A stretch of DNA of 64,000 nt from Neoroseomonas rubea (lineage in GTDB: Bacteria; Pseudomonadota; Alphaproteobacteria; Acetobacterales; Acetobacteraceae). Position numbers and translations under genes: made by a program. Below the pieces are notes generated by a model. The model saw only the letters and a list, made by a program, of their open reading frames with translations, had not been told where the DNA came from and searched no databases. The stretch covers positions 1 to 64,000 of the forward strand of contig NZ_JACADQ010000001.1 in NCBI RefSeq assembly GCF_016106015.1. Direction: 5' to 3'. Positions 1-64,000 of the stretch are shown piece by piece (position 1 is the stretch's first letter; every line of letters begins with the position of its first letter).

Positions 1-2621
1 GCGGGGGCCTTGGTCGCCGGGGCCTTGGACGGCGCCTTCGCGGCGGGCTTGGCCTCGGCGGCGGCCTTGCGCGGCGCGGCCTTGGCACGGCCGGCCGGAC
101 CGCGCGGCTTCAGCGCCTTGCCCTTTTCGGCCAGCAGCGCGACCGCCTGGTCGAGGGTGAGATCCTCCATCGCGACGTCGCGCGGCAGGTTCGCCACGAC
201 CTTGCCGTGCTGGGCATAGGGCCCGAAGCGGCCCTTGCGCACGCTGACCGGCTCCCCGTCCTTCGGATGCACGCCGAGTTCGCGGACGCGGGCGCGCGCA
301 TCGGCGAGCAGGGCGAGCGCCCGGTTCATGCCGACGGTCAGCACGTCGTCATCCTTGTCGAGCGACTTGAACACGGTGCCGCAGCGAACATAGGGGCCGA
401 AGCGACCGAGGCCCGCGGTGATCTCCTCCCCCGTCTCGGGATCCCGCCCGATGATGCGCGGCAGGGAGAGCAGGCCGAGTGCCTGCTCGAGCCCCACCTG
501 GTCGGGCGACATCCCCGGCGGCAGGCTTGTGCGCTTTGGCTTCACCGGCTTGCCCTTGGCGTCGGTGCTCCCTTCGCCGAGCTGGATGTAGAAGCCGTAG
601 GGCCCGCGCCGGACCGAGACCTTCTGGCCCGTCGCCGGATCCTCGCCGAGCTCCTGGTCGCCGCCCGCGCCCTCCGCGCTGCCGCTGTCCACGCCGAAGG
701 GGCGCGTGTAGCGACATTCCGGATAGTTCGAGCAGCCGATGAAGGCCCCCGTTCGCCCCAGGCGCAGGCCGAGCCGGCCCACGCCGCAGGTGGGGCAGGC
801 GCGCGGGTCCGTGCCATCCCCGCGGGCGGGGAAGATGTGCGGGCCGAGATCCTCGTCCAGCGCATCGATCACGTCGCGGATCTTGAGGTCGCGCGTCGCT
901 TCGACGGCCGCCGAGAACTCGTTCCAGAAGGCGTGCATCACCGCGCGCCAGTCGCTCTGGCCGGCGGAGATCTCGTCGAGCTTCTCCTCCATCGCGGAGG
1001 TGAAGCCGGTGTCCACGTACTTGTCGAAGTAGCGGACGAGGAAGGTCGTCACCATCCGCCCGAGATCCTGCGCGATGAAGCGCCGCTTCTCGAGCGTGAC
1101 GTATTTCAGGTCCTGCAGCCGCTGCAGGATCGAGGCGTAGGTGGAAGGCCGGCCGATGCCGAGCTCCTCGAGCCGTTTGACCAGCGTCGCTTCCGAATAG
1201 CGCGGCGGCGGCTGGGTGAAGTGCTGGCTCGCCGTGACGTCGCCGCGCTTGAGCGGATCGCGTTCCGCCATCGGCGGCAGGATGCGGCTGTCCTCGTCCT
1301 CGACCGCGTCGGCGGGCTTGAGGCCGGCGCGCAGGTCGGCGGCGCGGTCGTCCTCATCCTCGCGGTACAGCTTCAGGAAGCCGTCGAAGGCGACGACGGA
1401 CCCCGTGGCGCGGAAGCGCAGCCGGCCATCGGCGCTGGCGATGTCGACGGCTGTCTGGTCGAGCTCGGCGGCCGACATCTGGGAGGCGACGGCGCGCTTC
1501 CAGATCAGTTCGTACAGGCGCGCCTGTGCGCCTTCCAATTCGCCGACCATGCTCTCGGGGGATCGCGCGACATCGGTCGGGCGGATCGCCTCATGCGCTT
1601 CCTGGGCGTTCTTCGCCTTGGACTGGTACTCGCGCGGGGCGGTCGGCAGGTAGGCAACGCCGAATTCGCCCTTCACATGGTCGCGGATGGCGGCGATCGC
1701 CTCCCGCGCCATGGAGACGCCGTCGGTCCGCATGTAGGTGATGTGCCCGGCCTCATACAGCTGCTGGGCGGTGCGCATCGTCTGCTGCGCGCCCATGCCG
1801 AGCTTGCGGCTGGCTTCCATCTGCAGCGTCGAGGTCATGAAGGGCGGCGGCGGGTTGCGCCGTGTACGCTTCTTCTCGACCGAGGCGACGGCGTAGGTGG
1901 TCGCTTCCGCCAGCGCCTTGGCGTTGAGCGCGGAGGCCGCGTCCGCCAGGTCGAACTGCTCGAGCTTCCTGCCATCGAGATGCGTCAGCCGCGCCGTGAA
2001 GGGCGCGCCGGCGGGCGTCTGGAACTTTGCTTCCAGCGTCCAGTATTCGCGCGGCTTGAAGGCCTCGATCTCGGCCTCGCGCTCGCAGATCAGGCGGAGC
2101 GCGACGGACTGCACCCGCCCGGCCGACCTGCTGCCCGGCAGCTTGCGCCACAGCAGCGGGGAAAGCGTGTAGCCCACCAGGTAGTCGAGCGCGCGGCGCG
2201 CCAGGTAGGCGTCGATCAGCGGCACGTCGAGGTCGCGCGGATGCGCGACCGCATGCTGCACGGCGCGCTTGGTGATCTCGTTGAAGGTGATGCGCTGGAC
2301 GTCCTTGCCCTTCAGCGCGCCCCGCTGGCCGAGCATGTCCTTCACATGCCAGGAGATCGCCTCCCCTTCGCGATCGGGGTCGGTGGCGAGGTACAGGCGC
2401 TTGGCCGACTTCAGGGCGGTGGCGATCTTGGCGACCTGCGCCTCCCCGCGCCCATCCTTGCCCCAGACCATCGCGAAATCCTGGTCGGGCAGGACGGCGC
2501 CGTCCTTCTCCTCCAGGTCGCGGACATGGCCGAAGGAGGCGAGCACGGTGAAGTCCCGCCCGAGATACTTCTCGATCGTCTTGGCCTTGGCCGGGGATTC
2601 GACGACAACAACGTCCGACAT
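1..2621 (-). CDS. topA: DNA topoisomerase I, 3' end cut by window
   Basis: Type IA topoisomerase that relaxes negative supercoils through a transient 5'-phosphotyrosine break. The first 873 codons are visible. The Toprim domain starts after VVVESPAKAKTIEKYLG, with the acidic motif DPDREGE at residues 81-87. The catalytic tyrosine is Y296 in TYMRTDG. A four-cysteine zinc-finger module (CPTCG...CSNYPEC) follows the core, then Cys-less repeats and an Ala/Lys/Pro-rich tail that runs off the window, as usual in alphaproteobacteria. The ATG lies 11 nt after the dprA stop, so dprA and topA are probably co-transcribed. Family assignment is secure; only the C-terminus is missing. Confidence 0.97.
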   Translation of the reverse strand, partial: MSDVVVVESPAKAKTIEKYLGRDFTVLASFGHVRDLEEKDGAVLPDQDFAMVWGKDGRGEAQVAKIATALKSAKRLYLATDPDREGEAISWHVKDMLGQRGALKGKDVQRITFNEITKRAVQHAVAHPRDLDVPLIDAYLARRALDYLVGYTLSPLLWRKLPGSRSAGRVQSVALRLICEREAEIEAFKPREYWTLEAKFQTPAGAPFTARLTHLDGRKLEQFDLADAASALNAKALAEATTYAVASVEKKRTRRNPPPPFMTSTLQMEASRKLGMGAQQTMRTAQQLYEAGHITYMRTDGVSMAREAIAAIRDHVKGEFGVAYLPTAPREYQSKAKNAQEAHEAIRPTDVARSPESMVGELEGAQARLYELIWKRAVASQMSAAELDQTAVDIASADGRLRFRATGSVVAFDGFLKLYREDEDDRAADLRAGLKPADAVEDEDSRILPPMAERDPLKRGDVTASQHFTQPPPRYSEATLVKRLEELGIGRPSTYASILQRLQDLKYVTLEKRRFIAQDLGRMVTTFLVRYFDKYVDTGFTSAMEEKLDEISAGQSDWRAVMHAFWNEFSAAVEATRDLKIRDVIDALDEDLGPHIFPARGDGTDPRACPTCGVGRLGLRLGRTGAFIGCSNYPECRYTRPFGVDSGSAEGAGGDQELGEDPATGQKVSVRRGPYGFYIQLGEGSTDAKGKPVKPKRTSLPPGMSPDQVGLEQALGLLSLPRIIGRDPETGEEITAGLGRFGPYVRCGTVFKSLDKDDDVLTVGMNRALALLADARARVRELGVHPKDGEPVSVRKGRFGPYAQHGKVVANLPRDVAMEDLTLDQAVALLAEKGKALKPRGPAGRAKAAPRKAAAEAKPAAKAPSKAPATKAP

Positions 2622-2632
2622 GTGTTCGCGGA

Positions 2633-3727
2633 TCACCCGTTGGCAGAGCGCACGACGCGGTGACCGGGCAGCATTTCCACCCGGCCATCGAGCTCCAGAT
2701 CCGTGAGGAGAGCCTGGAGTTCGGGGGGCGAGAGGTGGCAGCGCCGGGCGACCTCGTCAACCGATACCGGAGACAAGCCAATCATTTCAAGAAGTTGCGC
2801 GGAGCCTTCCAGGGGCGGTCCGAGCTCCGGGGCGCCATCCGGCGGGGCTTCGGGCAGGGTCCGGGGCACGAAAAGGGGCATCGCCCGGGGTGTTTCGGGC
2901 AGGTGGTCGAGCACATCCTCGGCGCTCTCGACCAAGTGTGCGCCTTGGCGGATCAGGTCGTTGGAGCCACGGCAGCGCGGGTCGAGCGGGCTGCCGGGAA
3001 CAGCGAAGACATCCCGCCCCTGTTCGAGCGCGAGACGCGCGGTGATGAGCGTGCCGGAGCGATGCGCCGCTTCCACCACCAGGACGCCGAGCGAGAGGCC
3101 CGCGACGATGCGGTTGCGGCGGGGGAAGTGGCGGTTGAGCGGCGCCGTGCCGAGTGGGCTTTCGGCAATGACCGCGCCACGTTCGGCGATGCGCGCGGCC
3201 AGCGCCGCATTCTCGGCCGGGTAGGGGAGGTCGAGCCCGCCCGGCAGCACGGCGATGGTGCCCCCCGTGCGCAGCGCGCCTTCATGCGCCGCGGTGTCGA
3301 TCCCCCGCGCGAGGCCGGAGACGATGGTGGGGCCTTTGGCCGCGAGTGCCTCGGCAAGGTCCTCCGCGATGCGGCGCCCGGCGGCGGAGGCGTTGCGCGC
3401 GCCGACGATCGCGACGGCGGGGGCGGCGAGCAGGCCGGCATCGCCCAGCACGGCGAGCACGGGCGGCGCGTCGGGCAGCAGGGCGAGCAGCGGCGGGTAG
3501 AGATCCTCGCCCAGGAAGACGAAGCGGCCGCCCAGCTTCGCGAGGGCCTTGGCCTCGGCGCGGATCGCGGCCTCGGGCGGGATGGCGAAGGGCGCGTTAC
3601 GGCGGGTGGCGAGGCCGGGCAAGGCGGCCAGCGCGCGATCGGGGTCGCCGTGGCGGTCGAGCAGGCGGCGGAAGGTGAGGGGGCCGACGCCCTCGGTGCG
3701 GGCGAGGCGGAGGAGGGGGAGGGTCAT
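2633..3727 (-). CDS. dprA: DNA-processing protein DprA
   Basis: Cytoplasmic protein that binds incoming single-stranded DNA and loads RecA during natural transformation. The 364-residue protein has an N-terminal helix-hairpin-helix/SAM-like segment, a Rossmann-like core (VAIVGARNASAAGRR; VSGLARGIDTAAHEGAL; AESPLGTAPLNRHFPRRNR; EAAHRSGTLITARLALEQGR) and a C-terminal winged-helix (DprA_WH) segment ending RVEMLPGHRVV. The ATG at 3727 (MTLPLLRLART) is chosen because it opens the conserved N-terminus; the reading frame extends upstream without family similarity. It directly precedes topA, a common alphaproteobacterial arrangement. Confidence 0.95.
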   Translation of the reverse strand: MTLPLLRLARTEGVGPLTFRRLLDRHGDPDRALAALPGLATRRNAPFAIPPEAAIRAEAKALAKLGGRFVFLGEDLYPPLLALLPDAPPVLAVLGDAGLLAAPAVAIVGARNASAAGRRIAEDLAEALAAKGPTIVSGLARGIDTAAHEGALRTGGTIAVLPGGLDLPYPAENAALAARIAERGAVIAESPLGTAPLNRHFPRRNRIVAGLSLGVLVVEAAHRSGTLITARLALEQGRDVFAVPGSPLDPRCRGSNDLIRQGAHLVESAEDVLDHLPETPRAMPLFVPRTLPEAPPDGAPELGPPLEGSAQLLEMIGLSPVSVDEVARRCHLSPPELQALLTDLELDGRVEMLPGHRVVRSANG

Positions 3728-3878
3728 GGCGGTGGGCGGCGGCACGGCCCGGCCGTCCTTGGGCGGGCACGGATGCGGGGCATCGACGTCGGGCCCCCTC
3801 GGGTCGCGGTGCCGCGTCCCACATGGCCTGGAAGCAAGCATCGGCGCATGGCCGATGTGTGATCGGAATTCGCCATAT

Positions 3879-3906
3879 GGGCGATACACGATTTTGTATA
3901 TCGCCC
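3879..3906. promoter_or_regulatory. inverted repeat upstream of dprA
   Basis: GGGCGATACAC (3879-3889) and GTATATCGCCC (3896-3906) are inverted copies with one mismatch around a 6-nt AT-rich spacer. The position about 150 bp before the dprA start fits an operator or a hairpin in the 5' leader. The binding factor is unknown. Confidence 0.4.
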
Positions 3907-4033
3907 GGAGATTGATTTGGGGCTGGCCTGCCCTTGGTTCGTTACCGCATGCCCTACTCTGGGCCCTGCGTGGATGGTCTGGCGCCTGGTGATGGTTTCC
4001 AAAGGCCTTTCGGCCTTTGGCGGGGGGTCTTGA

Positions 4034-4050
4034 GGGGGGCGGAGCCCCCC
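4034..4050 (-). terminator. hairpin after plsY
   Basis: A perfect GGGGGGC/GCCCCCC stem with a 3-nt loop lies immediately after the plsY stop codon (minus strand). No long T tract follows, so it may be an imperfect intrinsic terminator or an RNA-stabilising hairpin. Confidence 0.45.
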
Positions 4051-4051
4051 T

Positions 4052-4651
4052 TCACCCCTTCTGCCCGATCCGCGGCTCCGTCCCCGCCAGGAGCCGGCGG
4101 ATGTTCTCCTCATGCCGCCAGAACACCAGCACGCCGACCAGCAGCGCGAGCAGTGCGTGCTCGGCATCCGCGAGGATCAACGCCAGGAGCGGTGCCACCG
4201 CGAAGGCCGCCAGCGCCCCGGCCGAGGAGATGCGTGTGAGTTTCGCCGCAACCAGCCAGGTGGCGCAGCAGCCGAGCCCGACTGGCCACATCGCGGCGAG
4301 GAACACGCCGAGCCCCGTCGCCACCCCCTTGCCGCCCTTGAAGCCCAGCCAGACGGGCAGGGTGTGCCCGATGACCGCGGCGGTGCCCGCGACCAGGTCC
4401 TGGTCCCCCGCCACCCCGCGCACCAGCAGCACGGCGGCCGCGCCCTTGAGCCCGTCGAGCAGCAGCGTCGCCGCGGCGAGCCCCTTCTTGCCGGTGCGCA
4501 GCACGTTGGTCGCGCCGATGTTGCCCGACCCGATGGCGCGGATGTCCCCCAGCCCCGCCCAGCGCGTCAGCAGCAGGCCGAAGGGGATGGAGCCGATCAG
4601 GTAGCCGCCCAGCAGTGCGACCACGAAGGCCATGGACGGGTCGGTGATCAT
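4052..4651 (-). CDS. plsY: glycerol-3-phosphate acyltransferase PlsY
   Basis: Integral inner-membrane enzyme that transfers acyl groups from acyl-phosphate to glycerol-3-phosphate, the first step of phospholipid synthesis. At 199 residues it is the usual size, with about five hydrophobic segments. Family motifs are visible: YLIGSIPFG, IGSGNIGATNVLRTGKKG and GHTLPVWLGFKGGKGVAT. The ATG overlaps the stop of the upstream pyrC' by 4 nt, so the two are translationally coupled. Confidence 0.95.
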   Translation of the reverse strand: MITDPSMAFVVALLGGYLIGSIPFGLLLTRWAGLGDIRAIGSGNIGATNVLRTGKKGLAAATLLLDGLKGAAAVLLVRGVAGDQDLVAGTAAVIGHTLPVWLGFKGGKGVATGLGVFLAAMWPVGLGCCATWLVAAKLTRISSAGALAAFAVAPLLALILADAEHALLALLVGVLVFWRHEENIRRLLAGTEPRIGQKG

Positions 4652-5925
4652 GCGGAGAAGACCCGCCGGCCGGCCTTCCAGGTGCCGAGCACGCGGCCTT
4701 CCAGCGCCCGCCCGTCGAAGGGGGAGTTCTGCGCCTTGCCGGGCAGCTTCCCGGCCTCGACCTTCCAGCCGCGCGCGGGATGGAACAGCAGCAGGTCGGC
4801 CGGCGCGCCCTTGGCCAGCCGCCCGACGGGCAGGCCGAGCAGCGCCGCCGGCTTGCAGGTGAGAAGCCCGAGCGCCGCGAGCATCGGGATATCCCCCGCA
4901 TGCACGCGCGCGAGCGTCACGGCCAGCAGCGTCGCGAGCCCCGCGCCACCCGCTTCCGCCTGCGCGAAGGGCAGGCGCTTGTCGTCGGCATCGCGCGGCT
5001 GGTGGTCGGAGGCGATCGCGTCGATCGTCCCGTCGACAAGCCCCGCCACGATGGCGATGCGGTCGGCCTCGGTGCGCAGCGGGGGCGAGAGCTTCGCGTA
5101 GGTGCGGTAGTCGCCGATCGCCGTCTCATTCTGGTCGAAATAGGGGGGCGCGGTGTCGCAGGTGACGCGCAGCCCGTCCTGCTTCGCCGCGCGGATCAGG
5201 TCGAGTGCGGCGGCCGTGCTGACATGGGCGAAATGCACATGCCCGCCGGTGATCCGCGCCAGCGTGATGTCGCGCGCGACCATCATCGCTTCCGCCGCCG
5301 GCGGGATGCCCGGCAGGCCGAGCCGGGTCGCGAGTTCGCCCTCCGTCGCGGCGCCGCCGGCGGCGAGCGAGGGGTCCTCCGGATGCTGCACGATGAAGGC
5401 GCCGAAGGCCCGGGCGTAGGAGAGCGCGATGCGCATCGTCCGCGCATTGCCGATCGCCTTGGCGCCATCCGTGAAGGCGATTGCGCCGGCTTCGCGCAGC
5501 AGGCCGAATTCGGCGAGCTCCTTGCCCGCGCAACCGGCCGTCGCGGCGCCGTAGGGCAGGAGGGTGACGGAGCCCGTCGCCTCCCCCCGCCGGATCATGA
5601 AGGAGAGCAGCGCGGGGTCATCGAGCGCTGGGTCGGTGTCCGGCAGCACGCACAACGTGGTGATGCCCCCCGCCGCGGCGGCCTGGGCGGCGGAGGCGAT
5701 GGTCTCCCGGTGTTCCTGCCCCGGCTCGCCGAGATTGGCGCGCAGGTCGACCAGGCCGGGGGCCAGGCAGGCGCCGGCGGCGTCGATGAGTTCCGCGCCC
5801 TCGGGCGCCGTCAGGCCCTGGCCGAGGTCGGCGATGAGCCCGTCGCGGACCAGCAGCGCGCCGCGCGCGTCGAGGCCGGTCGCGGGGTCGAGCAGGCGGG
5901 CGTCGGAGATGAGAAGGTCGCGCAT
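4648..5925 (-). CDS. pyrC': dihydroorotase-like protein lacking the metal HxH motif (pseudo-DHOase)
   Basis: The 425-residue protein has the dihydroorotase/amidohydrolase architecture: N-terminal beta-sandwich, PGLVD strand, AHVSTAAALDLIRAAK, and IASDHQPRD with the conserved Asp. The catalytic PGLVDxHxHxREPG signature reads PGLVDLRANLGEPG, so both metal-binding histidines are replaced (R and N). The usual lysine-containing loop also differs (FTDGAKAIGNA). It is therefore predicted to be catalytically inactive. Known Pseudomonas pyrBC' pairs use such a protein as a structural partner of aspartate carbamoyltransferase, and pyrB lies upstream on the same strand. An active dihydroorotase should be encoded elsewhere. 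Confidence 0.88.
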   Translation of the reverse strand: MRDLLISDARLLDPATGLDARGALLVRDGLIADLGQGLTAPEGAELIDAAGACLAPGLVDLRANLGEPGQEHRETIASAAQAAAAGGITTLCVLPDTDPALDDPALLSFMIRRGEATGSVTLLPYGAATAGCAGKELAEFGLLREAGAIAFTDGAKAIGNARTMRIALSYARAFGAFIVQHPEDPSLAAGGAATEGELATRLGLPGIPPAAEAMMVARDITLARITGGHVHFAHVSTAAALDLIRAAKQDGLRVTCDTAPPYFDQNETAIGDYRTYAKLSPPLRTEADRIAIVAGLVDGTIDAIASDHQPRDADDKRLPFAQAEAGGAGLATLLAVTLARVHAGDIPMLAALGLLTCKPAALLGLPVGRLAKGAPADLLLFHPARGWKVEAGKLPGKAQNSPFDGRALEGRVLGTWKAGRRVFSA

Positions 5926-5987
5926 CGCCCGTGGTTATAGACGCACTGCCGCGCTCCGCCAGCAGGGGCGCTGTTGGAAAGCTGCCT

Positions 5988-6545
5988 TCACCGCGGCCTT
6001 GCTTGGGCCTCGCTGGACTGCCGCCAGCGCAGCCAGAGTCCCGTCACGAGCATCGTCAGCAAGAAGGCGCTCATCGCCAACATACCCAGGCCGAAGGCTA
6101 TGCCGAGCCCCGGCACGCCAACGCTGTCGACCGTGGTGATCCGCCGCGGGTCGCGCGGGTCGATGACGACATCAATGGTGTCGCCTGGCTGCGGGATGTG
6201 CCCAGGGCGTGACCAGGTGATGCGGAACGGATGCCCCCGCAGCCCCCGGGCATCCACCACAGTCCCGTCGCCGAGACGCTGGCGCAGGACAAGGTTGTAA
6301 TGGCGCCGCGGAGCGCTCGGGTTCGGGCCCGGAACCGCGAGCACCTCGGCCGTCCCCCGCGTCCAACTGCGCAACATCGAGAGTCCCTCGATATTCATCG
6401 ACATCGTCCAGACGCCCAACGGTGCGATGAGAAGAAGCCCTGCCGCGAAGACCGCCAGCAACGCGCGCGAAGGCGTCGCCTCCCCGTGCAAAGCCTTCGC
6501 GATCCGCCACCAACGACCCTCGGGAGGAGGCTTCGGTCCAGTCAT
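5988..6545 (-). CDS. DUF3592-like membrane protein
   Basis: A 185-residue protein with two hydrophobic segments, near residues 28-50 and 145-172. They flank a soluble part with AEVLAVPGPNP, YNLVLRQRLGDG and a PGDTIDVVIDPRDPRR element typical of DUF3592 proteins. Function is unknown. It lies in the same-strand run between pyrB and pyrC'. A second protein of similar plan lies at 7059-7610. Confidence 0.6.
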   Translation of the reverse strand: MTGPKPPPEGRWWRIAKALHGEATPSRALLAVFAAGLLLIAPLGVWTMSMNIEGLSMLRSWTRGTAEVLAVPGPNPSAPRRHYNLVLRQRLGDGTVVDARGLRGHPFRITWSRPGHIPQPGDTIDVVIDPRDPRRITTVDSVGVPGLGIAFGLGMLAMSAFLLTMLVTGLWLRWRQSSEAQARPR

Positions 6546-6554
6546 GACGGACCG

Positions 6555-7001
6555 CTAGACCCGCTTCTCGAAATACACCCGCCGGTGCCCCGCCTCGCTG
6601 CCGCGATGCGTCTCGGTGAAGCCGAGGCGCGGATACATCGCGACGTTCTCGACCATCAGTTCGTTGGTGTAGAGCCGGAGCAAAGCGTAGCCGCGGCGGC
6701 GCGCCTCGGCCTCGGTGAAGGCGATGAGGCGGCGGCCGACGCCCTGGCCCTGCGCTGCCGGCGACACCGCGATGTTGTAGAGCAGCAGCCCGTCGGGCTC
6801 GTCCTCGAGGATCAGTGCGCCGAGGAAGTCGCCATCCTCCTCCAGCACCCAGGCCTGGCCGGCGGCGATGCGCGCGGCGTAGTCGTCCACCATCGGCGCG
6901 GGTTCGCGGTTCAGGCGCGGGATGTACTTCGCATAGGCCGTGCGAACCAGGTCGCGAAGCGCCGGGGCTTCGTCAGGCCGGGCGGGACGGGGGGCATTCA
7001 T
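6555..7001 (-). CDS. GNAT family N-acetyltransferase
   Basis: A 148-residue single-domain GNAT. The acetyl-CoA-binding motif A is LYNIAVSPAAQGQGVGRRLI, with the Q-G-x-G-x-R turn, and motif B is near MYPRLGFTETHR. The substrate cannot be predicted. The ATG at 7001 (MNAPRPARPDE) fits the usual start just before the first strand; the frame extends 17 codons further up without similarity. It lies 9 nt upstream of the DUF3592-like gene. Confidence 0.85.
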   Translation of the reverse strand: MNAPRPARPDEAPALRDLVRTAYAKYIPRLNREPAPMVDDYAARIAAGQAWVLEEDGDFLGALILEDEPDGLLLYNIAVSPAAQGQGVGRRLIAFTEAEARRRGYALLRLYTNELMVENVAMYPRLGFTETHRGSEAGHRRVYFEKRV

Positions 7002-7058
7002 GTTGCCATCCATTATGCATCCGATGGTGCGCGGCATGGTCGCCCATGCCATCGCGCG

Positions 7059-7610
7059 TCAAGCGTTGGCTGGCTCCGGTCGCCTCCGCCGCAGATGGAA
7101 CAGGCCGCGGACGAACACGACCAGCAGGAATGGAGAAAGCAGGATCGAGAGGCCCGGCGCGAACTGGCCCACCGGCACCACCTGATGTGGCGCGCCGGGG
7201 CTGACGAACACGTCCAGTCGCGCGCCGATCGGCGGCGGCTGGTTTGGCATCATCCGGTCCGCGCCGGTCCTGTAAGGATACTGCAGCATGCGGATGAGCC
7301 CGATCGACGTCGCCGAGCGCCCGGGCACCTCCCGCCCGTGTGGCAAGGTGACGCTGAAGTCGATCCAGTGGCTCCGTCGGGGCTGCCACCGCGTTGGCTC
7401 GCGGAGCGTCGCGCCCGTAATCGTTGCCTCGGCGCGTGTCCAGCTCAGCGCGACCCATGCGTGGTACGGCACGCCCGCATTGAGCATGAACAGCATCAGG
7501 CCGCCGATGATGACCCAAAGCAAAGCATCCCGGCGGCTGGGCGGCGGGTCCAGGCGGAATGGTGACAGGGGATGCGGGTGGTACGGCGGCGCGGAGTCCG
7601 GCTGCGTCAC
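7059..7610 (-). CDS. DUF3592-like membrane protein
   Basis: Two predicted transmembrane segments (DALLWVIIGGLMLFML and LSILLSPFLLVVFVRGLF) flank a soluble domain with WTRAEATITGATLREP and a GARLDVFVSPGAPH element, similar in plan to the 5988-6545 protein. Function is unknown. A GTG at 7610 with an upstream GGAG is the preferred start; the frame is open to 7706, overlapping the end of pyrB. Start choice is uncertain. Confidence 0.55.
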   Translation of the reverse strand: MTQPDSAPPYHPHPLSPFRLDPPPSRRDALLWVIIGGLMLFMLNAGVPYHAWVALSWTRAEATITGATLREPTRWQPRRSHWIDFSVTLPHGREVPGRSATSIGLIRMLQYPYRTGADRMMPNQPPPIGARLDVFVSPGAPHQVVPVGQFAPGLSILLSPFLLVVFVRGLFHLRRRRPEPANA

Positions 7611-7644
7611 ACCACGCTCCGGCTCGCCTCCGCCCACGTCGTGC

Positions 7645-8580
7645 TCACCGGTTCCGCGGAAGCCGCCGCGCCAGGATATCCAGCACCGCCATCCGGCACG
7701 CGACACCCATCTCCACCTGCTCCCCGATCACCGAGCGCGTCGGGTGGTCGGCGATGGCGCTGTCGATCTCGACGCCGCGGTTCATCGGGCCCGGGTGCAT
7801 GACGATGGAATCGGGCTTCGCCAGCGCCAGCTTCTCGGCGTCCAGCCCGTAGAAGCGGAAGAACTCGCGGGCGGAGGGGACAAGCCCGCCGGACATGCGT
7901 TCGCGCTGCAGGCGCAACATCATCACGACATCGGCGTCCTTCAGCCCCGCTTTCATGTCGGTGAACACCTCGACGCCGAGGCGCGCGGCATCCGCCGGGA
8001 TCAGCGTGGGCGGGCCGACGATGCGCACGCGCGCACCCATGGTGCCCAGCAGATGGATGTTCGACCGCGCGACGCGCGAATGGGCGATGTCGCCGCAGAT
8101 GGCGACGATGAGGCCTTCGAGCCGCCCCTTGTGCCGGCGGATGGTCAGCGCATCGAGCAGCGCCTGGGTCGGGTGCTCATGCGTCCCGTCCCCGGCATTG
8201 ATAACCGCGGCGTCGACCTTCTGCGACAGCAGGGCCGGGGCGCCCGATTGCGCGTGGCGGATCACCAGCAGGTCGCACTGCATCGCGTTCAGCGTGCTGG
8301 CGGTGTCCAGCAGCGTCTCCCCTTTGTTCACCGAGGATGTGCTGACGGACATGTTGATCACGTCCGCCCCCAGCCGCTTGCCGGCCAGTTCGAAGCTGGT
8401 CCGGGTGCGGGTGCTGTCCTCGAAGAACAGGTTGATCAGCGTGCGGCCCTTGAGCAGGTCGCGCTGCGTCTTCCCGCTGCGGTTCAGCAGGGCGTAGGAT
8501 TCGGCGAGGTCGAGCAGGTCCGCGATGTGCGGTGGCTCGAGCCCCTCGATGGCGAGCAGGTGCTTGGACGGGTAGGACAC
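7645..8580 (-). CDS. pyrB: aspartate carbamoyltransferase catalytic subunit
   Basis: Catalyses carbamoyl phosphate plus aspartate to carbamoyl-aspartate, the committed step of pyrimidine synthesis. The 311-residue protein carries the carbamoyl-phosphate motif [19 protein letters not shown], the [12 protein letters not shown] segment and the C-terminal [11 protein letters not shown] motif. The start is GTG at 8580. No pyrI-type regulatory chain is visible. The inactive dihydroorotase homologue downstream (4648-5925) is the likely assembly partner, although three unrelated genes lie between them. Confidence 0.96.
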
Positions 8581-8590
8581 GGGCCGGACC

Positions 8591-8716
8591 TTAGGCCGGC
8601 GGGGGGGATTCGGCCAGCGCCCGGGCGATGCGGAGCCGGACGGCGAGGGCCTCCTGCTCCTCGGGCAAGCGGCCCTCGCGGTTCATCCTCTCCCGCCCAT
8701 CCGCGGTGAGCGGCAT
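8591..8716 (-). CDS. possible 41-residue small protein upstream of pyrB
   Basis: A short open frame ([17 protein letters not shown]...) ends 10 nt before pyrB. It is charged, has no motif, and could be a leader-like small protein or chance coding in GC-rich DNA. A second in-frame ATG lies at 8686. There is no independent evidence of translation. Confidence 0.2.
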
Positions 8717-8947
8717 CAGCCGCCGGCAGGGACCGCGTCTTCGTCCCGGCCAGCGCGGACCTCCACCGCGGCGATGTCACCGGCCGGCCAGGCGGCGCGC
8801 GAGCATGCGTGGCGACCGGGTCGCGCGGGGCGGCGGAAGGCAGCGTCCAGAGCCGGGCAATGCGCCGTCTCATTACGAAAACTTCAAATATTTCACGATA
8901 TCTGGAGTTTCCCGCGCGTCGAACGCCTTCGATCAGGACACCCAGAC

Positions 8948-11059
8948 ATGTCGCACCTGCTGCGCCGACTGACCCCCCGGATGGCTGCGCGCGAAGTTGC
9001 CGGGTTGGTGACCATGCTCGCGCTCCTGGCGCTCGGAATCACGGCGGCATGGGCCTTCGCGTCCTGGCGCAGCCTCGACGCGGGCGCGCGCATCGCCACG
9101 GTCAACCGCCACGCCGCTGCGCTGTTCCAGGCGATGGACGGCATCCAGCTCGAACGGGGCCGGATGCAGAACGCCCTGAGGGCCCAGGCGCCAGTCGATG
9201 CGCCCCGGCTCGCCCAGATCACGGAGCCCCGGGCCAGCTCCCAGGCGGTGGCGGCGTCCGCGCTCGACGGGCTTGCCGACGGGGCCTCGCCGGCGCTTCT
9301 CGACAGGATCGGCGCCGCGCGGCGGGCCCTTGAACGGCTCGATGGCACGCGGGCCGCCGCCGACCAGGCGCTGCGCCAGCCGCGTCCGCAACGGCCGGAG
9401 GCCCTGCTGCGCGACTGGTACGGCATCGCCACGGCTGCCGGCGCGGCCCTGAACGCGGTCTGGCTGGAAGCCTCCGGCATCGCCGCGGCCGATGCCATCC
9501 TCGCCCGGGCCATCGAGACAGCCTATCTCGCGCATCAGGCGCGCGAAGATGCCGGCGTGGAGCGTGCCGGCCTTTCCGGCTTCGTCGGCGAACCCGCCCA
9601 GGCCAATCCCGACCGCCTGGCCGGCTGGGCGATGCGGCGTGGCGCGGTGCAGTCCGCCTTCCGCCGGATCGAGGAACTGAACCCGGCGTCCAGCGCGAGC
9701 CCTGCCGTGACCGCGGCGATATCCGCCGCGCGGGACAGCTATTTCGGACGCTTCGTGCCGGTGCGGGACCAGATGGTCGCCGCGGCGACGACCGGCCGCG
9801 CCCCGCCGATGGGCATCTCCGAATGGCAGGCCCTTGGCGACCGGGGCCTGGCCAGCGTGCTGAGCATCCGGGATGCGGCACTCCACGATGCTGAGCGCCA
9901 TCTCGCCGCACGGCAGGCGTCTGCCCGCGCCCAGCTGACCCTGGATGCGGTTCTGGTGCTGCTGGTGCTGGCGATCGCGGGGATCACGCTGCTGCGCCTG
10001 TCGCAGCGCGTGCTGTCCCCGCTCCGCGGCATCACGGCCGCGCTGGAAAGGATCGGTCGGGGTGAGGCCCGTCCGGACCTGCCGCGCGTCTGGCGCGGGG
10101 ATGACGAGATGGGCGGCATCGTCGGCGCGGTGCGCGGCATCGGCGAGCAGATGGAGCAGCGCGCCCAGGCCGAGGCCGATGAGCGTGCCGCGGCCGCCCG
10201 CCAGGCCGAGCGTGTCGCGCGGCTCGAGGCGCTGGTCGCCGCCTTCGAAGCCGATGCGGAGCGAGCGCTTGGCACCGTCGCCGCCGCGGCCGAGGCGCTG
10301 GACGGCACGGCCGCGGTTCTCGAGGGCGCCGCGCGCGAAGGGATGACGCTGACCGGCGCGGTGGCAGGCGCGGCGGATGAGACCGCCGGCAATACCCAGG
10401 TCGCCGCCGCGGCGGCCGAGGAACTGACCTCCTCGGTTGCCGAGATCGCCCGCCAGGTGACGCAGGCGACCGAGGTCGCGCGGCGCGCGGTGGCCGAGGC
10501 GGTGCGCACCGACGAGACGATGCAGGGCCTGTCCGTCGCCGCCGAGCGGATCGGGGAGGTGGTGAGCCTGATCTCCGGCATCGCGGCGCAGACCAATCTG
10601 CTGGCGCTCAACGCGACAATCGAGGCGGCGCGCGCGGGTGACGCCGGCAAGGGCTTCGCCGTCGTTGCCTCGGAGGTGAAGTCGCTCGCGGGGCAGACGG
10701 CGAAGGCAACGGCCGAGATCGGCCAGCAGATCGCCAACATGCGCTCGGTCGCGGTCACGGCGGTCGAGACGGTGCGCGGCATCGGCGCCGTGGTGGGCGA
10801 GATCAACGACGCCGCGGCCTCCATCGCCGCGGCGGTCGAGGAACAGGGTGCGGCGACGGCCGAGATCGCGCGCAGCGTCGCCGATGTCGCGCGTTCGACC
10901 GGCACCGTGTCGCACGACACCAGGGCCGCCAGCGGGGCGGCGCAGAAGACGGGTGAATTGAGCGGCCAGGTGCGGAGCGCGTCCCTCGCCTTCGCCGAGG
11001 AAGCGTCCCGCCTGCGGGCCAGGATCGGGGAATTCCTGGGCGGTGTCCGCGCGGCCTGA
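8948..11059 (+). CDS. methyl-accepting chemotaxis protein
   Basis: Transmembrane chemoreceptor of 703 residues. The first transmembrane helix is near residues 17-38. A long, mostly helical periplasmic sensor domain of unknown ligand follows, then a second helix near 332-352 and a HAMP domain (LSQRVLSPLRGITAALERIG). The cytoplasmic four-helix signalling domain has the conserved hairpin tip AAQTNLLALNATIEAARAG. The ATG at 8948 sits directly before the first membrane helix; an upstream ATG at 8774 would add a sequence unlike any signal. No che genes are nearby, so this is a lone receptor. Confidence 0.93.
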   Translation: MSHLLRRLTPRMAAREVAGLVTMLALLALGITAAWAFASWRSLDAGARIATVNRHAAALFQAMDGIQLERGRMQNALRAQAPVDAPRLAQITEPRASSQAVAASALDGLADGASPALLDRIGAARRALERLDGTRAAADQALRQPRPQRPEALLRDWYGIATAAGAALNAVWLEASGIAAADAILARAIETAYLAHQAREDAGVERAGLSGFVGEPAQANPDRLAGWAMRRGAVQSAFRRIEELNPASSASPAVTAAISAARDSYFGRFVPVRDQMVAAATTGRAPPMGISEWQALGDRGLASVLSIRDAALHDAERHLAARQASARAQLTLDAVLVLLVLAIAGITLLRLSQRVLSPLRGITAALERIGRGEARPDLPRVWRGDDEMGGIVGAVRGIGEQMEQRAQAEADERAAAARQAERVARLEALVAAFEADAERALGTVAAAAEALDGTAAVLEGAAREGMTLTGAVAGAADETAGNTQVAAAAAEELTSSVAEIARQVTQATEVARRAVAEAVRTDETMQGLSVAAERIGEVVSLISGIAAQTNLLALNATIEAARAGDAGKGFAVVASEVKSLAGQTAKATAEIGQQIANMRSVAVTAVETVRGIGAVVGEINDAAASIAAAVEEQGAATAEIARSVADVARSTGTVSHDTRAASGAAQKTGELSGQVRSASLAFAEEASRLRARIGEFLGGVRAA

Positions 11060-11067
11060 GCGTTGGT

Positions 11068-11532
11068 TCAGCCCCGCGACGCATCCAGCGCGGCCTGCAG
11101 CATGTAGGCCGCCGCCGCCCGGTCCACCGCCACGGCCCGCTTGGCGCGCGTCAGGTCGGCCTCGGCCACCAGCATGCGGTTGACGGCGGCGGAGGACAGC
11201 CGCTCGTCGAACAGCGCGCAGGGCAGGCCGGTCGCGTCCGAGACCGCCCGCGCCCAGTCCTTCGCCGCCTGCGCGGCCGGGCCCATGGTGCCGTCCATGG
11301 ACAGGGGCAGGCCGATGACGAGCCCGCCCGCGCCTTCCTTGGTAGCGATGGCGGCGATCTCCGCCGCGTTGGCGGCGAGCTTGCCCCGCTTGAGGCTGCC
11401 ATAGGGGCTGGCGAGCATGAGCGTCACGTCCGACAGCGCGACGCCGATCGTCTTCGCCCCCGGATCGAGCCCGATCAGGCGCTGGTGGCGGGCAAGCCCC
11501 GCCCGGAGGTCCTTCAGGTTGATGACGGCCAT
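11068..11532 (-). CDS. ruvX: RuvX/YqgF RNase H-like nuclease
   Basis: A 154-residue RNase H-fold protein of the YqgF/RuvX family, implicated in pre-16S rRNA 5'-end processing and annotated as a putative Holliday junction resolvase. The signature GLDPGAKTIGVALSD holds the first catalytic Asp. LVIGLPLSMDGTMGP, FDERLSSAAVNRML and a late VDRAAAAYMLQ segment supply the rest. It converges with the chemoreceptor (8-nt gap) and is divergent from gatC. Confidence 0.92.
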   Translation of the reverse strand: MAVINLKDLRAGLARHQRLIGLDPGAKTIGVALSDVTLMLASPYGSLKRGKLAANAAEIAAIATKEGAGGLVIGLPLSMDGTMGPAAQAAKDWARAVSDATGLPCALFDERLSSAAVNRMLVAEADLTRAKRAVAVDRAAAAYMLQAALDASRG

Positions 11533-11579
11533 GCGCAGCCTTATGGTCCGCCCCCCTTTCCCCTGGAAGTGCCGAGAGA

Positions 11580-11876
11580 ATGTCCCTCGATACCGCCACC
11601 GTGCGGCGCGTCGCCGCCCTTGCCCGCATCCGCCTGCCCGAGGAGGAGGTCGCCCGCGTGCAGGGCGAGCTCAACGGCATCCTCGGCTGGATCGAGCAAT
11701 TGCAGGCGGTGAATACCGACGGCGTGGAGCCGATGGCCGGCGGCACGCCGGAAGGCATCGCTTCCATGCCCATGCGCGATGACGTGGTGACCGATGGCGG
11801 CATGGCGCCGAAGGTCCTGGCCAACGCCCCGGACCGAGAGGGCGAGTATTTCGGCGTGCCGAAGGTGGTCGAGTGA
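11580..11876 (+). CDS. gatC: Asp-tRNA(Asn)/Glu-tRNA(Gln) amidotransferase subunit C
   Basis: A 98-residue small subunit that wraps around GatA and GatB in the tRNA-dependent amidotransferase. The typical N-terminal helix pair ([18 protein letters not shown]) and C-terminal FGVPKVVE are present. It is the first gene of gatCAB, and its stop codon overlaps the gatA start. Confidence 0.95.
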
Positions 11877-13363
11877 TGCATCCCACGGATTTCACCCTCG
11901 CCGGCGCCGTCGCGGCGCTCGCGGAAGGCGCGGTGTCGGCCGAGGAGCTGACCCGCGCCCATGTCGATGCGATCGAGGCGCTGAACCCGCGCCTCAACGC
12001 CTTCATCACCACGACGCCCGACCAGGCGATCGAGGCCGCGCGGGCATCGGATGCAAAGCGCAAGCGGGGGGAGGCCGGGCCGCTCGAGGGCATCCCGCTC
12101 GCCATCAAGGACCTGTTCTGCACCGAGGGCGTGCAGACGACCGCGGCGTCGAGGATCCTCGGCGGCTTCATCCCGCCCTATGAGAGCACCGTCACGTCGA
12201 ACCTCAAACGGGACGGCGCGGTGTTCCTCGGCAAGGCGAATCTGGATGAGTTCGCCATGGGCTCGTCCAACCTCACCAGCGCCTATGGCGGCGTGCTGAA
12301 CCCGTGGTCGCGGCGCAACGACACTGATGCGCGGCTGGTGCCCGGCGGGTCCTCGGGCGGTTCGGCCGCGGCGGTCGCGGCGCGGCTGGCGCTCGGGGCG
12401 ACGGGGACTGACACCGGCGGGTCGATCCGCCAGCCCGCGGCCTTCTGCGGCATCGCGGGCATCAAGCCGACCTATGGGCGCTGCTCGCGCTTCGGGATCG
12501 TGGCCTTCGCGTCGTCGCTCGATCAGGCCGGGCCCTTCGCCCGCACGGTCGAGGATTGCGCGATCCTGCTGCGGTCCATGGCCGGGCATGACCCGAAGGA
12601 TTCGACCAGCGCCGACCGGCCCGTGCCGGATTTCGCCGCCGCCTGCGGGCGCTCCGTGAAGGGGCTGCGGATCGGCGTGCCGAAGGAGTACCGGCTCGAC
12701 GGCACGCCGCCGGAGATCGAGCGGCTGTGGCGCCAGGGGCTGGACTGGCTGCGCGATGCGGGGGCGGAGATCGTCGACATCTCCCTGCCGCATACGAAGT
12801 ACGCGCTGCCGACCTACTACATCGTCGCGCCCGCCGAGGCGTCCTCCAACCTCGCGCGCTATGACGGCGTGCGCTTCGGGCTGCGCGTCGCGGAGAAGAA
12901 CTCCGACCTCCGCGACCTGTACGAGCGCACGCGCGAAGCGGGCTTCGGGCAGGAGGTGCGCCGGCGCATCATGATCGGCACCTATGTGCTGTCCGCGGGC
13001 TACTACGACGCCTACTACCTGAAGGCGCAGAAGGTGCGCGCGCTGATCGCGCGGGACTTCACCGAGGCGTTCGGCCGCGTCGATGCCATCGTCACGCCGG
13101 CGACGCCGAGCGCGGCGTTTGCGGAGGGCGAGAACAGCGACGACCCGATCAAGATGTACCTCAACGACGTCTTCACCGTGACGGCGAACCTGGCCGGCCT
13201 GCCGGGGCTCGCGGTACCGGCGGGGCTGGATCCGCAGGGGCTGCCGTTGGGGCTGCAGGTGATCGGGCGGCCGTTCGACGAGGAGACGGTGTTTTCCGTC
13301 GGCGCCGCGATCGAGCGCGCCGCGGGCTTCGACGCGGTTCCGAGCATGAGGGCCGGGGCATGA
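11876..13363 (+). CDS. gatA: Asp-tRNA(Asn)/Glu-tRNA(Gln) amidotransferase subunit A
   Basis: Amidase subunit of 495 residues that releases ammonia from glutamine for transamidation of mischarged tRNA. The Ser-cisSer-Lys triad elements are visible: the lysine in LAIKDLF, the glycine/serine loop [18 protein letters not shown], and the nucleophile region [12 protein letters not shown]. The ATG at 11876 overlaps the gatC stop; a GTG one codon upstream is possible. It is coupled to gatB by an ATGA overlap. Confidence 0.97.
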
Positions 13364-14811
13364 GCTACACGATCGAGGGCACGACCGGCCCCTGGGAACT
13401 GGTCATCGGCCTGGAAGTCCACGCGCAGGTCGTCTCCAACGCCAAGCTGTTCTCCGGCGCGGCGACCGAATTCGGCGCGGAGCCGAACAGCCAGGTGTCG
13501 TTCATCGACGCCGGCTTCCCCGGCATGCTGCCCGTCATCAATCGGGAATGCGTGGCCCAGGCGGTGCGCACGGGGCTCGGGCTGAACGCGAAGGTGAATC
13601 TCTGGTCGCGCTTCGACCGCAAGAACTACTTCTATGCGGACCTGCCGCAGGGCTACCAGATCAGCCAGTACGCGCACCCGATCATCGGGGAAGGCGCGGT
13701 CGAGATCGAGTTGTCCGACGGCACGACCAAGACCATCGGCATCACGCGCCTGCATCTGGAGCAGGATGCCGGCAAGTCGCTGCACGACCAGCATCCGACG
13801 AAGTCCTTCATCGACCTCAACCGCTCGGGCGTGGCGCTGATGGAGATCGTCTCCGAGCCCGACATGCGGTCCCCGGAAGAAGCGGGCGCTTATCTGACGA
13901 AGCTCCGGCAGATCCTGCGCTACCTCGGCACCTGCGACGGCAACATGGAGGAAGGCTCCATGCGCGCCGACGTGAACGTCTCCGTCCGCAAGGCGGGCGA
14001 GGGGTATCGCACGCGCTGCGAGGTGAAGAACGTCAACTCCATCCGCTTCGTCATGCAGGCGGTGGAAGCCGAGGCGCGCCGCCAGATCGAGGTCTGGGAA
14101 GGCGGCGGCACGGTCGAGCAGGAGACGCGCCTGTTCGACACCGGCCGCGGCATCACGCGCTCCATGCGGTCGAAGGAAGATGCGCATGACTACCGCTACT
14201 TCCCCGACCCGGACCTGCCGCCGCTCGTGATCGCGCAGTCCTGGGTGGATGAGCTCAAGGCCGCGCTGCCGGAACTGCCGGACCAGCGCCGCGCGCGCTA
14301 CGTGCGCGACTACGGCATCACGCCCTATGACGCGCATGTCCTGACGCTCGAGAAGGAGACGGCCGCCTACTATGAGGCCGTCGCGAAGGGCCGCGACGCG
14401 AAGCAGGCGGCGAACTGGGTGATGGGCGACCTGTTCGCGGCCATCAACCGGACCAAGACCTCCATCGCCAATCCGCCTGTCTCCGCGGCCGATCTGGGCG
14501 CGCTGCTCGACCTGATGGCGGACAGCACGCTGTCCGGGAAACTGGCCAAGGAGGTCTTCGAGGTCATGGTCGAGACCGGCCGCGCGCCGGGCGTGATCGT
14601 GGAGGAGCGCGGATTGCGCCAGGTGACCGACACCGGCGCGATCGAGGCGGTGATCGACGAGGTGCTCGCCAAGAATGCCGACAAGGTCGCGGAATACCGC
14701 TCGGGCAAGGACAAGCTGTTCGGCTTCTTCGTCGGCCAGACCATGAAGGCCATGCAGGGCAAGGGGAACCCGGCCCTGGTGAACGAGGTGCTCAAGAAGA
14801 AGCTCGGCTGA
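13360..14811 (+). CDS. gatB: Asp-tRNA(Asn)/Glu-tRNA(Gln) amidotransferase subunit B
   Basis: tRNA-binding and kinase subunit of 483 residues. The N-terminal GatB domain shows [26 protein letters not shown] and [14 protein letters not shown]. The C-terminal YqeY-like domain ends [16 protein letters not shown]. The ATG overlaps the gatA stop. Presence of gatCAB implies indirect formation of Gln-tRNA and/or Asn-tRNA, usual in alphaproteobacteria. Confidence 0.97.
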
Positions 14812-14812
14812 T

Positions 14813-14838
14813 CCGCCCGCTTCCCCCGGCGCGGGCGG
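14813..14838 (+). terminator. hairpin after gatB
   Basis: A perfect 8-bp stem CCGCCCGC/GCGGGCGG with a 10-nt loop starts 1 nt after the gatB stop. No T tract follows, so it is only a probable terminator or 3' stabiliser. Confidence 0.5.
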
Positions 14839-14877
14839 GCGTGCTTCGCTCGCCCCGCCACCCGAGGGGAATGCGCG

Positions 14878-15972
14878 ATGCAGGCCGAGACGCCGGAACA
14901 GGGCAACCGCCACGCCGCCACCGTGCTGATCGCCGAGCGCGCGGCGGTGCTGATCCTGCTCGCCCTGCTGCTGTTCGGCATCGTGCGGGTGCTGGAGCCC
15001 TTCGCCATGGCGATCTGCTTCGGCGCCTTCATCGCCATCGGCACCTGGCCGGCCCGCGCCGCGCTGGTGGATCGGGGCATGCGGCCCGGGATCGCTGCGG
15101 TGGTGATGCTCGTGCTGCTGCTGGTGCTGGTGCTGCTGCCGGTGGCGATGATGGCCCCGAGCCTCGCGACGCAGGTGGGGCAGGTGGTGGGCCAGGCGCG
15201 CGCGGCGTTCGAGAACCTGCCGCCGGTGGCGCCGGGCTGGGTGTCCGGCCTGCCCCTGGTCGGCGACCAGGCGGCCGCCTTCTGGGCGCGCATCGCCAAC
15301 CTCCAGGGCGATGTGAAGGGGCTCATCGCACCCTATTCCGGGCAGATCGCGAGCCTTCTCGTCTCGGTCGGCCAGGCTGCTGCGGAAAGCGTGCTGCAGA
15401 TCCTGCTCGCCCTGGTGGTCGCGGCGATGTTCTGGGCCAGCGGCGATGCGATGGCCGACCAGCTGCGTGACGTGGCCGGCCGGCTCGGCGGTGCCACGGG
15501 TGTGGCGGCCGTCGAGGCCGCGGGCGGGGCGGTGCGCGGCGTCGCCTGGGGCGTGGTCGGCACGGGCATCCTGCAGGCGGTGCTGATGGGCGCGGGCCTC
15601 GCGGTCGCCGGCGTGCCGGGGGCGGCGGTGCTGGGGTTCCTGACGATGATCTTCTCGATCAGCCAGGTGCTCGGGCCGCTCGTCGTGGTCACCTGGGGCG
15701 GGGCCGCGGCCTGGCTCTACAGCGAGGGCAGCACGGGCTGGGCGATCTTCATGCTGGCGTGGGGGCTGGTCGCGGTCTCGGGCAGCGACAACATCGTTCG
15801 CCCGCTGCTGATCCAGCGGGGCAGCGCGATGCCGCTCGGGCTGATCATCCTCGGCGTCTTCGGCGGGTTGATCGCCTTCGGGTTCCTCGGGCTGTTCATC
15901 GGGCCGGCGCTGCTCGCCGTGGCGCATGGGCTGCTGCATGCGTGGCGGCAGGCGGGGCAGGTGGCGGGGTAG
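14878..15972 (+). CDS. AI-2E transporter/PerM family permease
   Basis: A 364-residue inner-membrane protein. Paired hydrophobic helices lie at the N-terminus (AAVLILLALLLFGIVRVLEP; IAAVVMLVLLLVLVLLPVAM), followed by a central soluble region and several C-terminal helices, the plan of the AI-2E family exporter superfamily. The ligand is unknown; autoinducer-2 transport applies to only some members. Start is ATG at 14878 after GAGGGGAATGCGCG. Confidence 0.82.
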   Translation: MQAETPEQGNRHAATVLIAERAAVLILLALLLFGIVRVLEPFAMAICFGAFIAIGTWPARAALVDRGMRPGIAAVVMLVLLLVLVLLPVAMMAPSLATQVGQVVGQARAAFENLPPVAPGWVSGLPLVGDQAAAFWARIANLQGDVKGLIAPYSGQIASLLVSVGQAAAESVLQILLALVVAAMFWASGDAMADQLRDVAGRLGGATGVAAVEAAGGAVRGVAWGVVGTGILQAVLMGAGLAVAGVPGAAVLGFLTMIFSISQVLGPLVVVTWGGAAAWLYSEGSTGWAIFMLAWGLVAVSGSDNIVRPLLIQRGSAMPLGLIILGVFGGLIAFGFLGLFIGPALLAVAHGLLHAWRQAGQVAG

Positions 15973-16043
15973 CGGCCGCGCGGTGGACGGGCCGCAGGCG
16001 CCATGCGAAGCACGCGCGGAGCGTTTCGGAAGGACATCCGCGC

Positions 16044-16688
16044 ATGGCCATCGAGTTCTGGACCTGGAACACGCCCAACGGACGCAAGATCAGCGTCGCG
16101 CTGGAGGAGATGGGCCTCGCCTATACGGTGAAGCCCGTGAACATCTCGAAGAACGAGCAGTTCGACCCGCACTTCCTCTCCTTCAGCCCGAACAACCGCA
16201 TCCCCGCGATCGTCGATCCCGAGGGGCCGGACGGCAAGCCGATCACGGTGTTCGAGAGCGGGGCGATCCTGCTGTACCTGGCCGAGAAGACGGGGAAGTT
16301 CCTGCCCAAGGCGTTGCGCGACCGCGTGCCGGTCTATGAATGGCTGATGTGGCAGATGGGCGGCTTCGGGCCGATGCCCGGCCAGGTGCACCACTTCATG
16401 ATGCAGCCCGACGGCCCGGCGAAGGACTACGGGATCGAGCGCTACGGCAAGGAGACGCTGCGGCTGTACGGCGTGCTCGACAAGCGGCTCGCGGGCCGTG
16501 ATTTCGTCGCGACGGCGGGCGAGCCCTCGATCGCGGACTTCGCCATCCTCGGCTGGGCCTGGCGGGCGGAGCGGCATTTGCCGACGCAGGGCAAGGCGAT
16601 GGGCGACTATCCGAACGTGCTGCGCTGGTACGAGGCGCTGATGGCCCGCCCGGCGACGAAGCGGGGCATGGAGGTCGCGCTGTCCTGA
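16044..16688 (+). CDS. glutathione S-transferase (YfcG/YghU-like)
   Basis: A 214-residue cytosolic GST. The N-terminal thioredoxin-like domain opens TWNTPNGRKISVALEEMGL, where the N-G-R-K turn is typical of the nu-class disulfide-reductase-like GSTs. The glutathione-binding FESGAILLYLAEKTGKFLP and the C-terminal helical domain (SIADFAILGWAWRAERH) follow. The physiological substrate is unknown. A strong hairpin follows the gene, and it is the last chromosomal gene before tRNA-Ser. Confidence 0.88.
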   Translation: MAIEFWTWNTPNGRKISVALEEMGLAYTVKPVNISKNEQFDPHFLSFSPNNRIPAIVDPEGPDGKPITVFESGAILLYLAEKTGKFLPKALRDRVPVYEWLMWQMGGFGPMPGQVHHFMMQPDGPAKDYGIERYGKETLRLYGVLDKRLAGRDFVATAGEPSIADFAILGWAWRAERHLPTQGKAMGDYPNVLRWYEALMARPATKRGMEVALS

Positions 16689-16699
16689 CGGTTGCGGGC

Positions 16700-16732
16700 G
16701 GGGCGCGCGGAGCGTTTGACGCTGCGCGCCCC
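16700..16732 (+). terminator. hairpin after the GST gene
   Basis: Outer stem GGGGCGCGC/GCGCGCCCC (9 bp) with an inner AGCGT/ACGCT stem around TTG, 11 nt after the stop. No T run follows. It overlaps the predicted tRNA promoter, so it separates two transcription units. Confidence 0.5.
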
Positions 16733-16743
16733 GGCCGTTAGAA
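16716..16743 (+). promoter_or_regulatory. possible sigma70-type promoter for tRNA-Ser
   Basis: TTGACG (16716-16721), a 16-nt spacer and TTAGAA (16738-16743) lie 38 bp before the tRNA 5' end. This is a plausible housekeeping promoter by consensus only. Confidence 0.4.
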
Positions 16744-16780
16744 GCGGCGGCTGCAACGCCGTGTGACTTTCCACTCCTGC

Positions 16781-16873
16781 GGAGGGGTGGCCGAGTGGCC
16801 GAAGGCGGCGGTTTGCTAAACCGTTAGACGATGTCAAGTCGTCTCGTGGGTTCGAATCCCATCCCCTCCGCCA
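16781..16873 (+). tRNA. tRNA-Ser (anticodon GCT)
   Basis: The 93-nt gene includes an encoded CCA. The acceptor stem is GGAGGGG/CCCCTCC with discriminator G; the anticodon GCT is at 16815-16817 in a CGGTTT-GCT-AAACCG arm. A long variable arm (class II) precedes the TTCGAAT T-loop. Its 3' end is the insertion site of the genomic island. The 17-bp duplication regenerates the same 3' sequence, so the tRNA remains intact. Confidence 0.97.
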
Positions 16874-16876
16874 GTT
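16860..16876 (+). repeat. attL: 17-bp tRNA-Ser 3'-end core
   Basis: CATCCCCTCCGCCAGTT covers the 3' half of the T-stem/acceptor stem, CCA and 3 nt beyond. An exact copy lies at 56069-56085. Tyrosine integrases typically recombine within such tRNA 3' ends, so this marks the left boundary of the island. Confidence 0.88.
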
Positions 16877-16918
16877 GCCCCTTTAAATTTCCCAGAAATC
16901 CGCCAAATTCAGCTCGGC

Positions 16919-18160
16919 TTGGTGCTCGCTACCCCCGGCCCTACCCCTGACGGGCGCGAAGCGGACAGAAGGCGACATAGATCGACAGGCGCCAACACGC
17001 GCCATCTGCTGGCTGGGCTGCTGCGGCAGTCGGTATTCTGCCGCCTCGCCGGCAATGAGGATGTGAACGACGCCGAGCGTCTCGCGCATGATCCGGCCAT
17101 GCGTGCCGTGGTCGATCGTGGCGTGCTGGATCGCCGGGCCAGCTCGACCAGCCAGATGGGCCGGTTCAAGACGGGCTGGCTGACCAGCGAGGCGAACCTC
17201 GCCGCCTTGGCCGACCTGTCGGGCGCCTGGATCGACCGGGTTCAGGCCCGCCGGCCACAGTCGGTGATCGTGCTCGACATGGGCAGCAGCGTCAGTGAGA
17301 CGCATGGCGGGCAGGAAGGCAGCGCCTACAACGCCCACTTCGGGTGCACCTGCTATCATCCGCTGTTCGTGTTCAACCATTTCGGCGCCCTGGAGCGGTG
17401 CGCGCTGCGGCTCGGCAACGTGCAAAGCGCCGATGGCTGGCGGGCGCTGCTGGCGCCGGTGATCGCGCGCTACCGGGGCCGGATGAAGCGGCGGTATTTC
17501 CTCGCCGACGCGGCCTTCGCCGATCCCGAGATCTACGAGTTGCTGGAGGCCGAGCGCTCCAAGTACACGATCCGGCTGCCCGCCAATGCCGTGCTCCAGG
17601 AGAGCACCGCCTGGCTGCTGAAACGCCCGGTCGGGCGTCCGCCGCATGAGGTGCGCCGCCACCATGCCAGCTTCAGCTACCGGGCCGGATCGTGGAGCAA
17701 GCCCCGCCGCGTGGTGCCCAAAGTCGAATGGCACCCTGGCGAGTTGTATCCGCGCGTCGGGTTCATCGTGACCAACATGACGCGCCCGGCCGAGCGGGTG
17801 GTCGCGTTCTACAACCAGCGCGGCACGGCGGAGCAGTACATCAATGAAGGCAAGAACGCGATCACCTGGACGCGGCTGTCCTGCACACGGTTCGCTGCCA
17901 ACGCGGTGCGGCTGCAGTTGCACGCGCTGGCCTACAACCTCGCCAACTTCCATCGCACCCTGGCGCTGCCCGAGAAGGTCAAGCACTGGTCGCTGACCAC
18001 GTTGCGCGACCGCATGGTCGAGATCGGCGCCAAGATCGTCCGACACGGGCGATCAGTCACCTTCCAGATGGCCGAGGTGATGTTGCCGCGTGAGCTGTTC
18101 CAGCAGATCCTCGCCGCAATCGCCGCGCTGCGTCCATTGCCGCCGCCGGCGCGATGTTGA
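16919..18160 (+). pseudogene. IS1380-family transposase, N-terminally truncated
   Basis: The C-terminal about 385 residues match IS1380-type DDE transposases: LAGNEDVNDAERLAHDP, IVLDMGSSVSETHGGQEGS, and RGTAEQYINEGKNAITWTRL near the end. Similarity begins only around residue 27 (about 16997). The preceding residues are encoded by island-end DNA, so the usual N-terminal portion is missing. No terminal inverted repeats could be paired. The element is probably inactive. Confidence 0.8.
16930..16949 (+). repeat. TACCCC repeats near attL (possible integrase arm sites)
   Basis: Two TACCCC copies in TACCCCCGGCCCTACCCCTG, 54 bp inside attL. A closely similar array (TTACCCCCGGC...) lies inside attR at 55914-55945. 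Matching short repeats inside both ends of an element are typical of integrase arm-binding sites. Confidence 0.45.
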
Positions 18161-18486
18161 GCGCCGCTGGCTGCATCGGTCGCGGAGGCCGACGACAGCG
18201 GGAGAACCGCGTCCAGATCTCGACCGAACGCGCTTGTTTTCCGCTCCGACGGCAACCATCGACCGCGCAGGCCTCGTGCGTGCGCGATCTGGGCCCCTTG
18301 CCGTTGCTATCGCAGTCGAAACACCGATACGCTCTTCTCCCGATTGGCAGATCGGCTGGCTATCCGGGGAATGGCGGTTCAGATCACTTGACGTAGGGCA
18401 TGCCGTCCGGGATCATCTGATCGGATAGTAAGAAAAGTACATTTATGCTTAAGAAGTGGTTTTAGCCGTAACGAGTGGAGGGCGCC
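18161..18486. other. intergenic, AT content rising to the right
   Basis: This stretch of about 325 bp follows the transposase. No gene or clear IS end is recognised. The last 80 bp become AT-rich and presumably carry the promoter of the lipoprotein gene that follows. Confidence 0.4.
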
Positions 18487-19086
18487 TTGAGAATTGCAGC
18501 CTTAGCAGTGCTGGGGTCAGTTTTTCTTTTGGGGTGCCAACCGTCGGTCAGCATACCAACGGGGCCATCCTTCGGATCGGTGCCATTCAGGTGTCCCAAC
18601 GACGGGACGGTTGTCACCTGGGTTAGTGGTCGCACCGCTCGTTATGCAGGTGTTGATCCCGCGGATCCAGTGACATGCATCGTACGGACTACCTCTGGTG
18701 ATCAGCGATGGCTGTACAACCTCTGGCGCTTGCCTTTGTCCGATGAACAATCAGTGAGGCGAGGGCTGACAAATTTTTGGCCGCTTGAAGCAGGAAAAGA
18801 AGTACGATTTTCCTATCTTGGCTCAAATGGGCAGCTTTACATGGAGCATTGGCGTGCCGTACGAGCGGAACGCATTAGAGTCGGAGAGCAGGAGCGAAAC
18901 ACTATACTCATTGCAAGGACGCAGGAAGGAATGGGCAGCAATTATTTTTCGGGGACATTTTTTATCTGGATCGATACGGATACTGGGGCAGATTTGAAGA
19001 GGGTGGATACGGTGCTTCGGGGAAACGCTACCAGCGGCGGATATGAAGCCGCAAGTATAAGGACACCCCTACCGCCAACTCGCTGA
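18487..19086 (+). CDS. putative lipoprotein of unknown function
   Basis: A 199-residue protein with a short signal sequence and lipobox (VFLLGCQ). The mature part is rich in beta-strand-like segments (TVVTWVSGRTARYAG; GTFFIWIDTDTGADLKRVDT). A TTG start at 18487 is preferred because GGAGGG precedes it at ideal spacing; an in-frame GTG lies at 18475. Base composition is visibly more AT-rich than its neighbours, suggesting separate acquisition. No family was recognised. Confidence 0.65.
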   Translation: MRIAALAVLGSVFLLGCQPSVSIPTGPSFGSVPFRCPNDGTVVTWVSGRTARYAGVDPADPVTCIVRTTSGDQRWLYNLWRLPLSDEQSVRRGLTNFWPLEAGKEVRFSYLGSNGQLYMEHWRAVRAERIRVGEQERNTILIARTQEGMGSNYFSGTFFIWIDTDTGADLKRVDTVLRGNATSGGYEAASIRTPLPPTR

Positions 19087-19101
19087 GAGGCAGTTTGAGA
19101 A

Positions 19102-19263
19102 TTAGCGACAGGCAACGCGGCGCAGCACCAGGGCGACTATGGCGACGAAGATGATGGCCTCGGACACGTCGAGGCGCTGCTCGTAATCGCAGGCGTGGCG
19201 CCGCCAGCAGATCTTCGAGCCGAAGGTGCATTCCACGGCGCATCGACGCGGTATCACCTCAGA
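19102..19263 (-). pseudogene. IS5-family transposase C-terminal remnant
   Basis: Reading the minus strand gives RRCAVECTFGSKICWRRHACDYEQRL..SEAIIFVAIVALVLRR, a degenerate form of the RRWVVERTFAWL...KDYE C-terminus of IS5-type transposases. Only about 50 residues remain. Confidence 0.55.
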
Positions 19264-19340
19264 GCTCGCCGCCTTGTCGGAGCACCGGCCCGCGGGACAC
19301 GATATCAAATGCAGTGAGAAAACGGCTGGTCGGCGCCCGC

Positions 19341-19604
19341 TCATGCGCCATCCGCTCGTGCTGTGTGCACGAAGAAGAGCTTTTCGCGGGCATGCTCCTC
19401 GCCGATACCCTTTCGCCAGCCGTAAGCGGCGGCCATGGCGGCGTTGAGGTCGCGGTGGAGGGTGTGTAGCCAGGTACCCTCGGACGTGCCGCGCGTGTTG
19501 TAGAGGGCGGTCGGAGTCCGCTTCTTGAGGATCGCTGCGGCTTTCTCGTTCTTCGCCACCGGGCGATGGAGGTAGCCGAGCACAACCTCCGGCACCACGT
19601 CCAC
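19341..19604 (-). pseudogene. C-terminal remnant of a large DNA methyltransferase
   Basis: The minus-strand frame contains KKRTPTALYNTRG, followed by WLHTLHRDLNAAMAAAYGW. This resembles the C-terminus of class I SAM-dependent DNA methyltransferases of type IIL/BREX-like systems (RTLTNLYN...LD.AVAAAYGWP). About 85 residues survive, with no catalytic domain nearby. It suggests the island once carried a modification or restriction gene. Confidence 0.5.
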
Positions 19605-19787
19605 TCGCCTGTGAAAATTCAGCCACGGGTTGCGGGCCTTCGACGGTCACAGACAGGGCACGAACTCACGAATTCCTCTGGCTCGCCAAAGATGCGTCTC
19701 GTGGTGACGCCGGCCTGAGTAGTCCCGCACGACATAATCAGGCCCGGCGCCTGCTGCCGTTGTCCTGGGAGTAGGTCACCCCGATCG

Positions 19788-20759
19788 CTACTCCGGCTGG
19801 AAGTTCGCGATCCGAAGCAGTTCCTGCGACCGCGCGAAGTCGCGCTCCATGAACTGCGTCAGCGCAGGCCCCGCCTGGAACATCGGCTCGATCCCCAGGC
19901 TGCCGACGCGTTCGCGCACATCGGGTTCGAGCATCGCGGTGGAAAGCTCCGCGTTGATGCGCGCGACGATCTCCCCCGGCAGGCCGCGCGGCCCCCACAA
20001 CGCCCACCAGGATTGCAGGTCGAGGCTCGGCATGCCGCCCTCCGCAGTGGTCGGAATGTCCGGCGCCGCCGCGCTGCGCTGCGCCGAGGTGATGGCGACA
20101 CCCTTCACCCGTCCGGCCCGGACAGGCGGCAGCGTCGCCAGCATGGGGTCGAAGATGAGCGCGATGCTGCCGCCCATCATGTCCGTGAGCGCCGGCGCGG
20201 TCCCGCGATACGACGCGGCAGTGACATCCACGCCGACCTGGCGGATGAACTCCACTGTCGCGAGATGCCCGGCCGAGCCGAGCGAGGACACGCCGAAGGA
20301 CCAGTCGCGCGGGTTCGCGCGCACGGCGGCGACCACCTCCTGCAGCGTCGTCTGCGGCCGCTGGAGGTTCATGATCAGCAGCAGCGGGCCCTGGCCGACA
20401 CGCGCGACCGGTTGCAGGTCCACCATCGGGTCGTAGCCGGGGCTGCGCATCACCAGGCGCGCCAGGATCTGGATGCTTGCCGAGAAGCAGAAAGTGTAGC
20501 CATCGGGCGGGGATTGCGCGACGGCCACGCCCCCGATCGCGCCATTGCCGCCGGTGCGGTTCTCGACGATCACCGGCTGGCCGAGCCGTTCCTGGAGCTT
20601 CTGCGCCGTCACGCGCGCCATGGCGTCCACCGAGCCGCCGGGGCTGAAGGGGACGATCAGGCGGATCTGGCGGTTCGGCCAGGTGCCCTGCGCCCGCGAC
20701 CGCGGGGCCGTGAGGGCCAGCCCCGCGCCGGTCGCGGCAATCAGGGTGCGACGCTTCAT
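19788..20759 (-). CDS. Bug family (TctC-type) periplasmic solute-binding protein
   Basis: A 323-residue exported binding protein of the tripartite tricarboxylate transporter family. A Tat-like signal (MKRRTLIAATGAGLALTAP) is followed by the conserved WPNRQIRLIVPFSPGGSVD, ERLGQPVIVENRTGGNGAIG and the PDGYTFCF segment. Ligands are usually small carboxylates but cannot be read from sequence. No TctA/TctB membrane genes are nearby, as is common for these expanded families. It is divergently transcribed from the amidohydrolase. Confidence 0.9.
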   Translation of the reverse strand: MKRRTLIAATGAGLALTAPRSRAQGTWPNRQIRLIVPFSPGGSVDAMARVTAQKLQERLGQPVIVENRTGGNGAIGGVAVAQSPPDGYTFCFSASIQILARLVMRSPGYDPMVDLQPVARVGQGPLLLIMNLQRPQTTLQEVVAAVRANPRDWSFGVSSLGSAGHLATVEFIRQVGVDVTAASYRGTAPALTDMMGGSIALIFDPMLATLPPVRAGRVKGVAITSAQRSAAAPDIPTTAEGGMPSLDLQSWWALWGPRGLPGEIVARINAELSTAMLEPDVRERVGSLGIEPMFQAGPALTQFMERDFARSQELLRIANFQPE

Positions 20760-20894
20760 TGTTCTAGCCTCCGGGTCGGACAGGCGCCATCCTGGCGAAG
20801 TGGCCGACGCGGGCGCAACAATTCCGTCCGGCGCGTGCTTGACCCCCTCGGTCGCCGGCGGGACCGTGGCGCGTCACCCCGGGAGACGCCGCGC

Positions 20895-22589
20895 ATGGAT
20901 GCCATCCCCGCCGACCTGATCCTGACCGGCGGCAAGGTGCTGACGATGGACGACCGCTTCTCGGTGGCCGAGGCGGTGGCGGTGCGGGACGGGTGCATCC
21001 TCGCCGTCGGCGACGCCGCGGCGGTCGCGCGGCATCGTGGGCCCGCCACGCGGGAGTTCGCGCTCGCCGGCCGCACCATGATGCCGGGCCTGATCGACGG
21101 GCATGCGCATATGGACCGCGCGGGGCTGCGCCAGGTGCTGCCGAGCCTCGCGGGCTGCCGGTCCATCGCCGATGTGAAGGCGCGCATCGCGGAGATCGCG
21201 CGCGGGAAGCAGCCGGGGGAGTGGATCGTCACCATGCCGCTCGGCGATCCGCCCTTCTATCGCGACCCGGAGAAGGGCCTGGCCGAGCGGCGTTGGCCGA
21301 CGCGGCATGACCTCGACGCGGCGACGCCACAGAACCCGGTCTATATCAAGCCGATCTGGGGCTATTGGCGGCACACTCTGCCGCTGGTGTCGGTGGCGAA
21401 CACGCGCGCGCTCGCGCTGGCCGGGATCGATCGGCACACGGCGCCGCCCGCGCCCAGCATCGAGATCGAGACGGATGCCTCCGGCGCGCCGACCGGCATC
21501 TTCCGCGAACAGACCTTCATGCCGCTGGTCGAGTTGTCGCTGCTGCGCGCCGCCCCGGGCTTCACCGTGGCAGAGCGCGTGGCGAGCCTGCCGGCCGCGG
21601 CCGCGGCCTACCACGCCTTCGGCACGACGAGCGTCTACGAGGGCCATGGCGTCGCCGCGGAACTGCTGCAAGCCTATCGCCAGGTGCACGAGGCCGGCCG
21701 GCTGACGATGCGGTCGAACCTCGTCTTCTGCCCGGACTGGCGCGGCGTTGAGGATGCGGACCCTGACCGTCTCGTCGAAGGCTGGGCGCATTGGCTGGCC
21801 GGACGCGGCCTCGGCGACGACATGCTTCGCGTGGGCGGGCTGATCACCGAGATCGGCCGCAATCCGGAGAATGCGATCCGCGCGACCGCGCCGACCACAG
21901 GTTGGGCCGGCTTCAACTACGACATGGGCCTGCCGCGGGAGCGCGCCATGGCGCTGCTAGTCGCCTGCGCACGCCAGGAAATCCGCGTCACCGGCATCTG
22001 GCCGAACATGCTGGATCTGTTTGCCGAGGTGGATCGCGTCGCGCCGATCCGCGGCCTGCGCTGGGTGCTGGGCCACATCGCGGTGCTGACGCGCGATCAG
22101 GTAGGGCTGATTCGCGACCTTGGCCTCGTGGTGACCACCCATACGAACCGCTACATCGCCAAGGAGGGCCATCTGATGCAGGCGCGGCACGGCCTGCCGG
22201 ACGAGGAAGCGATCGTGCCTCTGCGCTGGCTGCAGGACGCAGGCGTGCCGGTCTCCCTCGCCACCGACAATGTGCCGATCTCCCTTTGGCAGCCGGTCAT
22301 GCAGGCGGTCACACGCATGAGTACGGCGGAACGCCGCCCAATCGCGCCGGGTCAGGCGCTGAGCCGCGAGGAGGCGCTGCGCGCGGTGACGAACCACGGC
22401 GCCTTCCTGACCATGGATGAGGACCGGAAGGGCTCTATCGAGCCCGGGAAGCTGGCGGATTTCGCGGTCCTTACCGCCGATCCGCTGAGCGTGCCCGACG
22501 GTGCGCTCGGGGACATCGAGGCCGAGATGACCATCGTCGGCGGCCGCGTCGTGCACCGGCGTGGCCATGCGGTCACGGCAGCCGCGTGA
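20895..22589 (+). CDS. YtcJ-like amidohydrolase
   Basis: A 564-residue metal-dependent hydrolase of the amidohydrolase_3 group. The N-terminal strand pair (DLILTGGKVLTMDDRF) leads to the HxH metal motif in PGLIDGHAHMDRAG. GLVVTTHTNRYIAKEG, the Asp-containing SLATDNVPISLWQPV and the C-terminal KGSIEPGKLADFAVL motif follow. The substrate is unknown. Flanking Bug binding proteins suggest an uptake-plus-hydrolysis cargo. The ATG at 20895 follows a gap from the divergent gene that probably holds both promoters. Confidence 0.87.
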   Translation: MDAIPADLILTGGKVLTMDDRFSVAEAVAVRDGCILAVGDAAAVARHRGPATREFALAGRTMMPGLIDGHAHMDRAGLRQVLPSLAGCRSIADVKARIAEIARGKQPGEWIVTMPLGDPPFYRDPEKGLAERRWPTRHDLDAATPQNPVYIKPIWGYWRHTLPLVSVANTRALALAGIDRHTAPPAPSIEIETDASGAPTGIFREQTFMPLVELSLLRAAPGFTVAERVASLPAAAAAYHAFGTTSVYEGHGVAAELLQAYRQVHEAGRLTMRSNLVFCPDWRGVEDADPDRLVEGWAHWLAGRGLGDDMLRVGGLITEIGRNPENAIRATAPTTGWAGFNYDMGLPRERAMALLVACARQEIRVTGIWPNMLDLFAEVDRVAPIRGLRWVLGHIAVLTRDQVGLIRDLGLVVTTHTNRYIAKEGHLMQARHGLPDEEAIVPLRWLQDAGVPVSLATDNVPISLWQPVMQAVTRMSTAERRPIAPGQALSREEALRAVTNHGAFLTMDEDRKGSIEPGKLADFAVLTADPLSVPDGALGDIEAEMTIVGGRVVHRRGHAVTAAA

Positions 22590-23238
22590 CCTCGTCGAGG
22601 AAGAGGCGATAGGTGACGTTGCGTGGCGCGGTCGCGTCCTCGGGCGTCCAGGCGAGGAAACTCGACCTGCCCTGCATGTCGGCATCCATCACCAGCGCGC
22701 GGATGAAGGCGGTGCCGGGCATGAGACCTCGGGCGGTCACGGGCTCCCGCCCGTTCTCGAACCACGCCTCGCCGGGATGCCGGCGTTCGATGCGATCACT
22801 GATCCGCAGAAGCAGGCGGCCACCGATCAGCCGGCGAATTCCTTGGCCGTAGTGGCCGTGCGCGGGCGTATCGGCGTCCGGCGTGAAATCCACACGGTCG
22901 AGGCGCAAGACGAAGGGAAGGGACGCGTCGCGCTCCAGGGGCCGCGCCAGAAGGAGGTTGGCGCGGTCCTCCGGCGGAAGGGTCCAGCCGGGTGGACGAT
23001 GCGCCACCTCGAACCGCCACAGCGTGCCGTGTCCCGTAACGTCGATCGCACTATCCGCGAACAGGGCCGCATCGGGCGAAAGGGACCGATCGCCAATCCT
23101 GGCCTGCCCCTCTTGCAGGTACAGCGCGCGCGGGCCGGGCGGCAGGCGCAGGTGCTTCCCAGGGTCGAGCGTGTCTTCGAAGAGCAGCATCTGCATGCGT
23201 TCGGTGCTGTACAACAGGCAGGGTCCTTCAGCCGGCAT
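22573..23238 (-). CDS. cupin-fold protein of unknown function
   Basis: A 221-residue protein with two cupin-like halves. The first shows PGPRALYLQEGQARIGDRSL. The second has a His-rich turn (PAHGHYGQGIRRLIGGRLLL), typical of small-molecule binding or dioxygenase-like cupins. It is convergent with the amidohydrolase and overlaps its 3' end by 17 bp. The ATG at 23238 is preferred; an alternative lies at 23196. Confidence 0.6.
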   Translation of the reverse strand: MPAEGPCLLYSTERMQMLLFEDTLDPGKHLRLPPGPRALYLQEGQARIGDRSLSPDAALFADSAIDVTGHGTLWRFEVAHRPPGWTLPPEDRANLLLARPLERDASLPFVLRLDRVDFTPDADTPAHGHYGQGIRRLIGGRLLLRISDRIERRHPGEAWFENGREPVTARGLMPGTAFIRALVMDADMQGRSSFLAWTPEDATAPRNVTYRLFLDEVTRLP

Positions 23239-23348
23239 GGCGCGTGTCGACCGCTCGCATTTGACTCGGCACCCCCGGGCGGCTCCTCTCCCAGCAGAAC
23301 GGCCGACCAAGGCCGTCGCGATCTTGATCGAGGGAAGGAAGCCCGTCC

Positions 23349-24329
23349 ATGAACCGCCGCTCCCTGCTGCGGGCGCTCGGCGCCACCCCGTTGCTCCCCA
23401 TTCTGCCCGCCGGCGCGCAGAACGTGCCTGCTTGGCGCCCCGACCGGCCCATCCGCTTCATCGTTGGCTTCGCGGCCGGCGGCAGCACCGACACGACGGC
23501 GCGACTCGTCGCCAATGCGATCGGCGGGACGCTTGGCCAGCCCGTCGTGGTCGAAAATCGCGTCGGCGGTGCGGGCAATATCGGGTCCGAGCATGTCGCG
23601 CGCAGCGCGCCCGACGGACATACCTATGTTGTGGCCTCGGTCGGCACGCATGCCACCAATCAGTTCCTGTACCGGAACCTGCCGTTTCATGTGGTACGCG
23701 ACTTCACGCCGGTCTCGCTCATCCTTGTCAGCGGCGCCGTCGCCGTGGTGCGGCCTTCCCTGCCGATCCGCTCGATCCCAGAATTGATCGCCCATGCGCG
23801 GGCCAATCCGGGCGCAATCAACCTCGGCACCAGCGGCGTCGGCGGAACGCAGCACTTTGCTGCCGCCCTGTTCGAACAGAAGACTGGCGTCCGGTTCACC
23901 CATGTTCCCTATCGCGGCGGGGCGCCGGCCATGGCGGATCTGGTCGCCGGACGGCTGGACCTGATCTTCTCCCCGCTCGCCGAGACCATGTCGTTCATCG
24001 AAAGCGGCCAGGTGCGCCCGCTCGGCGTCACGCGCGCGCAGCGGATGCCGGCGCTGCCTGACATCGCGCCGATCGCCGACGCCGTGCCGGGCTACGAGTT
24101 CAACAGCTGGATCGGCATCTTCGGCCCGGCGAACCTGCCGGCGCCCATCGTGCGGACCATGTCGGACGCCATCGCTGCCGGTGTCCGTACGCCGGAGGTG
24201 AACCAGCGGATGGTCGCGCTCGGCTACCTGCCCTTGGGCGGCTCGGCCGAGGACATGGCAACCCTCCAGCGCAGCGATGTCGCGCTGATGGCAGAACTGG
24301 TCCGCCTGACGGGTGCGTCGGCCGACTGA
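23349..24329 (+). CDS. Bug family (TctC-type) periplasmic solute-binding protein
   Basis: A 326-residue exported binding protein with an N-terminal twin-arginine signal (MNRRSLLRALGATPLLP). Family hallmarks are RPIRFIVGFAAGGSTDTTAR, LGQPVVVENRVGGAGNIG, and FTHVPYRGGAPAMADLVAGR. It is a second orphan Bug protein in the cargo and is too different from the 19788-20759 copy to be a recent duplicate. The ligand is unknown. Confidence 0.9.
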   Translation: MNRRSLLRALGATPLLPILPAGAQNVPAWRPDRPIRFIVGFAAGGSTDTTARLVANAIGGTLGQPVVVENRVGGAGNIGSEHVARSAPDGHTYVVASVGTHATNQFLYRNLPFHVVRDFTPVSLILVSGAVAVVRPSLPIRSIPELIAHARANPGAINLGTSGVGGTQHFAAALFEQKTGVRFTHVPYRGGAPAMADLVAGRLDLIFSPLAETMSFIESGQVRPLGVTRAQRMPALPDIAPIADAVPGYEFNSWIGIFGPANLPAPIVRTMSDAIAAGVRTPEVNQRMVALGYLPLGGSAEDMATLQRSDVALMAELVRLTGASAD

Positions 24330-24359
24330 TCCAGCGGGGCGCGGCGGTCGCCCTGTACC

Positions 24360-24851
24360 TCAGCCTTCCCGCAACTGCGGCAGGCGATAGCGGTCCTGCA
24401 GGTCGTCCCAGCCCTTGAAGTTCGGTGCGCGCTTTTCGGCGAAGGCGGCGCGGCTTTCTATCAGGTCGCTGAGCGCGCCGTGCTTGTGCAGCGCCGCGGC
24501 AAGATCCTTCTGCGCAGGGCTTGGTCGCGGGCGCATCTGCCGCATCATGTGCACCGTGTTGACCCTCGATGCCGGCGGCAGGCTCAGCAGATGGTGCGCC
24601 ATGTCGATCGCGGTCGGCAGCACGGCCTCGGGCTCGACCAGGCGGTTGACGAAGCCGCGCTCGTGGAACCGCTCGGCCGTGAAGCGGAAGCCGAGCGCCA
24701 TTTCCATCGTGATCGGGAAGGGCAGGTGGGCAAGGTGGCCGCGGTCGTAGCCGCCGAGCAGCCAGCGCTTTGCCTCCGACACCTCGAACACCGCGCCCTT
24801 AGCCGCGACCCGCAGGTCGGTCCGCTCGACCAGCATGAAGCCGTCGCCCAT
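24360..24851 (-). pseudogene. enoyl-CoA hydratase/isomerase, C-terminal half only
   Basis: About 163 residues match the C-terminal half of crotonase-family proteins: FEVSEAKRWLLGG, ITMEMALGFRFTAERFHERGFVNRLVE, and an ending AFAEKRAPNFKGW. The N-terminal half with the oxyanion-hole loop is absent; the sequence is replaced at about 24852 by an IS66 transposase fragment. It is therefore a broken gene left by an IS-mediated rearrangement. Confidence 0.75.
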
Positions 24852-25483
24852 GGCTCCAGCAATACGCCACGATCTTCGGCCCCGTCGTCGCGTCGGTGAG
24901 GCCCTTGTACGCGGCATAGCCGTCGCACTGCAGGATGCCGCGATAGCCACCCAGCAGGGCCCTGGCATGCTCGCGCCCACGGCTCGGGGCGTAGGTGTAG
25001 ACGCCCCCCGGCGGATCGCCCCCACCCTAGCCAGGGCCGGTCGTCGCGCGCGATGGTCCAGAACCAGCCGGTCTTCGTTCGGCCGCGGCCAGGATCGAGC
25101 ACCGGCACCGAGGTCTCGTCGGCGAACAGCCGCGGCGAGCCGAGCAGGATCGCCTTCATCCGCCGCACCACGGGCGCGATCTCCGCCGCCGCCGTGCCGA
25201 CACAGGCCGCCAGCGTCGCGCGGTCCACCAGCACGCCCTGGCACGCCAGGATCCCGGCCTGGCGATACAGCGACAGATGATCCGCGTAGCGCGAGACCAG
25301 CACATGCGCGACCGTCGCCTCGGTCGGCAGGCCGCCCTCGATGAGGCGCGCCGGCGCCGGCCGCTGCACCACCACGCCGGCGCAGGACCGGCAGGCGAGC
25401 TTCGGCCGGCGCGTCACGATCACCCGGAACTGCGCCGGGATCACGTCCAGTCGCTCCGAGGTTTCGGTGCCGATCTCCACCAT
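24852..25483 (-). pseudogene. IS66-family TnpC fragment with frameshift
   Basis: The minus strand encodes the middle of an IS66 TnpC: ERLDVIPAQFRVIVTRRPKL, PARLIEGGLPTEATVAHVLV, LFADETSVPVLDPGRGRTK. After GRTKTGWFWTIARDDRPW the frame shifts; the continuation (CDGYAAYKGLTDATTG, IVAYCW) is in another frame and then runs into the enoyl-CoA hydratase remnant. Non-functional. Confidence 0.8.
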
Positions 25484-25506
25484 CGCCGACGCGCAGCACA
25501 GGCATC

Positions 25507-25836
25507 CGCTCTGATCAGGGGCCGGAGTTCATCGCCGAGGCGGTGACGGCCTTGATCGCCGGCGTCGGTGCAAAGACCGCGTACATCGATAAGGCTAGCC
25601 CCTGAGAGAACGGGTGCGTCGAATCCTTCAACGGCAAGCTGCGCGACGAGTTGCTCAACGGTGAGGTGTTCAACACGCTCAGGGAAGCCCAGGTGCTGAT
25701 CGAGGACTGGCGCAGGCACTACAACCGGCTAAGGCCGCATTCCGCGCTGGGCTACCGCCCGCCAGCCCCGGAGATCCTGCCCGCAGCGAGGAGGCCGATC
25801 GGCTCAGGAGCCGGCGAGATGGCGGTGGCCCATTAA
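25507..25836 (+). pseudogene. IS3-family transposase (OrfB) C-terminal fragment
   Basis: Encodes RSDQGPEFIAEAVTALI, then an in-frame TGA at 25603-25605 where IS3 members have ENG-preceding Trp. ENGCVESFNGKLRDELLNGE and LRPHSALGYRPPAPE follow. This is the integrase-core C-terminus, broken by the stop and cut on the left. Confidence 0.8.
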
Positions 25837-25936
25837 AATCCCACCCGGACCACTCGACGGGGGCTGGTCATCACCATTGTGGGTCGGTAGGCCGAGCCTT
25901 CGCGTCGCGTACCGAAAATTTTCTCCTCTACTCCGC

Positions 25937-25957
25937 TTTACTCTGGAACGGAGTAAA
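25937..25957 (+). promoter_or_regulatory. inverted repeat upstream of the RHH/RAMA-like gene
   Basis: TTTACTC (25937-25943) and GAGTAAA (25951-25957) form a perfect 7-bp dyad about 40 bp before the gene. ACTCCG/CGGAGT overlaps it in a second pairing. This is a typical position for an autoregulatory operator of a ribbon-helix-helix protein. Confidence 0.45.
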
Positions 25958-25997
25958 TCAAAGTGATACGGTCGTCAGCGTAGAGGAGGACATGGGT

Positions 25998-26432
25998 ATG
26001 GCCGAACTTCGCAGCATCGAGATCGACTGGGACATCTACAAAGCCATCGAGGCCGAACGCCGGGGCTTTGATGAGCCTCAGTACTTCGCTCTCCGGCGCT
26101 TGCTGAACCTGCCGCCTCTGTCTGCACCGGCTGCGCCGCCTATGTCGCCGAAGCAAGGACGCTCTTGGCAAGCCGAAGGGGTTGTCATTCCGCACGGCAC
26201 GCCGGCAAAGATGGAGTACGGCCGGGGCTCGCAGCTCATCGAGGGCGCATTCCTCGACGGAAAGCTGGTCGTGAACGGGCGGTCGTTCTCGAATCTGTCG
26301 GCAGCTGCGGACGCATTCGCCATGACGAAGCAGGGCACCAAGACCTCGCTCAATGGCTGGAAGTACTGGCAGGTGAAGCTGCCGGGTCAGGCTGAGTGGG
26401 TGCTGCTAGACGACATGCGCAAGCGTCGTTAG
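25998..26432 (+). CDS. RHH-like plus RAMA/DUF2924-like domain protein
   Basis: A 144-residue protein. The N-terminus (SIEIDWDIYKAIEAERRGF) resembles a ribbon-helix-helix start. The C-terminal part (GSQLIEGAFLDGKLVVNGRS, then SVNGWxxW-like SLNGWKYWQVKLP) resembles RAMA/DUF2924 modules linked to restriction-modification and other conflict systems. ATG 25998 has AGGAGG at 8 nt; ATG 25992 is too close to it. Expression control by the upstream dyad is plausible. Function is inferred only from weak similarity. Confidence 0.55.
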   Translation: MAELRSIEIDWDIYKAIEAERRGFDEPQYFALRRLLNLPPLSAPAAPPMSPKQGRSWQAEGVVIPHGTPAKMEYGRGSQLIEGAFLDGKLVVNGRSFSNLSAAADAFAMTKQGTKTSLNGWKYWQVKLPGQAEWVLLDDMRKRR

Positions 26433-26502
26433 CTGGGCGGGCCCTGATCAGCAGTTGAAGCGGCCCCCAATTCGACCGGACAGGCGGCATAGCGCGGAGG
26501 GC

Positions 26503-26680
26503 CTAGGTGCTTAGTCCCGGCATTTGGTGGTGCGGGTCTCGGGTGAAGCGGCTGGGCTCTTCAGCCCAGGCTTTGCAGATGGACTCGTAGGGTGTGAGCC
26601 CACGAAGGCGCTTGAGGCGGCGGGCGAAATTGTAGGCGGCGATGAAGTCGTCGAGGTGCCGCCGGAGCGCCCTGACGACG
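26503..26680 (-). pseudogene. IS481-family transposase C-terminal fragment
   Basis: The minus strand encodes HLDDFIAAYNFARRLKRLRG, LTPYESICKAWAEEPSRF and the terminal HHQMPGLST, the conserved C-terminus of IS481 integrases. Upstream (right) the similarity stops abruptly and IS66 sequence on the opposite strand begins. Confidence 0.7.
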
Positions 26681-26950
26681 GTGCTGTGCGACGGCCGCGC
26701 CTGCCTGCACAACAACGCCGCCGAGCGGCGCATGCGCCCCCTGGCGCTGGGGCGGAAGAACTACCTGTTCGCCGGGTCGCTCGAGGGCGGCAGGGGAGCC
26801 GCGATCATCTACACCCTGGTCGGCACCGCCGAGCTGAACGGCTGGGATCCGCAGGCCTATCTGCGCGTGCTGCTCGACCGCATCGCCGACCACCCCATCG
26901 ACCGCATCGGCGAACTCGTGCCATGGAACCTGCGGCCCGACGCCGCCTGA
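26681..26950 (+). pseudogene. IS66-family TnpC C-terminal fragment
   Basis: Encodes NNAAERRMRPLALGRKNYLF, AGSLEGGRGAAIIYTLVGTA and ELVPWNLRPDAA, the C-terminal end of IS66 TnpC. It starts at the junction with the IS481 remnant. Only about 90 codons remain. Confidence 0.78.
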
Positions 26951-27321
26951 GCCGCGTCAAGCCGCCGACGCCGTACCCGTCAGTGCACGCCTACGGATCA
27001 TCAGCGCCCGCATGATCCGCTCCAGGAAGCCATGCCCGCCGATGAATCACGACCGACCGCGTCGCCTCGACCCCAAGAGTCAGCCCTTTGTGCGCCGGGT
27101 ACCACGCCATCACTACCTGATTGTCAGCATTTAGATGCGGGACGTCTAAAACCCCAGACGGTGCTCCAGGACAAGAAACGGCTCGTCCGTAAAGGGACAT
27201 AGACGTCCAAGCTGATCATCCAGGCAACAAAGCCGCTTCCTTATAACGACGTCATTTTTTGGACTGGACTATAATTGCGAACCCACGCCACGCTTCGGTC
27301 TCTGCTCGGGAGAGGAACGGT
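26951..27321. other. gene-free stretch after the IS66 fragment
   Basis: It probably includes the IS66 outer end just after the stop (CCGTCAGTGCACGCC). The rest is unrecognised remnant DNA, becoming AT-rich near 27240-27280 ahead of the next lipoprotein gene. No gene is supported here. Confidence 0.4.
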
Positions 27322-28056
27322 ATGCGGGAAAGTCGGCGAACGATCGCGGCCGTCACAGCGATCTGCATGTTCCTGAGCGCCTGCGGCACGACGGCTGCTC
27401 AACGACGCGCGAGTGAATTCGGCCAGCAATTCCAGACCGCATCTGCCACTGCGATGAATTGCGTACAGCAGGTGTATGAAAAGCCAGAAAATGCCGAAGT
27501 GCGTCGCCGGACCCCCCTGCGCATCGAAGAGCTGACGGATTTTCATATCCGCGACCGCTCTCGCCCGAGGCCGAATGACGGCGAAATGCTGGCAACCTGG
27601 GATCTCGATATGCAGGAGTGCTACAAACAAACCCGCCATCAACTTGAACCGGTTGGTCAATATATACTCGGATGGCATGACGAAACAACGCGTCAATACA
27701 ACGAAGCCCGCACGCAGCTGCTTCAGGGGGCCGTCAGTTGGGGGGAATACAATCGTCGTCGTCAGGAAATTTACACCGCCTCGAATGAAAGCCTGCGTCA
27801 GGCTCAGGCTCAATTTAACCAGGAGCTCGAGGCTGCCCATGCCTCGGAGATGCGCAGCCGCCAGATCGCGGCCGGCATAGCCCTAATCCTGCTCGGCGCC
27901 GCCGCGGGCGCAGCTGCTGGATACGCGGGGGGCGGCTATTATCCGCCGACCCAGAATGTCAGTGGCTATCGCCGCTCGGACGGCACCTATGTGGCTCCCT
28001 ATATCCGGACGCGTCCCGACAGCAATCCATGCAACAACTTCAGTTCCCGCTGTTGA
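27322..28056 (+). CDS. putative lipoprotein with C-terminal glycine-rich membrane segment
   Basis: A 244-residue protein with a lipoprotein signal (TAICMFLSACGTT). A helical, Gln/Glu-rich middle (YNEARTQLLQ, ASNESLRQAQAQFNQELEAA) precedes a hydrophobic Ala/Gly segment (IALILLGAAAGAAAGYAGGG) and a Tyr/Pro-rich tail. The ATG at 27322 has GAGAGG upstream. No family was recognised. It lies just outside the 3' end of the tubulin/Hsp70 operon, separated by a mini IS66 element, so a link to that system is possible but unsupported. Confidence 0.65.
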   Translation: MRESRRTIAAVTAICMFLSACGTTAAQRRASEFGQQFQTASATAMNCVQQVYEKPENAEVRRRTPLRIEELTDFHIRDRSRPRPNDGEMLATWDLDMQECYKQTRHQLEPVGQYILGWHDETTRQYNEARTQLLQGAVSWGEYNRRRQEIYTASNESLRQAQAQFNQELEAAHASEMRSRQIAAGIALILLGAAAGAAAGYAGGGYYPPTQNVSGYRRSDGTYVAPYIRTRPDSNPCNNFSSRC

Positions 28057-28059
28057 GCC

Positions 28060-28632
28060 GTAAGCGTTCTCCCTCGACTGCCTTGCGGCGCGTGGTTCTG
28101 ACCGGCTGACCTGCGCGGCTGCTGGGCGGCGCGGATGTCGGTTGTCGCCCTTACGCGTAGGGGTATGGGCGTTGCCGGACGGTCAGCGGAGTGAGGTGAT
28201 CAGTGTGGTGCAGCGGCGGCGGCGCTGGACGACGGAGCAGAAGCTGGCGTTGGTCGAGGAGGCGATGCGTCCGGGCTCGTCGGTGGCGGGTGTGGCCGAT
28301 CGCCATGGCATGAGCCGGAGGCTGCTGTTTGAGTGGCGGCGGCAGGCTCGCGAGGGGACGATGCCGGGCCTGGTCCGGATGGAGCCGGAGGTCCCGCCCA
28401 CTCTGGTGCCGGTTCGCGTCGTCGAGGATCCGCCGCCGCGGCCGCAGGCTCCCGCATCGTCACGTCCTGGACGGCCTGCGCGGTCCGGCGCGATGATCGA
28501 GCTGGTATTGCGGAACTGCCGTGTGCTGCGTGTCTCCGAGGCGATCGCGCCGGAGGTGCTGGGGCGGTTGGCGGCGGCGCTAGACGGCTGATGCTGGCGC
28601 TGCATGCCGGTGTGCGCGTCAGCAACGCTTAC
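28060..28632 (+). mobile_element. IS66-derived mini element (tnpA only)
   Basis: Terminal GTAAGCGTT (28060-28068) and AACGCTTAC (28624-28632) are perfect inverted 9-mers matching IS66-type ends. Between them only the small tnpA gene remains; tnpB is cut after a few codons and tnpC is absent. No target duplication is visible. Probably an internal-deletion derivative. Confidence 0.6.
28196..28591 (+). CDS. IS66 family accessory protein TnpA
   Basis: A 131-residue protein with an N-terminal helix-turn-helix (RRRRWTTEQKLALVEEAMRP, SVAGVADRHGMSRRLLFEWR), a Pro-rich linker and the C-terminal IS66 TnpA strand region. GTG at 28196 is preferred from the position of GGAG; the frame extends to 28142. 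It is unlikely to be functional without TnpB and TnpC. Confidence 0.7.
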   Translation: MISVVQRRRRWTTEQKLALVEEAMRPGSSVAGVADRHGMSRRLLFEWRRQAREGTMPGLVRMEPEVPPTLVPVRVVEDPPPRPQAPASSRPGRPARSGAMIELVLRNCRVLRVSEAIAPEVLGRLAAALDG

Positions 28633-28671
28633 GTCGATCAGCGTCCGAGCGAACTAGCGAGGTGCCAAAGT

Positions 28672-29601
28672 CTAATGTCCCGCTGGGCCAGAGTTTGCGC
28701 CGGCGCCGGTGAAGCGCTCAAGTCGCCCACGCAGGGCGCCCAGCTCCGGTGGCGGCGCCGACGTCAGGAGGAAGCGGATCTCTATCCTCCGATTGGCCGC
28801 CAGGTCCTCCTCGCGATCACTCTCCCTTCCGGGAACCGGGCGATCCGGACCATACCCAGAGACGCCCATCAGTGGTGCCGCGGCGGCATTGCGAAGAGAC
28901 CAGAGTTCTGGCCGCGCCGTACGTATGGCGTCATACGTGTTCAGGGCACGGCTGGCCGATAGTTCATAGTTGCCGTCCCGATCTCCGGTCCCCAGACGTC
29001 TGCGATCGGTATGGCCTTCGACGAAGACAGCATCGATGACCGCTGAGCTCTGGGGTTCGCATCCATCCCGTGTACGGCCGCCGGCTGTGAAGCAGGGAAG
29101 GATTGCCGCCAGAGAGTCAGCGAGAGCCCTGATGGCCTCGCGGGCCGGCCCTGTTGCTGGGAGGTCTGATCTCCCGGACCCGAAGAGGATCCGATCGGAA
29201 AGGCGGAGCACGCCCGTATCGGCATCGATGCTGACCGGTACGCCGCGGGCCTCCAGGGCGCTTTGGAGCGACGACAGCAGGGCCGCACGACTTGCCTGCG
29301 CATGCTCCATGGCCGCCTCCAGCCGCCTGACCTCCGCTCCCAGTCCTCCGGTGACCTCGGCCCGCAGAGTGGCGATCTCTTGCTGGGCCCGCTGCCGCAT
29401 CTCCGCGAGCTCTCGCTGCTGCGCAATACCTTGGGCTTCGGCGTCCGCCCGAATGCGTTCGGCGTCACTGGTCGCGGTGGTTAACTGCAATGCGAAGGCG
29501 AAGAGCGCGAGAATGAAAACGAACAGGAGGCCGGCCATCAGATCCGAGACGGATCCGAGATAGCCCTCCTCACTCTCCTCGCGCTCAACCCTGGTCCGCA
29601 T
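28672..29601 (-). CDS. MotB/OmpA-like (ZorB-like) peptidoglycan-binding stator partner
   Basis: A 309-residue inner-membrane protein. One N-terminal helix is preceded by Asp20 (SVSDLMAGLLFVFILALFAF), the position of the ion-carrying Asp in MotB and ZorB. A coiled coil (about 45-105) follows. The OmpA-C peptidoglycan-binding domain shows LRLSDRILFGSG, FVEGHTDRR, LSASRALNTY and ANRRIEIRF. It ends the seven-gene operon, 3 nt after the MotA/ZorA-like gene, as ZorB follows ZorA in Zorya. No catalytic domain is fused. Family is confident; its role in this locus is inferred. Confidence 0.85.
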   Translation of the reverse strand: MRTRVEREESEEGYLGSVSDLMAGLLFVFILALFAFALQLTTATSDAERIRADAEAQGIAQQRELAEMRQRAQQEIATLRAEVTGGLGAEVRRLEAAMEHAQASRAALLSSLQSALEARGVPVSIDADTGVLRLSDRILFGSGRSDLPATGPAREAIRALADSLAAILPCFTAGGRTRDGCEPQSSAVIDAVFVEGHTDRRRLGTGDRDGNYELSASRALNTYDAIRTARPELWSLRNAAAAPLMGVSGYGPDRPVPGRESDREEDLAANRRIEIRFLLTSAPPPELGALRGRLERFTGAGANSGPAGH

Positions 29602-29604
29602 GGG

Positions 29605-31458
29605 CTAGCGGGCCTCCATGGACGCCACGGGCATTGCTTGGCCATCAGACGCCGGCGGGGCTGACGACGGTACCCAAGGGTCGATGACCGATCCATCGGT
29701 ATGGGACGTCCTGGCTGCCTCGGACGACGGATCTACGGCGCTGGTAGTCGCCTCCATGAGGCGGGCGGCCGCGGCGCGAAGCTCGGCGACCAGTTCCTTC
29801 GGTGACGTGGATTCTGTGATCTTCGTGGCGGCAGCGTCCAAGGCAGAGGCGGCGTTGGCCACCAGCAGGACACCGTCGCTCGCCGCAGCCCGCAGTTGCC
29901 CCATCGTGGACGCCAGCCCCTGGACTTGGTTGCCGACGTTCGTGGCCGAGTCATCCAAGACCTTGGAGCCCGCGATCAGACGACTGGTGGCCACCGTGAC
30001 CGAATCAACAAGCGTATTCGCCGCCTGTTCGGCCGCCTCGACCAACGTGGTCTCGGCCTCCTTCCCACCTGTCGCGACGGCTTTGCCAGCGGCTCGGAGT
30101 TCACGGGCAGCATCTGCGGCGGAACGGGCTAGGTAGCCCTCGGACTTGCGGGCGCCTTCCGTGAGTCGATCGCCAGCGGCTTCACCGGCCTCCACGATCT
30201 TCTTCTCCAGCGAGGCGCCGGCGAGTTCGAGGGCAAGGCCGAAGGCGCGGGTTCCATCTGCCATCGCTTCGCGCAGACTAGTCGCGGCTCGTGCGGATGA
30301 CTCTTCCCACTTCGGCCCGGAATCAGCGATGGCAGCAGTTGCCATTGTCATGGCGTCAGCCATGCCGCGTGAGGCGTCGGAGGCGGCTTGCGCGATTTCC
30401 TGTGCTGCGGCAGAGCCTGCACCGGCTAGGCCTTCGCGGACCGTGTTCAGTGTTTGCGCCAGCCCGGCAATGTGACCCCCGACCCGCTCCATGGCGGTCG
30501 TCGCTTCCCGGATCTCGGTGCCGGCCGAAGCCTCAAGGCGATCCAAGAATGCCTTGGACATCTGTTCGAGCTGCTTGCGATTGTTCTCCGAGACCCCGGT
30601 CGTCATCCGACCTATCGCGGAGGCCAACGGCTCGATGGCGTCGCGAAGCCTTTCATTGAGAGCGGCATCGAACCGCTGGGCAAGGATCTCCGCTAGGCGC
30701 TCGGTTTCCGCGCGCCTGGCATCGATGTCACCGCGAAGGGTGGACTGGGTGTCAGCCGCCAGTTCCTGTGGCGTCAGGGGTGGTAAACGGCGGTCCAGAG
30801 CGCCGTTTAGCCGAGATAGCGCATGCTCGGTGCTGCGTGTCTCACGTCGGACCCAGGCGGCGGAGATGATCGAGAGCAGAAGAGCCACGACGGAGAAGCT
30901 GAACTTGGCCGCAGCGGTCCCGAGGAGTACGGCGAGGCCGTCCCGCACCTGAGTTGGATCTCCGGCTCCGAGAGAACCGCCGGCTGCCTTCAGGGCGAAG
31001 ACCAGGCCGAGGAAGGTGAGGATGAGCCCAACGCCTACCAGTGCGTTAGCGTGCGCGCGTGCTGATCGGAGGTCCGCCCCTGCCAGCCCAAGGAGTTCGA
31101 GGTTAAAGAAATCGCTGGCGGGCACGGTTTGGCGATAGACATCGCCCCCTCCTCGGCCCGGCGTCAGAACCGTGCTGGTCATGGCCGACCAGCTGTCCCC
31201 GAGGACCGGGTCCGTACGGAACTGTTCAGTGAGAGTTTGGTATTCTCGGGCAACGTCCCGATGGTCGCCCGCCAGCACGAGTGTCTCGCGCATTTTTTTC
31301 GCGGCGGAGCGGATTGCCCTGGCTGCCCTCGTCAGCGGCCAGGCTGCACGGATCGTCCACGCCGCAAGACCGAAGGCGACGCACAGGATGAAGGCCCAAT
31401 GTGAATAGATGTCATTCAGCGAGATCCAGATGCTGGACTGCGCGCCTACATCCCCCAT
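29605..31458 (-). CDS. MotA/TolQ/ExbB-like (ZorA-like) channel with long cytoplasmic tail
   Basis: A 617-residue membrane protein. Hydrophobic helices lie near residues 20-40, 140-158 (VGVGLILTFLGLVFAL) and 186-204 (FSFSVVALLLSIISAAW), the MotA/ExbB channel core. About 400 cytoplasmic residues follow that are helical and Ala-rich (AAQEIAQAASDASRGMADAM, LTEGARKSEGYLARSAADAA), probably a long coiled-coil tail. MotA and TolQ lack such a tail; Zorya ZorA has one. Gene order with the MotB-like partner is conserved. Most likely an ion-driven stator reaching deep into the cytoplasm. Confidence 0.83.
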   Translation of the reverse strand: MGDVGAQSSIWISLNDIYSHWAFILCVAFGLAAWTIRAAWPLTRAARAIRSAAKKMRETLVLAGDHRDVAREYQTLTEQFRTDPVLGDSWSAMTSTVLTPGRGGGDVYRQTVPASDFFNLELLGLAGADLRSARAHANALVGVGLILTFLGLVFALKAAGGSLGAGDPTQVRDGLAVLLGTAAAKFSFSVVALLLSIISAAWVRRETRSTEHALSRLNGALDRRLPPLTPQELAADTQSTLRGDIDARRAETERLAEILAQRFDAALNERLRDAIEPLASAIGRMTTGVSENNRKQLEQMSKAFLDRLEASAGTEIREATTAMERVGGHIAGLAQTLNTVREGLAGAGSAAAQEIAQAASDASRGMADAMTMATAAIADSGPKWEESSARAATSLREAMADGTRAFGLALELAGASLEKKIVEAGEAAGDRLTEGARKSEGYLARSAADAARELRAAGKAVATGGKEAETTLVEAAEQAANTLVDSVTVATSRLIAGSKVLDDSATNVGNQVQGLASTMGQLRAAASDGVLLVANAASALDAAATKITESTSPKELVAELRAAAARLMEATTSAVDPSSEAARTSHTDGSVIDPWVPSSAPPASDGQAMPVASMEAR

Positions 31459-31469
31459 CGCCCCGCACC

Positions 31470-32261
31470 TCAGCTTTGCTCGAACGGAAGAAGGAGGCGC
31501 CCCTTCTGCCGGACCTTGAAGCCCTCATCAACCAACGCTGGCTGTGCAGCGAGCGCGTCACCTCGCTCGATATCGAAAAGCCACTGCAGCCTGGTTTGCG
31601 CGGCTCGACCAGCGTCACTGGTGTAGAGGCCGAGATTGCGGCGCAGATTGAAGCCCGGGACCGCAAGCCTGTGGAAGTCGTGAGAAAAGACCAAGATGTC
31701 CCCGCGATCCGCCGACGGCGCCCTTTCCAGGGTGGATTGACCACCGGCGCCTACGCAGAAGGCTTCACCCTTCACGCTGTCCGCGAATGCGTTAAAGCTG
31801 GCCGCGCTATCAAGCGCCTGTGCTGCCCGATCGAGAACCTCCTGAAGCGTATCCCGCCTGGGCTGTAGCGCCGCCTGGCGGTGAGCCGGAAAGTAATCTC
31901 CCGGCACGGGCTCAGGCGGCACTCGGATGCCGCGCGAAGGCTGAGCGATTTCGGGGCGGACAATGCTGGGCTGTGCGTCGAACCCGTCTTGGCGCCGCGA
32001 CTCTGGGACCTCAACATGGCGGCGAGATTCATCGCGAGGCCGCTCAGGACGTCGAGGCTCCGAACCGTAGCGAAGGTCATCTTCGACCCGAAGGAGGCGT
32101 TGCTCGAAGCTTCGCCTGAATTCCGCCAACTGCGCCATGTCCGCCTTCTCGTCCCGCAGCTGTGCGATCTCGGAACGCAAAAAGAACACAGCAATCACGC
32201 TGATAATGGCCAGCAGGGTGGTGCCGCCGATCATCAGAAGGAACGTGATTTCCTGGCTCAT
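31470..32261 (-). CDS. single-span membrane protein of the tubulin/Hsp70 operon
   Basis: A 263-residue protein with one N-terminal helix (ITFLLMIGGTTLLAIISVIA) and a short coiled coil (EIAQLRDEKADMAQLAEFRR). A Pro/Arg-rich disordered middle leads to a folded C-terminal domain (RDTLQEVLDRAAQALDSAAS, GDILVFSHDFHRLAVPGF). No family was recognised. Its start overlaps the stop of the Hsp70-like gene by 4 nt, and it lies 11 nt before the ZorA-like gene. It could be an adaptor between the cytoplasmic NTPases and the membrane stator. Confidence 0.7.
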   Translation of the reverse strand: MSQEITFLLMIGGTTLLAIISVIAVFFLRSEIAQLRDEKADMAQLAEFRRSFEQRLLRVEDDLRYGSEPRRPERPRDESRRHVEVPESRRQDGFDAQPSIVRPEIAQPSRGIRVPPEPVPGDYFPAHRQAALQPRRDTLQEVLDRAAQALDSAASFNAFADSVKGEAFCVGAGGQSTLERAPSADRGDILVFSHDFHRLAVPGFNLRRNLGLYTSDAGRAAQTRLQWLFDIERGDALAAQPALVDEGFKVRQKGRLLLPFEQS

Positions 32262-35200
32262 GGCAGCCTCAGCGGAGCATCGTCGATTGCCAGCCTTCGG
32301 ACAAAGCGACGCAGGATGACTATGAATGGCGGCTCGATGGCCGAGGTGTCCTCGACAGCCGCCTGACCGGTGGCTTCTTCGTTGGCCAGGAGCTGAGCGC
32401 GATGCATCTCCTGATTCGCTTCGCCGATCAGGTTGGCGATGACGTCATCGCCGACTTTTGCACGAATGCCAATCGAAGGAAGGCGAGCGACGAACCGTCG
32501 GAACTCAGGAGCGCCCGTGATCCGGATAGGCGCCTGAAGCGCAATGTCGGCGACGCGGAAGGTAGATTCGACTTCCTTTCCGTTTTGCTCAACAGCCTCA
32601 CCGAGCGGCGGGTCCGCGTGAACGCGCCCGATGATAGATGCATCACCGTGAACCAACCCGTAAGCGACTTCTTCCTTCGGGTCGTTTGAGAAAATGATAT
32701 CCGCTCGCGGCATGGCGTCGCCAGTCGCTTCCGAAAAGAAGCGCAGCAGCTTCACCTTGTCGTCGCCCGACGTCAGCAAGTGCCGGAACAATATCGAGGC
32801 GCGGCCACCGACTGCGATCGTTACGGTGGTATTGGGCCGGGGGAGCAAAGTCCCCTTGTCGACCAACGACCGGACCACGCGTCCGGTGTAATCGAGCAGA
32901 CCGGCGAAGGCGGTGAGAGCGACGGCCCGAAGCCGCTCCGCTTCGGGGGTTCCAGCCAATACGGGTAGGTAATTCTGCACCGCGTCGGAAAACGGCTTGC
33001 TGTTGACCACGAGCTCTGTAGCGATGGTCGCCTTGTCGTCGTCGGTCGTGGCGACTTCGGTCAACGACTCAACAAGGGATTTAAGCGCCGGCACCTGGTC
33101 AGCGAGTTTGCCCAGGATGCCCGGATGACGGCGCAAATGGTCGATGAGCATGGCCCGCCCCGCCAGCTCGAAAGATCCACGCCAGGTGAGAGGTTCGGCG
33201 CCGCCCGCCGTTTGTTGAAGGATGGCGATATCCGTGGTTCCCCCACCGATATCCATGCTGATCAACCCTTCCACCGCCGCAGCGTGACGGCGGTGGATAA
33301 AGTACAAAGCGGTGCTAACCGACTCAGTCCTGAATTCCACGGAGGGATCGCTTCTCGACGTCGCTCCGGTCGTAATCTCGACGGCGATTCTCGACGCGTT
33401 ACGCGCGGCTTGCTCAAAGCCCGTCAACTGCCATGGGCGAAACGCTTCTGGATAGGAATAGCGGAAGGAGACTTGGTCGGGGTGGATGCCCCTTGCCGTC
33501 GCCTCGGCCAGCGCGAGAATCACGACCTCGGTCAGGAAGAGTTGGATGTGCTTGCGGCCGTCCTGGAGGCGCGACCATTTAAGATTGAAATGCAGGCCGG
33601 CTCGATGGTTGATCTCCTTGATCGCGTGCTCGCGCCGCTGCGCAAAATAGACGAATGCGTCGCGAAACACCTGCTCCCCACCTGACCTACTCGCAATCGA
33701 GCGGGTACGGAGAATCGTCTGAAACGGAATTGGGACGTCGGTAGCGGGCAGGAACTCGCGATCGATCAAGTCGCGTCCCTCTTCCGTGTCACTATACGTC
33801 ACGACGTGGCGGGCCTTTATAAGGAGTGGCTCCGGGTTCCCGCCGGACCGCTGAAGGTAGACAGACGTGTTGGTCGTGCCGAAGTCGATCCCGATGATTG
33901 CCTGGCCCGCTCCGCTGGACGACACTTGCTCCGCCATTGGCATCATGACGAGGCCGGCTACCTTGCGATCGTTCTTATGCCGGTACTCGATCACGGTAGC
34001 CTCTGGCGCGGCGGAAAGCTGATGTATTCCCTGAGCGATCTGTCTGTCATCGCGTAGCCAGGTGACGTCGCCAATCCCCCGCAGGTCGCCATCTCTCACG
34101 GCTCTCGCCCCGGCCACTGCGCTGAAGCCGTCGTTGGCGTCCAATCGCCTGGCGATGGCGTCACCCGATACGACAGCAACAGGCGTGTACTGCACATCGA
34201 TCGTCGCGCTTGTGAAGCCGAAGTGAAGCTTCCACCACTCAGCCTTGAAGTTCGGCCAAACAGACATGAGCTCTGGAGGCTCGAAGCTCGCCTCGTCGCG
34301 GTAAAGGCGCGATAGGTTAATGCGCGTTCGCGACTTCTCTAGCGTCAAGGTCAGGTGAAGCGTCGGACCATCGCCTCCCGGGATAAGCCGGCATGACGTG
34401 GCTAGGTCCGCGCCCGACATCAACGCGAGCACGATAGGGCTGAGCGGGAGGATATGCTCACGTGCGCCTGGTGGGTGCTGATCGAAGCCGCGCTCGGACC
34501 CGATGCCAACCACGCGATAGAGCGTCGGCAGGAAAAGCTCGTCGGGGGTTAGGATGAGATACCCCTTGCCCTGGGCTTCGGACCTAATGGTGTCGATAAG
34601 CCCGGGATTTGCCTTGAGCATGCCCAGGGTAATCGTTTCCCAGATCCGGATGTTTCCCGCCGGTACCCCCATGAGACGGTCGAGATCTTGATCGACCAGA
34701 ATGACGCCCTTGAGCGACGTACCAATCTCCGGGCGGATCTGGAGCAGCGTGTCGGCCACCGCCCGGCCGGCAAGCGCGACCCGCTCCGGCGAGTTCATGG
34801 CGGAGAAGATTGGCAAGTTTGGCAACTGAAGGGGCGAGTGCACCGGGCTAAACGTTGGCTCTGACCCGCTGGGCCGCGCCTCGTTTGCGAACGACTGGAG
34901 AAGCCCAATGAGAATGGCGATGTCATGGACATGCGCGTGAGTTCGAAGCTCTTGCGTCATGCGATCGAGGTACCGCACGAGGGCCCACCGATCTTCTACG
35001 CCGATGCCGCCGATCTTCAGGGGATCCTGGAACCGTCCATCGCGCAGCCACGGAATTGAGGGCAGCTGGACATGATCGGCGAGCGAACGGCTGGGCGCGA
35101 GCAGCGTCAACGGCTGGGCAATCGCGATGACCTTCTTCTCCTCGCGGAGGATCGCAACCTCGTCAATCTCCCGGTTCTCGAGAAGGCTGGCCAGGGGGCG

Positions 35201-35569
35201 TAGCCGGCGAACGATATCCGCCCAAGGCCCGGGCGGCAGTTCTGAGAGACGGAAAACTTCGGACGTCAGATTGGGGACATACGCGGCGGCGAGGGCAACG
35301 GTTACCAACAAGCCACGCCATTCCCCGACGGCCCGGACATGGAGCGGATGGCGCTCGTTGACCAGGGCATCATGGAAGACGGTGATGGCGGCCCACACGT
35401 CGGGGACGGAGACGATATCCGCTCCATGCGACAGACTATCGGGCGTGTTCAGGCCCTGAGCGATCACCCGCAGAGGATCAGACGTCGGACCCATGGGATA
35501 CCAGGCACCGGCGCCAGGCAGCGGTGAGACCCGGTGTTCGGGACGAAGCGGAGGAAGGAAAGGGGCCAT
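32258..35569 (-). CDS. large protein with C-terminal Hsp70/actin-type ATPase domain
   Basis: An 1103-residue protein. Residues 1-550 form a unique region with no recognised domain. From about 557 it is an Hsp70/actin-superfamily ATPase: phosphate-1 IIGIDFGTTNTSVYL (about 558-572), phosphate-2 LISMDIGGGTTDIAIL (about 769-784) and the adenosine motif VTIAVGGRAS (about 916-925). No canonical Hsp70 substrate-binding domain is evident; about 180 residues follow the ATPase. The overall plan, a large protein with an Hsp70-like domain, recalls SrfB-type proteins, but identity is uncertain. It is coupled to both neighbours within the operon. Confidence 0.82.
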   Translation of the reverse strand: MAPFLPPLRPEHRVSPLPGAGAWYPMGPTSDPLRVIAQGLNTPDSLSHGADIVSVPDVWAAITVFHDALVNERHPLHVRAVGEWRGLLVTVALAAAYVPNLTSEVFRLSELPPGPWADIVRRLRPLASLLENREIDEVAILREEKKVIAIAQPLTLLAPSRSLADHVQLPSIPWLRDGRFQDPLKIGGIGVEDRWALVRYLDRMTQELRTHAHVHDIAILIGLLQSFANEARPSGSEPTFSPVHSPLQLPNLPIFSAMNSPERVALAGRAVADTLLQIRPEIGTSLKGVILVDQDLDRLMGVPAGNIRIWETITLGMLKANPGLIDTIRSEAQGKGYLILTPDELFLPTLYRVVGIGSERGFDQHPPGAREHILPLSPIVLALMSGADLATSCRLIPGGDGPTLHLTLTLEKSRTRINLSRLYRDEASFEPPELMSVWPNFKAEWWKLHFGFTSATIDVQYTPVAVVSGDAIARRLDANDGFSAVAGARAVRDGDLRGIGDVTWLRDDRQIAQGIHQLSAAPEATVIEYRHKNDRKVAGLVMMPMAEQVSSSGAGQAIIGIDFGTTNTSVYLQRSGGNPEPLLIKARHVVTYSDTEEGRDLIDREFLPATDVPIPFQTILRTRSIASRSGGEQVFRDAFVYFAQRREHAIKEINHRAGLHFNLKWSRLQDGRKHIQLFLTEVVILALAEATARGIHPDQVSFRYSYPEAFRPWQLTGFEQAARNASRIAVEITTGATSRSDPSVEFRTESVSTALYFIHRRHAAAVEGLISMDIGGGTTDIAILQQTAGGAEPLTWRGSFELAGRAMLIDHLRRHPGILGKLADQVPALKSLVESLTEVATTDDDKATIATELVVNSKPFSDAVQNYLPVLAGTPEAERLRAVALTAFAGLLDYTGRVVRSLVDKGTLLPRPNTTVTIAVGGRASILFRHLLTSGDDKVKLLRFFSEATGDAMPRADIIFSNDPKEEVAYGLVHGDASIIGRVHADPPLGEAVEQNGKEVESTFRVADIALQAPIRITGAPEFRRFVARLPSIGIRAKVGDDVIANLIGEANQEMHRAQLLANEEATGQAAVEDTSAIEPPFIVILRRFVRRLAIDDAPLRLP

Positions 35570-35572
35570 GGA

Positions 35573-37090
35573 TCAGGCTCCTCCGTTGCGCCGAGGCGAG
35601 CAGGCGTTGTGAATAGATGCGATGAGACGACCGATGCCGGCGCTTTCGGAGGCCGGAGGATCGTAGCTCAGTGAGGTAAACAGATCGGCAAGCGTAATGC
35701 CGTCGATTCCCGGAACGAGATTGCGGAAGTCCGAACTCGAAACCGAGGTCAAGGGCACGTGGTCGATGCTCTGCTGGTTCCAGTCACGAGCCAGAAGGCT
35801 GTCCGACAGCAGGTCGAGACGCCGACCCGGACCGGCACCCAGCCGGTTAAGGGCTACGAACCAGCGCAACAGGTCCTCCGAGGCCTTGGTCATCAGCGTG
35901 ATCGCTCGCTGGGTGTCGTCATCCCTCGGCTCTTTGCCCGGCGGTTGCTTGACCTGCCGCTTGAACCAGGTTTCCCGTCGGAAGCTCTGCCATGCATCTC
36001 CCATCAACGCCGGCGCGTATTGCTGACGCCATGCGACCGCGGTCCGGATGGCCGCGGCGACGTGACGGCGCACCGTGCCCCTGGCTCCGGCATCAGGCAG
36101 GTCGTCCCAGCTCACGACGTCCTTTCCGTCAGTGCGGGTTGCAACGATGCCCCGGTTGGGGTCGCTACGGGCAGCCAGGAAATCCAGTGCGGCCAGGCCG
36201 CCAACGAACTCCGGGAGCAGCGGGGGATTGGCTTGGTTGGTACCGCCGTCGGAGTAAGCATTGAACTGGACCAAGGGATCGCTGCCCAGCAGATAAAGCG
36301 TGTCGAAGACCTGCTCCTTGCTGAACAGGGTGGCGTAGTACTCGAGCGCACCGCGGGCCTGCATCAGGAACACGGAAGAATCCGGCCGGATGGCAGGCCC
36401 TTCGCCGGGCGGAGGCGTCGGAAAGGCGAAGTAAGGCAACATGAGAACGCCGGCCAGCTTCACTTGCCCACTGAGGCCGCGATCCTTGATCGCCTTGCGG
36501 AGAAGCCGTGCGACGGTCGGAAATCCGGAAGCGCCGGTGCCGCCAAAAACGGAGGCGGCGATGAGGACGCGGACCTCCTCTCCCTGCCCTCCGGACTGAA
36601 GCGCGCCCAGGAGGTCATGCCAAACCGGCGAATTCGCGGTGACGCCCTGAAGGGTGAGGGCAGCACCGAGGGCAGGCCGCTGACGAAAACCTTCGTCGAG
36701 TTGAAGCCGCCTCTCCTCTGCAGAGAACAGAACGTCCGCGAGAGCTGCCTGTTGCCAGGGCAGCCCGCCATAGGCGATCGACCGTTCTAGGGTGGTGGAC
36801 GACTTCTCCTCCGGCGCCCAGGCCCAGCCCGCCTTTGGTTTCTCGACGTGAGTGCCGAGTAGCTTGCACGGCCCGAGGTCATTGGCGCCTTGGGTGCGAA
36901 GTGCTCGGCGAACCTCATTCATATCCTCGAGCACGCGCACAGCGCGTCCGGCATTGCCGTTCGAGCGATCCTGATCGAGCAATCCGATCCACGCCTCATC
37001 CGGGCCAAGGCCGCAGAAGGACAGTCGGGCAAAGGCCTCGACGCATTTCGCACCGGTGCCGCCAATGCCGAGCAGGAAGTTCGCGGTCAT
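35573..37090 (-). CDS. tubulin/FtsZ-like GTPase family protein
   Basis: A 505-residue cytoplasmic protein. The N-terminal loop FLLGIGGTGAKCVEA (residues 5-19) and the later VFGGTGASGFPTVARLLRKA (182-201) correspond to the nucleotide-binding loops of the tubulin/FtsZ superfamily. The second matches the tubulin-signature glycine-rich loop (T4). It resembles the tubulin-like families found next to VWA and OmpA genes rather than cell-division FtsZ. The ATG at 37090 overlaps the preceding gene by 4 nt. Likely GTP binding and possibly polymerising; neither is shown here. Confidence 0.78.
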   Translation of the reverse strand: MTANFLLGIGGTGAKCVEAFARLSFCGLGPDEAWIGLLDQDRSNGNAGRAVRVLEDMNEVRRALRTQGANDLGPCKLLGTHVEKPKAGWAWAPEEKSSTTLERSIAYGGLPWQQAALADVLFSAEERRLQLDEGFRQRPALGAALTLQGVTANSPVWHDLLGALQSGGQGEEVRVLIAASVFGGTGASGFPTVARLLRKAIKDRGLSGQVKLAGVLMLPYFAFPTPPPGEGPAIRPDSSVFLMQARGALEYYATLFSKEQVFDTLYLLGSDPLVQFNAYSDGGTNQANPPLLPEFVGGLAALDFLAARSDPNRGIVATRTDGKDVVSWDDLPDAGARGTVRRHVAAAIRTAVAWRQQYAPALMGDAWQSFRRETWFKRQVKQPPGKEPRDDDTQRAITLMTKASEDLLRWFVALNRLGAGPGRRLDLLSDSLLARDWNQQSIDHVPLTSVSSSDFRNLVPGIDGITLADLFTSLSYDPPASESAGIGRLIASIHNACSPRRNGGA

Positions 37091-37605
37091 ACGGGCACCC
37101 ACGAGCGAAGAGGAATGGCAGGTCGCATCATTCTTTCGACGAACAGCCCTGCGAACTTCCAGAAGACGATGACTGCCCCGAGCGCGGTGAAGAGCGACCA
37201 CTGCAGGGCGATGTCTTGGCTCCCGTCCCTAAACCAGACTCCCATAGCGACGTAGGCGCCGGCACCGGCCGCTGCCGCCACGGCGATGAACGCGCCCCAG
37301 AAGACGACATGCCGCCACCCACTTCCCGCCCCACCCGGCCCGGTCGGACGCACGAGATGGAAGCACGAGACCAGCAGGTAGCCGATCGCTACCGCGCAGG
37401 TCGCCAGCAATAGTGCGGTCTGGACCGCTTCCTTGCCTTCGGGGAGATAGCGCGCCCGGAAAAGCTCCATGTCAGCTAGCCGGTCAGGCTGGAAAATGCT
37501 GGCCGCAATGGATTCTGGAAAGTACAGCGGCGAGAACCATGCGGCAGCAATGAGGGCAGCACAGGCGAGCCCTCCCCAGACAGTCGGCATGAGCCAATGG
37601 CGCAT
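37087..37605 (-). CDS. four-helix inner-membrane protein of the tubulin/Hsp70 operon
   Basis: A 172-residue protein with about four transmembrane helices (WGGLACAALIAAAWFSPLYF; ALLLATCAVAIGYLLVSCFH; VVFWGAFIAVAAAAGAGAYV; SLFTALGAVIVFWKFAGLF) and a loop between helices 1 and 2. No family was recognised. Translational overlap with the tubulin-like gene suggests it is that protein's membrane anchor or partner. Confidence 0.72.
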   Translation of the reverse strand: MRHWLMPTVWGGLACAALIAAAWFSPLYFPESIAASIFQPDRLADMELFRARYLPEGKEAVQTALLLATCAVAIGYLLVSCFHLVRPTGPGGAGSGWRHVVFWGAFIAVAAAAGAGAYVAMGVWFRDGSQDIALQWSLFTALGAVIVFWKFAGLFVERMMRPAIPLRSWVPV

Positions 37606-37618
37606 GAACGTTTCCTCG

Positions 37619-39046
37619 TTATCTTGGAACTTGGAAGGCCAGCACCGCCTCCCCGACGGGTTGCGGCTGGAAATCCTCGCGGACGATGGCCTCGAGCATT
37701 GTCGCGACTTCCCGCAAGTTCAGTGTCTTGAACAGGCGCGGCCGTTCGAGCGTGAACCGCTCGGCATCACGGGCTTCCAGGTTCCACGCTCGCGTCCACG
37801 CGGTCGCCGCGGGAGCATCGGAAAGGCCTATCGCCGACACCTTGATCTGAAGCACGAAAGGCACGCCAGGAAGCATCCGGGAGAGTACGCCTCGGCCCCC
37901 AACGGAAATCACGCTCGATCCGGTCGACGTCGTGATTGCCGCGAGTTGCCCTGGGGCGCTTCGAAAGGGAAGCCAACGCTCCCCACATGCATTGCGGGGC
38001 GAGGTCTCCGCCCAAATCATTTCTTCGATCTGGAACTCGTCGGGGGACAGGACGGGGCCTTGGGCGAGTTCAGTGAGAGGCAACGTTGCCGCAGCCGTAC
38101 CCTCACCCCTTGGGAACGAGACCTGACGAACATCAGATCCCATCTCGGGCGACAAGGACGACGCCACCACCGCCGGCGCCGTCGGCCTCAGGTCGAGGGC
38201 AAGCGGCCCGCCTGTGATCGGCGTCTTGGTGTAGATCGTCGCGTGCGACCGTGGCGATCCATCCGCCGTCGGCGGCAGCGGCGAGAGGAGCTCGACCTCT
38301 ATGCGACGGATTAGGCGGGCGACGGCTGAATGCGGTCCAGTCACAATGACATAAAAAGGCCGCTCGGCGGCACCGTCATAGGTGCGGACTACGGGAATAT
38401 CGAAGATAGTCCCCGAGAATCCTGAACGGATTCCCATCAACCCGACGCTGCGGCCGTCGGCGAGAATTCGGCTAAGGGGAGCGCGGATCGCAGAGGCCCC
38501 ACCGAAAACCTCTTCGCCCGTGAGGAAGAGATCAGTGGCCAGGATCCCGATTTCTTCACCCGGCAAGGCTTCCATGCGCGACAGGGCTTCGCCGATGCGG
38601 CTTTCGGTATCTCGATAGAACTCGGGTCGGGTGGCGCGCTGCAGTTCCGATAGGGAAAGCGCCCGGATGGTGCGCCCGAATCCGAAGGCCGAAACACGAT
38701 CGCTGACCTGCGACGCAATCTGCGGAAGGCTCAGGACCAACTCACGGAAGGTCCGCGGTTCAGGCAGAGGCTGAGCTGGCTGGGTCTGTTGCTGGCGCTG
38801 CGGGGAACGTTGTTGCGTGGGGCGGGTGTTTCCCGAACTTGGCGCTGCTACATAGCCCGCCATGCTGCCGGAAACGTCGAGCAGAACCGTTGCTGCGGGC
38901 GCCCGTTGGGCCTGCTGTGCTGCGACCGGGCGACGCCTCAGCACCGTGACTCCGGACGGGAGGCACGCCAGGGCCGGCGCTGGCAACAGCGGCGCTATGA
39001 CCATCCCGGTTGCCAGGGCGACCATGGATCTGCGTCTCAGTGCCAT
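37619..39046 (-). CDS. exported VWA-domain protein, first gene of the operon
   Basis: A 475-residue protein. A signal peptide (MALRRRSMVALATGMVIAPL...ALA) is followed by a VWA domain with the MIDAS motif DVSGSMAGY (about residue 55) interrupted by a Gln/Pro-rich insert. The remainder has beta-rich segments. Export to the periplasm is predicted, so it could sense or bind envelope ligands metal-dependently. The ATG at 39046 is chosen from the signal peptide; the frame is open to 39142. It heads the operon opposite a divergent gene. Confidence 0.78.
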   Translation of the reverse strand: MALRRRSMVALATGMVIAPLLPAPALACLPSGVTVLRRRPVAAQQAQRAPAATVLLDVSGSMAGYVAAPSSGNTRPTQQRSPQRQQQTQPAQPLPEPRTFRELVLSLPQIASQVSDRVSAFGFGRTIRALSLSELQRATRPEFYRDTESRIGEALSRMEALPGEEIGILATDLFLTGEEVFGGASAIRAPLSRILADGRSVGLMGIRSGFSGTIFDIPVVRTYDGAAERPFYVIVTGPHSAVARLIRRIEVELLSPLPPTADGSPRSHATIYTKTPITGGPLALDLRPTAPAVVASSLSPEMGSDVRQVSFPRGEGTAAATLPLTELAQGPVLSPDEFQIEEMIWAETSPRNACGERWLPFRSAPGQLAAITTSTGSSVISVGGRGVLSRMLPGVPFVLQIKVSAIGLSDAPAATAWTRAWNLEARDAERFTLERPRLFKTLNLREVATMLEAIVREDFQPQPVGEAVLAFQVPR

Positions 39047-39171
39047 GCGGCAGAATCCCGACTGACAGTCATTGATGGCGCCCCTATACTTTGTACCGAT
39101 CGTTAAAAAAAGAGGAACTTTTGTCGTTTTGGTATTTGGCATATACTGGCAACTGGAAGCGGGACTGGTGC
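39047..39171. promoter_or_regulatory. divergent promoter region of the tubulin/Hsp70 locus
   Basis: About 125 bp of notably AT-rich DNA lies between the VWA gene (left) and the GYF-like gene (right). It includes TTGTCG (39121) and TATACT (39142) with a short 15-nt spacing for rightward transcription, and a T-rich tract at 39101-39128. It must hold promoters for both directions, which suggests coordinated control. The exact elements are uncertain. Confidence 0.45.
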
Positions 39172-40032
39172 ATGATCGAAATCCGTAGAGACGGCGGCGC
39201 GATCGTTACGATCCGCAGTCTTGAGACAGTTGGACGGCTACTCAGCGAGGGTGGCATAACCCCAACGACGCCTGTACGGAACCAGGGAGAAACGAAATTC
39301 ATCCCTGCGTCCGACCATCCAGGTATTCGGTCGGCGGCAAACATGCTCGGACTCTCATTCGGGCAAGCCGATAGCCCGCAACCAGAGCCGGTAGCCGATC
39401 CGGTTCCGACGCCCCCGCAGGAGGCGCCGGCAGCGGCTCAACCCGCGCCGACACCGGCCGCAAAGCCATCGGCTGCAACAGCGGCCGTGACGCCACCTCA
39501 CCCTTCATTGCCTGGAACCGCTCCCACTCCCGGACGATCGAACTCCCCGTGGATAGTGCAACAGATCTCCCCAGGTCCGCAGCATCGAACACAGAGCGGC
39601 GGCGGCACAAGTCGCCCTGGATCAATCGTTCCGCCACTCGAGGCGCCGGTTCAAAGACCACCATGGGCAGGATCGCAGTCACGAACGACGGAGACGCCGG
39701 CGCCTGGCGTGCTGACCTGGAGCGCTACATTCGGAAACGCGCTACCCCGCCTCCTGATCGCCTGGGGCGCTGGGCTCTTCGTCACCGGCGTGGGCAGCGG
39801 AATGGCGTCGTCCGGTGTCTTCGCTTTCTTCGGCGCAGTCGTCGCCGCAGGGGTCGGTTTCGTTCTCGGCCAGCGGATCTACGAAGCCGGCGCCAGAATA
39901 GGCTCTGCCGTTGCGACGGCCGCCGGCTTGTTCGCCCTGGCGTCTACTGCGCTGGGTGGCAGCGCCTTCGTCGTGGGGGCGGTGACGGCATTCGCTGTGT
40001 ATCTGGGCTGGAATCGCAAGGACAAGAAGTGA
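39172..40032 (+). CDS. membrane protein with possible N-terminal GYF-like domain
   Basis: A 286-residue protein. The N-terminus (LLSEGGITPTTPVRNQGETK) is weakly GYF_2-like. A Pro/Ala-rich linker (about residues 70-180) and three or four C-terminal hydrophobic helices (LPRLLIAWGAGLFVTGVGSG, VFAFFGAVVAAGVGFVLG, AAGLFALAS, FVVGAVTAFAVYLGW) follow. GYF-type modules commonly bind proline-rich segments, and the VWA and single-span proteins of the divergent operon have such segments. Start ATG 39172; the frame is open to 39091. Confidence 0.6.
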   Translation: MIEIRRDGGAIVTIRSLETVGRLLSEGGITPTTPVRNQGETKFIPASDHPGIRSAANMLGLSFGQADSPQPEPVADPVPTPPQEAPAAAQPAPTPAAKPSAATAAVTPPHPSLPGTAPTPGRSNSPWIVQQISPGPQHRTQSGGGTSRPGSIVPPLEAPVQRPPWAGSQSRTTETPAPGVLTWSATFGNALPRLLIAWGAGLFVTGVGSGMASSGVFAFFGAVVAAGVGFVLGQRIYEAGARIGSAVATAAGLFALASTALGGSAFVVGAVTAFAVYLGWNRKDKK

Positions 40033-40043
40033 CTGTACCGATT

Positions 40044-40610
40044 ATGCGGGTTGCCGTGAAACGAGCCGGTTGGCCCAGCTCAACCCAGTGCCGCCCCTTC
40101 CGGCGGCATGCGGCGGCTACGCTGGTTCTCCTCGGCAGCCTGGCGATGTCCCTGCCGGCCGCTCTGGCGGCTCAGCTCCGCGGCCGCGTGGTCGGCATCA
40201 GTGACGGCGATACTCTGACCCTCCTGACGCCGGCGCGGGAAGAAGTTCGCATTCGCCTATCGGACATCGACACGCCGGAGCGCGGGCAGCCCTACGGCGA
40301 TCGTGCGCGGCATGAGCTGTCGAACCTGGCCTTCGATCGTCAGGTTCGTATCGAGGTCCGCGACATCGACCGCTACGGTAGGACCGTGGGCCGTGTCTAT
40401 GTCGGCTCGACCGATATCTCGGCCGAACTGATTAAGCGCGGTGCGGCCTGGGTCTTCCGGCGATACAGCAACGACCCGGTCCTCTTGCGCCTCGAGGCAG
40501 AGGCCAGGGCGGCGCGCCGCGGACTGTGGGCGTTGCCCGAGGCACAACGGGTCGCCCCGTGGGACTGGCGAGCGGCAAGCCGCAGACAACCAGCCTCACA
40601 GATGCGCTAA
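40044..40610 (+). CDS. secreted staphylococcal-nuclease-like (thermonuclease) protein
   Basis: A 188-residue SNase-fold protein with an N-terminal signal (LVLLGSLAMSLPAALA). The core shows GRVVGISDGDTLTLLT and VRIRLSDIDTPERGQPYG, with the catalytic Arg and Glu, then DRYGRTVGRVYVG and RGAAWVFRRYSND. Predicted to be a calcium-dependent nuclease outside the cytoplasm. A GTG at 40029 overlapping the preceding stop is an alternative start; either way it is coupled to the GYF-like gene. An extracytoplasmic nuclease beside a ZorAB-like machine is unusual. Confidence 0.82.
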   Translation: MRVAVKRAGWPSSTQCRPFRRHAAATLVLLGSLAMSLPAALAAQLRGRVVGISDGDTLTLLTPAREEVRIRLSDIDTPERGQPYGDRARHELSNLAFDRQVRIEVRDIDRYGRTVGRVYVGSTDISAELIKRGAAWVFRRYSNDPVLLRLEAEARAARRGLWALPEAQRVAPWDWRAASRRQPASQMR

Positions 40611-40637
40611 ACAAGTCCCTCGCGACGACGGAAGGTC

Positions 40638-41038
40638 GTGTCCCCGGACGTGGTGTAGGATGGCCGGAGCCTTGGACGCGTAGCGAAGCCCCTGGCTGAG
40701 CGGAGCGGAGCGCCCCGGGCGTGCCCCGCGGTGATGGACAGCGCCGCCGAGGACGTGCTCGCCTACATGCACTTCCCCGCCGCGCATCGGGCCAAGCTGC
40801 ACTGCACAAACCCGATCGAACGCCTCAATGGCGAGATAAAGCGCCTCACCGACCGCGCCGGCGCCATCCTGCTCGAGCAGTCCGACGACTGGGCTACCCA
40901 GCGCTCCCGCGACATGACGCTGGAACCCATCGGCGCCGTTAGCGACACTCCCCATGTCAGCCTGTCCGCCGTAACAGCCTGACACGGCGGCCCAGCCCGC
41001 CAAGGATCATCGCGCTCCTACACCACGCGGCGGGACAC
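40638..41038 (+). mobile_element. internally deleted IS256-family element
   Basis: The left end GTGTCCCCGGACGTGGTGTAGGA (40638-40660) and the right end (41016-41038) are inverted copies with a few mismatches. CGTGGTGTAGGA/TCCTACACCACG is a perfect 12-bp core. Only about 400 bp remain, carrying a deleted 3' piece of the transposase. No target duplication is evident. Confidence 0.7.
40731..40982 (+). pseudogene. IS256-family transposase C-terminal fragment with internal deletion
   Basis: Encodes EDVLAYMHFPAAHRAKLHCT, NPIERLNGEIKRLTDRAG, then directly AILLEQSDDWATQRSRDMTL. The 15-25 residues that normally separate these blocks (the VGIFPN region) are missing, so the fragment has an in-frame deletion as well as loss of the N-terminal two thirds. 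Confidence 0.8.
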
Positions 41039-41098
41039 AACCAAGCGAACGCGTGATAGTCGGCTACCCAATTGTTATGTTGCCACGCCGGGGTGCGA

Positions 41099-41326
41099 AT
41101 GAGGGACGAACAGGGGTGGACTTCGGAGCGCACTGAGGCACTACGCCAAGAGCTTCGGTGCTCGAACGCCCGCGTCAGCTCCATGCGGGACGAGTTGCCG
41201 TGGGTCACCGTTCGGAGCGGCCACCAGGCGGCCGCCGCGATCGCCGATGAGCTGGACGCCCTGAATCGGGACCTGCGGGTGCTGGTCGCCCTGCTCGCTT
41301 TACCGGCAGGCTGGCGCAGGCGCTAA
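41099..41326 (+). CDS. small hypothetical protein
   Basis: A 75-residue, partly helical charged protein (SERTEALRQELRCSNARVSS, ADELDALNRDLRVLVALLAL). No family was recognised. The ATG at 41099 is chosen; the frame begins at 41072. Support is only the open frame and a coiled-coil-like pattern. Confidence 0.3.
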   Translation: MRDEQGWTSERTEALRQELRCSNARVSSMRDELPWVTVRSGHQAAAAIADELDALNRDLRVLVALLALPAGWRRR

Positions 41327-41379
41327 CGACCGGTCTGACGCAGGGCGCCGCATAGCGTCCGCTCTGGTACGCTCGGTCC

Positions 41380-41658
41380 GTGACCAACCAGACGTTCCAC
41401 ACTCTCGACAATTGGCCACGGGCGCTCGTCCTGGCAGTGGGACGGGCTTACCGCCAGAACGGCGCGGAAGGCACGCGTGAGCCTGCCGGGTGGTACCGCA
41501 TCCGCGATGTCTACGTTGCCGCCGGCGGGGACCCTGAGACCGCCGCGACCACACCGAACAAGATCATCGCCACCCTCTGCCGGGTTCATCCTGACTGGAT
41601 GCATGGACCTGCCCGCCGTCGCCTGGAACTTGATGCCGACGACGGGCTACGGCGATAG
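41380..41658 (+). CDS. hypothetical protein
   Basis: A 92-residue protein (TFHTLDNWPRALVLAVGRAY, RIRDVYVAAGGDPETAA) with a plausible helical fold and a GTG start at 41380. No family was recognised. The large gene-free region that follows makes it an isolated gene. Confidence 0.4.
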   Translation: MTNQTFHTLDNWPRALVLAVGRAYRQNGAEGTREPAGWYRIRDVYVAAGGDPETAATTPNKIIATLCRVHPDWMHGPARRRLELDADDGLRR

Positions 41659-42372
41659 CCGGCTCTGTTGCGCACGGACCGGCGCGGGCGGACGGACACG
41701 CTGCGGACGGCGCGGACGATCGGCGCTGTGGGGCGGCCCCTGTCCGCGCGGCGGGGCAGCCAAGGGCAGGAGCGGGACTAGCCCCGAACTGAGGACTGCC
41801 GGCTGTCATTTGCTTGCGCCTCGATCTTGAGGCGCAGACTAAGTCCGCGAAGAGGGTGGTAGGCGCGGATAGGAGGGTGGAAGCGCCCCGTCGTGGGGGA
41901 GCCCATCCCAGCGATGGGTGGCTCTTTGCGGCAAAGGTGAAATCCGCGGCCGGGCGCCCACGCCTTTTGCAGGATTGCGCTGCAGCCGGACTACATCACC
42001 GGAAATCCGCTTCTTGGGGGCAGGCCAACCCGACAGCCGTGCAGGTCCGCGGATCAGCGCTACGTGCCGCAGGGGAGCCAAGTGAAGGCGCGCGCCCTTT
42101 TGGGGCGGGCGCAACCGTGAGGGGCCCCACGAGGACGCGAGGGCCCATAAGCAACGTGTGCGGGCGGTAGCTTGAACTCGGTCGCGGGCAGACCAGCCCT
42201 ATTGTAACGAGAAAAGAACAAAAAGACTCTCCGCCGAATATGTGGAGCGTCTAAAACTGGGGCGTGGGGATATTTGAAACGCAGCTGCTTGACGTCTCAG
42301 CTGTAGGGCGCGATAAGAACCCACGACGTCAATCCCGGCGTCCTTGAATTAGACGCCAAAAAGGTCCCAGCC
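41659..42372. other. 714-bp gene-free region, possible structured RNA
   Basis: No credible reading frame. It contains several pairable elements: CCCATC/GATGGG around 41905-41920; GCAAAGG-TG pairing with CA-CG-CCTTTTGC across about 40 nt (41931 to 41978); GCGCGCCC-TTTTG-GGGCGGGCGC near 42090-42112; and AGACTCTCC/GGAGCGTCT near 42224-42252. GC drops sharply after 42195. It does not match RNase P, tmRNA or SRP signatures I know. It could be a non-coding RNA followed by its end and the promoter of the next cassette. Confidence 0.35.
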
Positions 42373-42663
42373 TTGCCCTCAGCACCACTCCCTGTCCTGA
42401 CGGCCCACGCTGCCGCTCGCTGTGCGCAGCGGGCCATCCCTCGCCAGGCCATTGCTCTGCTCATCGACTACGGCACGCGGGTACGTTCCCGTGGTGCGGA
42501 CAGCTACTTCCTCGATCGGGCCGGTCGCCGCCTCTTGAAGCGGGAGTTGGGCGAGCAGGACTTCCGCCGCGCCGAGCGCTGGCTCGACGCCTATGCCCTC
42601 GTGAGCGACGACGGGCAGGTCATTACCGCAGCTTGGCGTACCCGACGGATGCGTCGGCACTGA
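42373..42663 (+). CDS. small DUF4258-like protein
   Basis: A 96-residue basic protein. LTAHAAARCAQRAIPRQAI, then LLIDYGTRVRSRGADSYFLD and DGQVITAAWRTRRMRRH resemble DUF4258-type small proteins, a fold often found near toxins and other conflict genes. TTG start at 42373. Similarity is by pattern only. Confidence 0.4.
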   Translation: MPSAPLPVLTAHAAARCAQRAIPRQAIALLIDYGTRVRSRGADSYFLDRAGRRLLKRELGEQDFRRAERWLDAYALVSDDGQVITAAWRTRRMRRH

Positions 42664-42713
42664 CCAGTCCCATCCGTTCCTTCATCCAATCGATCCATTC
42701 GGAGTTCATCGCT

Positions 42714-43511
42714 TTGGACAATCTCGTCCGCACCGACTTCGCTACGCACTTCGCAGCCGCGGTTGCCGCTCATCGCGGTAGCGCGTTCCTCGAAGGCGAC
42801 ACCTTGAACGCGCTGACCATGCACACTGATGGCCGGATAAGCGTCACCTGGGCGCCCTTCGACCACATCTTCACCGACGCACGGTTGGTCGTGGTCGGCA
42901 TCACCCCGGGCCGGCAGCAGGCTGAGAATGCCCTGGCAGCCTTCAAACAGGCTATTGCGGCTGGAGCGTCGCCTGCCGAGGCATCACGCCGGGCCAAGTA
43001 CGTTGGCGCTTTCTCGGGTCCGATCCGCAACAACCTCGCGGCGATGCTGGACCGCATTGGTGTGCAGTCCCTCCTGGGCGTCCGCAGCGGCGCTGACCTT
43101 TTCAGCCCGGGTCCCGAGCTCGTCCACTTCACCTCGGCGCTGCGCCACCCGGTGCTCGTGAACGGGAAGGACTACAACGGCACCCCGGATATGCTGGGTA
43201 CGCCGGCGCTGCGGCAGCAGATCGAGACCCATCTCGCGGAAGAAGCGCGCGCCCTGCCGAGTGCACTCTGGCTTCCTCTTGGCCCGAAGCCCGTGCCGGC
43301 AGTCAGGCACTTGGCGACACGCGGTCTCATTGATCCGGAGCGCATCCTCGAGGGCCTGCCGCATCCGAGTGGGGCGAACGGCGAGCGCGTCGCCTACTTC
43401 CTGGGGCGGAAGGAGCGGGCAGAACTGTCTACGAAGACGCGCCCAGAGCCTCTCGATGAGGCGCGCGAACGTCTCACCGCCCAGATCACCCGCTTGCGCC
43501 TGGCAGCTTGA
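42714..43511 (+). CDS. uracil-DNA-glycosylase-fold protein
   Basis: A 265-residue protein. RLVVVGITPGRQQAENALAA resembles the GINPG motif of TDG/MUG-type uracil-DNA glycosylases. LPHPSGANGERVAYFLG near the C-terminus resembles their NPSG/HPS motif. IRNNLAAMLDRIGVQ and VHFTSALRHPVLVNGKDYNG lie between. It may act on DNA bases or be a repurposed UDG fold. TTG 42714 with GGAG at 9 nt is preferred; the frame extends to 42633 into the previous gene. It is followed by a strong Shine-Dalgarno and the next cassette gene. Confidence 0.55.
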   Translation: MDNLVRTDFATHFAAAVAAHRGSAFLEGDTLNALTMHTDGRISVTWAPFDHIFTDARLVVVGITPGRQQAENALAAFKQAIAAGASPAEASRRAKYVGAFSGPIRNNLAAMLDRIGVQSLLGVRSGADLFSPGPELVHFTSALRHPVLVNGKDYNGTPDMLGTPALRQQIETHLAEEARALPSALWLPLGPKPVPAVRHLATRGLIDPERILEGLPHPSGANGERVAYFLGRKERAELSTKTRPEPLDEARERLTAQITRLRLAA

Positions 43512-43529
43512 AGGAAAGGAGAAGCAACA

Positions 43530-43796
43530 GTGAGCAGCATTACCATTACCCGCCGTAACCCCAAGACCGGGAGGACCGAGACACCGCTGTGCGAGCGCGG
43601 CTGGTTCGTCCTTGGCGACCCAGCCCACGGCAATCAGAAGCATCACAAGGCGTTCGCGGTGCGCGTGCGCACGCTCGAAGAGGTGCTTGATCACGTTCGC
43701 CGGGGGTTCTCCGTTCGTATGGCGGAAGGCAGCACCCGCCCGTCCCTCATTTCCCCGAAGAGCCTCAAGATCGAGGTCGCGGGAGCGCGGGCATGA
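43530..43796 (+). CDS. hypothetical protein of the UDG-like cassette
   Basis: An 88-residue protein (SSITITRRNPKTGRTETPLC, HKAFAVRVRTLEEVLDHVRR) with mixed alpha/beta character and no recognised family. The GTG start is preceded by AAGGAGAAG. The stop overlaps the next ATG, so it is translationally coupled to the 353-residue protein. Confidence 0.6.
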   Translation: MSSITITRRNPKTGRTETPLCERGWFVLGDPAHGNQKHHKAFAVRVRTLEEVLDHVRRGFSVRMAEGSTRPSLISPKSLKIEVAGARA

Positions 43797-44854
43797 CCAA
43801 CGAGACCGCCAAGCAGGACCCGGTCCGCGTCCCGGTGGATGAGGAACGCAGCCTGAGCGCCAAGGACCAGACGGAGGACTGGGTTGACCACTATCTCACC
43901 CATGTCCCCTTCGAGGATCTCTACCGGGACCTATTTGTTCATATCGCGACGGAACTCCGCCTTTTCGTCGGTCACCGCCTCGGCCAGGAGATGGTCGCGA
44001 TCCTACTCGAAAAGCTGATCCGCACCTTCAGCTGCTGGGACGACACGCTCAGAGAGAGGGTCGATGCGGGCGACCTGTCCCTTCTTCGGGATTTCGAGAT
44101 CGACTTCGATTGGCAGGAGATCGCGGCGGATTTCGCGCATCTCTTCGCCTTCGCGCGTTACGGGTATGGCCGTCATATCGACCCGGCAAATTCGCGCGCC
44201 GAGATCCAGCAGCTGTTGGCGCACTTCAAGGAGGTCGTCGCAATACCGGGCATTCGCGCGGCTGCCGGCGATAACTTTGCATGGTTGGAGGAGACCTACC
44301 TGGCAGCCGACGCACGATGGGAGATCGACCACGGTCGCTCAGTGACCCCCGAAGGCCTTGCGGTGCTTGCAGGCTTGCGCTCCAAGACGATTGCGAACCT
44401 CCTTGCAGCGCGCGAAATCACCATCGACAGCGAGGGGCGCATTCCGGCGGCTGAGGCGCAGCGTTACCTGGAACGACGCAAGGACTTCCACCGCTCGACC
44501 TGGCAGGAGCCAGTCGAGAGCAATCAGCCGAGCAGCGCCGAACCTCCTCCGCTTGGTGAACAGGTCTTCGTTCCGCTCGACAGCGACGGCAACCCCTTCC
44601 TCCCCTCGCTCGCACGCCGCGGGCGCGATGGCGTGGCGCGCTACACCGTCGGACCGAAGAGCGAGCCCGAGTTCGTCGAGGACTACTGGGAAGCACTGGA
44701 GCTGCTCGCTCGGATGGCGATACCGCGTTGGCGTCGCCCGCCCGTCGCAGGCAAGGGAGGCTGGAGCCTCGTCAGCGGTCAGGAAGGCTGGCGACGGTTC
44801 CCGCGCGCGGACCTGCAGCGAATGATTGAGGCCATGCGGAGGCAGGAAGGTTGA
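43793..44854 (+). CDS. hypothetical 353-residue protein of the UDG-like cassette
   Basis: Acidic N-terminal half (DQTEDWVDHYLTHVPFEDLY, FEIDFDWQEIAADFAHLFAF), then a segment like a DNA-binding helix pair (GLRSKTIANLLAAREITIDS), and a C-terminal Trp/Arg-rich end. No family was recognised. It overlaps both neighbours, so it belongs to a four-gene unit with the UDG-like protein and the XRE-type regulator. Confidence 0.6.
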   Translation: MTNETAKQDPVRVPVDEERSLSAKDQTEDWVDHYLTHVPFEDLYRDLFVHIATELRLFVGHRLGQEMVAILLEKLIRTFSCWDDTLRERVDAGDLSLLRDFEIDFDWQEIAADFAHLFAFARYGYGRHIDPANSRAEIQQLLAHFKEVVAIPGIRAAAGDNFAWLEETYLAADARWEIDHGRSVTPEGLAVLAGLRSKTIANLLAAREITIDSEGRIPAAEAQRYLERRKDFHRSTWQEPVESNQPSSAEPPPLGEQVFVPLDSDGNPFLPSLARRGRDGVARYTVGPKSEPEFVEDYWEALELLARMAIPRWRRPPVAGKGGWSLVSGQEGWRRFPRADLQRMIEAMRRQEG

Positions 44855-44859
44855 GAGCA

Positions 44860-45279
44860 GTGTCGGAAACCACCGCCGCGGCGACCTACGGCGACGCCAT
44901 CGCAACCACGAAGCTGAATCGCTTTAACTTGAAGCTTCGAGAGCTGATCGATGCGAGCTCAAAGAAGCAATGGGAGATCGCGCGCGACGTTGGGTACGAG
45001 AAGCCGAACATCATCACGATGTTCAAGCAGGGCGTCTCACGTGTGCCGGCAGAGAAGGTGGCATCCTTCGCGATCACCCTCGGAGCGGATCCTGCGGATC
45101 TCTTGCTGCTGTGGTTCTCCGAGTACAACCCAGCCTTGCTGGCGGACCTACAGCGGCACGTTGGTCTTTTGTGCAATTCGGAAGAACGGCAATGGATAAA
45201 CGGCCTACGGGAGCGCTTTCCCAGAGGGTTGCCGTCTTGGAATGAGGTCACGCAGGCGCAATCCAGTGCGCCAGCCTGA
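44860..45279 (+). CDS. XRE-like helix-turn-helix protein
   Basis: A 139-residue protein. RFNLKLRELIDASSKKQWEI, ARDVGYEKPNIITMFKQG and VPAEKVASFAITLGADPADL form a Cro/CI-type DNA-binding domain. It may be the regulator of the cassette. GTG 44860 has GGAAGG at good spacing; a TTG at 44851 is an alternative. Convergent with the minus-strand phage-like module. Confidence 0.65.
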   Translation: MSETTAAATYGDAIATTKLNRFNLKLRELIDASSKKQWEIARDVGYEKPNIITMFKQGVSRVPAEKVASFAITLGADPADLLLLWFSEYNPALLADLQRHVGLLCNSEERQWINGLRERFPRGLPSWNEVTQAQSSAPA

Positions 45280-45457
45280 CCTCGATAGCCGCAACGCGGT
45301 TTGTAGCGGCGCAGCGCCGATGCGCTTCATGGCCTCATCAAGTTCGACGCCGGCGGACGCTTGGCAATTGGCGTATATCGGAGAAATAAAAGGCGCGGGA
45401 AAGCAAGCCTTCGGCGGCAGGGAACTCCCTGTGCAAGGGAGAGGTCGAGCGCACCGA

Positions 45458-45733
45458 TCAGCCGTACCTGACCACGATCGCCGCCGGGCTGCTCGGGCCC
45501 TTGCTCGGGTTCGGCACGCAGGTGAACGGGCCGCGCTGCGACCCCTTCGGCGCCGCGCCTGGAAGCATCCCGCAGCCGCATATGCCCGTGGGCAGGTGCG
45601 TGCAGCGGGATTCGCACGTCGCGCACATGAAGAAGATGCCCGACTGCAGCGCGCGGCCGCCGCAATGCCGGCAGGCGTGCGCCGTGAGGGTCCACCCCTC
45701 CGCCGGCGCGCGCTCGGCTGGCACCTCGATCAC
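45458..45733 (-). CDS. cysteine-rich zinc-ribbon-like small protein
   Basis: A 91-residue protein with paired cysteines (HACRHCGGRAL, FMCATCESRCTHL, GICGCG), which suggests one or two zinc-binding ribbons. GTG start overlaps the previous gene's stop. Last gene of a minus-strand phage-like run; function unknown. Confidence 0.55.
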   Translation of the reverse strand: MIEVPAERAPAEGWTLTAHACRHCGGRALQSGIFFMCATCESRCTHLPTGICGCGMLPGAAPKGSQRGPFTCVPNPSKGPSSPAAIVVRYG

Positions 45734-46287
45734 GCGGCCGCGCTATCCGGGGCGCCTGGCACTTCCAGCGGCGGCACCCCGATCAGCGCGCCTGGGCCCG
45801 CCTGGCGCGCGGCGACTACCAGCGCCTCCATCCGGCTGACCACGCGCTCGATGGCGACGATGCGCGGCGTCGAGCTCGGCAGCGTCACCGCGACTTTCTT
45901 TGCGTGGATGGTTGCTGTGATCGTCGGTGGCGTGCCCTTGGCGTTCCGCCCGATCCGCGCTTCCCGATCACGATTGTAGCACGAGATGCAGAACCGCCCG
46001 TTGATCAACCGGGCGGCCTTCCGACTGCACCGAGGGCAGTGGTGCCGCATAACGTCAGCCAAGGCCGCGGCGTGCGCCAGCCTTTCCGCGATTGCTACGT
46101 CGATACCGGCCCGCTGTGCGCCCAGTGGGCACGTCAAGCAGGCGGTGCGCGCTTCATGCAGCTCCGGCGGCTTTTCCTGGGTGCTCGACCACATCCTGAC
46201 GCAGGCCCGTTCGGTCATCCGCGATCGCATCGGCGGGCAGTCCACGAGCTCGGGCATTACCAGGTCGGCCACGGTCAGCCGCCCCAA
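45730..46287 (-). CDS. phage-type zinc-finger protein of unknown function
   Basis: A 185-residue protein. ACLTCPLG is followed by a Cys4 cluster in HHCPRCSRKAARLINGRFCI then SCYNRD. The C-terminus is hydrophobic/helical (RIVAIERVVSRMEALVVAAR). TTG 46287 is the outermost start; an ATG lies at 46257. It is coupled to the gene after it. Confidence 0.5.
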   Translation of the reverse strand: MGRLTVADLVMPELVDCPPMRSRMTERACVRMWSSTQEKPPELHEARTACLTCPLGAQRAGIDVAIAERLAHAAALADVMRHHCPRCSRKAARLINGRFCISCYNRDREARIGRNAKGTPPTITATIHAKKVAVTLPSSTPRIVAIERVVSRMEALVVAARQAGPGALIGVPPLEVPGAPDSAAA

Positions 46288-46892
46288 CGCGTTGCCAGGT
46301 CATCGAGCCGCCGCAGAACGCGGTGAGCGAGCTCAGGCGATTCCGCCCGGATCACGTCGATGATGGCGGTGTGGAACCGCTCCAGCCCAGCGATGTCGTT
46401 CATCGCTTGCTGGAGCTTCACCACCGTCTCCAGGCTCCGGCGCATTTCCTCCGCCGCCTTGAGCACCATTCGGGAATTCTTGATGCGCCCGTCATCGAAG
46501 AACGCGACAGCGCGCACGCGCTCGATGTCGCCGATGACGCCTTCGAGCCTCGAAGCCACCGACACGCCCGCGCCGATGCGGGCGGCTACACCTGTGCCTG
46601 TGGGAGCGGGATGACGCGCCACGGGCGCCAAGTCTATTGCCTCAGCATCGCCGCTGACACCGGCCGCCAGCGCGCCCATCTCGGCGCGGCGGCGATCGAG
46701 CTCGGCGTCAACCTCACCGCCGTCCACGATCTCGCCAACAACCTTGTAGGCGAACGTGCGCCCCGCGCCGCGCGCCATCAGGCGCTCGATTACCGCCGTG
46801 CGCGGGAAGTCCATGCCGCCGGCCGCCTCGGCAGCATCCGCGCAATAGCGGATAGCGTCGGCCTTGAGCTTGTCGCGTTCCGTGCGGGTCAC
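46275..46892 (-). CDS. hypothetical phage-like protein
   Basis: A 205-residue, largely helical protein with an N-terminal winged-helix-like region (DFPRTAVIERLMARGAGRTF) and a long helical C-terminus (VVKLQQAMNDIAGLERFHTA). The GTG start overlaps the upstream gene by 4 nt. No family was recognised; a DNA-binding accessory role is possible. Confidence 0.5.
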   Translation of the reverse strand: MTRTERDKLKADAIRYCADAAEAAGGMDFPRTAVIERLMARGAGRTFAYKVVGEIVDGGEVDAELDRRRAEMGALAAGVSGDAEAIDLAPVARHPAPTGTGVAARIGAGVSVASRLEGVIGDIERVRAVAFFDDGRIKNSRMVLKAAEEMRRSLETVVKLQQAMNDIAGLERFHTAIIDVIRAESPELAHRVLRRLDDLATRWGG

Positions 46893-47095
46893 GCCGGCGC
46901 CTCCACCGCGATCGGGCAGCGCGCCGCGGCGGTGCCGGTGCGGAGCAGGGAGAGCCGCACCAAACTTTCAGCCGCGGTGTTGTCGCCGGCCTCGGCCCGC
47001 GCCAGCAGGCCGGCAAGCAAACGCTTGCGGGTCGCCGCGCTCAGGGGGCTCGGCCCGTGGCTGCCCCGCCGTCGCTTCGCCTGGCCCTGCTGCAT
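46889..47095 (-). CDS. small basic hypothetical protein
   Basis: A 68-residue basic protein (QQGQAKRRRGSHGPSPLSAA) with a helical centre. Its stop overlaps the next start, giving it a place in the run 47874 to 45458. No family recognised. Confidence 0.4.
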   Translation of the reverse strand: MQQGQAKRRRGSHGPSPLSAATRKRLLAGLLARAEAGDNTAAESLVRLSLLRTGTAAARCPIAVEAPA

Positions 47096-47110
47096 CGATG
47101 CCCCCCCGGA

Positions 47111-47428
47111 TCAGAGAAGGCCGTGCGCCGCGGCGTGCCGGCGGATAGCGAGCACCAGGCCGGGCGTCGGCGCATAGGGCGGCGGCTGCAGCGGCTCGGT
47201 CACGGCGGCAAGGCGCGCGGTGGCGGCGGAGGCGACGGCATCCGCTGTTGAGCGGATGCGCTGCATTTCCGCAGCATCACGCTCGGCGGCCGCCTGCGCC
47301 TGGCGCTCTGCCTCGGCGCGCTGCTTAGCCTCGGCCTGGGCGATCGCGGCACGGACCGGCGCGCTTTCGTTGGCGGCCAGCAGCGCGGCGCGGAGCTCGG
47401 CGTGGAGGGCGGTGATTTCGGCCGTCAT
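47111..47428 (-). CDS. coiled-coil hypothetical protein
   Basis: A 105-residue protein dominated by an Ala/Glu/Arg coiled coil (AEAKQRAEAERQAQAAAERD). Overlaps the upstream gene's stop by 4 nt. Similar small coiled-coil genes recur in the second element (58870-60307). Confidence 0.45.
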   Translation of the reverse strand: MTAEITALHAELRAALLAANESAPVRAAIAQAEAKQRAEAERQAQAAAERDAAEMQRIRSTADAVASAATARLAAVTEPLQPPPYAPTPGLVLAIRRHAAAHGLL

Positions 47429-47874
47429 GCCACACCCCGGCCGAGAGTCGGGCCGGGCTCGATGGCCGCTAGCACCCGCATCGCCCGGCCTTCGAGCTTC
47501 GCGACCTCGATCGCGCTGATCTCGCCTTTGCCGACGCCGTCAATGGCGCGCTGCATGACATCGTGAACCGCGGCGCGGATGCGCGCGCGGCGCATGCCCA
47601 CGTTCTCGGCGGCCGCGTTCACCGCCATGTCGCTCACCTGGCGCTCCAGCGCGGAGAGGTCGGCGGCGGTCCTGTTCATCTTGGCGTCCGCGGCCCGCCT
47701 GTCGGCGATCCCCTGCGCCTTCGTGAAGTAGGAGTGCGGGACTGTCGCGCGCGGCGAAGGACGGTGAGGCTTCGCAGCCATCGCCTTGGCGAAGGCGCGG
47801 CCGTCCTGCAGCGCGGCTAGGTCATCCAACAGGCGGGAAAACTGCCCTGCATCGGGATCGTTGGGACGCATCAT
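47425..47874 (-). CDS. hypothetical protein heading a phage-like run
   Basis: A 149-residue helical protein (TAADLSALERQVSDMAVNAA, GKGEISAIEVAKLEGRAMRV). Two adjacent ATGs (47874, 47871). First gene of a six-gene overlapping minus-strand run; a dyad lies just upstream. Confidence 0.45.
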   Translation of the reverse strand: MMRPNDPDAGQFSRLLDDLAALQDGRAFAKAMAAKPHRPSPRATVPHSYFTKAQGIADRRAADAKMNRTAADLSALERQVSDMAVNAAAENVGMRRARIRAAVHDVMQRAIDGVGKGEISAIEVAKLEGRAMRVLAAIEPGPTLGRGVA

Positions 47875-47877
47875 TTT

Positions 47878-47919
47878 CGGCAGCTCCTGCGAAGTTTTGC
47901 GAACTGCCGAAAGCTGCCG
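47878..47919. promoter_or_regulatory. dyad in divergent intergenic region
   Basis: CGGCAGCT (47878-47885) and AGCTGCCG (47912-47919) are inverted copies between the divergent genes at 47874 and 48032. The position is suitable for an operator. Confidence 0.35.
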
Positions 47920-48031
47920 TCACGACCTCTATTCACCACGCTGGAAGTGAAGCTGGAGCAGCGGTGCTTGGCTTGGCAGCCCGCCTCCATCAAACTTCGG
48001 CGGAGTTGGACCGGCCTTCGGGAGAAACCGA

Positions 48032-48811
48032 GTGAAGCGTGCCCTGCTTGCTACCGCGGCGTTGTGGGCGATGGCCTTTCCCGCTGGCGCGCAGGTGCCG
48101 CCGCCATCATCAGGATCGGTGCCGTGGTTCGTCGCTGAGGCCGGTGCCTGCCGAGAGGTCCAGACCCCGAGCGAACGGGTGCAGGCTCTTCGGCGCGCTG
48201 GTGACCGAACCGCGCGGGCAGTTCCCTACCGACCCGAGGGTGCGCCTTTGGAGGCCGAGCCGACACGTTTCACGGTGCACACGAGTGCCGGAGTGGTCGA
48301 GAGCTTCTTCCGCTCCCAGCGCGACTGCGAGGTGAACGCAATCGGTGCTTTGCGCGCTGCGCCCCCAGGCGCGAGCGCTTCGTCGGGAGAGGGCTCGCAG
48401 GGGCTCTCCGCGTGCAGAGATATCGCCGATGGTGCCCAGCGGCTTGCTTGCTACGATCGCCTGACGGGGCGTGCTTATCCGATGGCTTCCAGTGGTCCGC
48501 GCGCCGAACCCATGACGATCATCGAGTACATGTCGAGTCGACCGGAGCTCCTGCGTCAAGTCGTCTCCGTCTTTGGCTATGCAGGTTGCTATCAAGGGGG
48601 AATCTGCATGCTGCACAGCGTCGCGACGCCTCGGCGCGGCAACTACCAGACTGTGCTCGTCGGTCTGCAGGAACTGCCGGCGGCGTCACGTCAGCGATTC
48701 TTTTCCTGCGATGGATCGGCAGAGTGCGGCGTTGTGGTCTCGGGCTTGGTTATGCCGGTGATCACACAAGGCGAACTCATTGCCCGCGATCTTCAATGGG
48801 CTGAGCGTTGA
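48032..48811 (+). CDS. exported hypothetical protein
   Basis: A 259-residue protein with a signal peptide (LLATAALWAMAFPAGA). The mature part has eight or so cysteines, probably disulfide-bonded, including LSACRDIADGAQRLACYDRL, a pattern seen in periplasmic proteins linked to envelope stress or type VI loci. GTG start with GGAG upstream. It stands alone on the plus strand inside the phage-like module, suggesting a lysogenic-conversion or cargo gene. Confidence 0.6.
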   Translation: MKRALLATAALWAMAFPAGAQVPPPSSGSVPWFVAEAGACREVQTPSERVQALRRAGDRTARAVPYRPEGAPLEAEPTRFTVHTSAGVVESFFRSQRDCEVNAIGALRAAPPGASASSGEGSQGLSACRDIADGAQRLACYDRLTGRAYPMASSGPRAEPMTIIEYMSSRPELLRQVVSVFGYAGCYQGGICMLHSVATPRRGNYQTVLVGLQELPAASRQRFFSCDGSAECGVVVSGLVMPVITQGELIARDLQWAER

Positions 48812-49247
48812 TCCAAGCCCTCATCTGCTCGCACGAATTCCATCGCCTGAATTTTCAGGCGTTCAATCCCGATGGGTTACCCGCCGCTTCCGGCGAAGAG
48901 TGGGCCCGGGTCAAGATGACGGGGCGCGGGTTCACGGTCCTGGTCACGTGCTCCGTGACATCGACGTTCTCCTGTCCCATGGCTCAAGTTTGGACCATGA
49001 GAAATATCAGGCACTTAGGTCCTGTTTCCACGAGACGGCGCGGCCGCATCCGAATGTCCCCGGCCGCTCTGTGCTGTGGCGCGCGCACATCGTGTTTGGT
49101 ATTGACGCCCCGCCTGGCTCCGTGGCCCCGCTCCGGCGGGGCTGGCACACGGCCCCGCCAAAACGGGGTGCGACCTGATGGCGCAGCGATCGTGAACGAC
49201 GGCAGGAAACCCGCGGGGCGCACCCCCCGCGGCTTTCCATTTCTCCG
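48812..49247. other. gene-poor stretch between convergent units
   Basis: A 147-codon open frame crosses here (48808-49251, plus) but has no signal, motif or Shine-Dalgarno and is probably chance. The clearest element is the hairpin at 49205-49237. Confidence 0.4.
49205..49237 (-). terminator. strong hairpin after the 49248-49559 gene
   Basis: CCGCGGGG (49211-49218) and CCCCGCGG (49225-49232) pair perfectly with a 6-nt loop, extended by GGAAA/TTTCC. It lies 10 nt beyond the last stop of the minus-strand run and probably ends it. Confidence 0.55.
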
Positions 49248-49559
49248 CTAATCAGCGGATGACCGATCGAGAAATGCCAAGGCGTCGCTGACGAGCACCC
49301 ACTCAGGTTCGATGTCCTCGCTTTTCCGGCCTGACATGCCCAGCGCGATGTTAAGCCGCAGCGCGGCATCGGCGATGGTCTGCACGGGCTGTTCTTCGAT
49401 CGTCGCCTCGATCGCCATCAGGGCGGTCAGCGCATCATCCCGCGCGCCAGCCGGCGCTGCATCTACGGCATTCAGCGCTGCGCGCCAGGCGGCAGCGCTG
49501 ATCGGGGTGGTGGAGGCGTTTTCCAGCATAATTCGGACCTCCTTCAGCGCCGCCATCAT
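49248..49559 (-). CDS. hypothetical protein
   Basis: A 103-residue helical protein (AWRAALNAVDAAPAGARDDA, IADAALRLNIALGMSGRK). Preceded by a perfect 24-nt dyad and followed by a strong hairpin. No family was recognised. Confidence 0.5.
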   Translation of the reverse strand: MMAALKEVRIMLENASTTPISAAAWRAALNAVDAAPAGARDDALTALMAIEATIEEQPVQTIADAALRLNIALGMSGRKSEDIEPEWVLVSDALAFLDRSSAD

Positions 49560-49578
49560 CGCTCCGACTTGGGTCAGA

Positions 49579-49612
49579 GTTCCGTTGGAACTGGCCGAGT
49601 TTCCAACGGAAC
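49579..49612. promoter_or_regulatory. perfect 12-bp inverted repeat between two phage-like genes
   Basis: GTTCCGTTGGAA (49579-49590) and TTCCAACGGAAC (49601-49612) are perfect inverted copies with a 10-nt spacer. It lies between the stop at 49617 and the start at 49559, so it may be an operator or an intercistronic hairpin. Confidence 0.6.
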
Positions 49613-49616
49613 TGTC

Positions 49617-49958
49617 CTAGTGGCGCCGCGCGTCCTGCGCGCCGTCGAGCTGCGCGAGCGCCGCAGCAAGTCGGTCCAGGATTGCTGCGGAGGCGCCGGC
49701 CGCCTCTTCCGCGCGCGCCCCGGCCTGTTCCAAGGCAACGTGCGCGACCTGGGCGAGCGCGGCTGCTAGGCGGACCGCCATGGTGGGACTGAGGCCGCCG
49801 AAGATCGCTGCCAGGTGGTCGATGCCGGCGGCGGTACCTAGCGGTGAGCCGGCCGGCACCGTTGACGCGTTGGCGGCCAGCAAAAGCGCACGCTCGGCAT
49901 CCGGCAGGGCGTCTGCGGCCGCGACCAGCGCGGCCATCAGCGCATCTGCGGCCATCAC
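49617..49958 (-). CDS. Ala-rich helical hypothetical protein
   Basis: A 113-residue protein composed of amphipathic Ala-rich helices (AVRLAAALAQVAHVALEQAG, ASAAILDRLAAALAQLDG). Overlaps the ORF6N gene by 4 nt. Function unknown. Confidence 0.45.
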   Translation of the reverse strand: MMAADALMAALVAAADALPDAERALLLAANASTVPAGSPLGTAAGIDHLAAIFGGLSPTMAVRLAAALAQVAHVALEQAGARAEEAAGASAAILDRLAAALAQLDGAQDARRH

Positions 49959-50764
49959 GCGCGGCCCATCCTGCGGCTCCGGTCGAGGCGGAGACGCCCC
50001 TGGCCTTCACGCCGATCCCTGCACGCGGCCAGGAATGCCCTGCCGCCGTTTTCCTGCCAGTGCACAATGCAGTCTCGATGGAACAGGCGCACCGCGCGTT
50101 CGGCAGAGAGCTTCACCGGGTAGCCGTGCGCGGCCGCGTGCCGGCTGAGGCGCGCACTGACGGCGCAGACCATCGCGCGCCGTCCGCGCTGGGGCCATCC
50201 GATGCTTTCGAGGAAGCTGAGCGCGGAGAGGAATTCCCGCGCCGGCATCACCGCCGGGTCCGTCACGTGCCCCTCGCTCAGCGCGGTCAGCCGCTCGGTG
50301 AGCTCGCTGAGCGCGGCGTGCACGGGCATCAGGTGGTCGGCCAGCGCGCGGTTCACCACAGCCTTCGTTATGCCGCCATGCTCCCGCGCCGCCAGGGGCG
50401 CGGCCGCTTCGGTCGCGCGGGCGCGGAAGTAGTGCGCGACGAGCTTGCGCTGGACATCCCAGGCCACGTCATCGGTGAGGCTCTTCGCCAGGAGCAGGTA
50501 GCCGCTCTCACTCAGCAGGGTGAGCCCGTTCGGCGCCCTGATCCCCAGCGCGGCGGCTTCGTCCGCATTTCGGACGATGAAGTCCTCGCCCTCGATGAAG
50601 CGCGTACGGTTGTCGTTGAACCTCTTCCGCGCGGTACCCTTGGGGCGCCCGTGCACTTGGTCGATCATGTCGAGGGTCACCATCCGTTGGCTAGCGTGCT
50701 CGATCGGCCGCAGCGCGACGGCGCCAATGGTGATGATGGCGGCGTCGGAGGTCTTCCCGGTCAT
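49955..50764 (-). CDS. ORF6N-domain phage regulatory protein
   Basis: A 269-residue protein. The N-terminal ORF6N domain is recognisable: MVTLDMIDQVHGRPKGTARK, RFNDNRTRFIEGEDFIVR and LTLLSESGYLLLAKSLTDD. The C-terminal domain is helical and basic. These proteins are phage-encoded DNA-binding or antirepressor-like factors. The ATG at 50764 is chosen because it starts just before the domain; it lies 2 nt after the small HTH gene. Confidence 0.78.
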   Translation of the reverse strand: MTGKTSDAAIITIGAVALRPIEHASQRMVTLDMIDQVHGRPKGTARKRFNDNRTRFIEGEDFIVRNADEAAALGIRAPNGLTLLSESGYLLLAKSLTDDVAWDVQRKLVAHYFRARATEAAAPLAAREHGGITKAVVNRALADHLMPVHAALSELTERLTALSEGHVTDPAVMPAREFLSALSFLESIGWPQRGRRAMVCAVSARLSRHAAAHGYPVKLSAERAVRLFHRDCIVHWQENGGRAFLAACRDRREGQGRLRLDRSRRMGRA

Positions 50765-50766
50765 CG

Positions 50767-50976
50767 TCAGCCCTCCGTGCCGGCGCGAACGCGCGCCGCG
50801 CGCCAGGCGGCCACATCGTGCAGCACGTATCGCGGCCGCTTCCCGACCATGTAGTGCGGCGGGCCATCTCCCGCGCGCCGTAACCGCGCCAGCGTGGCGC
50901 GGCAGCATCCGAGAAGCGCCGCGGCCTCTCCCTCATCGAGCGCCCGCTCCGGCGCGTGGTTCGCTGTCTCCGTCAT
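50767..50976 (-). CDS. excisionase-like helix-turn-helix protein
   Basis: A 69-residue MerR/AlpA-like HTH (LDEGEAAALLGCCRATLARL, RAGDGPPHYMVGKRPRYVLH, DVAAWRAARVRAG). This is the typical wing with the Gly-x-R-x-Y/R pattern of phage excisionases. Start ATG 50976. Precedes the ORF6N gene. Confidence 0.7.
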   Translation of the reverse strand: MTETANHAPERALDEGEAAALLGCCRATLARLRRAGDGPPHYMVGKRPRYVLHDVAAWRAARVRAGTEG

Positions 50977-51062
50977 GAAGGCCGGCCTCCTTTGCCGACC
51001 CGTCTTGGGTGCCGTCACGACTATTCTATCGCTGCTACGAATCGTGCTGACTTCTCCGGCGC

Positions 51063-51093
51063 GCTGCCCGCCGCAGTGGTGTTGGCGGGCAGC
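51063..51093 (-). terminator. 10-bp hairpin after the 51102-51776 gene
   Basis: GCTGCCCGCC (51063-51072) and GGCGGGCAGC (51084-51093) pair perfectly, 9 nt beyond the stop. No T tract follows; possible terminator that separates this gene from the excisionase-like gene. Confidence 0.45.
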
Positions 51094-51101
51094 ATGGCGG
51101 G

Positions 51102-51776
51102 TCAGAACAGCTCCACCACCTGCGCGTCCATCTCGGCGGCGGCCTCGTAGTCGGGCTCAGGGCGCGGGGCGCGCGGCTTCATGGGGCGGTTCCTTTCCCT
51201 CTCGATCAGCTCCGCGCCGCCGCCGCGCTTGAACCAGGCGGTGACCAGGCCAGGCGGGAAGCCGCGAACACGGTGCAGCTTTGGGCCGATCGTAGTCACG
51301 CGCGGCACGCCCTCGGTGCGCGCGGCGAAGTCCACCAGAGCGTCGCCGATGTGCTTCGAGCAATTCCGGCGGCGGTCCGTGAGGTCGTATTCCTTAGCCA
51401 CTTCGATCGCCGTGAGCGCGCCGCCGCTGATGATTCGGTGGCGGAGCTCGGCGTGCTCCAGATATGCGCAGACCGCCAGCGACGCATCGGTGAGTGCGAT
51501 GACGGCCATCAAGATTGCGAGATGGGCGAGCACCAGGCGCCCGTCTTCCTGGACCACTGGGCCGACATCCTCAGTGGTGCCATCGAGGACCGTCGCTGCC
51601 CATTCTTCTTCGGCCCAGTTCTGCAACCGGATGCAAAAAGCAGCATCAATGCCGAGGGCGCGATGCAGGGCGGCGACGGAAACGTAAGGCAGCGGACGGC
51701 CATTCTCGATGATGGAGACCAGCGGCAGGCGGCGCGCCAGGGCGCGCATTTCGCGGGGAATTGTCTTCGAACGCAT
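51102..51776 (-). CDS. hypothetical phage-like protein
   Basis: A 224-residue protein. Regions such as RRLPLVSIIENGRPLPYVSV, AALHRALGIDAAFCIRLQNW and a hydrophobic ILMAVIALTDASLAVCAYLE are visible. An IEVAKEYDL/SKHIGDALVDFAART segment may be DNA binding (a phage antirepressor-like C-terminus is possible). ATG 51776 preferred; frame opens at 51893. No firm family. Confidence 0.5.
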   Translation of the reverse strand: MRSKTIPREMRALARRLPLVSIIENGRPLPYVSVAALHRALGIDAAFCIRLQNWAEEEWAATVLDGTTEDVGPVVQEDGRLVLAHLAILMAVIALTDASLAVCAYLEHAELRHRIISGGALTAIEVAKEYDLTDRRRNCSKHIGDALVDFAARTEGVPRVTTIGPKLHRVRGFPPGLVTAWFKRGGGAELIERERNRPMKPRAPRPEPDYEAAAEMDAQVVELF

Positions 51777-51873
51777 TGGAGCAATCCTTATGGTGGATAG
51801 AGCAGTACTGCTGAGAAGACGAAGGTGGCGGCGCTGGCGCTGCGCGGGCCGTCGCGGGCGAAGCCTGTGCGAT

Positions 51874-52437
51874 TCACCAATCGTCTCCCCCACGGGACTG
51901 CCGTGGGTTCGGCGGCGGGTGTGGCTCTCCGGCTTCGCGGCGATCAGTGCCAGGCATCGTGTGCGGCATCGGTGCGCGCACGCGCACCGAGCGTTCTTCC
52001 CGAGGCCCGAACTCCGCCTCTATCGCTCGGCGGGCGCCTTCCGGATACGTGCGCGCGATGCCCAGGAGGAGGCGCAAGGCACCCATACCGCGCTCGGCCA
52101 GGCGCTTCAGGAAGATCGCCACGAAGACGGCCTCTTCTGAGGTCAGCGCCGCACCCGTCGGACCCTCCAGCATTGGCACAGAAGGATGAGCGCGGTTCTC
52201 CCTCAGCCAGCCTGAAAGCGCCTCCGCGAGTTCGGCATAGGCGGGGAAGAATTTCGCCCCGCGCGCCACGGCCTGGAGGCTTGCAGCCGTGAAGGCACAT
52301 GCGGGGAACTGATCTTCCAGCAACGGAGCGAACGCTTCGATCCGTATCCTCGCTTCCTCGGCGGGCATAGCGCCGGCCACCAGCAGGCCGAGCGTGGCGA
52401 GCCATCGCCGCACCGACATTGGGCTATTCGGTAGCAT
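51874..52437 (-). CDS. hypothetical phage replication-associated protein
   Basis: A 187-residue protein (IRIEAFAPLLEDQFPACAFT, AVARGAKFFPAYAELAEALS) that overlaps the DUF1376-type gene by 14 nt. This position and the pattern FPAYAELAEAL recall small proteins that follow phage replication initiators. GAGGGGG precedes the ATG at 52437. Confidence 0.5.
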   Translation of the reverse strand: MLPNSPMSVRRWLATLGLLVAGAMPAEEARIRIEAFAPLLEDQFPACAFTAASLQAVARGAKFFPAYAELAEALSGWLRENRAHPSVPMLEGPTGAALTSEEAVFVAIFLKRLAERGMGALRLLLGIARTYPEGARRAIEAEFGPREERSVRVRAPMPHTMPGTDRREAGEPHPPPNPRQSRGGDDW

Positions 52438-53356
52438 CGGCGACCCCCTCGATCAGGACGGTGGGGGAGGGCTGAGGTGGTGCCGGCGAAGCTCGCTCTG
52501 CGGCCGTCCAGTCCTCGAAGAGCGCGCCCGCGAAGCCGTTGCGAAACTTCGGCACTTCCGTCTGCCGCTGGCCCGGGTGTGGTCGGCGTTCTGCGTCTTG
52601 GCGGCACCAGTTACGCCAGGTGGCCGACCAATCGAGCTTCACGCCCTGCTGGCCGGCCTTCGCGCGCCAGAAGTCCCGAAAGCGGGCGGCCACCGCGTCG
52701 GCGTCGAGCCCCAGGCTGCAAGCGAAGTCGCGATCGGTGGGGCTCGGCTGCCAGTCATCGGGGAGTCGGGTGCCGCGGGGGGGGCGAGCCTCCGAAGGAG
52801 GCGAGTGGGGATTCTTCTTCTGCTTCTCCTTCTCCTTCTCCTTCGGATTCCTCCGGGGATCGCGTCGGGCATCCCCGTTGGGATCGCCGCTGGGCTCGCG
52901 CCCGGGATCGCCGTTGGGATCGCCGCTGAGATCGCGCCCGGGATCGCCGTGACCATCCCGGCGGCGATCCCAGCGCACAGCATTTCCACGCCGGCTGCGA
53001 TCGCGAAGGGTCAACCTTTTGGCCCAGGCCTCGTTGACCTTCTCAGCGACAACCAGGTGGTAGAGCCGGCCATCAGAGGCCTTGAACCAACCTCGGAGCG
53101 CCACCGCCTTTACCTCTGGCCAGCGCGCGCCGGCCCCGGACAGGTGCGCGAGCACACGGTCATCGTCGGGCAGGCTGCCGGCGGGGAGCTGATGCCAGCT
53201 CTTCCACCACAGGCTGCACCCTGCCTTGAATTCGTCGCCTGTGCTCAAAGCGTAGAAGTCGGAATCAAACAGACGCGCCACGTCCAGCAGAACGCAGGGC
53301 AGACCGCGCAAGTCGGCGTCCGCAGGCACTGGAGGCGCAGGAAGTTCGCTGTGCAT
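52424..53356 (-). CDS. DUF1376-type phage replication protein with repeat linker
   Basis: A 310-residue protein. The N-terminus (LLDVARLFDSDFYALSTGDE, FKAGCSLWWKSWHQLPAGSL, PDDDRVLAHLSGAG) is DUF1376/YdaU-like and associated with phage replication. A charged linker holds two 12-residue repeats (GDPNGDPGRxxS) and a KEKEKEKQKK run. The C-terminal domain (FRDFWRAKAGQQGVKLDWSA, TWRNWCR) resembles the end of phage replication initiators. ATG 53356 has GGAGGA; the frame opens at 53431. Confidence 0.7.
   Translation of the reverse strand: MHSELPAPPVPADADLRGLPCVLLDVARLFDSDFYALSTGDEFKAGCSLWWKSWHQLPAGSLPDDDRVLAHLSGAGARWPEVKAVALRGWFKASDGRLYHLVVAEKVNEAWAKRLTLRDRSRRGNAVRWDRRRDGHGDPGRDLSGDPNGDPGREPSGDPNGDARRDPRRNPKEKEKEKQKKNPHSPPSEARPPRGTRLPDDWQPSPTDRDFACSLGLDADAVAARFRDFWRAKAGQQGVKLDWSATWRNWCRQDAERRPHPGQRQTEVPKFRNGFAGALFEDWTAAERASPAPPQPSPTVLIEGVADATE
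52875..52946. repeat. two tandem 36-bp units within the DUF1376-type gene
   Basis: The 36-bp unit starting CCGTTGGGATCGCCGCTG occurs twice back to back (52875-52910 and 52911-52946) with two mismatches. It encodes a Gly/Asp/Pro/Asn linker. Length variation by slippage is likely. Confidence 0.65.
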
Positions 53357-53476
53357 TCGGTCCTCCGACGAGGACCCAGCGCGCCGGTCAGTAGCGTCGT
53401 GACGGCAAAGTTCAGGCGTCCACCCAGACACCCCTCTACCGGCCCGGCGCGCGCTGTTTCCGGCGCCGCCGGGCCT

Positions 53477-53734
53477 CTACTTCTGGTGGGTGGCGGAGGC
53501 GGCGGCGGCCTGGCGCGCGCGTGTCGCCGTGTCGGCGATGAAGGCCGTGAGCGTCGAGCGGCGCCACAGCGGGCGGCGCCCGTTCCACGCATCGGGTTCA
53601 GGGAAGTTCTTGTTCGCGCGGTCGCGGTGCAAAGTGCTCGGCGCGCGGCGCGTCTCAGCGCACGCCTCGCTGAAGGTCAGCAGCGGGTCTTCCGGGGCGT
53701 AGGCGCTGGTGCTCTTGCTGATCGGCGCGATCAT
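53477..53734 (-). CDS. AlpA-like transcriptional regulator/excisionase
   Basis: An 85-residue protein with LLTFSEACAETRRAPSTLHR, DRANKNFPEPDAWNGRRPLW and RRSTLTAFIADTATRARQ, the AlpA/excisionase winged HTH pattern. ATG 53734 is chosen; the frame opens at 53770. It lies in the integrase-proximal group and probably controls integrase or excision. Confidence 0.68.
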   Translation of the reverse strand: MIAPISKSTSAYAPEDPLLTFSEACAETRRAPSTLHRDRANKNFPEPDAWNGRRPLWRRSTLTAFIADTATRARQAAAASATHQK

Positions 53735-53817
53735 CTGGGTGCCTCCGTTGTGGAGGCTCCCAATATTCACACGGCTCTACAGAAGTCCTCCGGCAAATGG
53801 AGCGCGAAAAACCGGAG

Positions 53818-54552
53818 TCAGCGCCGCGCAGCTTTCCAGCTGTCGGCGAGGCCCCGCAGGCCGAGTAGGCGCACGAGGATGATCTCGTCCGGCACTGGGG
53901 CTGTGATGTGCTCTCCGCGTCCGAAGGCGGCGGCGGCGGCGAGCACGCCCTTCACGCGCTCGCCGCCATCCCGTTTCCGCCACTCACGCGCCCAGGTTTC
54001 GATCGCATCCACGGACTGTCCGACAGCTGTTGCGACATGCGTGCGCACGGCAGAAACAGGGCGCCCCGCGGCTTTCTCCGCCGCGATGAAGGCGAGCAGC
54101 GACTGTTCAATCTCTCGCCGGCTCCGCGGGTTCCGCCCGTAGCCTGCAGCCTTCTCGGCGGGCACCAGGATCGACGGTGGCGGACTGGCATCGTTCAACG
54201 CGTGCAGGCCGAACATCAAGGCGCCTAAGACAGCCTGCGGCACCACCGCGTAGGCCTCGGCCATGCAGGCCGCAGCATCCTCACGCCACGCCGCCGGATT
54301 GTCAGCGGCAAGCTGGTCCCATTCCTCGGGCGGTCGCCGCACTGGCAGCGTCCAGCTGGCCACGGCGCGGGAGAGGACCAGCGCGGCGGCCTGCGCAAGG
54401 TCCCGCGCATCCTGCTTTGGGGCGTCGCCGGCCTCGGCCGCAATGTCCAGCGCGGCGTCCAGCATGTCGTGCGCCGCCTGGCGGTCGAGGCCGCCGACTG
54501 CTTCGCGCAGCAGCACCGCCAGTCGGTCGGCGGGTCGAGACGCGTCGGTCAC
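53818..54552 (-). CDS. hypothetical protein coupled to the island integrase
   Basis: A 244-residue helical protein (EAVGGLDRQAAHDMLDAALD, EEWDQLAADNPAAWREDAAA, RSRREIEQSLLAFIAAEKAA). Its GTG start overlaps the integrase stop by 4 nt, so the two are co-expressed. No family recognised. Confidence 0.6.
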   Translation of the reverse strand: MTDASRPADRLAVLLREAVGGLDRQAAHDMLDAALDIAAEAGDAPKQDARDLAQAAALVLSRAVASWTLPVRRPPEEWDQLAADNPAAWREDAAACMAEAYAVVPQAVLGALMFGLHALNDASPPPSILVPAEKAAGYGRNPRSRREIEQSLLAFIAAEKAAGRPVSAVRTHVATAVGQSVDAIETWAREWRKRDGGERVKGVLAAAAAFGRGEHITAPVPDEIILVRLLGLRGLADSWKAARR

Positions 54553-55880
54553 GATTTTCTCCGCGTCCGCGCCTCGGCCAGGCTGGCAACCGCCGCCGCC
54601 GACTTCGCGCAGTGCTCGGCCCACGCGTTCATCATCGGTCGGCGCTGATCGAGCATGTCTTCGCGGGCATAGGCGGCGCGAACCTTGTCCTTGTCGCTGT
54701 GGGCCATGGCCAGTTCGCTCAGAGGATCGGGGAAGCCAGCGGCAAGGCTCCACCCCTTGAATGATGCGCGGAAACCGTGCGGCACTATCGGCCGGCCTTC
54801 CAGGTCGCGCCACCGCGGCGGCTCGCCTTCGTCCAGGCCATCGAAGCACATGCCGCGGACGAGCATCGAAATGGACATATCGCTCAGCGCCGTGCCGGTG
54901 CGTGCCCCGGGGAAGACATGGCTATCGGCGCCCTTCCGCAAGTCCTCGACCTCAGCGAGGACGGCCAGGGCAGCATCGCTCAGCGGAACACGATGAAGTC
55001 GCAAGCCCTTCATGCGCGGGGCGGGGACGGACCATACCTTCTCATCCAGGTTGATTTCCCGCCAAAGCGCGCCGCGCACTTCGCCTGACCTGGCAGCGGT
55101 CAGGATCGCGAAGCGCAGGGCCTTCGCCGCGACGCCTTCCTTACCCCTCAGCGCGGTCATGAACTGCCCCATTTGCTGCCAGGCCAGGGCAGGGTGGTGG
55201 ACAACCGCCCTGACCTTGCGAGCCTTCGGAAGCTGGTGTTCCAGGTGGCCCTTCCAGCGGGCCGGGTTCTCTCCACTGCGCCAGCCTGTCACCTTCGCCG
55301 CATCTAGCACCGCTTCGATCCGCTGCCGGAGGCGGGTGCCCGTCTCGGGCGTGCGGGACCAGACGGGGCGGAGGACTGCCAACACATCCTCTGTGGTCAC
55401 GGCGGCCACCGGCTTTTGACCGATCTGCGGATAGGCATAGGCGGCGAGGGTAGCTGTCCACTGCGCCGCGTGCTTTCCGCTCCGCCAGCCCGGCTTCTTC
55501 GCCTCGATCAGCCTCTCGGCGGCGGCCTTGAACGTGCGCTCGGAGGCCTCGGCGGCCTGCTGTGTCGCGGCAGCGCGGGCTTCCTCCCGAACTGCAATCG
55601 GGTCCTTGCCTTCCCGGAGTAGTGCCTTGGCAGCGCGCGCCCGATCCCGCGCCATAGCCAAGGTGACGCCGCCGGCGGCCGTTTCCTTTGCGTCTACAGC
55701 CACAGGGCCGAGGCCCATCTCGCGAGCCTTTCCGGCGAGTTGGAAGCGGAAGAGCCACGACTTGGCGCCGCCCTTGGTGATCTGTAGGGCCAGCCCTTCG
55801 CCGTCATGAAATAGAACCGGGCGGGACTTGTCGCCGGGATGGTTCAAAGCCTTGATCATTGGGGCGGAAAGCTTGGCCAC
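54549..55880 (-). CDS. int: tyrosine integrase of the genomic island
   Basis: A 443-residue P4/DUF4102-type integrase. The N-terminal arm-binding domain is ALNHPGDKSRPVLFHDGEGL. Catalytic residues of the tyrosine recombinase are visible: Arg in LTAARSGEVRGALW, the HxxR box PHGFRASFKGWS, a further His in MAHSDKDKVR and the nucleophile in AAYARED. GTG start at 55880. It lies 189 bp inside attR and reads inward, with TTACCCC repeats between. Presumed to have inserted the island in tRNA-Ser. Confidence 0.93.
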   Translation of the reverse strand: MAKLSAPMIKALNHPGDKSRPVLFHDGEGLALQITKGGAKSWLFRFQLAGKAREMGLGPVAVDAKETAAGGVTLAMARDRARAAKALLREGKDPIAVREEARAAATQQAAEASERTFKAAAERLIEAKKPGWRSGKHAAQWTATLAAYAYPQIGQKPVAAVTTEDVLAVLRPVWSRTPETGTRLRQRIEAVLDAAKVTGWRSGENPARWKGHLEHQLPKARKVRAVVHHPALAWQQMGQFMTALRGKEGVAAKALRFAILTAARSGEVRGALWREINLDEKVWSVPAPRMKGLRLHRVPLSDAALAVLAEVEDLRKGADSHVFPGARTGTALSDMSISMLVRGMCFDGLDEGEPPRWRDLEGRPIVPHGFRASFKGWSLAAGFPDPLSELAMAHSDKDKVRAAYAREDMLDQRRPMMNAWAEHCAKSAAAVASLAEARTRRKS

Positions 55881-55913
55881 TGCTTGGGAGCTCCGGGTTC
55901 GCCGGAGATTTTC

Positions 55914-55945
55914 TTACCCCCGGCTCTTTACCCCCAACTTTACCC
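55914..55945. repeat. three TTACCCC repeats between integrase and attR
   Basis: TTACCCCC, TTTACCCCC and TTTACCCCTG occur in tandem. The TTACCCCCGGC copy matches the array near attL (16930-16949). Probable integrase arm-binding sites, possibly overlapping the integrase promoter. Confidence 0.5.
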
Positions 55946-56068
55946 CTGTCGTCCGCCAAGATGCCAGTAGAGTTTCATAGGGTCCGGTATAAAATATGAG
56001 GAAATCCGGGCGTTGGAGAGCCTCGCTCTTGATGCGACATGGAGTGTGGAAGAGAGTCGGATGGCGGA

Positions 56069-56085
56069 CATCCCCTCCGCCAGTT
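56069..56085 (+). repeat. attR: second copy of the 17-bp tRNA-Ser 3' end
   Basis: An exact copy of 16860-16876. Only the acceptor/T-stem 3' end is present and no tRNA body precedes it, so this is an attachment-site duplicate. It also serves as the left junction of the second integrated element. Confidence 0.88.
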
Positions 56086-56119
56086 CACCCTTTCCCACCT
56101 CCACTGGTCTCCACACAGA

Positions 56120-56152
56120 AGCGCGGAAAGCCTCAGGCTGCCGCGCTTTTTT
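56120..56152 (+). terminator. Rho-independent terminator, probably that of tRNA-Ser
   Basis: AGCGCGG/CCGCGCT encloses AGCCT-C-AGGCT and is followed by TTTTTT. It lies 35 bp after the attR core. Together with attR, this is what one expects just downstream of tRNA-Ser; the tRNA itself is now 39 kb to the left. Confidence 0.7.
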
Positions 56153-56230
56153 CATGTCTGGACGATTTCCGTTTCCACCCGACTCCACAGCGGTTATTGT
56201 GGGTCCGTTCGCGGGTTGGGATGCGACGGA

Positions 56231-57562
56231 ATGGCTCGGACGGGCGATCGGCTGACGGCTACGCGGGTGAAGTCGCTGCTCGACAAGGGGCAGGTCGGGC
56301 GGCACCCGGACGGCAATCGGCTCTACCTCGTGGTCACGGGGAAAGGGCGCGGCTGGTGGATGCTGCGCTACATGGCCGAGACGCTATCGAAGGCCGGCAA
56401 GCCGCTCTCGCGTGAGATGGGGCTCGGCGCTGCGGACCCTGACGGCGTGGACGGGTTCACGCTGGCCGAGGCGCGCGATCGGGCTGATCAGGCGCGCCGG
56501 CTGCTCCGGGACGGCATCGACCCCCTGGCGCATCGGAAGGCCGAGGAGACGGCGCGGAAACGCGCGACGGAGGCCCGGCGGACGTTCCGGGAGGCGGCGG
56601 AGGCGTTCATCCTGTCGAAGTCGCCGGAATGGGCGAACGAGAAGCACGCGGCGCAGTGGCGCGCGACCCTGACGACCTATGCCTACCCGCGGCTCGGGGA
56701 TCTGGCCGTGGCCGAGATCGCCATGGAGCATGTGAAGGCGGCGCTTGATCCGATCTGGACGGCGAAGGCCGAGACGGCGACGCGCGTCCGTGGGCGGGTG
56801 GAGGCGGTGCTCGACTACGCGACGGCGCACGGCTGGCGCGAGGGGCCGAACCCGGCGCGGTGGAAGGGCAACCTCGCCCTGGTGCTGCCGAAGAAGTCGA
56901 AGGTGGCAGGGGTCGAGCACCACCCGGCGCTCCCCTGGAAGGAAGCCGGGGCGTTCCTGGCGGCGCTATCGGCGCAGCATGGGACCGCGGCGCAGGCGCT
57001 GGCGTTCACGATCCTGACGGCTGCGCGGACCGGCGAGACGATCGGCGCGAAGTGGTCGGAGATCGACTTGGCGGAGCGGGTGTGGACGATCCCGGCCCGG
57101 CGGATGAAGGCCGGCAAGGAGCATCGGGTGCCGCTGTCGTCGTCGGCGGTTGCGATCCTCGAGCAGATGGCGAAGCAGCGGGCCGAGGGCGATGGGGATG
57201 GCTACGTCTTCCCCGGGCAGATGATGGGCAAGCCGCTCTCGAACATGGCGATGCTGAAGCTGCTGGAGCGAATGAAGCGGCCGGGCACGCCGCGGCCGTG
57301 GACTGATGCGGCGGGCGAGGAGATCACGGTGCACGGGTTCCGGAGCACGTTCCGCGATTGGGCGGGCGAGACGACGCACCACCCCCGCGAAGTGATCGAG
57401 CACGCGATGGCGCACCTGCTGAAGAACAAGGCCGAGGCCGCGTATTCGCGCGGCGACCTGTTCCAGAAGCGGGTGGCGCTGATGCAGGACTGGGCGGACT
57501 TCTGCGCGAAGGCGCCGGCGACGGTGACGCCGATGCGGCGCGCGGCGACGGGGGCCGCCTGA
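56231..57562 (+). CDS. int: tyrosine integrase of the second element
   Basis: A 443-residue DUF4102/P4-type integrase. N-terminal LDKGQVGRHPDGNRLYLVVT, then catalytic ILTAARTGETIGAKWSEI (Arg), VHGFRSTFRDWAGE (HxxR), IEHAMAHLLKNKAEAAYSRG (His and Tyr). ATG 56231 chosen; the frame opens at 56039 but the added residues overlap attR and the terminator. It points away from attR, head to head with the island integrase, of which it is a distant homologue. Confidence 0.93.
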   Translation: MARTGDRLTATRVKSLLDKGQVGRHPDGNRLYLVVTGKGRGWWMLRYMAETLSKAGKPLSREMGLGAADPDGVDGFTLAEARDRADQARRLLRDGIDPLAHRKAEETARKRATEARRTFREAAEAFILSKSPEWANEKHAAQWRATLTTYAYPRLGDLAVAEIAMEHVKAALDPIWTAKAETATRVRGRVEAVLDYATAHGWREGPNPARWKGNLALVLPKKSKVAGVEHHPALPWKEAGAFLAALSAQHGTAAQALAFTILTAARTGETIGAKWSEIDLAERVWTIPARRMKAGKEHRVPLSSSAVAILEQMAKQRAEGDGDGYVFPGQMMGKPLSNMAMLKLLERMKRPGTPRPWTDAAGEEITVHGFRSTFRDWAGETTHHPREVIEHAMAHLLKNKAEAAYSRGDLFQKRVALMQDWADFCAKAPATVTPMRRAATGAA

Positions 57563-57655
57563 GTGATCCGCGCCCGGCGGTTCCGGGCATCCAGGGCGCC
57601 CCGGCGGGTGGTGGAACACCGCGCCGAGGCTGACCCCGACCATGGAGGGCATTCC

Positions 57656-57907
57656 ATGTCCGAGGCTACCATCCAGACTATCCCGGCCGTCAGCGCCGCT
57701 GCCAAGCCGACGCTGGCAAAGGCGCAGGACGCGCTTGCGGAGGCGCGGCGCGGTGCCTGTCTCATGCTGTCCGCCGCGGCGCAGGCGCGGCAGTTGGAGC
57801 CGGATCAGGTTCACTGGGCGATGGAAAAGATCGACGCGGACCTGGTGCGGGCCGAGGCGATCCTCGCCGCGCTCCATGCCCGCGAGCAGGCCGCAAAGGT
57901 CGCCTGA
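57656..57907 (+). CDS. small hypothetical protein of element 2
   Basis: An 83-residue, mainly helical protein (AKPTLAKAQDALAEARRGAC, DADLVRAEAILAALHAREQA). ATG 57656 is preceded by GGAGGG. The stop overlaps into the next GTG region by 1-2 nt spacing. No family. Confidence 0.6.
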   Translation: MSEATIQTIPAVSAAAKPTLAKAQDALAEARRGACLMLSAAAQARQLEPDQVHWAMEKIDADLVRAEAILAALHAREQAAKVA

Positions 57908-57908
57908 C

Positions 57909-58535
57909 GTGCCGACCCGGCGGACAAAGACGGAGGGGGCGCCGGTGGCGCCTCCTCTCGATGATGATGACGACTGGGCGCCCGCCGGGGATCGGCCGGG
58001 CAGAGTGCTGTCTGTGCCGCTGAAGATCGTGCCTGCGTCGCCGTATGCTCGCGCTGCCCAAATCGTTACCGAGGGGAAGGCGCTTCACAGCGCCGGCAAT
58101 CCGTTGGGAGCATGGGAGGCCCTTCACGCGCTGGTCGGCACTGGCCGCGTGGAGAATGGCAAGGTCGTGGTCGCGCTACCGGATTGGCTGGCGGCCTATC
58201 TTCTTGTCTCGGCGGATCGCCTCCGCGCGATGGGCAGGGGGAAGCATTGGCGGACACGCGCGCCGATTGGCTCCCAACAGGCTCGCGAACAGACGGCGCG
58301 CGCGCTGGGGCTCGTTGGCGACCGCACGAACAGGTTTGCCGATCGGCAGGCGAGGTTGCGCGCGGAGCAGCTGGCGCAGCGGCACATCTGGGCATTGGCA
58401 AGCGGTCTGACTGGCGCCGAGGCGCTTGGCCGCGCGGCCGAAATGCTGGGCATTCACACCTCCGACGATGGAGGTCAGCGGTCCGTTCGCCGCAAGATTG
58501 CCCGGCGCAGCAAGAAGCCAAAGGTTCCCAACTAG
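57909..58535 (+). CDS. hypothetical protein of element 2
   Basis: A 208-residue protein. An acidic N-terminus (PPLDDDDDWAPAGDRPG), a central region (NPLGAWEALHALVGTGR, ALPDWLAAYLLVSADRLRAM), and a C-terminal helix-turn-helix-like segment (GLTGAEALGRAAEMLGIHTS, RSVRRKIARRSKKPK) are visible. GTG start 57909, one base after the previous stop. Possibly DNA binding. Confidence 0.6.
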   Translation: MPTRRTKTEGAPVAPPLDDDDDWAPAGDRPGRVLSVPLKIVPASPYARAAQIVTEGKALHSAGNPLGAWEALHALVGTGRVENGKVVVALPDWLAAYLLVSADRLRAMGRGKHWRTRAPIGSQQAREQTARALGLVGDRTNRFADRQARLRAEQLAQRHIWALASGLTGAEALGRAAEMLGIHTSDDGGQRSVRRKIARRSKKPKVPN

Positions 58536-58630
58536 GGCCATAGATTGGTCCGCGAAGGCGGACCTCCTTCCGTGTTCCGGTCCCTCTGCAAGCCACTGGT
58601 GCCCTACCGGCGCCGTTTGCAGGAGGTCCC

Positions 58631-58873
58631 GTGTCCCAGCCCGTCCATCCCGCCCTCGCGCCGCTGCCTCGGTATGTGAAGCCGAGCCAGTTCCCCGCGA
58701 CGTTCAACCTGTCCGACGAGTTCGCGTATCGCCGCCTCGCCGCTGGTGACTTCCGCGGCGTGAAGGCCGGCCGCGCGACGCTGATCGAGACGGCGAGCGT
58801 CCTCGACTACCTCGCCCGCAATCCGCTCCGCCTGAGCCGCAAGGCCCCGGTCCAGAAGGACCGCGCGGCATGA
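58631..58873 (+). CDS. excisionase-like helix-turn-helix protein
   Basis: An 80-residue protein with PSQFPATFNLSDEFAYRRLA, AGDFRGVKAGRATLIETASV and LDYLARNPLRL, the winged-HTH pattern of phage excisionases/AlpA-like proteins. GTG start with GGAGG upstream. Overlaps the next gene by 4 nt. Confidence 0.65.
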   Translation: MSQPVHPALAPLPRYVKPSQFPATFNLSDEFAYRRLAAGDFRGVKAGRATLIETASVLDYLARNPLRLSRKAPVQKDRAA

Positions 58874-59163
58874 GCAGCGGTCACGACTGGCTGACGCCGG
58901 CAGTGCGCGATCAGCATGGCGACGCGCTGGCCGCCATCGCGCGCACGATCGACAAGACCCTGGCGCCCATCAACCTCCGGGCAGCGGCGCAGCAGCGGGT
59001 GGCGGTGGCTGCCTCGCGCGTGACCGATGCCGAGCAGGCGGCGGCGCCGATCCGGGCCGAGTTCGAGACCTGGCGCGCGCGGCTGGCTGAGGCTGAGGCG
59101 AAGGTCGCGGAAGCCCGCGCGGAGCTCGCGCAGGCCGATGCCGCGCTGAAGGCGGTGCGGTGA
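58870..59163 (+). CDS. coiled-coil hypothetical protein
   Basis: A 97-residue protein ending in a strong Ala/Glu coiled coil (RARLAEAEAKVAEARAELAQ). It overlaps both neighbours. Similar in style to the 47111-47428 protein of the island, though not demonstrably homologous. Confidence 0.55.
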   Translation: MSSGHDWLTPAVRDQHGDALAAIARTIDKTLAPINLRAAAQQRVAVAASRVTDAEQAAAPIRAEFETWRARLAEAEAKVAEARAELAQADAALKAVR

Positions 59164-59714
59164 TGTCGGAGACGAACCCGGCCCCTGAGGCGCTGTCGCC
59201 GGCAGCGCCGGATGCGGCTGCGCTGAACGCGAAGCTCATGGAGACTACCAAGCTACTGCTGGAGGAAGGCGCCTGGAAAAAGCCGGGCTACGCCGCGCTC
59301 CTCAAAGAGCGCGATCGCCTCTCCGCGGAGCAGGTTGCCGCGGAGCAGGCCGAGGCCCAACCGGCCGAACCCGACTTCTCCCGGACGCTGGTCGCGGCGC
59401 AGCGCCTGGGGCTGCCCAAGGCCGAGATCGAGGAAGGCTCCGGGCACCTAGTGCGCTACCTCGGCGACGACGCGCAGGGCCGCGCCATCGCGCGGGACCT
59501 CGAAGACCTTCGGCAGCGGGGCGACGCGCAGGCCGATCGCAACGTGAAGGCGCTGCGCGCGCTGTGGGGACGCGACTACGACGCGAACGTCTCCGCGGTG
59601 CGGGCTGAGGTGGCGCGGCATCCTGGCTTCGCCGACTGGCTCGACCGGACCGGCGCCGCCAACTCGCCGACCCTCGCCAATCAGATCCTTCTGTCCATCC
59701 GGAGGGCGAAGTGA
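59163..59714 (+). CDS. hypothetical protein of element 2
   Basis: A 183-residue acidic protein (SAEQVAAEQAEAQPAEPDFS, ARDLEDLRQRGDAQADRNVK, ALWGRDYDANVSAVRAEVAR). The segment RALWGRDYDANVSAV resembles capsid-scaffold or head-associated phage proteins with a repeated GxDYDANV-like motif, but this is not decisive. Coupled at both ends. Confidence 0.55.
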   Translation: MSETNPAPEALSPAAPDAAALNAKLMETTKLLLEEGAWKKPGYAALLKERDRLSAEQVAAEQAEAQPAEPDFSRTLVAAQRLGLPKAEIEEGSGHLVRYLGDDAQGRAIARDLEDLRQRGDAQADRNVKALRALWGRDYDANVSAVRAEVARHPGFADWLDRTGAANSPTLANQILLSIRRAK

Positions 59715-60307
59715 AGCACGATCCCGCACGCAACGTGGGCACGCTCTACGATCAGAAGGCCGCGCTGATGTTCGCGATCAGCGAGCAGGAAGCGGCGCTC
59801 GGCGAGGCTGAGGCGGACGGCAACGCCGCCGCGGTGAAGTCTGCCAGCGCCGAGCTTCGGCGCCTCCGGGAACGCCTCCAGGCAGTCGAGGCCGGGCTCG
59901 CAGCGCAGAAGCGACGCGACGAGGCGCGCGCCGCGAATGCCAAGGAGGCACACCGGCAGGAGCGCATGCGCGCCGCCATGGTGAAGAAGGACGCGCTGCA
60001 CGCTCGCCGCGTGAAGGCCGGCCGCCTGCTAGCGCAGACGATGGCGGAGTTCGCCGGGCTGATGGCGGACGTGAAGACGCTGGCGCTGGACGTGCAGGAA
60101 AGCCGGATCGGCGCTCTCTGGACGCGTCTGCCGGACGAGCTCGGCGCGCTGGTCGCGACCGCTGCGCATGAGGCCGGCCTGATCCTGCCGTCCAGCCCTC
60201 CGACCTACCCCGACACCGATGAGCATCGCCTCGGCCGCGACCTGGCCGCGGAGATCGAGCGCGCCCTCGGGCGCGTGGATGAAACGCCGCCGCTGGCGGC
60301 TGAGTAG
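59711..60307 (+). CDS. coiled-coil hypothetical protein
   Basis: A 198-residue protein. Its first half is a long coiled coil (SEQEAALGEAEADGNAAAVK, ASAELRRLRERLQAVEAGLA). The second half has MAEFAGLMADVKTLALDVQE. GTG start 59711 overlaps the previous stop. Unknown function. Confidence 0.55.
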   Translation: MKHDPARNVGTLYDQKAALMFAISEQEAALGEAEADGNAAAVKSASAELRRLRERLQAVEAGLAAQKRRDEARAANAKEAHRQERMRAAMVKKDALHARRVKAGRLLAQTMAEFAGLMADVKTLALDVQESRIGALWTRLPDELGALVATAAHEAGLILPSSPPTYPDTDEHRLGRDLAAEIERALGRVDETPPLAAE

Positions 60308-60318
60308 GAGACCCTCGC

Positions 60319-60693
60319 ATGGCTGCTTCCGTGTCCGCCGGCATCGGCGACGCCTTCAACCAAGTCGTCATCGGCACAGCCGCGCCCGCCACGGCCGGCA
60401 CGGTGCAGGTGCGCATCGCGTCCGGCATCGGTGGCCTGGGTGCCGCAGTGAGCCTGGCCGCCGCGCCCGGCCGCGCGATCAATCAGGTGACGCTGGGCAG
60501 CGACGCCCCGACCTCCGCCGCGACGGTGCAAGTTCGCGTCGCGGACGGGCTCGGTCCCGACGACGCGCTCGACGCGCTCGACACGATCATGGGGCGGATG
60601 CAGGCGGACCATATCGGCCGCCTGGAGGCCATGGCGATCGCCCGGACCCTCCGGGGCCGCATGGTCGCCGATCGGATCCAGGGGACGCCCTGA
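60319..60693 (+). CDS. phage-like protein with an internal duplication
   Basis: A 124-residue protein. Two similar segments are visible: NQVVIGTAAPATAGTVQVRI (residues 14-33) and NQVTLGSDAPTSAATVQVRV (54-73), each followed by a GxG turn. The beta-repeat style suggests a virion or decoration protein. The C-terminus is helical (RLEAMAIARTLRGRMV). Followed 1 nt later by the large gene. Confidence 0.55.
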   Translation: MAASVSAGIGDAFNQVVIGTAAPATAGTVQVRIASGIGGLGAAVSLAAAPGRAINQVTLGSDAPTSAATVQVRVADGLGPDDALDALDTIMGRMQADHIGRLEAMAIARTLRGRMVADRIQGTP

Positions 60694-60694
60694 G

Positions 60695-62455
60695 GTGTCC
60701 GACCTCGACCTCATGGACGTTGCGCCGGAGCTCCCGCGGTTTGCGCGTGAGCAAGCCGACGAAGTCCTGGCTGATCGGCGGCCGTCGATGGGCGAGGGTC
60801 TCGGCGCGTCCGTTCGTGAGGGCTGGTGGAACACCACGTCCGCCACGGCGCTTGCCCGGCGCGACGCCACGCGGGCCGGTGAGGCTGACCCGGCGCCGCT
60901 CGCGCGGCACGAGTGGGAAGCCTCCCAATACTGGCGCGCCGGCGTGACTTGGGATGAGCGGATGACGGTGGGCAGGGCCGCCGCAATCGCGTCCCGCCAT
61001 GACGAGAACGAATATCGCCGGCAAGTCATGTCGGCGCGCGATGCCGGGTTCTTCGAGAGCGCGCTGATGATCGGCGCCTCGATCGTCGGCAGCATCCCCG
61101 ACCCCGTCAATTTCCTGCCCATCGCAGGCCCCGCGGCGCGCGCGCTGCGCGTGGTGCAGGCCGGCCGGACGACAGGCGTGGTCGGCACAGTAGCGGGGCG
61201 CGCTGCGGCGACGCTGGAACGCTCTGGCGTGGCCGGCGGCGTTGCGCGCGGCGCGACTGAAGGCGTGGTCGGCAACGCCCTCTCCATGCCGTTCGTCTAC
61301 AGCGTCCACCAAGAATTCGGCGACGATGTCACGTTCTCCCGCGCGGTGATGGACCTGGCCGCGGGTGCCGTGGTGGGAGCGGGGTTCGGCGCGCTCGGTG
61401 CCGTCATCTCCCGCTCCGGCGCTATGCCTGAGCCTCGCGTCTCCGCCCGAACCCTCGACCTCGCCGCGCGCGATGTAGCGGCCGGGCGGCAGGTGGAGAT
61501 CCCGCGCGGGCTGGTGGTGCGGGAGATCGAGGACACGCTGTTCCGGGCGGCGCCGGAGAGTGCCGCGCCGATGATCCGGGAGACAATGGAAGGCGGCGAG
61601 GTCCGGCGGGCGCTCGACATTCCATCCCGGCCGGACGGGACGCCCCTGACCCGGGAGGAGTTCGAGGCGGAATTCGCCCGCCGGCAGGGGACCACGCTGG
61701 AGGCACAGCAGGCGGCGATCGACGCCGCCGGGGCCGAGGCGCGGGCGGACAGCAAGCGGCAGTCCCTGATCGGCTGGATCGTCCAGAACGGCGGGCTGAG
61801 GGACGACACGGGCGACCTTGCCGCGGTGGTCGGTGACAGCCGCGCCCGGCCGGGGCTGATCCGCCGCGACGGCATGGCGCCGGACATTGCCGCCGTCCGG
61901 GCGCGCGATGAGGGGTTCTTCGGGGACCGGGTCGGGCCGGTAAACGAGCGCGGCGAAGGCCTGGCGCCGGACAGCCTGACCAAGCAGGACTTGATCGACG
62001 CGGTGGAAGCCGAGATGCGCGGCATGGGCGCGCGCTTCCGCGGCGGCTTCGGCGTCGAGCGCGGCGCGGACCTGGCGGCGGCGGATCGGATGCGGGCGGA
62101 CTGGGACCGCGCCGTGGACGAGGCGCACGACTGGTATCTGGCTGCGCACCACGCGCAGCGGCAGATCGCCCGCCTGTCCGAGCCTGCGCGCGCGGACGTG
62201 ATGGAGCGGGCCGCCATCATGGAGGCTGACGGGGGCCTTCGCCGGGATGAGGCCGTGCTGCGCGCCGCGCAGGCGTCCGAGGATCCGGAGATGCAGCGGA
62301 TCATGGCCGCGATCGAAAGCCTGCGCGCTGAGGGCCGGCTGATCGACGCGGACGACGCGCTGATCCGCGCCGCGGCCGAGCAGGCCGACGAGATGGAAGC
62401 CATCGCGAACGGGATCGAGGAAGCGGGCGCTTGCCTGCTGCGGAGGCTCGCATGA
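60695..62455 (+). CDS. large phage internal-virion/ejection-like protein
   Basis: A 586-residue protein. Early segment EWEASQYWRAGVTWDERMTV and the hydrophobic FFESALMIGASIVGSIPDPV, NFLPIAGPAARALRVV and DLAAGAVVGAGFGALGAVIS are like phage DNA-ejection or internal virion proteins that have Gly/Ala-rich membrane-active helices. The C-terminal half is helical and highly charged. No peptidase or transglycosylase motif was seen, so it may be a shortened version. GTG start 60695. Confidence 0.6.
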   Translation: MSDLDLMDVAPELPRFAREQADEVLADRRPSMGEGLGASVREGWWNTTSATALARRDATRAGEADPAPLARHEWEASQYWRAGVTWDERMTVGRAAAIASRHDENEYRRQVMSARDAGFFESALMIGASIVGSIPDPVNFLPIAGPAARALRVVQAGRTTGVVGTVAGRAAATLERSGVAGGVARGATEGVVGNALSMPFVYSVHQEFGDDVTFSRAVMDLAAGAVVGAGFGALGAVISRSGAMPEPRVSARTLDLAARDVAAGRQVEIPRGLVVREIEDTLFRAAPESAAPMIRETMEGGEVRRALDIPSRPDGTPLTREEFEAEFARRQGTTLEAQQAAIDAAGAEARADSKRQSLIGWIVQNGGLRDDTGDLAAVVGDSRARPGLIRRDGMAPDIAAVRARDEGFFGDRVGPVNERGEGLAPDSLTKQDLIDAVEAEMRGMGARFRGGFGVERGADLAAADRMRADWDRAVDEAHDWYLAAHHAQRQIARLSEPARADVMERAAIMEADGGLRRDEAVLRAAQASEDPEMQRIMAAIESLRAEGRLIDADDALIRAAAEQADEMEAIANGIEEAGACLLRRLA

Positions 62456-62498
62456 GTTGCGGCAACCCCGCGGCGCGCGTCGCGCCCTGAACGAGAAA

Positions 62499-62529
62499 CC
62501 CCCGCCAGCCTTGGCCGGGCTGACGGGGG
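62499..62529 (+). terminator. hairpin after the 586-residue gene
   Basis: CCCCCG-CAGCC pairs with GGCTG-CGGGGG across TTGGCCG, 43 nt after the stop. A short A-rich rather than T-rich tail follows (GCGAAAGCAAC). Likely end of the transcription unit. Confidence 0.5.
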
Positions 62530-62584
62530 CGAAAGCAACTAGTCGGGATGTGTGGAATGGATATCAGGCTGAGCAGGAAAACGG

Positions 62585-62600
62585 AAGCGTTTCGACGCTT
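62585..62600 (+). promoter_or_regulatory. UUCG-capped hairpin before the next gene
   Basis: AAGCGT-TTCG-ACGCTT is a perfect stem with a stable tetraloop, with AGGA/TCCT partly extending it. It sits in the leader about 35 bp before the 62636 start; possibly a 5' leader structure or second terminator. Confidence 0.4.
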
Positions 62601-62635
62601 TCCTGCGCGCCGTCCGACTGATGCGGAGGCGCGCC

Positions 62636-63151
62636 ATGTCTGACGGTCTCGGCGGGTTCTTCGTGAACCTCACGCGCCAGCGGATCAACGACGCGATCGC
62701 GAAGATGGACGCGATCGGCGTTGTGCATTTCGCCCCGGTCCTGCGTGCCATCCGGGATGGGCAGATCGTGTGCGTCGTCATCAAGCGCACCGCGGGAGAG
62801 GAGGCGATGTCCCTGCGGCACATCGCGAACCATCCGCTGCCGGCGCTCATCATCATGGCCGACGACGACCACGCATCGAGCGGGCCGGCGCGCTTCCCTG
62901 CCGCGCGGAAGGCGCTGCGCTACGCCCGTGCGCATATGATCCACGCGGCGGGCGGTCAGCCCTCGGACTACGCCCTCGCGATCCAGGCCGCGATGGCGCA
63001 GCGGTCCTGCTGCCTGGTCGAGACGGATGCGGCCCATCTGGACGAGTGGGCGAGGTTCGCGGCGCGGGCCGCGCTGCCGCGCCGGGTGCCGACGCTCCTC
63101 GTCCGCCCGACCGATGGCGTCCATCCGATCATCAACGGGGCCGTGCATTGA
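62636..63151 (+). CDS. hypothetical phage protein of element 2
   Basis: A 171-residue protein (GLGGFFVNLTRQRINDAIAK, VHFAPVLRAIRDGQIVCVVI, HPLPALIIMADDDHASSGPA). The mixed alpha/beta pattern includes a hydrophobic strand ending DDDHASSGP, with an ALIIMADDD segment like a metal or nucleotide site. No family recognised. ATG 62636 with GGAGG upstream; overlaps the next gene. Confidence 0.6.
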   Translation: MSDGLGGFFVNLTRQRINDAIAKMDAIGVVHFAPVLRAIRDGQIVCVVIKRTAGEEAMSLRHIANHPLPALIIMADDDHASSGPARFPAARKALRYARAHMIHAAGGQPSDYALAIQAAMAQRSCCLVETDAAHLDEWARFAARAALPRRVPTLLVRPTDGVHPIINGAVH

Positions 63152-63396
63152 GCGCGCCCCTTCCCCATAGCCTCGCCCGCGGCGCGGAGCATCTGCACGC
63201 GCTCGGGCCGCGCGCCATCGCCGAGTTCCTGCACGAGATCGCCGGCGCCGTCGCCGAAGGTGCCGAGGACGTTATCGCCGATCGCCTGGCGCGGTGGCGG
63301 CGCCTCGATCCTTGCCTGCTGCGGGCCGTCCTGGCGCGTCACTCGGCCGGGCGCGAGTTCCCGGCCGCGGTGCAGCTCGTGGACGCCGCGCGATGA
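63148..63396 (+). CDS. small hypothetical protein
   Basis: An 82-residue helical protein (ALGPRAIAEFLHEIAGAVAE, DRLARWRRLDPCLLRAVLAR). TTG start overlaps the previous stop and the ATG of the primase-like gene overlaps its own stop, so all three are coupled. Confidence 0.55.
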   Translation: MSAPLPHSLARGAEHLHALGPRAIAEFLHEIAGAVAEGAEDVIADRLARWRRLDPCLLRAVLARHSAGREFPAAVQLVDAAR

Positions 63397-64000
63397 ACGC
63401 CGCGCAGCTGATCGCCGCGTGCCTGGCGAACCCCGCGCCGCTCTCGACCTGGGAGGAGACGTTCCTCGAGGAGATGGCGCGCGCCTCCCGCCCCGCGACG
63501 GAACGGCAGATGGAGACGCTCCAGCGCATTGCCGCCCGGGTGTCCCTGGACGAGATCGCCGCGCGCCTTGCCGATCGGATCGAGGACCTGGCGCACCTGC
63601 TGACCGGCGGCGAGAGCTCGACGCTTCACGGCGACCGGCGGCGCTTCCGCGGTAAGGGCTCCCTCGTCATCACAGTCCAAGGGCCGCAGCGCGGCACCTG
63701 GTTCGACCATGACCCTCCGGCGTCGGGGCGGCGCGTCTCGGCGAACGGTGCCGCGGGCGGCGATGCGCTCGACCTGGTGGCGCACCTGCGCGGATGCGAC
63801 CGCGCGGACGCTGCGGCGTGGGCGCGGGGCTGGCTGGGCCTGTCGGACGGTGGCGAGGTGCGCGCGCTGCCACCCCGGCCTGTAGCGCCTCCGGAGCGCC
63901 CGCGCGCGGCGTCGGGAACGGGAGGCCATGCGCGCCGCACTTGGCGGGAGGCGGTGCCCGCAACCGGCACGCTGGTCGAGACCTATCTCGCGTCGCGCGG
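63393..64000 (+). CDS. phage DNA primase/toprim-type protein, cut by window end
   Basis: The first about 202 codons are visible. FRGKGSLVITVQGPQRGTWF, DHDPPASGRRV and GGDALDLVAHLRGCD match the N-terminal (zinc-ribbon-region) part of phage toprim primases. TLVETYLASRG at the end matches the start of the toprim-associated DUF7146-like segment. Start ATG 63393. The remaining toprim/helicase part lies beyond the window, so activity cannot be judged. Confidence 0.72.
   Translation, partial: MNAAQLIAACLANPAPLSTWEETFLEEMARASRPATERQMETLQRIAARVSLDEIAARLADRIEDLAHLLTGGESSTLHGDRRRFRGKGSLVITVQGPQRGTWFDHDPPASGRRVSANGAAGGDALDLVAHLRGCDRADAAAWARGWLGLSDGGEVRALPPRPVAPPERPRAASGTGGHARRTWREAVPATGTLVETYLASR

What the first reader, a model, noticed from the sequence alone, without database searches (positions are those of the whole stretch)
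28672..39046. Seven-gene operon joining a tubulin-like GTPase, an Hsp70-like ATPase, a VWA protein and a ZorAB/MotAB-like motor
Seen: seven same-strand genes with overlaps or gaps of 14 nt or less encode an exported VWA protein, a four-helix protein, a tubulin/FtsZ-like protein, a 1103-residue protein with an Hsp70/actin ATPase, a single-span protein, a MotA-like channel with a tail of about 400 residues and a MotB/OmpA-like partner with Asp20 in its helix. Known: Zorya ZorAB is a MotAB-like ion-driven motor in phage defence, with ZorC/D/E effectors. As I recall, Makarova and Koonin (2010) predicted a membrane-remodelling system linking FtsZ-like, VWA, GTPase and OmpA-family proteins. Inference: this locus combines both themes, with an actin-superfamily ATPase rather than Zorya effectors, and sits on an island. 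It may be an uncharacterised defence or envelope-remodelling machine.
Basis: partly seen in the sequence, partly recalled or inferred. Interest (0 to 1): 0.93.

Follow-up and report, generated by a model that had tools for sequence, protein, structure and literature searches.

The report
Ion-motor, tubulin and Hsp70-like machine
A seven-gene bacterial operon joins an ion-driven membrane motor of the kind used in the Zorya anti-virus system to a tubulin-like protein, an actin/Hsp70-like ATPase and an exported sensor-like protein; similar sets recur in distant bacteria, so it looks like a real but undescribed machine, perhaps for responding to attack on the cell envelope.

Summary
Seven intact minus-strand genes (28672-39046) are separated by 3-13 nt or overlap by 4 nt. 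Profiles and structure prediction confirm a ZorA/ZorB motor, an FtsZ/tubulin GTPase fold and an actin/Hsp70 ATPase fold.

VWA, four-span, tubulin, Hsp70-like and single-span genes form a recurrent core. Of 65 homologous loci with tubulin and Hsp70-like genes, 13 (eight phyla) carry a ZorAB-like pair, 12 of them downstream, mostly in the slot it has here; 37 have room but no motor; 15 cannot be judged. The window's motor groups with Zorya type I motors, its tubulin with motor-less proteobacterial relatives. So this motor was acquired or swapped separately from those elsewhere, which argues for functional coupling over chance.

It is not Zorya: ZorC and ZorD are absent.

Function is inferred: a peptidoglycan-tethered motor acting on a tubulin/Hsp70 assembly in response to envelope or phage stress. 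Defence is plausible (about 0.5) but unproven; genes beside the homologues show no enrichment for known defence families. In the open literature searched I found the parts and a 2010 FtsZ-like/VWA/OmpA prediction, not this combination.

The parts
37619..39046 (-). Exported VWA protein (475 aa from the inner ATG; the ORF opens at 39142)
   Evidence: MIDAS motif DVSGS plus second Asp conserved in homologues; one N-terminal hydrophobic stretch; homologues beside the tubulin gene in many loci
37087..37605 (-). Small four-span membrane protein (172 aa)
   Evidence: four hydrophobic spans; a small multi-span protein in the same slot in many loci
35573..37090 (-). Tubulin/FtsZ-like GTPase (505 aa)
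   Evidence: Tubulin_2 29.7 bits; model pLDDT 88.2; FtsZ 2vxy Z 17.1, rmsd 3.0, 186 aligned within residues 1-343; GTP-loop residues G10, G11, G13, S180, F182-G184, G186, A187 and D41 in 52 of 52
32258..35569 (-). Hsp70/actin-fold ATPase with a 550-residue N-terminal region (1103 aa)
   Evidence: model pLDDT 85.5; MreB 4czi Z 18.0, DnaK about Z 17, residues about 554-985; Foldseek DnaK 1.8e-10; D562, G564, K664, E749, D773, D780 in 43 of 43
31470..32261 (-). Single-span protein with a conserved C-terminal domain (263 aa)
   Evidence: one span; matched at 7.8e-18 by a profile built from genes after the Hsp70-like gene in other loci, of which the window copy was one seed
29605..31458 (-). ZorA-type motor subunit with a tail of about 400 residues (617 aa)
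   Evidence: PADLOC ZorA1 2.3e-40 over residues 20-570; three spans; groups with Zorya I ZorA, SH-aLRT 90
28672..29601 (-). ZorB-type motor subunit: one span with Asp20, OmpA-like domain (309 aa)
   Evidence: PADLOC ZorB1 7.1e-71; Asp20 in 15 of 16; inside the Zorya I clade, SH-aLRT 97
39175..40032 (+). Divergent GYF_2-like plus membrane-span protein; possible accessory, membership not shown
   Evidence: GYF_2 E 5.3e-4, below cut-off; BLASTP finds no similarity to the neighbour gene in the two loci compared
28142..28591 (+). Transposase HTH_Tnp_1 next to zorB (island; not part of the machine)
   Evidence: Pfam 1.1e-14
40731..40982 (+). Mutator-family transposase fragment (island; not part of the machine)
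   Evidence: Pfam 3.3e-9
54549..55880 (-). Phage-type integrase, probably of the island
   Evidence: Pfam Phage_integrase, Arm-DNA-bind_3, Phage_int_M

Best explanation
This is a mobile, envelope-spanning NTP-driven machine. Supported by sequence or prediction: a five-gene core (exported MIDAS-type VWA protein, four-span protein, tubulin-like GTPase, Hsp70/actin-fold ATPase, single-span protein) has taken up a ZorAB-type ion motor in the slot after the single-span gene, and motors of another lineage fill that slot in distant bacteria. Inferred: the periplasmic VWA protein and the peptidoglycan-binding ZorB detect a disturbance of the envelope such as phage entry; ion flow past ZorB Asp20 turns or rearranges the ZorA pentamer; its long cytoplasmic tail then recruits or activates the tubulin/Hsp70 pair, which assembles or remodels protein in an NTP-dependent way under the membrane at that site, in place of the Zorya effectors. 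The most likely use is a conflict or infection response. The architecture and functional coupling are about 0.85 likely, the defence role about 0.5.
For: Motor in 13 of 65 core loci from eight phyla. Of 24 motor proteins scanned (12 A, 12 B), 12 match PADLOC ZorB1 and 12 match Pfam OmpA, which I take to be the B subunits; 9 match one ZorA1 model and 7 Pfam MotA_ExbB. MotA-to-MotB spacing runs from overlaps to 14 nt. Profiles trained without them also find the pair after the Hsp70-like gene in 2 near-identical of 5 IMG/VR loci. Trees: the motor label needs 7 changes (gains or losses) on the tubulin tree, at least 6 forced by starred branches; window ZorB lies inside Zorya I, SH-aLRT 97. Coincidence unlikely: ZorB at E<=1e-8 in 12 of 387 and the core in 2 of 387 alphaproteobacterial genomes (two samples drawn the same way), and no genome but the window's own is on both lists. 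Folds and nucleotide sites supported. Mobile setting: integrase and transposases here, an ORF that looks like an integrase by eye near the G673 copy, cyanobacterial plasmids. Genes beside the core vary between relatives: trypsin, TerD, zinc ribbon, ion channel, LprI. Published: ZorA tail, peptidoglycan binding and ion flow are important in Zorya I and II (PMC11890865, passages).
Against: No enrichment of known defence genes beside the homologues. More core loci with room lack a motor (37) than have one (13), so the core can probably work without one. No nuclease or other known killing domain was found in the operon. The flank families listed are mostly housekeeping, and the G436 copy sits among metabolic genes by eye. 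The A subunits also match coiled-coil models of other systems (LmuB, JetC), so part of their ZorA score may be coiled coil. The motor-finding profiles were seeded with the motor loci themselves. Foldseek TM-scores were low (0.2-0.26 over the query). The trees are quick searches with long branches. No experiment and no predicted contact between the ZorA tail and the core.
Confidence: 0.55

Rival explanations
1. Envelope maintenance rather than defence: the machine remodels or stabilises the membrane and peptidoglycan, as Makarova and Koonin proposed for FtsZ-like-1 operons; the motor supplies ion-driven force across the envelope.
For: Exported VWA, OmpA domain, several membrane spans; flanks not enriched in defence genes; wide cyanobacterial presence without a motor; published prediction (PMC2875224).
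Against: Rare in Alphaproteobacteria (2 of 387); not found in 34 genus mates; island setting; the window's motor comes from the Zorya I lineage; partner genes vary.
Confidence: 0.3
2. Chance neighbours: a Zorya I remnant (zorAB without zorCD) landed next to an unrelated tubulin/Hsp70 module through transposition.
For: Closest kin of the motor are Zorya I; a transposase gene lies next to zorB; zorC and zorD are missing; the nearest core relatives lack a motor where this can be judged.
Against: 11-nt junction and intact reading frames; the same position holds a motor in loci of eight phyla; two near-identical IMG/VR contigs show a motor after the Hsp70-like gene; Asp20 kept.
Confidence: 0.1
3. 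Partner-swapping conflict system of the kind described by Kaur et al. (2020), with tubulin, Hsp70 and surface VWA, in which ZorAB is merely one optional effector or sensor. This overlaps with the best explanation; it differs in making the motor dispensable.
For: Shared part list: extracellular vWA, tubulin theme, Hsp70 theme and GYF domains fused to trypsin or a TM-rich region (PMC7159879 section 29); trypsin-like genes beside some cores; core without motor in 37 loci.
Against: No DO-GTPase or GAP1 recognised in the window genes tested with Pfam or among the 25 listed of 154 Pfam families in flanks. Section 29 lists the tubulin and Hsp70 themes as non-overlapping, though the paper's overview speaks of GTPases combined with both; here they are joined.
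Confidence: 0.35

Closest known systems
Zorya type I (ZorABCD)
   Same: ZorA and ZorB: long profile matches, Asp, long tail, tree position inside Zorya I
   Different: No ZorC or ZorD found in the window; partners are tubulin-, Hsp70-like and VWA proteins
FtsZ-like-1 / VWA / OmpA predicted membrane-remodelling system (Makarova and Koonin 2010, PMC2875224)
   Same: Tubulin_2-type GTPase fold, VWA and OmpA-domain protein in one operon
   Different: No P-loop GTPase or kinase in the operon; the tubulin protein is 505 aa, about half the 1051-aa protein typified there; the words Hsp70 and MotB do not occur in that text. Its additional files were not readable, so the same loci may be listed there
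DO-GTPase/GAP1-N2 conflict systems (Kaur et al. 2020, PMC7159879)
   Same: Tubulin, Hsp70, extracellular vWA, GYF/TM and trypsin partners
   Different: DO-GTPase and GAP1 not found here; MotA and TolQ do not occur in that text and 'ZorA' matches only an author's surname
CoCoNuT type IV restriction systems (PMC11090510)
   Same: Hsp70-like and VWA parts (passages)
   Different: Built on McrB/McrC homologues, not seen here; no tubulin, Zorya or MotA in that text

Membership tests
Zorya type I | ZorA and ZorB motor subunits | tested here: met
   PADLOC 2.3e-40 and 7.1e-71; tree
Zorya type I | ZorC and ZorD next to zorAB | tested here: not met
   tblastn of eight ZorC/ZorD sequences against the window: best E 0.005, at 24 kb and not beside zorB; ZorA and ZorB positive controls 1e-31 and 1e-63
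Zorya type II or III | ZorE (HNH) or ZorF/ZorG | tested here: not met
   None among PADLOC hits of the seven operon proteins, E up to 1; other window genes were not scanned with PADLOC
FtsZ-like-1 system (Makarova and Koonin) | Tubulin_2-type protein with VWA gene | tested here: met
   Tubulin_2 29.7 bits, cut-off 27; VWA MIDAS
FtsZ-like-1 system (Makarova and Koonin) | Associated P-loop GTPase or Ser/Thr kinase (frequent there, not universal) | tested here: not met
   Pfam on the seven operon proteins and the neighbours tested shows neither; not all window genes were scanned
FtsZ/tubulin superfamily | GTPase fold with GGTG loop | tested here: met
   Z 17.1 to FtsZ; the 50 rows shown all belong to the superfamily; loop in 52 of 52, with one Thr replaced
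FtsZ/tubulin superfamily | Filament formation | not testable with these tools
   Needs purified protein
Hsp70/actin ATPase superfamily | Actin-fold ATPase with two phosphate loops | tested here: met
Hsp70 chaperone proper | Substrate-binding domain | tested here: inconclusive
   Most rows cover only residues about 554-985; the 550-residue N-terminal region was barely tested
DO-GTPase/GAP1 conflict system | DO-GTPase and GAP1 genes | tested here: inconclusive
   Not seen in the window genes tested with Pfam, nor in the 25 listed of 154 families in flanks
Anti-phage defence system | Protects against phage | not testable with these tools
   Needs plaque assays

The most novel reading that the evidence does not exclude
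A previously undescribed class of envelope-spanning immune or repair machine in which ion flow through a ZorAB motor mechanically drives a tubulin/Hsp70 cytoskeletal assembly: a membrane motor coupled to a bacterial cytoskeleton, present in nine phyla counting the window's, with the motor acquired or swapped at least twice.
Probability: 0.35. Interest if true: 0.95.

Novelty: new variant of a known kind. Interest (0 to 1): 0.82.

Why it matters
ZorAB is known as the motor of one immune system with nucleic-acid-targeting partners. A recurrent pairing with a tubulin-like GTPase and an actin/Hsp70 ATPase would show that the motor is a more general power or sensor module. It would also give the orphan FtsZ-like (Tubulin_2) family, predicted in 2010 and still without a known role in what I read, a concrete and testable partner.

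Tried and rejected
Single-sequence scan of genome contigs with the Hsp70-like protein found no relative; the tubulin alignment succeeded. Viral contigs with the single tubulin sequence found none; with the alignment, five. The phage collection gave no match to the tubulin protein.

Idea that the divergent GYF_2 gene is a conserved sixth core gene: dropped, as two relatives show no similarity and the neighbours there are other families. I had first noted by eye that the L011 neighbour was GYF-like.

Idea of a Zorya I remnant with zorCD decayed nearby: no convincing trace of zorC or zorD.

Defence-island enrichment. 137 flank proteins from the homologous loci gave three PADLOC families at 1e-12: RT-Protease_XI by two models in 3 members each, C3a214 in 1. 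137 control genes gave 21 families, many of them broad housekeeping look-alikes; by the table about a dozen members, which cannot be separated exactly. The control came from 20 alphaproteobacterial stretches at positions I picked, so it is of other taxa, and there was no positive control: the test shows lack of enrichment, not absence. Rows dropped: of 178 eligible flank genes 30 were thinned at random to 148 and 11 more left out by hand for the residue limit; of 152 control genes 140 were selected and 137 scanned.

Foldseek for the tubulin model also listed short-chain dehydrogenases at similar E; in the second alignment the 50 rows shown are all FtsZ/tubulin. For the 65-locus count, L001-L006 were not counted, L077 and L079 were left out as copies of L076, and 18 of the 80 scanned loci had no recognised Hsp70-like gene near the tubulin gene, some of them on short contigs.

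Literature searches for this combination: (open-licence library only). The Nature 2025 Zorya paper is not held, so whether it mentions such loci is unknown. Supplementary files could not be read.
Full report
What is there. The minus strand of 28672-39046 holds seven intact genes in one tight operon. ZorA and ZorB match PADLOC type I models over most of their length (2.3e-40, 7.1e-71). The tubulin-like protein passes the Pfam Tubulin_2 cut-off, and its AlphaFold2 model (pLDDT 88.2) aligns best with FtsZ, Z 17.1 over 186 residues; the 50 rows shown all belong to the FtsZ/tubulin superfamily and mostly cover residues 1-343, so the C-terminal part has no assigned fold. Foldseek alone gave tubulins at about 1e-4 to 1e-3 with low TM-scores, mixed with short-chain dehydrogenases. 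The 1103-residue protein had only weak sequence matches, but its model (pLDDT 85.5) contains an actin/Hsp70 domain at about 554-985 (MreB Z 18.0, FtsA 17.9, DnaK about 17; Foldseek DnaK 1.8e-10). Key nucleotide-site residues are invariant in 43 of 43 Hsp70-like and 52 of 52 tubulin-like sequences. The VWA protein's MIDAS motif is kept in 52 of 57 aligned homologues.

A recurrent core. Gene profiles built in a script show the order VWA, four-span, tubulin, Hsp70-like, single-span in many of them, in Cyanobacteria, Bacillota, Pseudomonadota and others; in many Cyanobacteria the VWA gene is turned round. The core also lies on plasmids of Picosynechococcus relatives and Gloeothece. Eighteen of the 80 loci, mostly Selenomonadaceae, have no recognised Hsp70-like gene near the tubulin gene.

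The motor recurs. Motor pairs were first noticed by position and membrane spans, then given profiles seeded with 12 of them plus the window. In 65 loci with both tubulin and Hsp70-like genes (60 of the 80, plus five from other searches), 13 carry a ZorA-like and ZorB-like pair on the same strand: 12 downstream, one upstream; 37 have at least 4.5 kb of room and none; 15 cannot be judged. The phyla are Acidobacteriota, Bacillota, Bacteroidota, Cloacimonadota, Poribacteria, Cyanobacteriota, Gemmatimonadota and Nitrospirota. In 11 of the 12 downstream cases the motor directly follows the gene after the Hsp70-like gene; in two of these (L040, L084) that gene is not matched by the single-span profile, and in the twelfth (L065) an opposite-strand gene intervenes. 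As an outside check, 12 of the 24 motor proteins scanned match PADLOC ZorB1 and 12 match Pfam OmpA, the number of B subunits; ZorA matches are weaker and partly coiled coil. A profile built only from the other loci finds the window's ZorB at 1.4e-18 and its ZorA at 4.7e-9 among eight window proteins. In the IMG/VR collection, two near-identical contigs of the five loci found have VWA, a small gene, tubulin, Hsp70-like, MotA-like (2e-15) and MotB-like (6e-28) in a row, without a single-span gene between; they were not used to build the profiles.

Separate acquisition. ZorB places the window inside a clade of alphaproteobacterial Zorya I motors (SH-aLRT 97), away from the motors of the other tubulin/Hsp70 loci; ZorA agrees with less support (90). 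The window's tubulin lies among proteobacterial relatives in which no motor was found (96; two of the nine rows could not be judged), and the motor label needs seven changes on that tree, at least six forced by starred branches; these may be gains or losses. Both trees are quick searches with long branches. So the window's motor was acquired or swapped separately; whether the other motors were gained once or more is open. Of 11 other alphaproteobacterial genomes with a close ZorB, eight have ZorD nearby, one has only a weak ZorC match, two have neither, and none has tubulin- or Hsp70-like genes in the stretch read, three stretches being short contigs. In a class sample of 387 genomes the core occurs in two, the window's own included. 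Coincidence of two such rare things 11 nt apart is very unlikely, and recurrence in other phyla makes it more so.

Setting. The operon's third-position GC (0.69-0.74) is well below that of most called genes in the first 16 kb. Transposase genes lie on both sides and an integrase at 54549-55880. The Hsp70-like gene was not found in 34 genus mates and 24 other family members. The G673 copy has no motor and, at the start of its contig, an ORF that resembles a phage-type integrase by eye; the G436 copy has no motor and sits among metabolic genes by eye. Genes beside the wider set of homologues are ordinary: few defence families (control), and a mix led by pentapeptide and trypsin families, five members each of 137.

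How it may work. In Zorya, peptidoglycan binding by ZorB, ion flow through the motor and the ZorA tail are important for function (PMC11890865, passages), and membrane disturbance by phage is the proposed trigger (PMC12904381, passages). The same motor parts are present here. The simplest reading is that the tail, which serves the nucleic-acid-targeting partners in Zorya, here acts on the tubulin/Hsp70 pair. Which stimulus, which ion and which output remain inference. The varied genes beside the core in relatives (trypsin, TerD, zinc ribbon, ion channel, LprI), and the optional motor, fit the constant-core, variable-partner pattern that Kaur et al. describe for conflict systems (PMC7159879, passages and section 29), but their GTPase and GAP1 were not found here.

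Novelty. Makarova and Koonin (PMC2875224; parts 1 to 3 of 5 of the main text read, and a term search) grouped FtsZ-like-1, VWA and OmpA-family genes as a predicted membrane-remodelling system; they describe the OmpA proteins as barrel-forming porins, adhesins or enzymes, and the text names neither Hsp70 nor MotB. Their additional files could not be read. The searches listed under Tried and rejected found no paper that reports the combination. I therefore file it as a new variant: a known motor and a known but orphan cytoskeletal family in a machine not described in what I could search.

Noticed in passing
L108 and L110 (unnamed Alphaproteobacteria): ZorAB pairs with no ZorC or ZorD found nearby, among genes such as a histidine kinase, gyrase A and penicillin amidase; close relatives of each other: perhaps another non-Zorya use of the motor.
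   Followed up: partly
L148 and L149 (IMG/VR contigs): Contigs classed as viral carry the core with the motor directly after the Hsp70-like gene; whether they are truly viral was not tested.
   Followed up: partly
L024, L029, L032, L042 (Cyanobacteria): A second Hsp70-like gene and further single-span-domain genes follow the core where other phyla can have the motor.
   Followed up: no
L051, L055 (Selenomonadaceae): Genes with a similar N-terminal region by eye, repeated in L051, follow the core; they recall effector-associated domains.
   Followed up: no
L072: A contig labelled Euryarchaeota has a tubulin very close to a cyanobacterial one on the tree; perhaps a binning error.
   Followed up: no
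window 25992-26432: Small protein with a sub-threshold RAMA domain, a domain named after restriction enzymes.
   Followed up: no
window 32258-35569, protein residues 1-550: Large N-terminal region of the Hsp70-like protein with several nearly invariant tryptophans and prolines; its fold was barely tested.
   Followed up: no
L013, L014, L090: Trypsin-like peptidase genes beside the core in L013 and L014 (Pfam); a gene in L090 looks trypsin-like by eye.
   Followed up: partly
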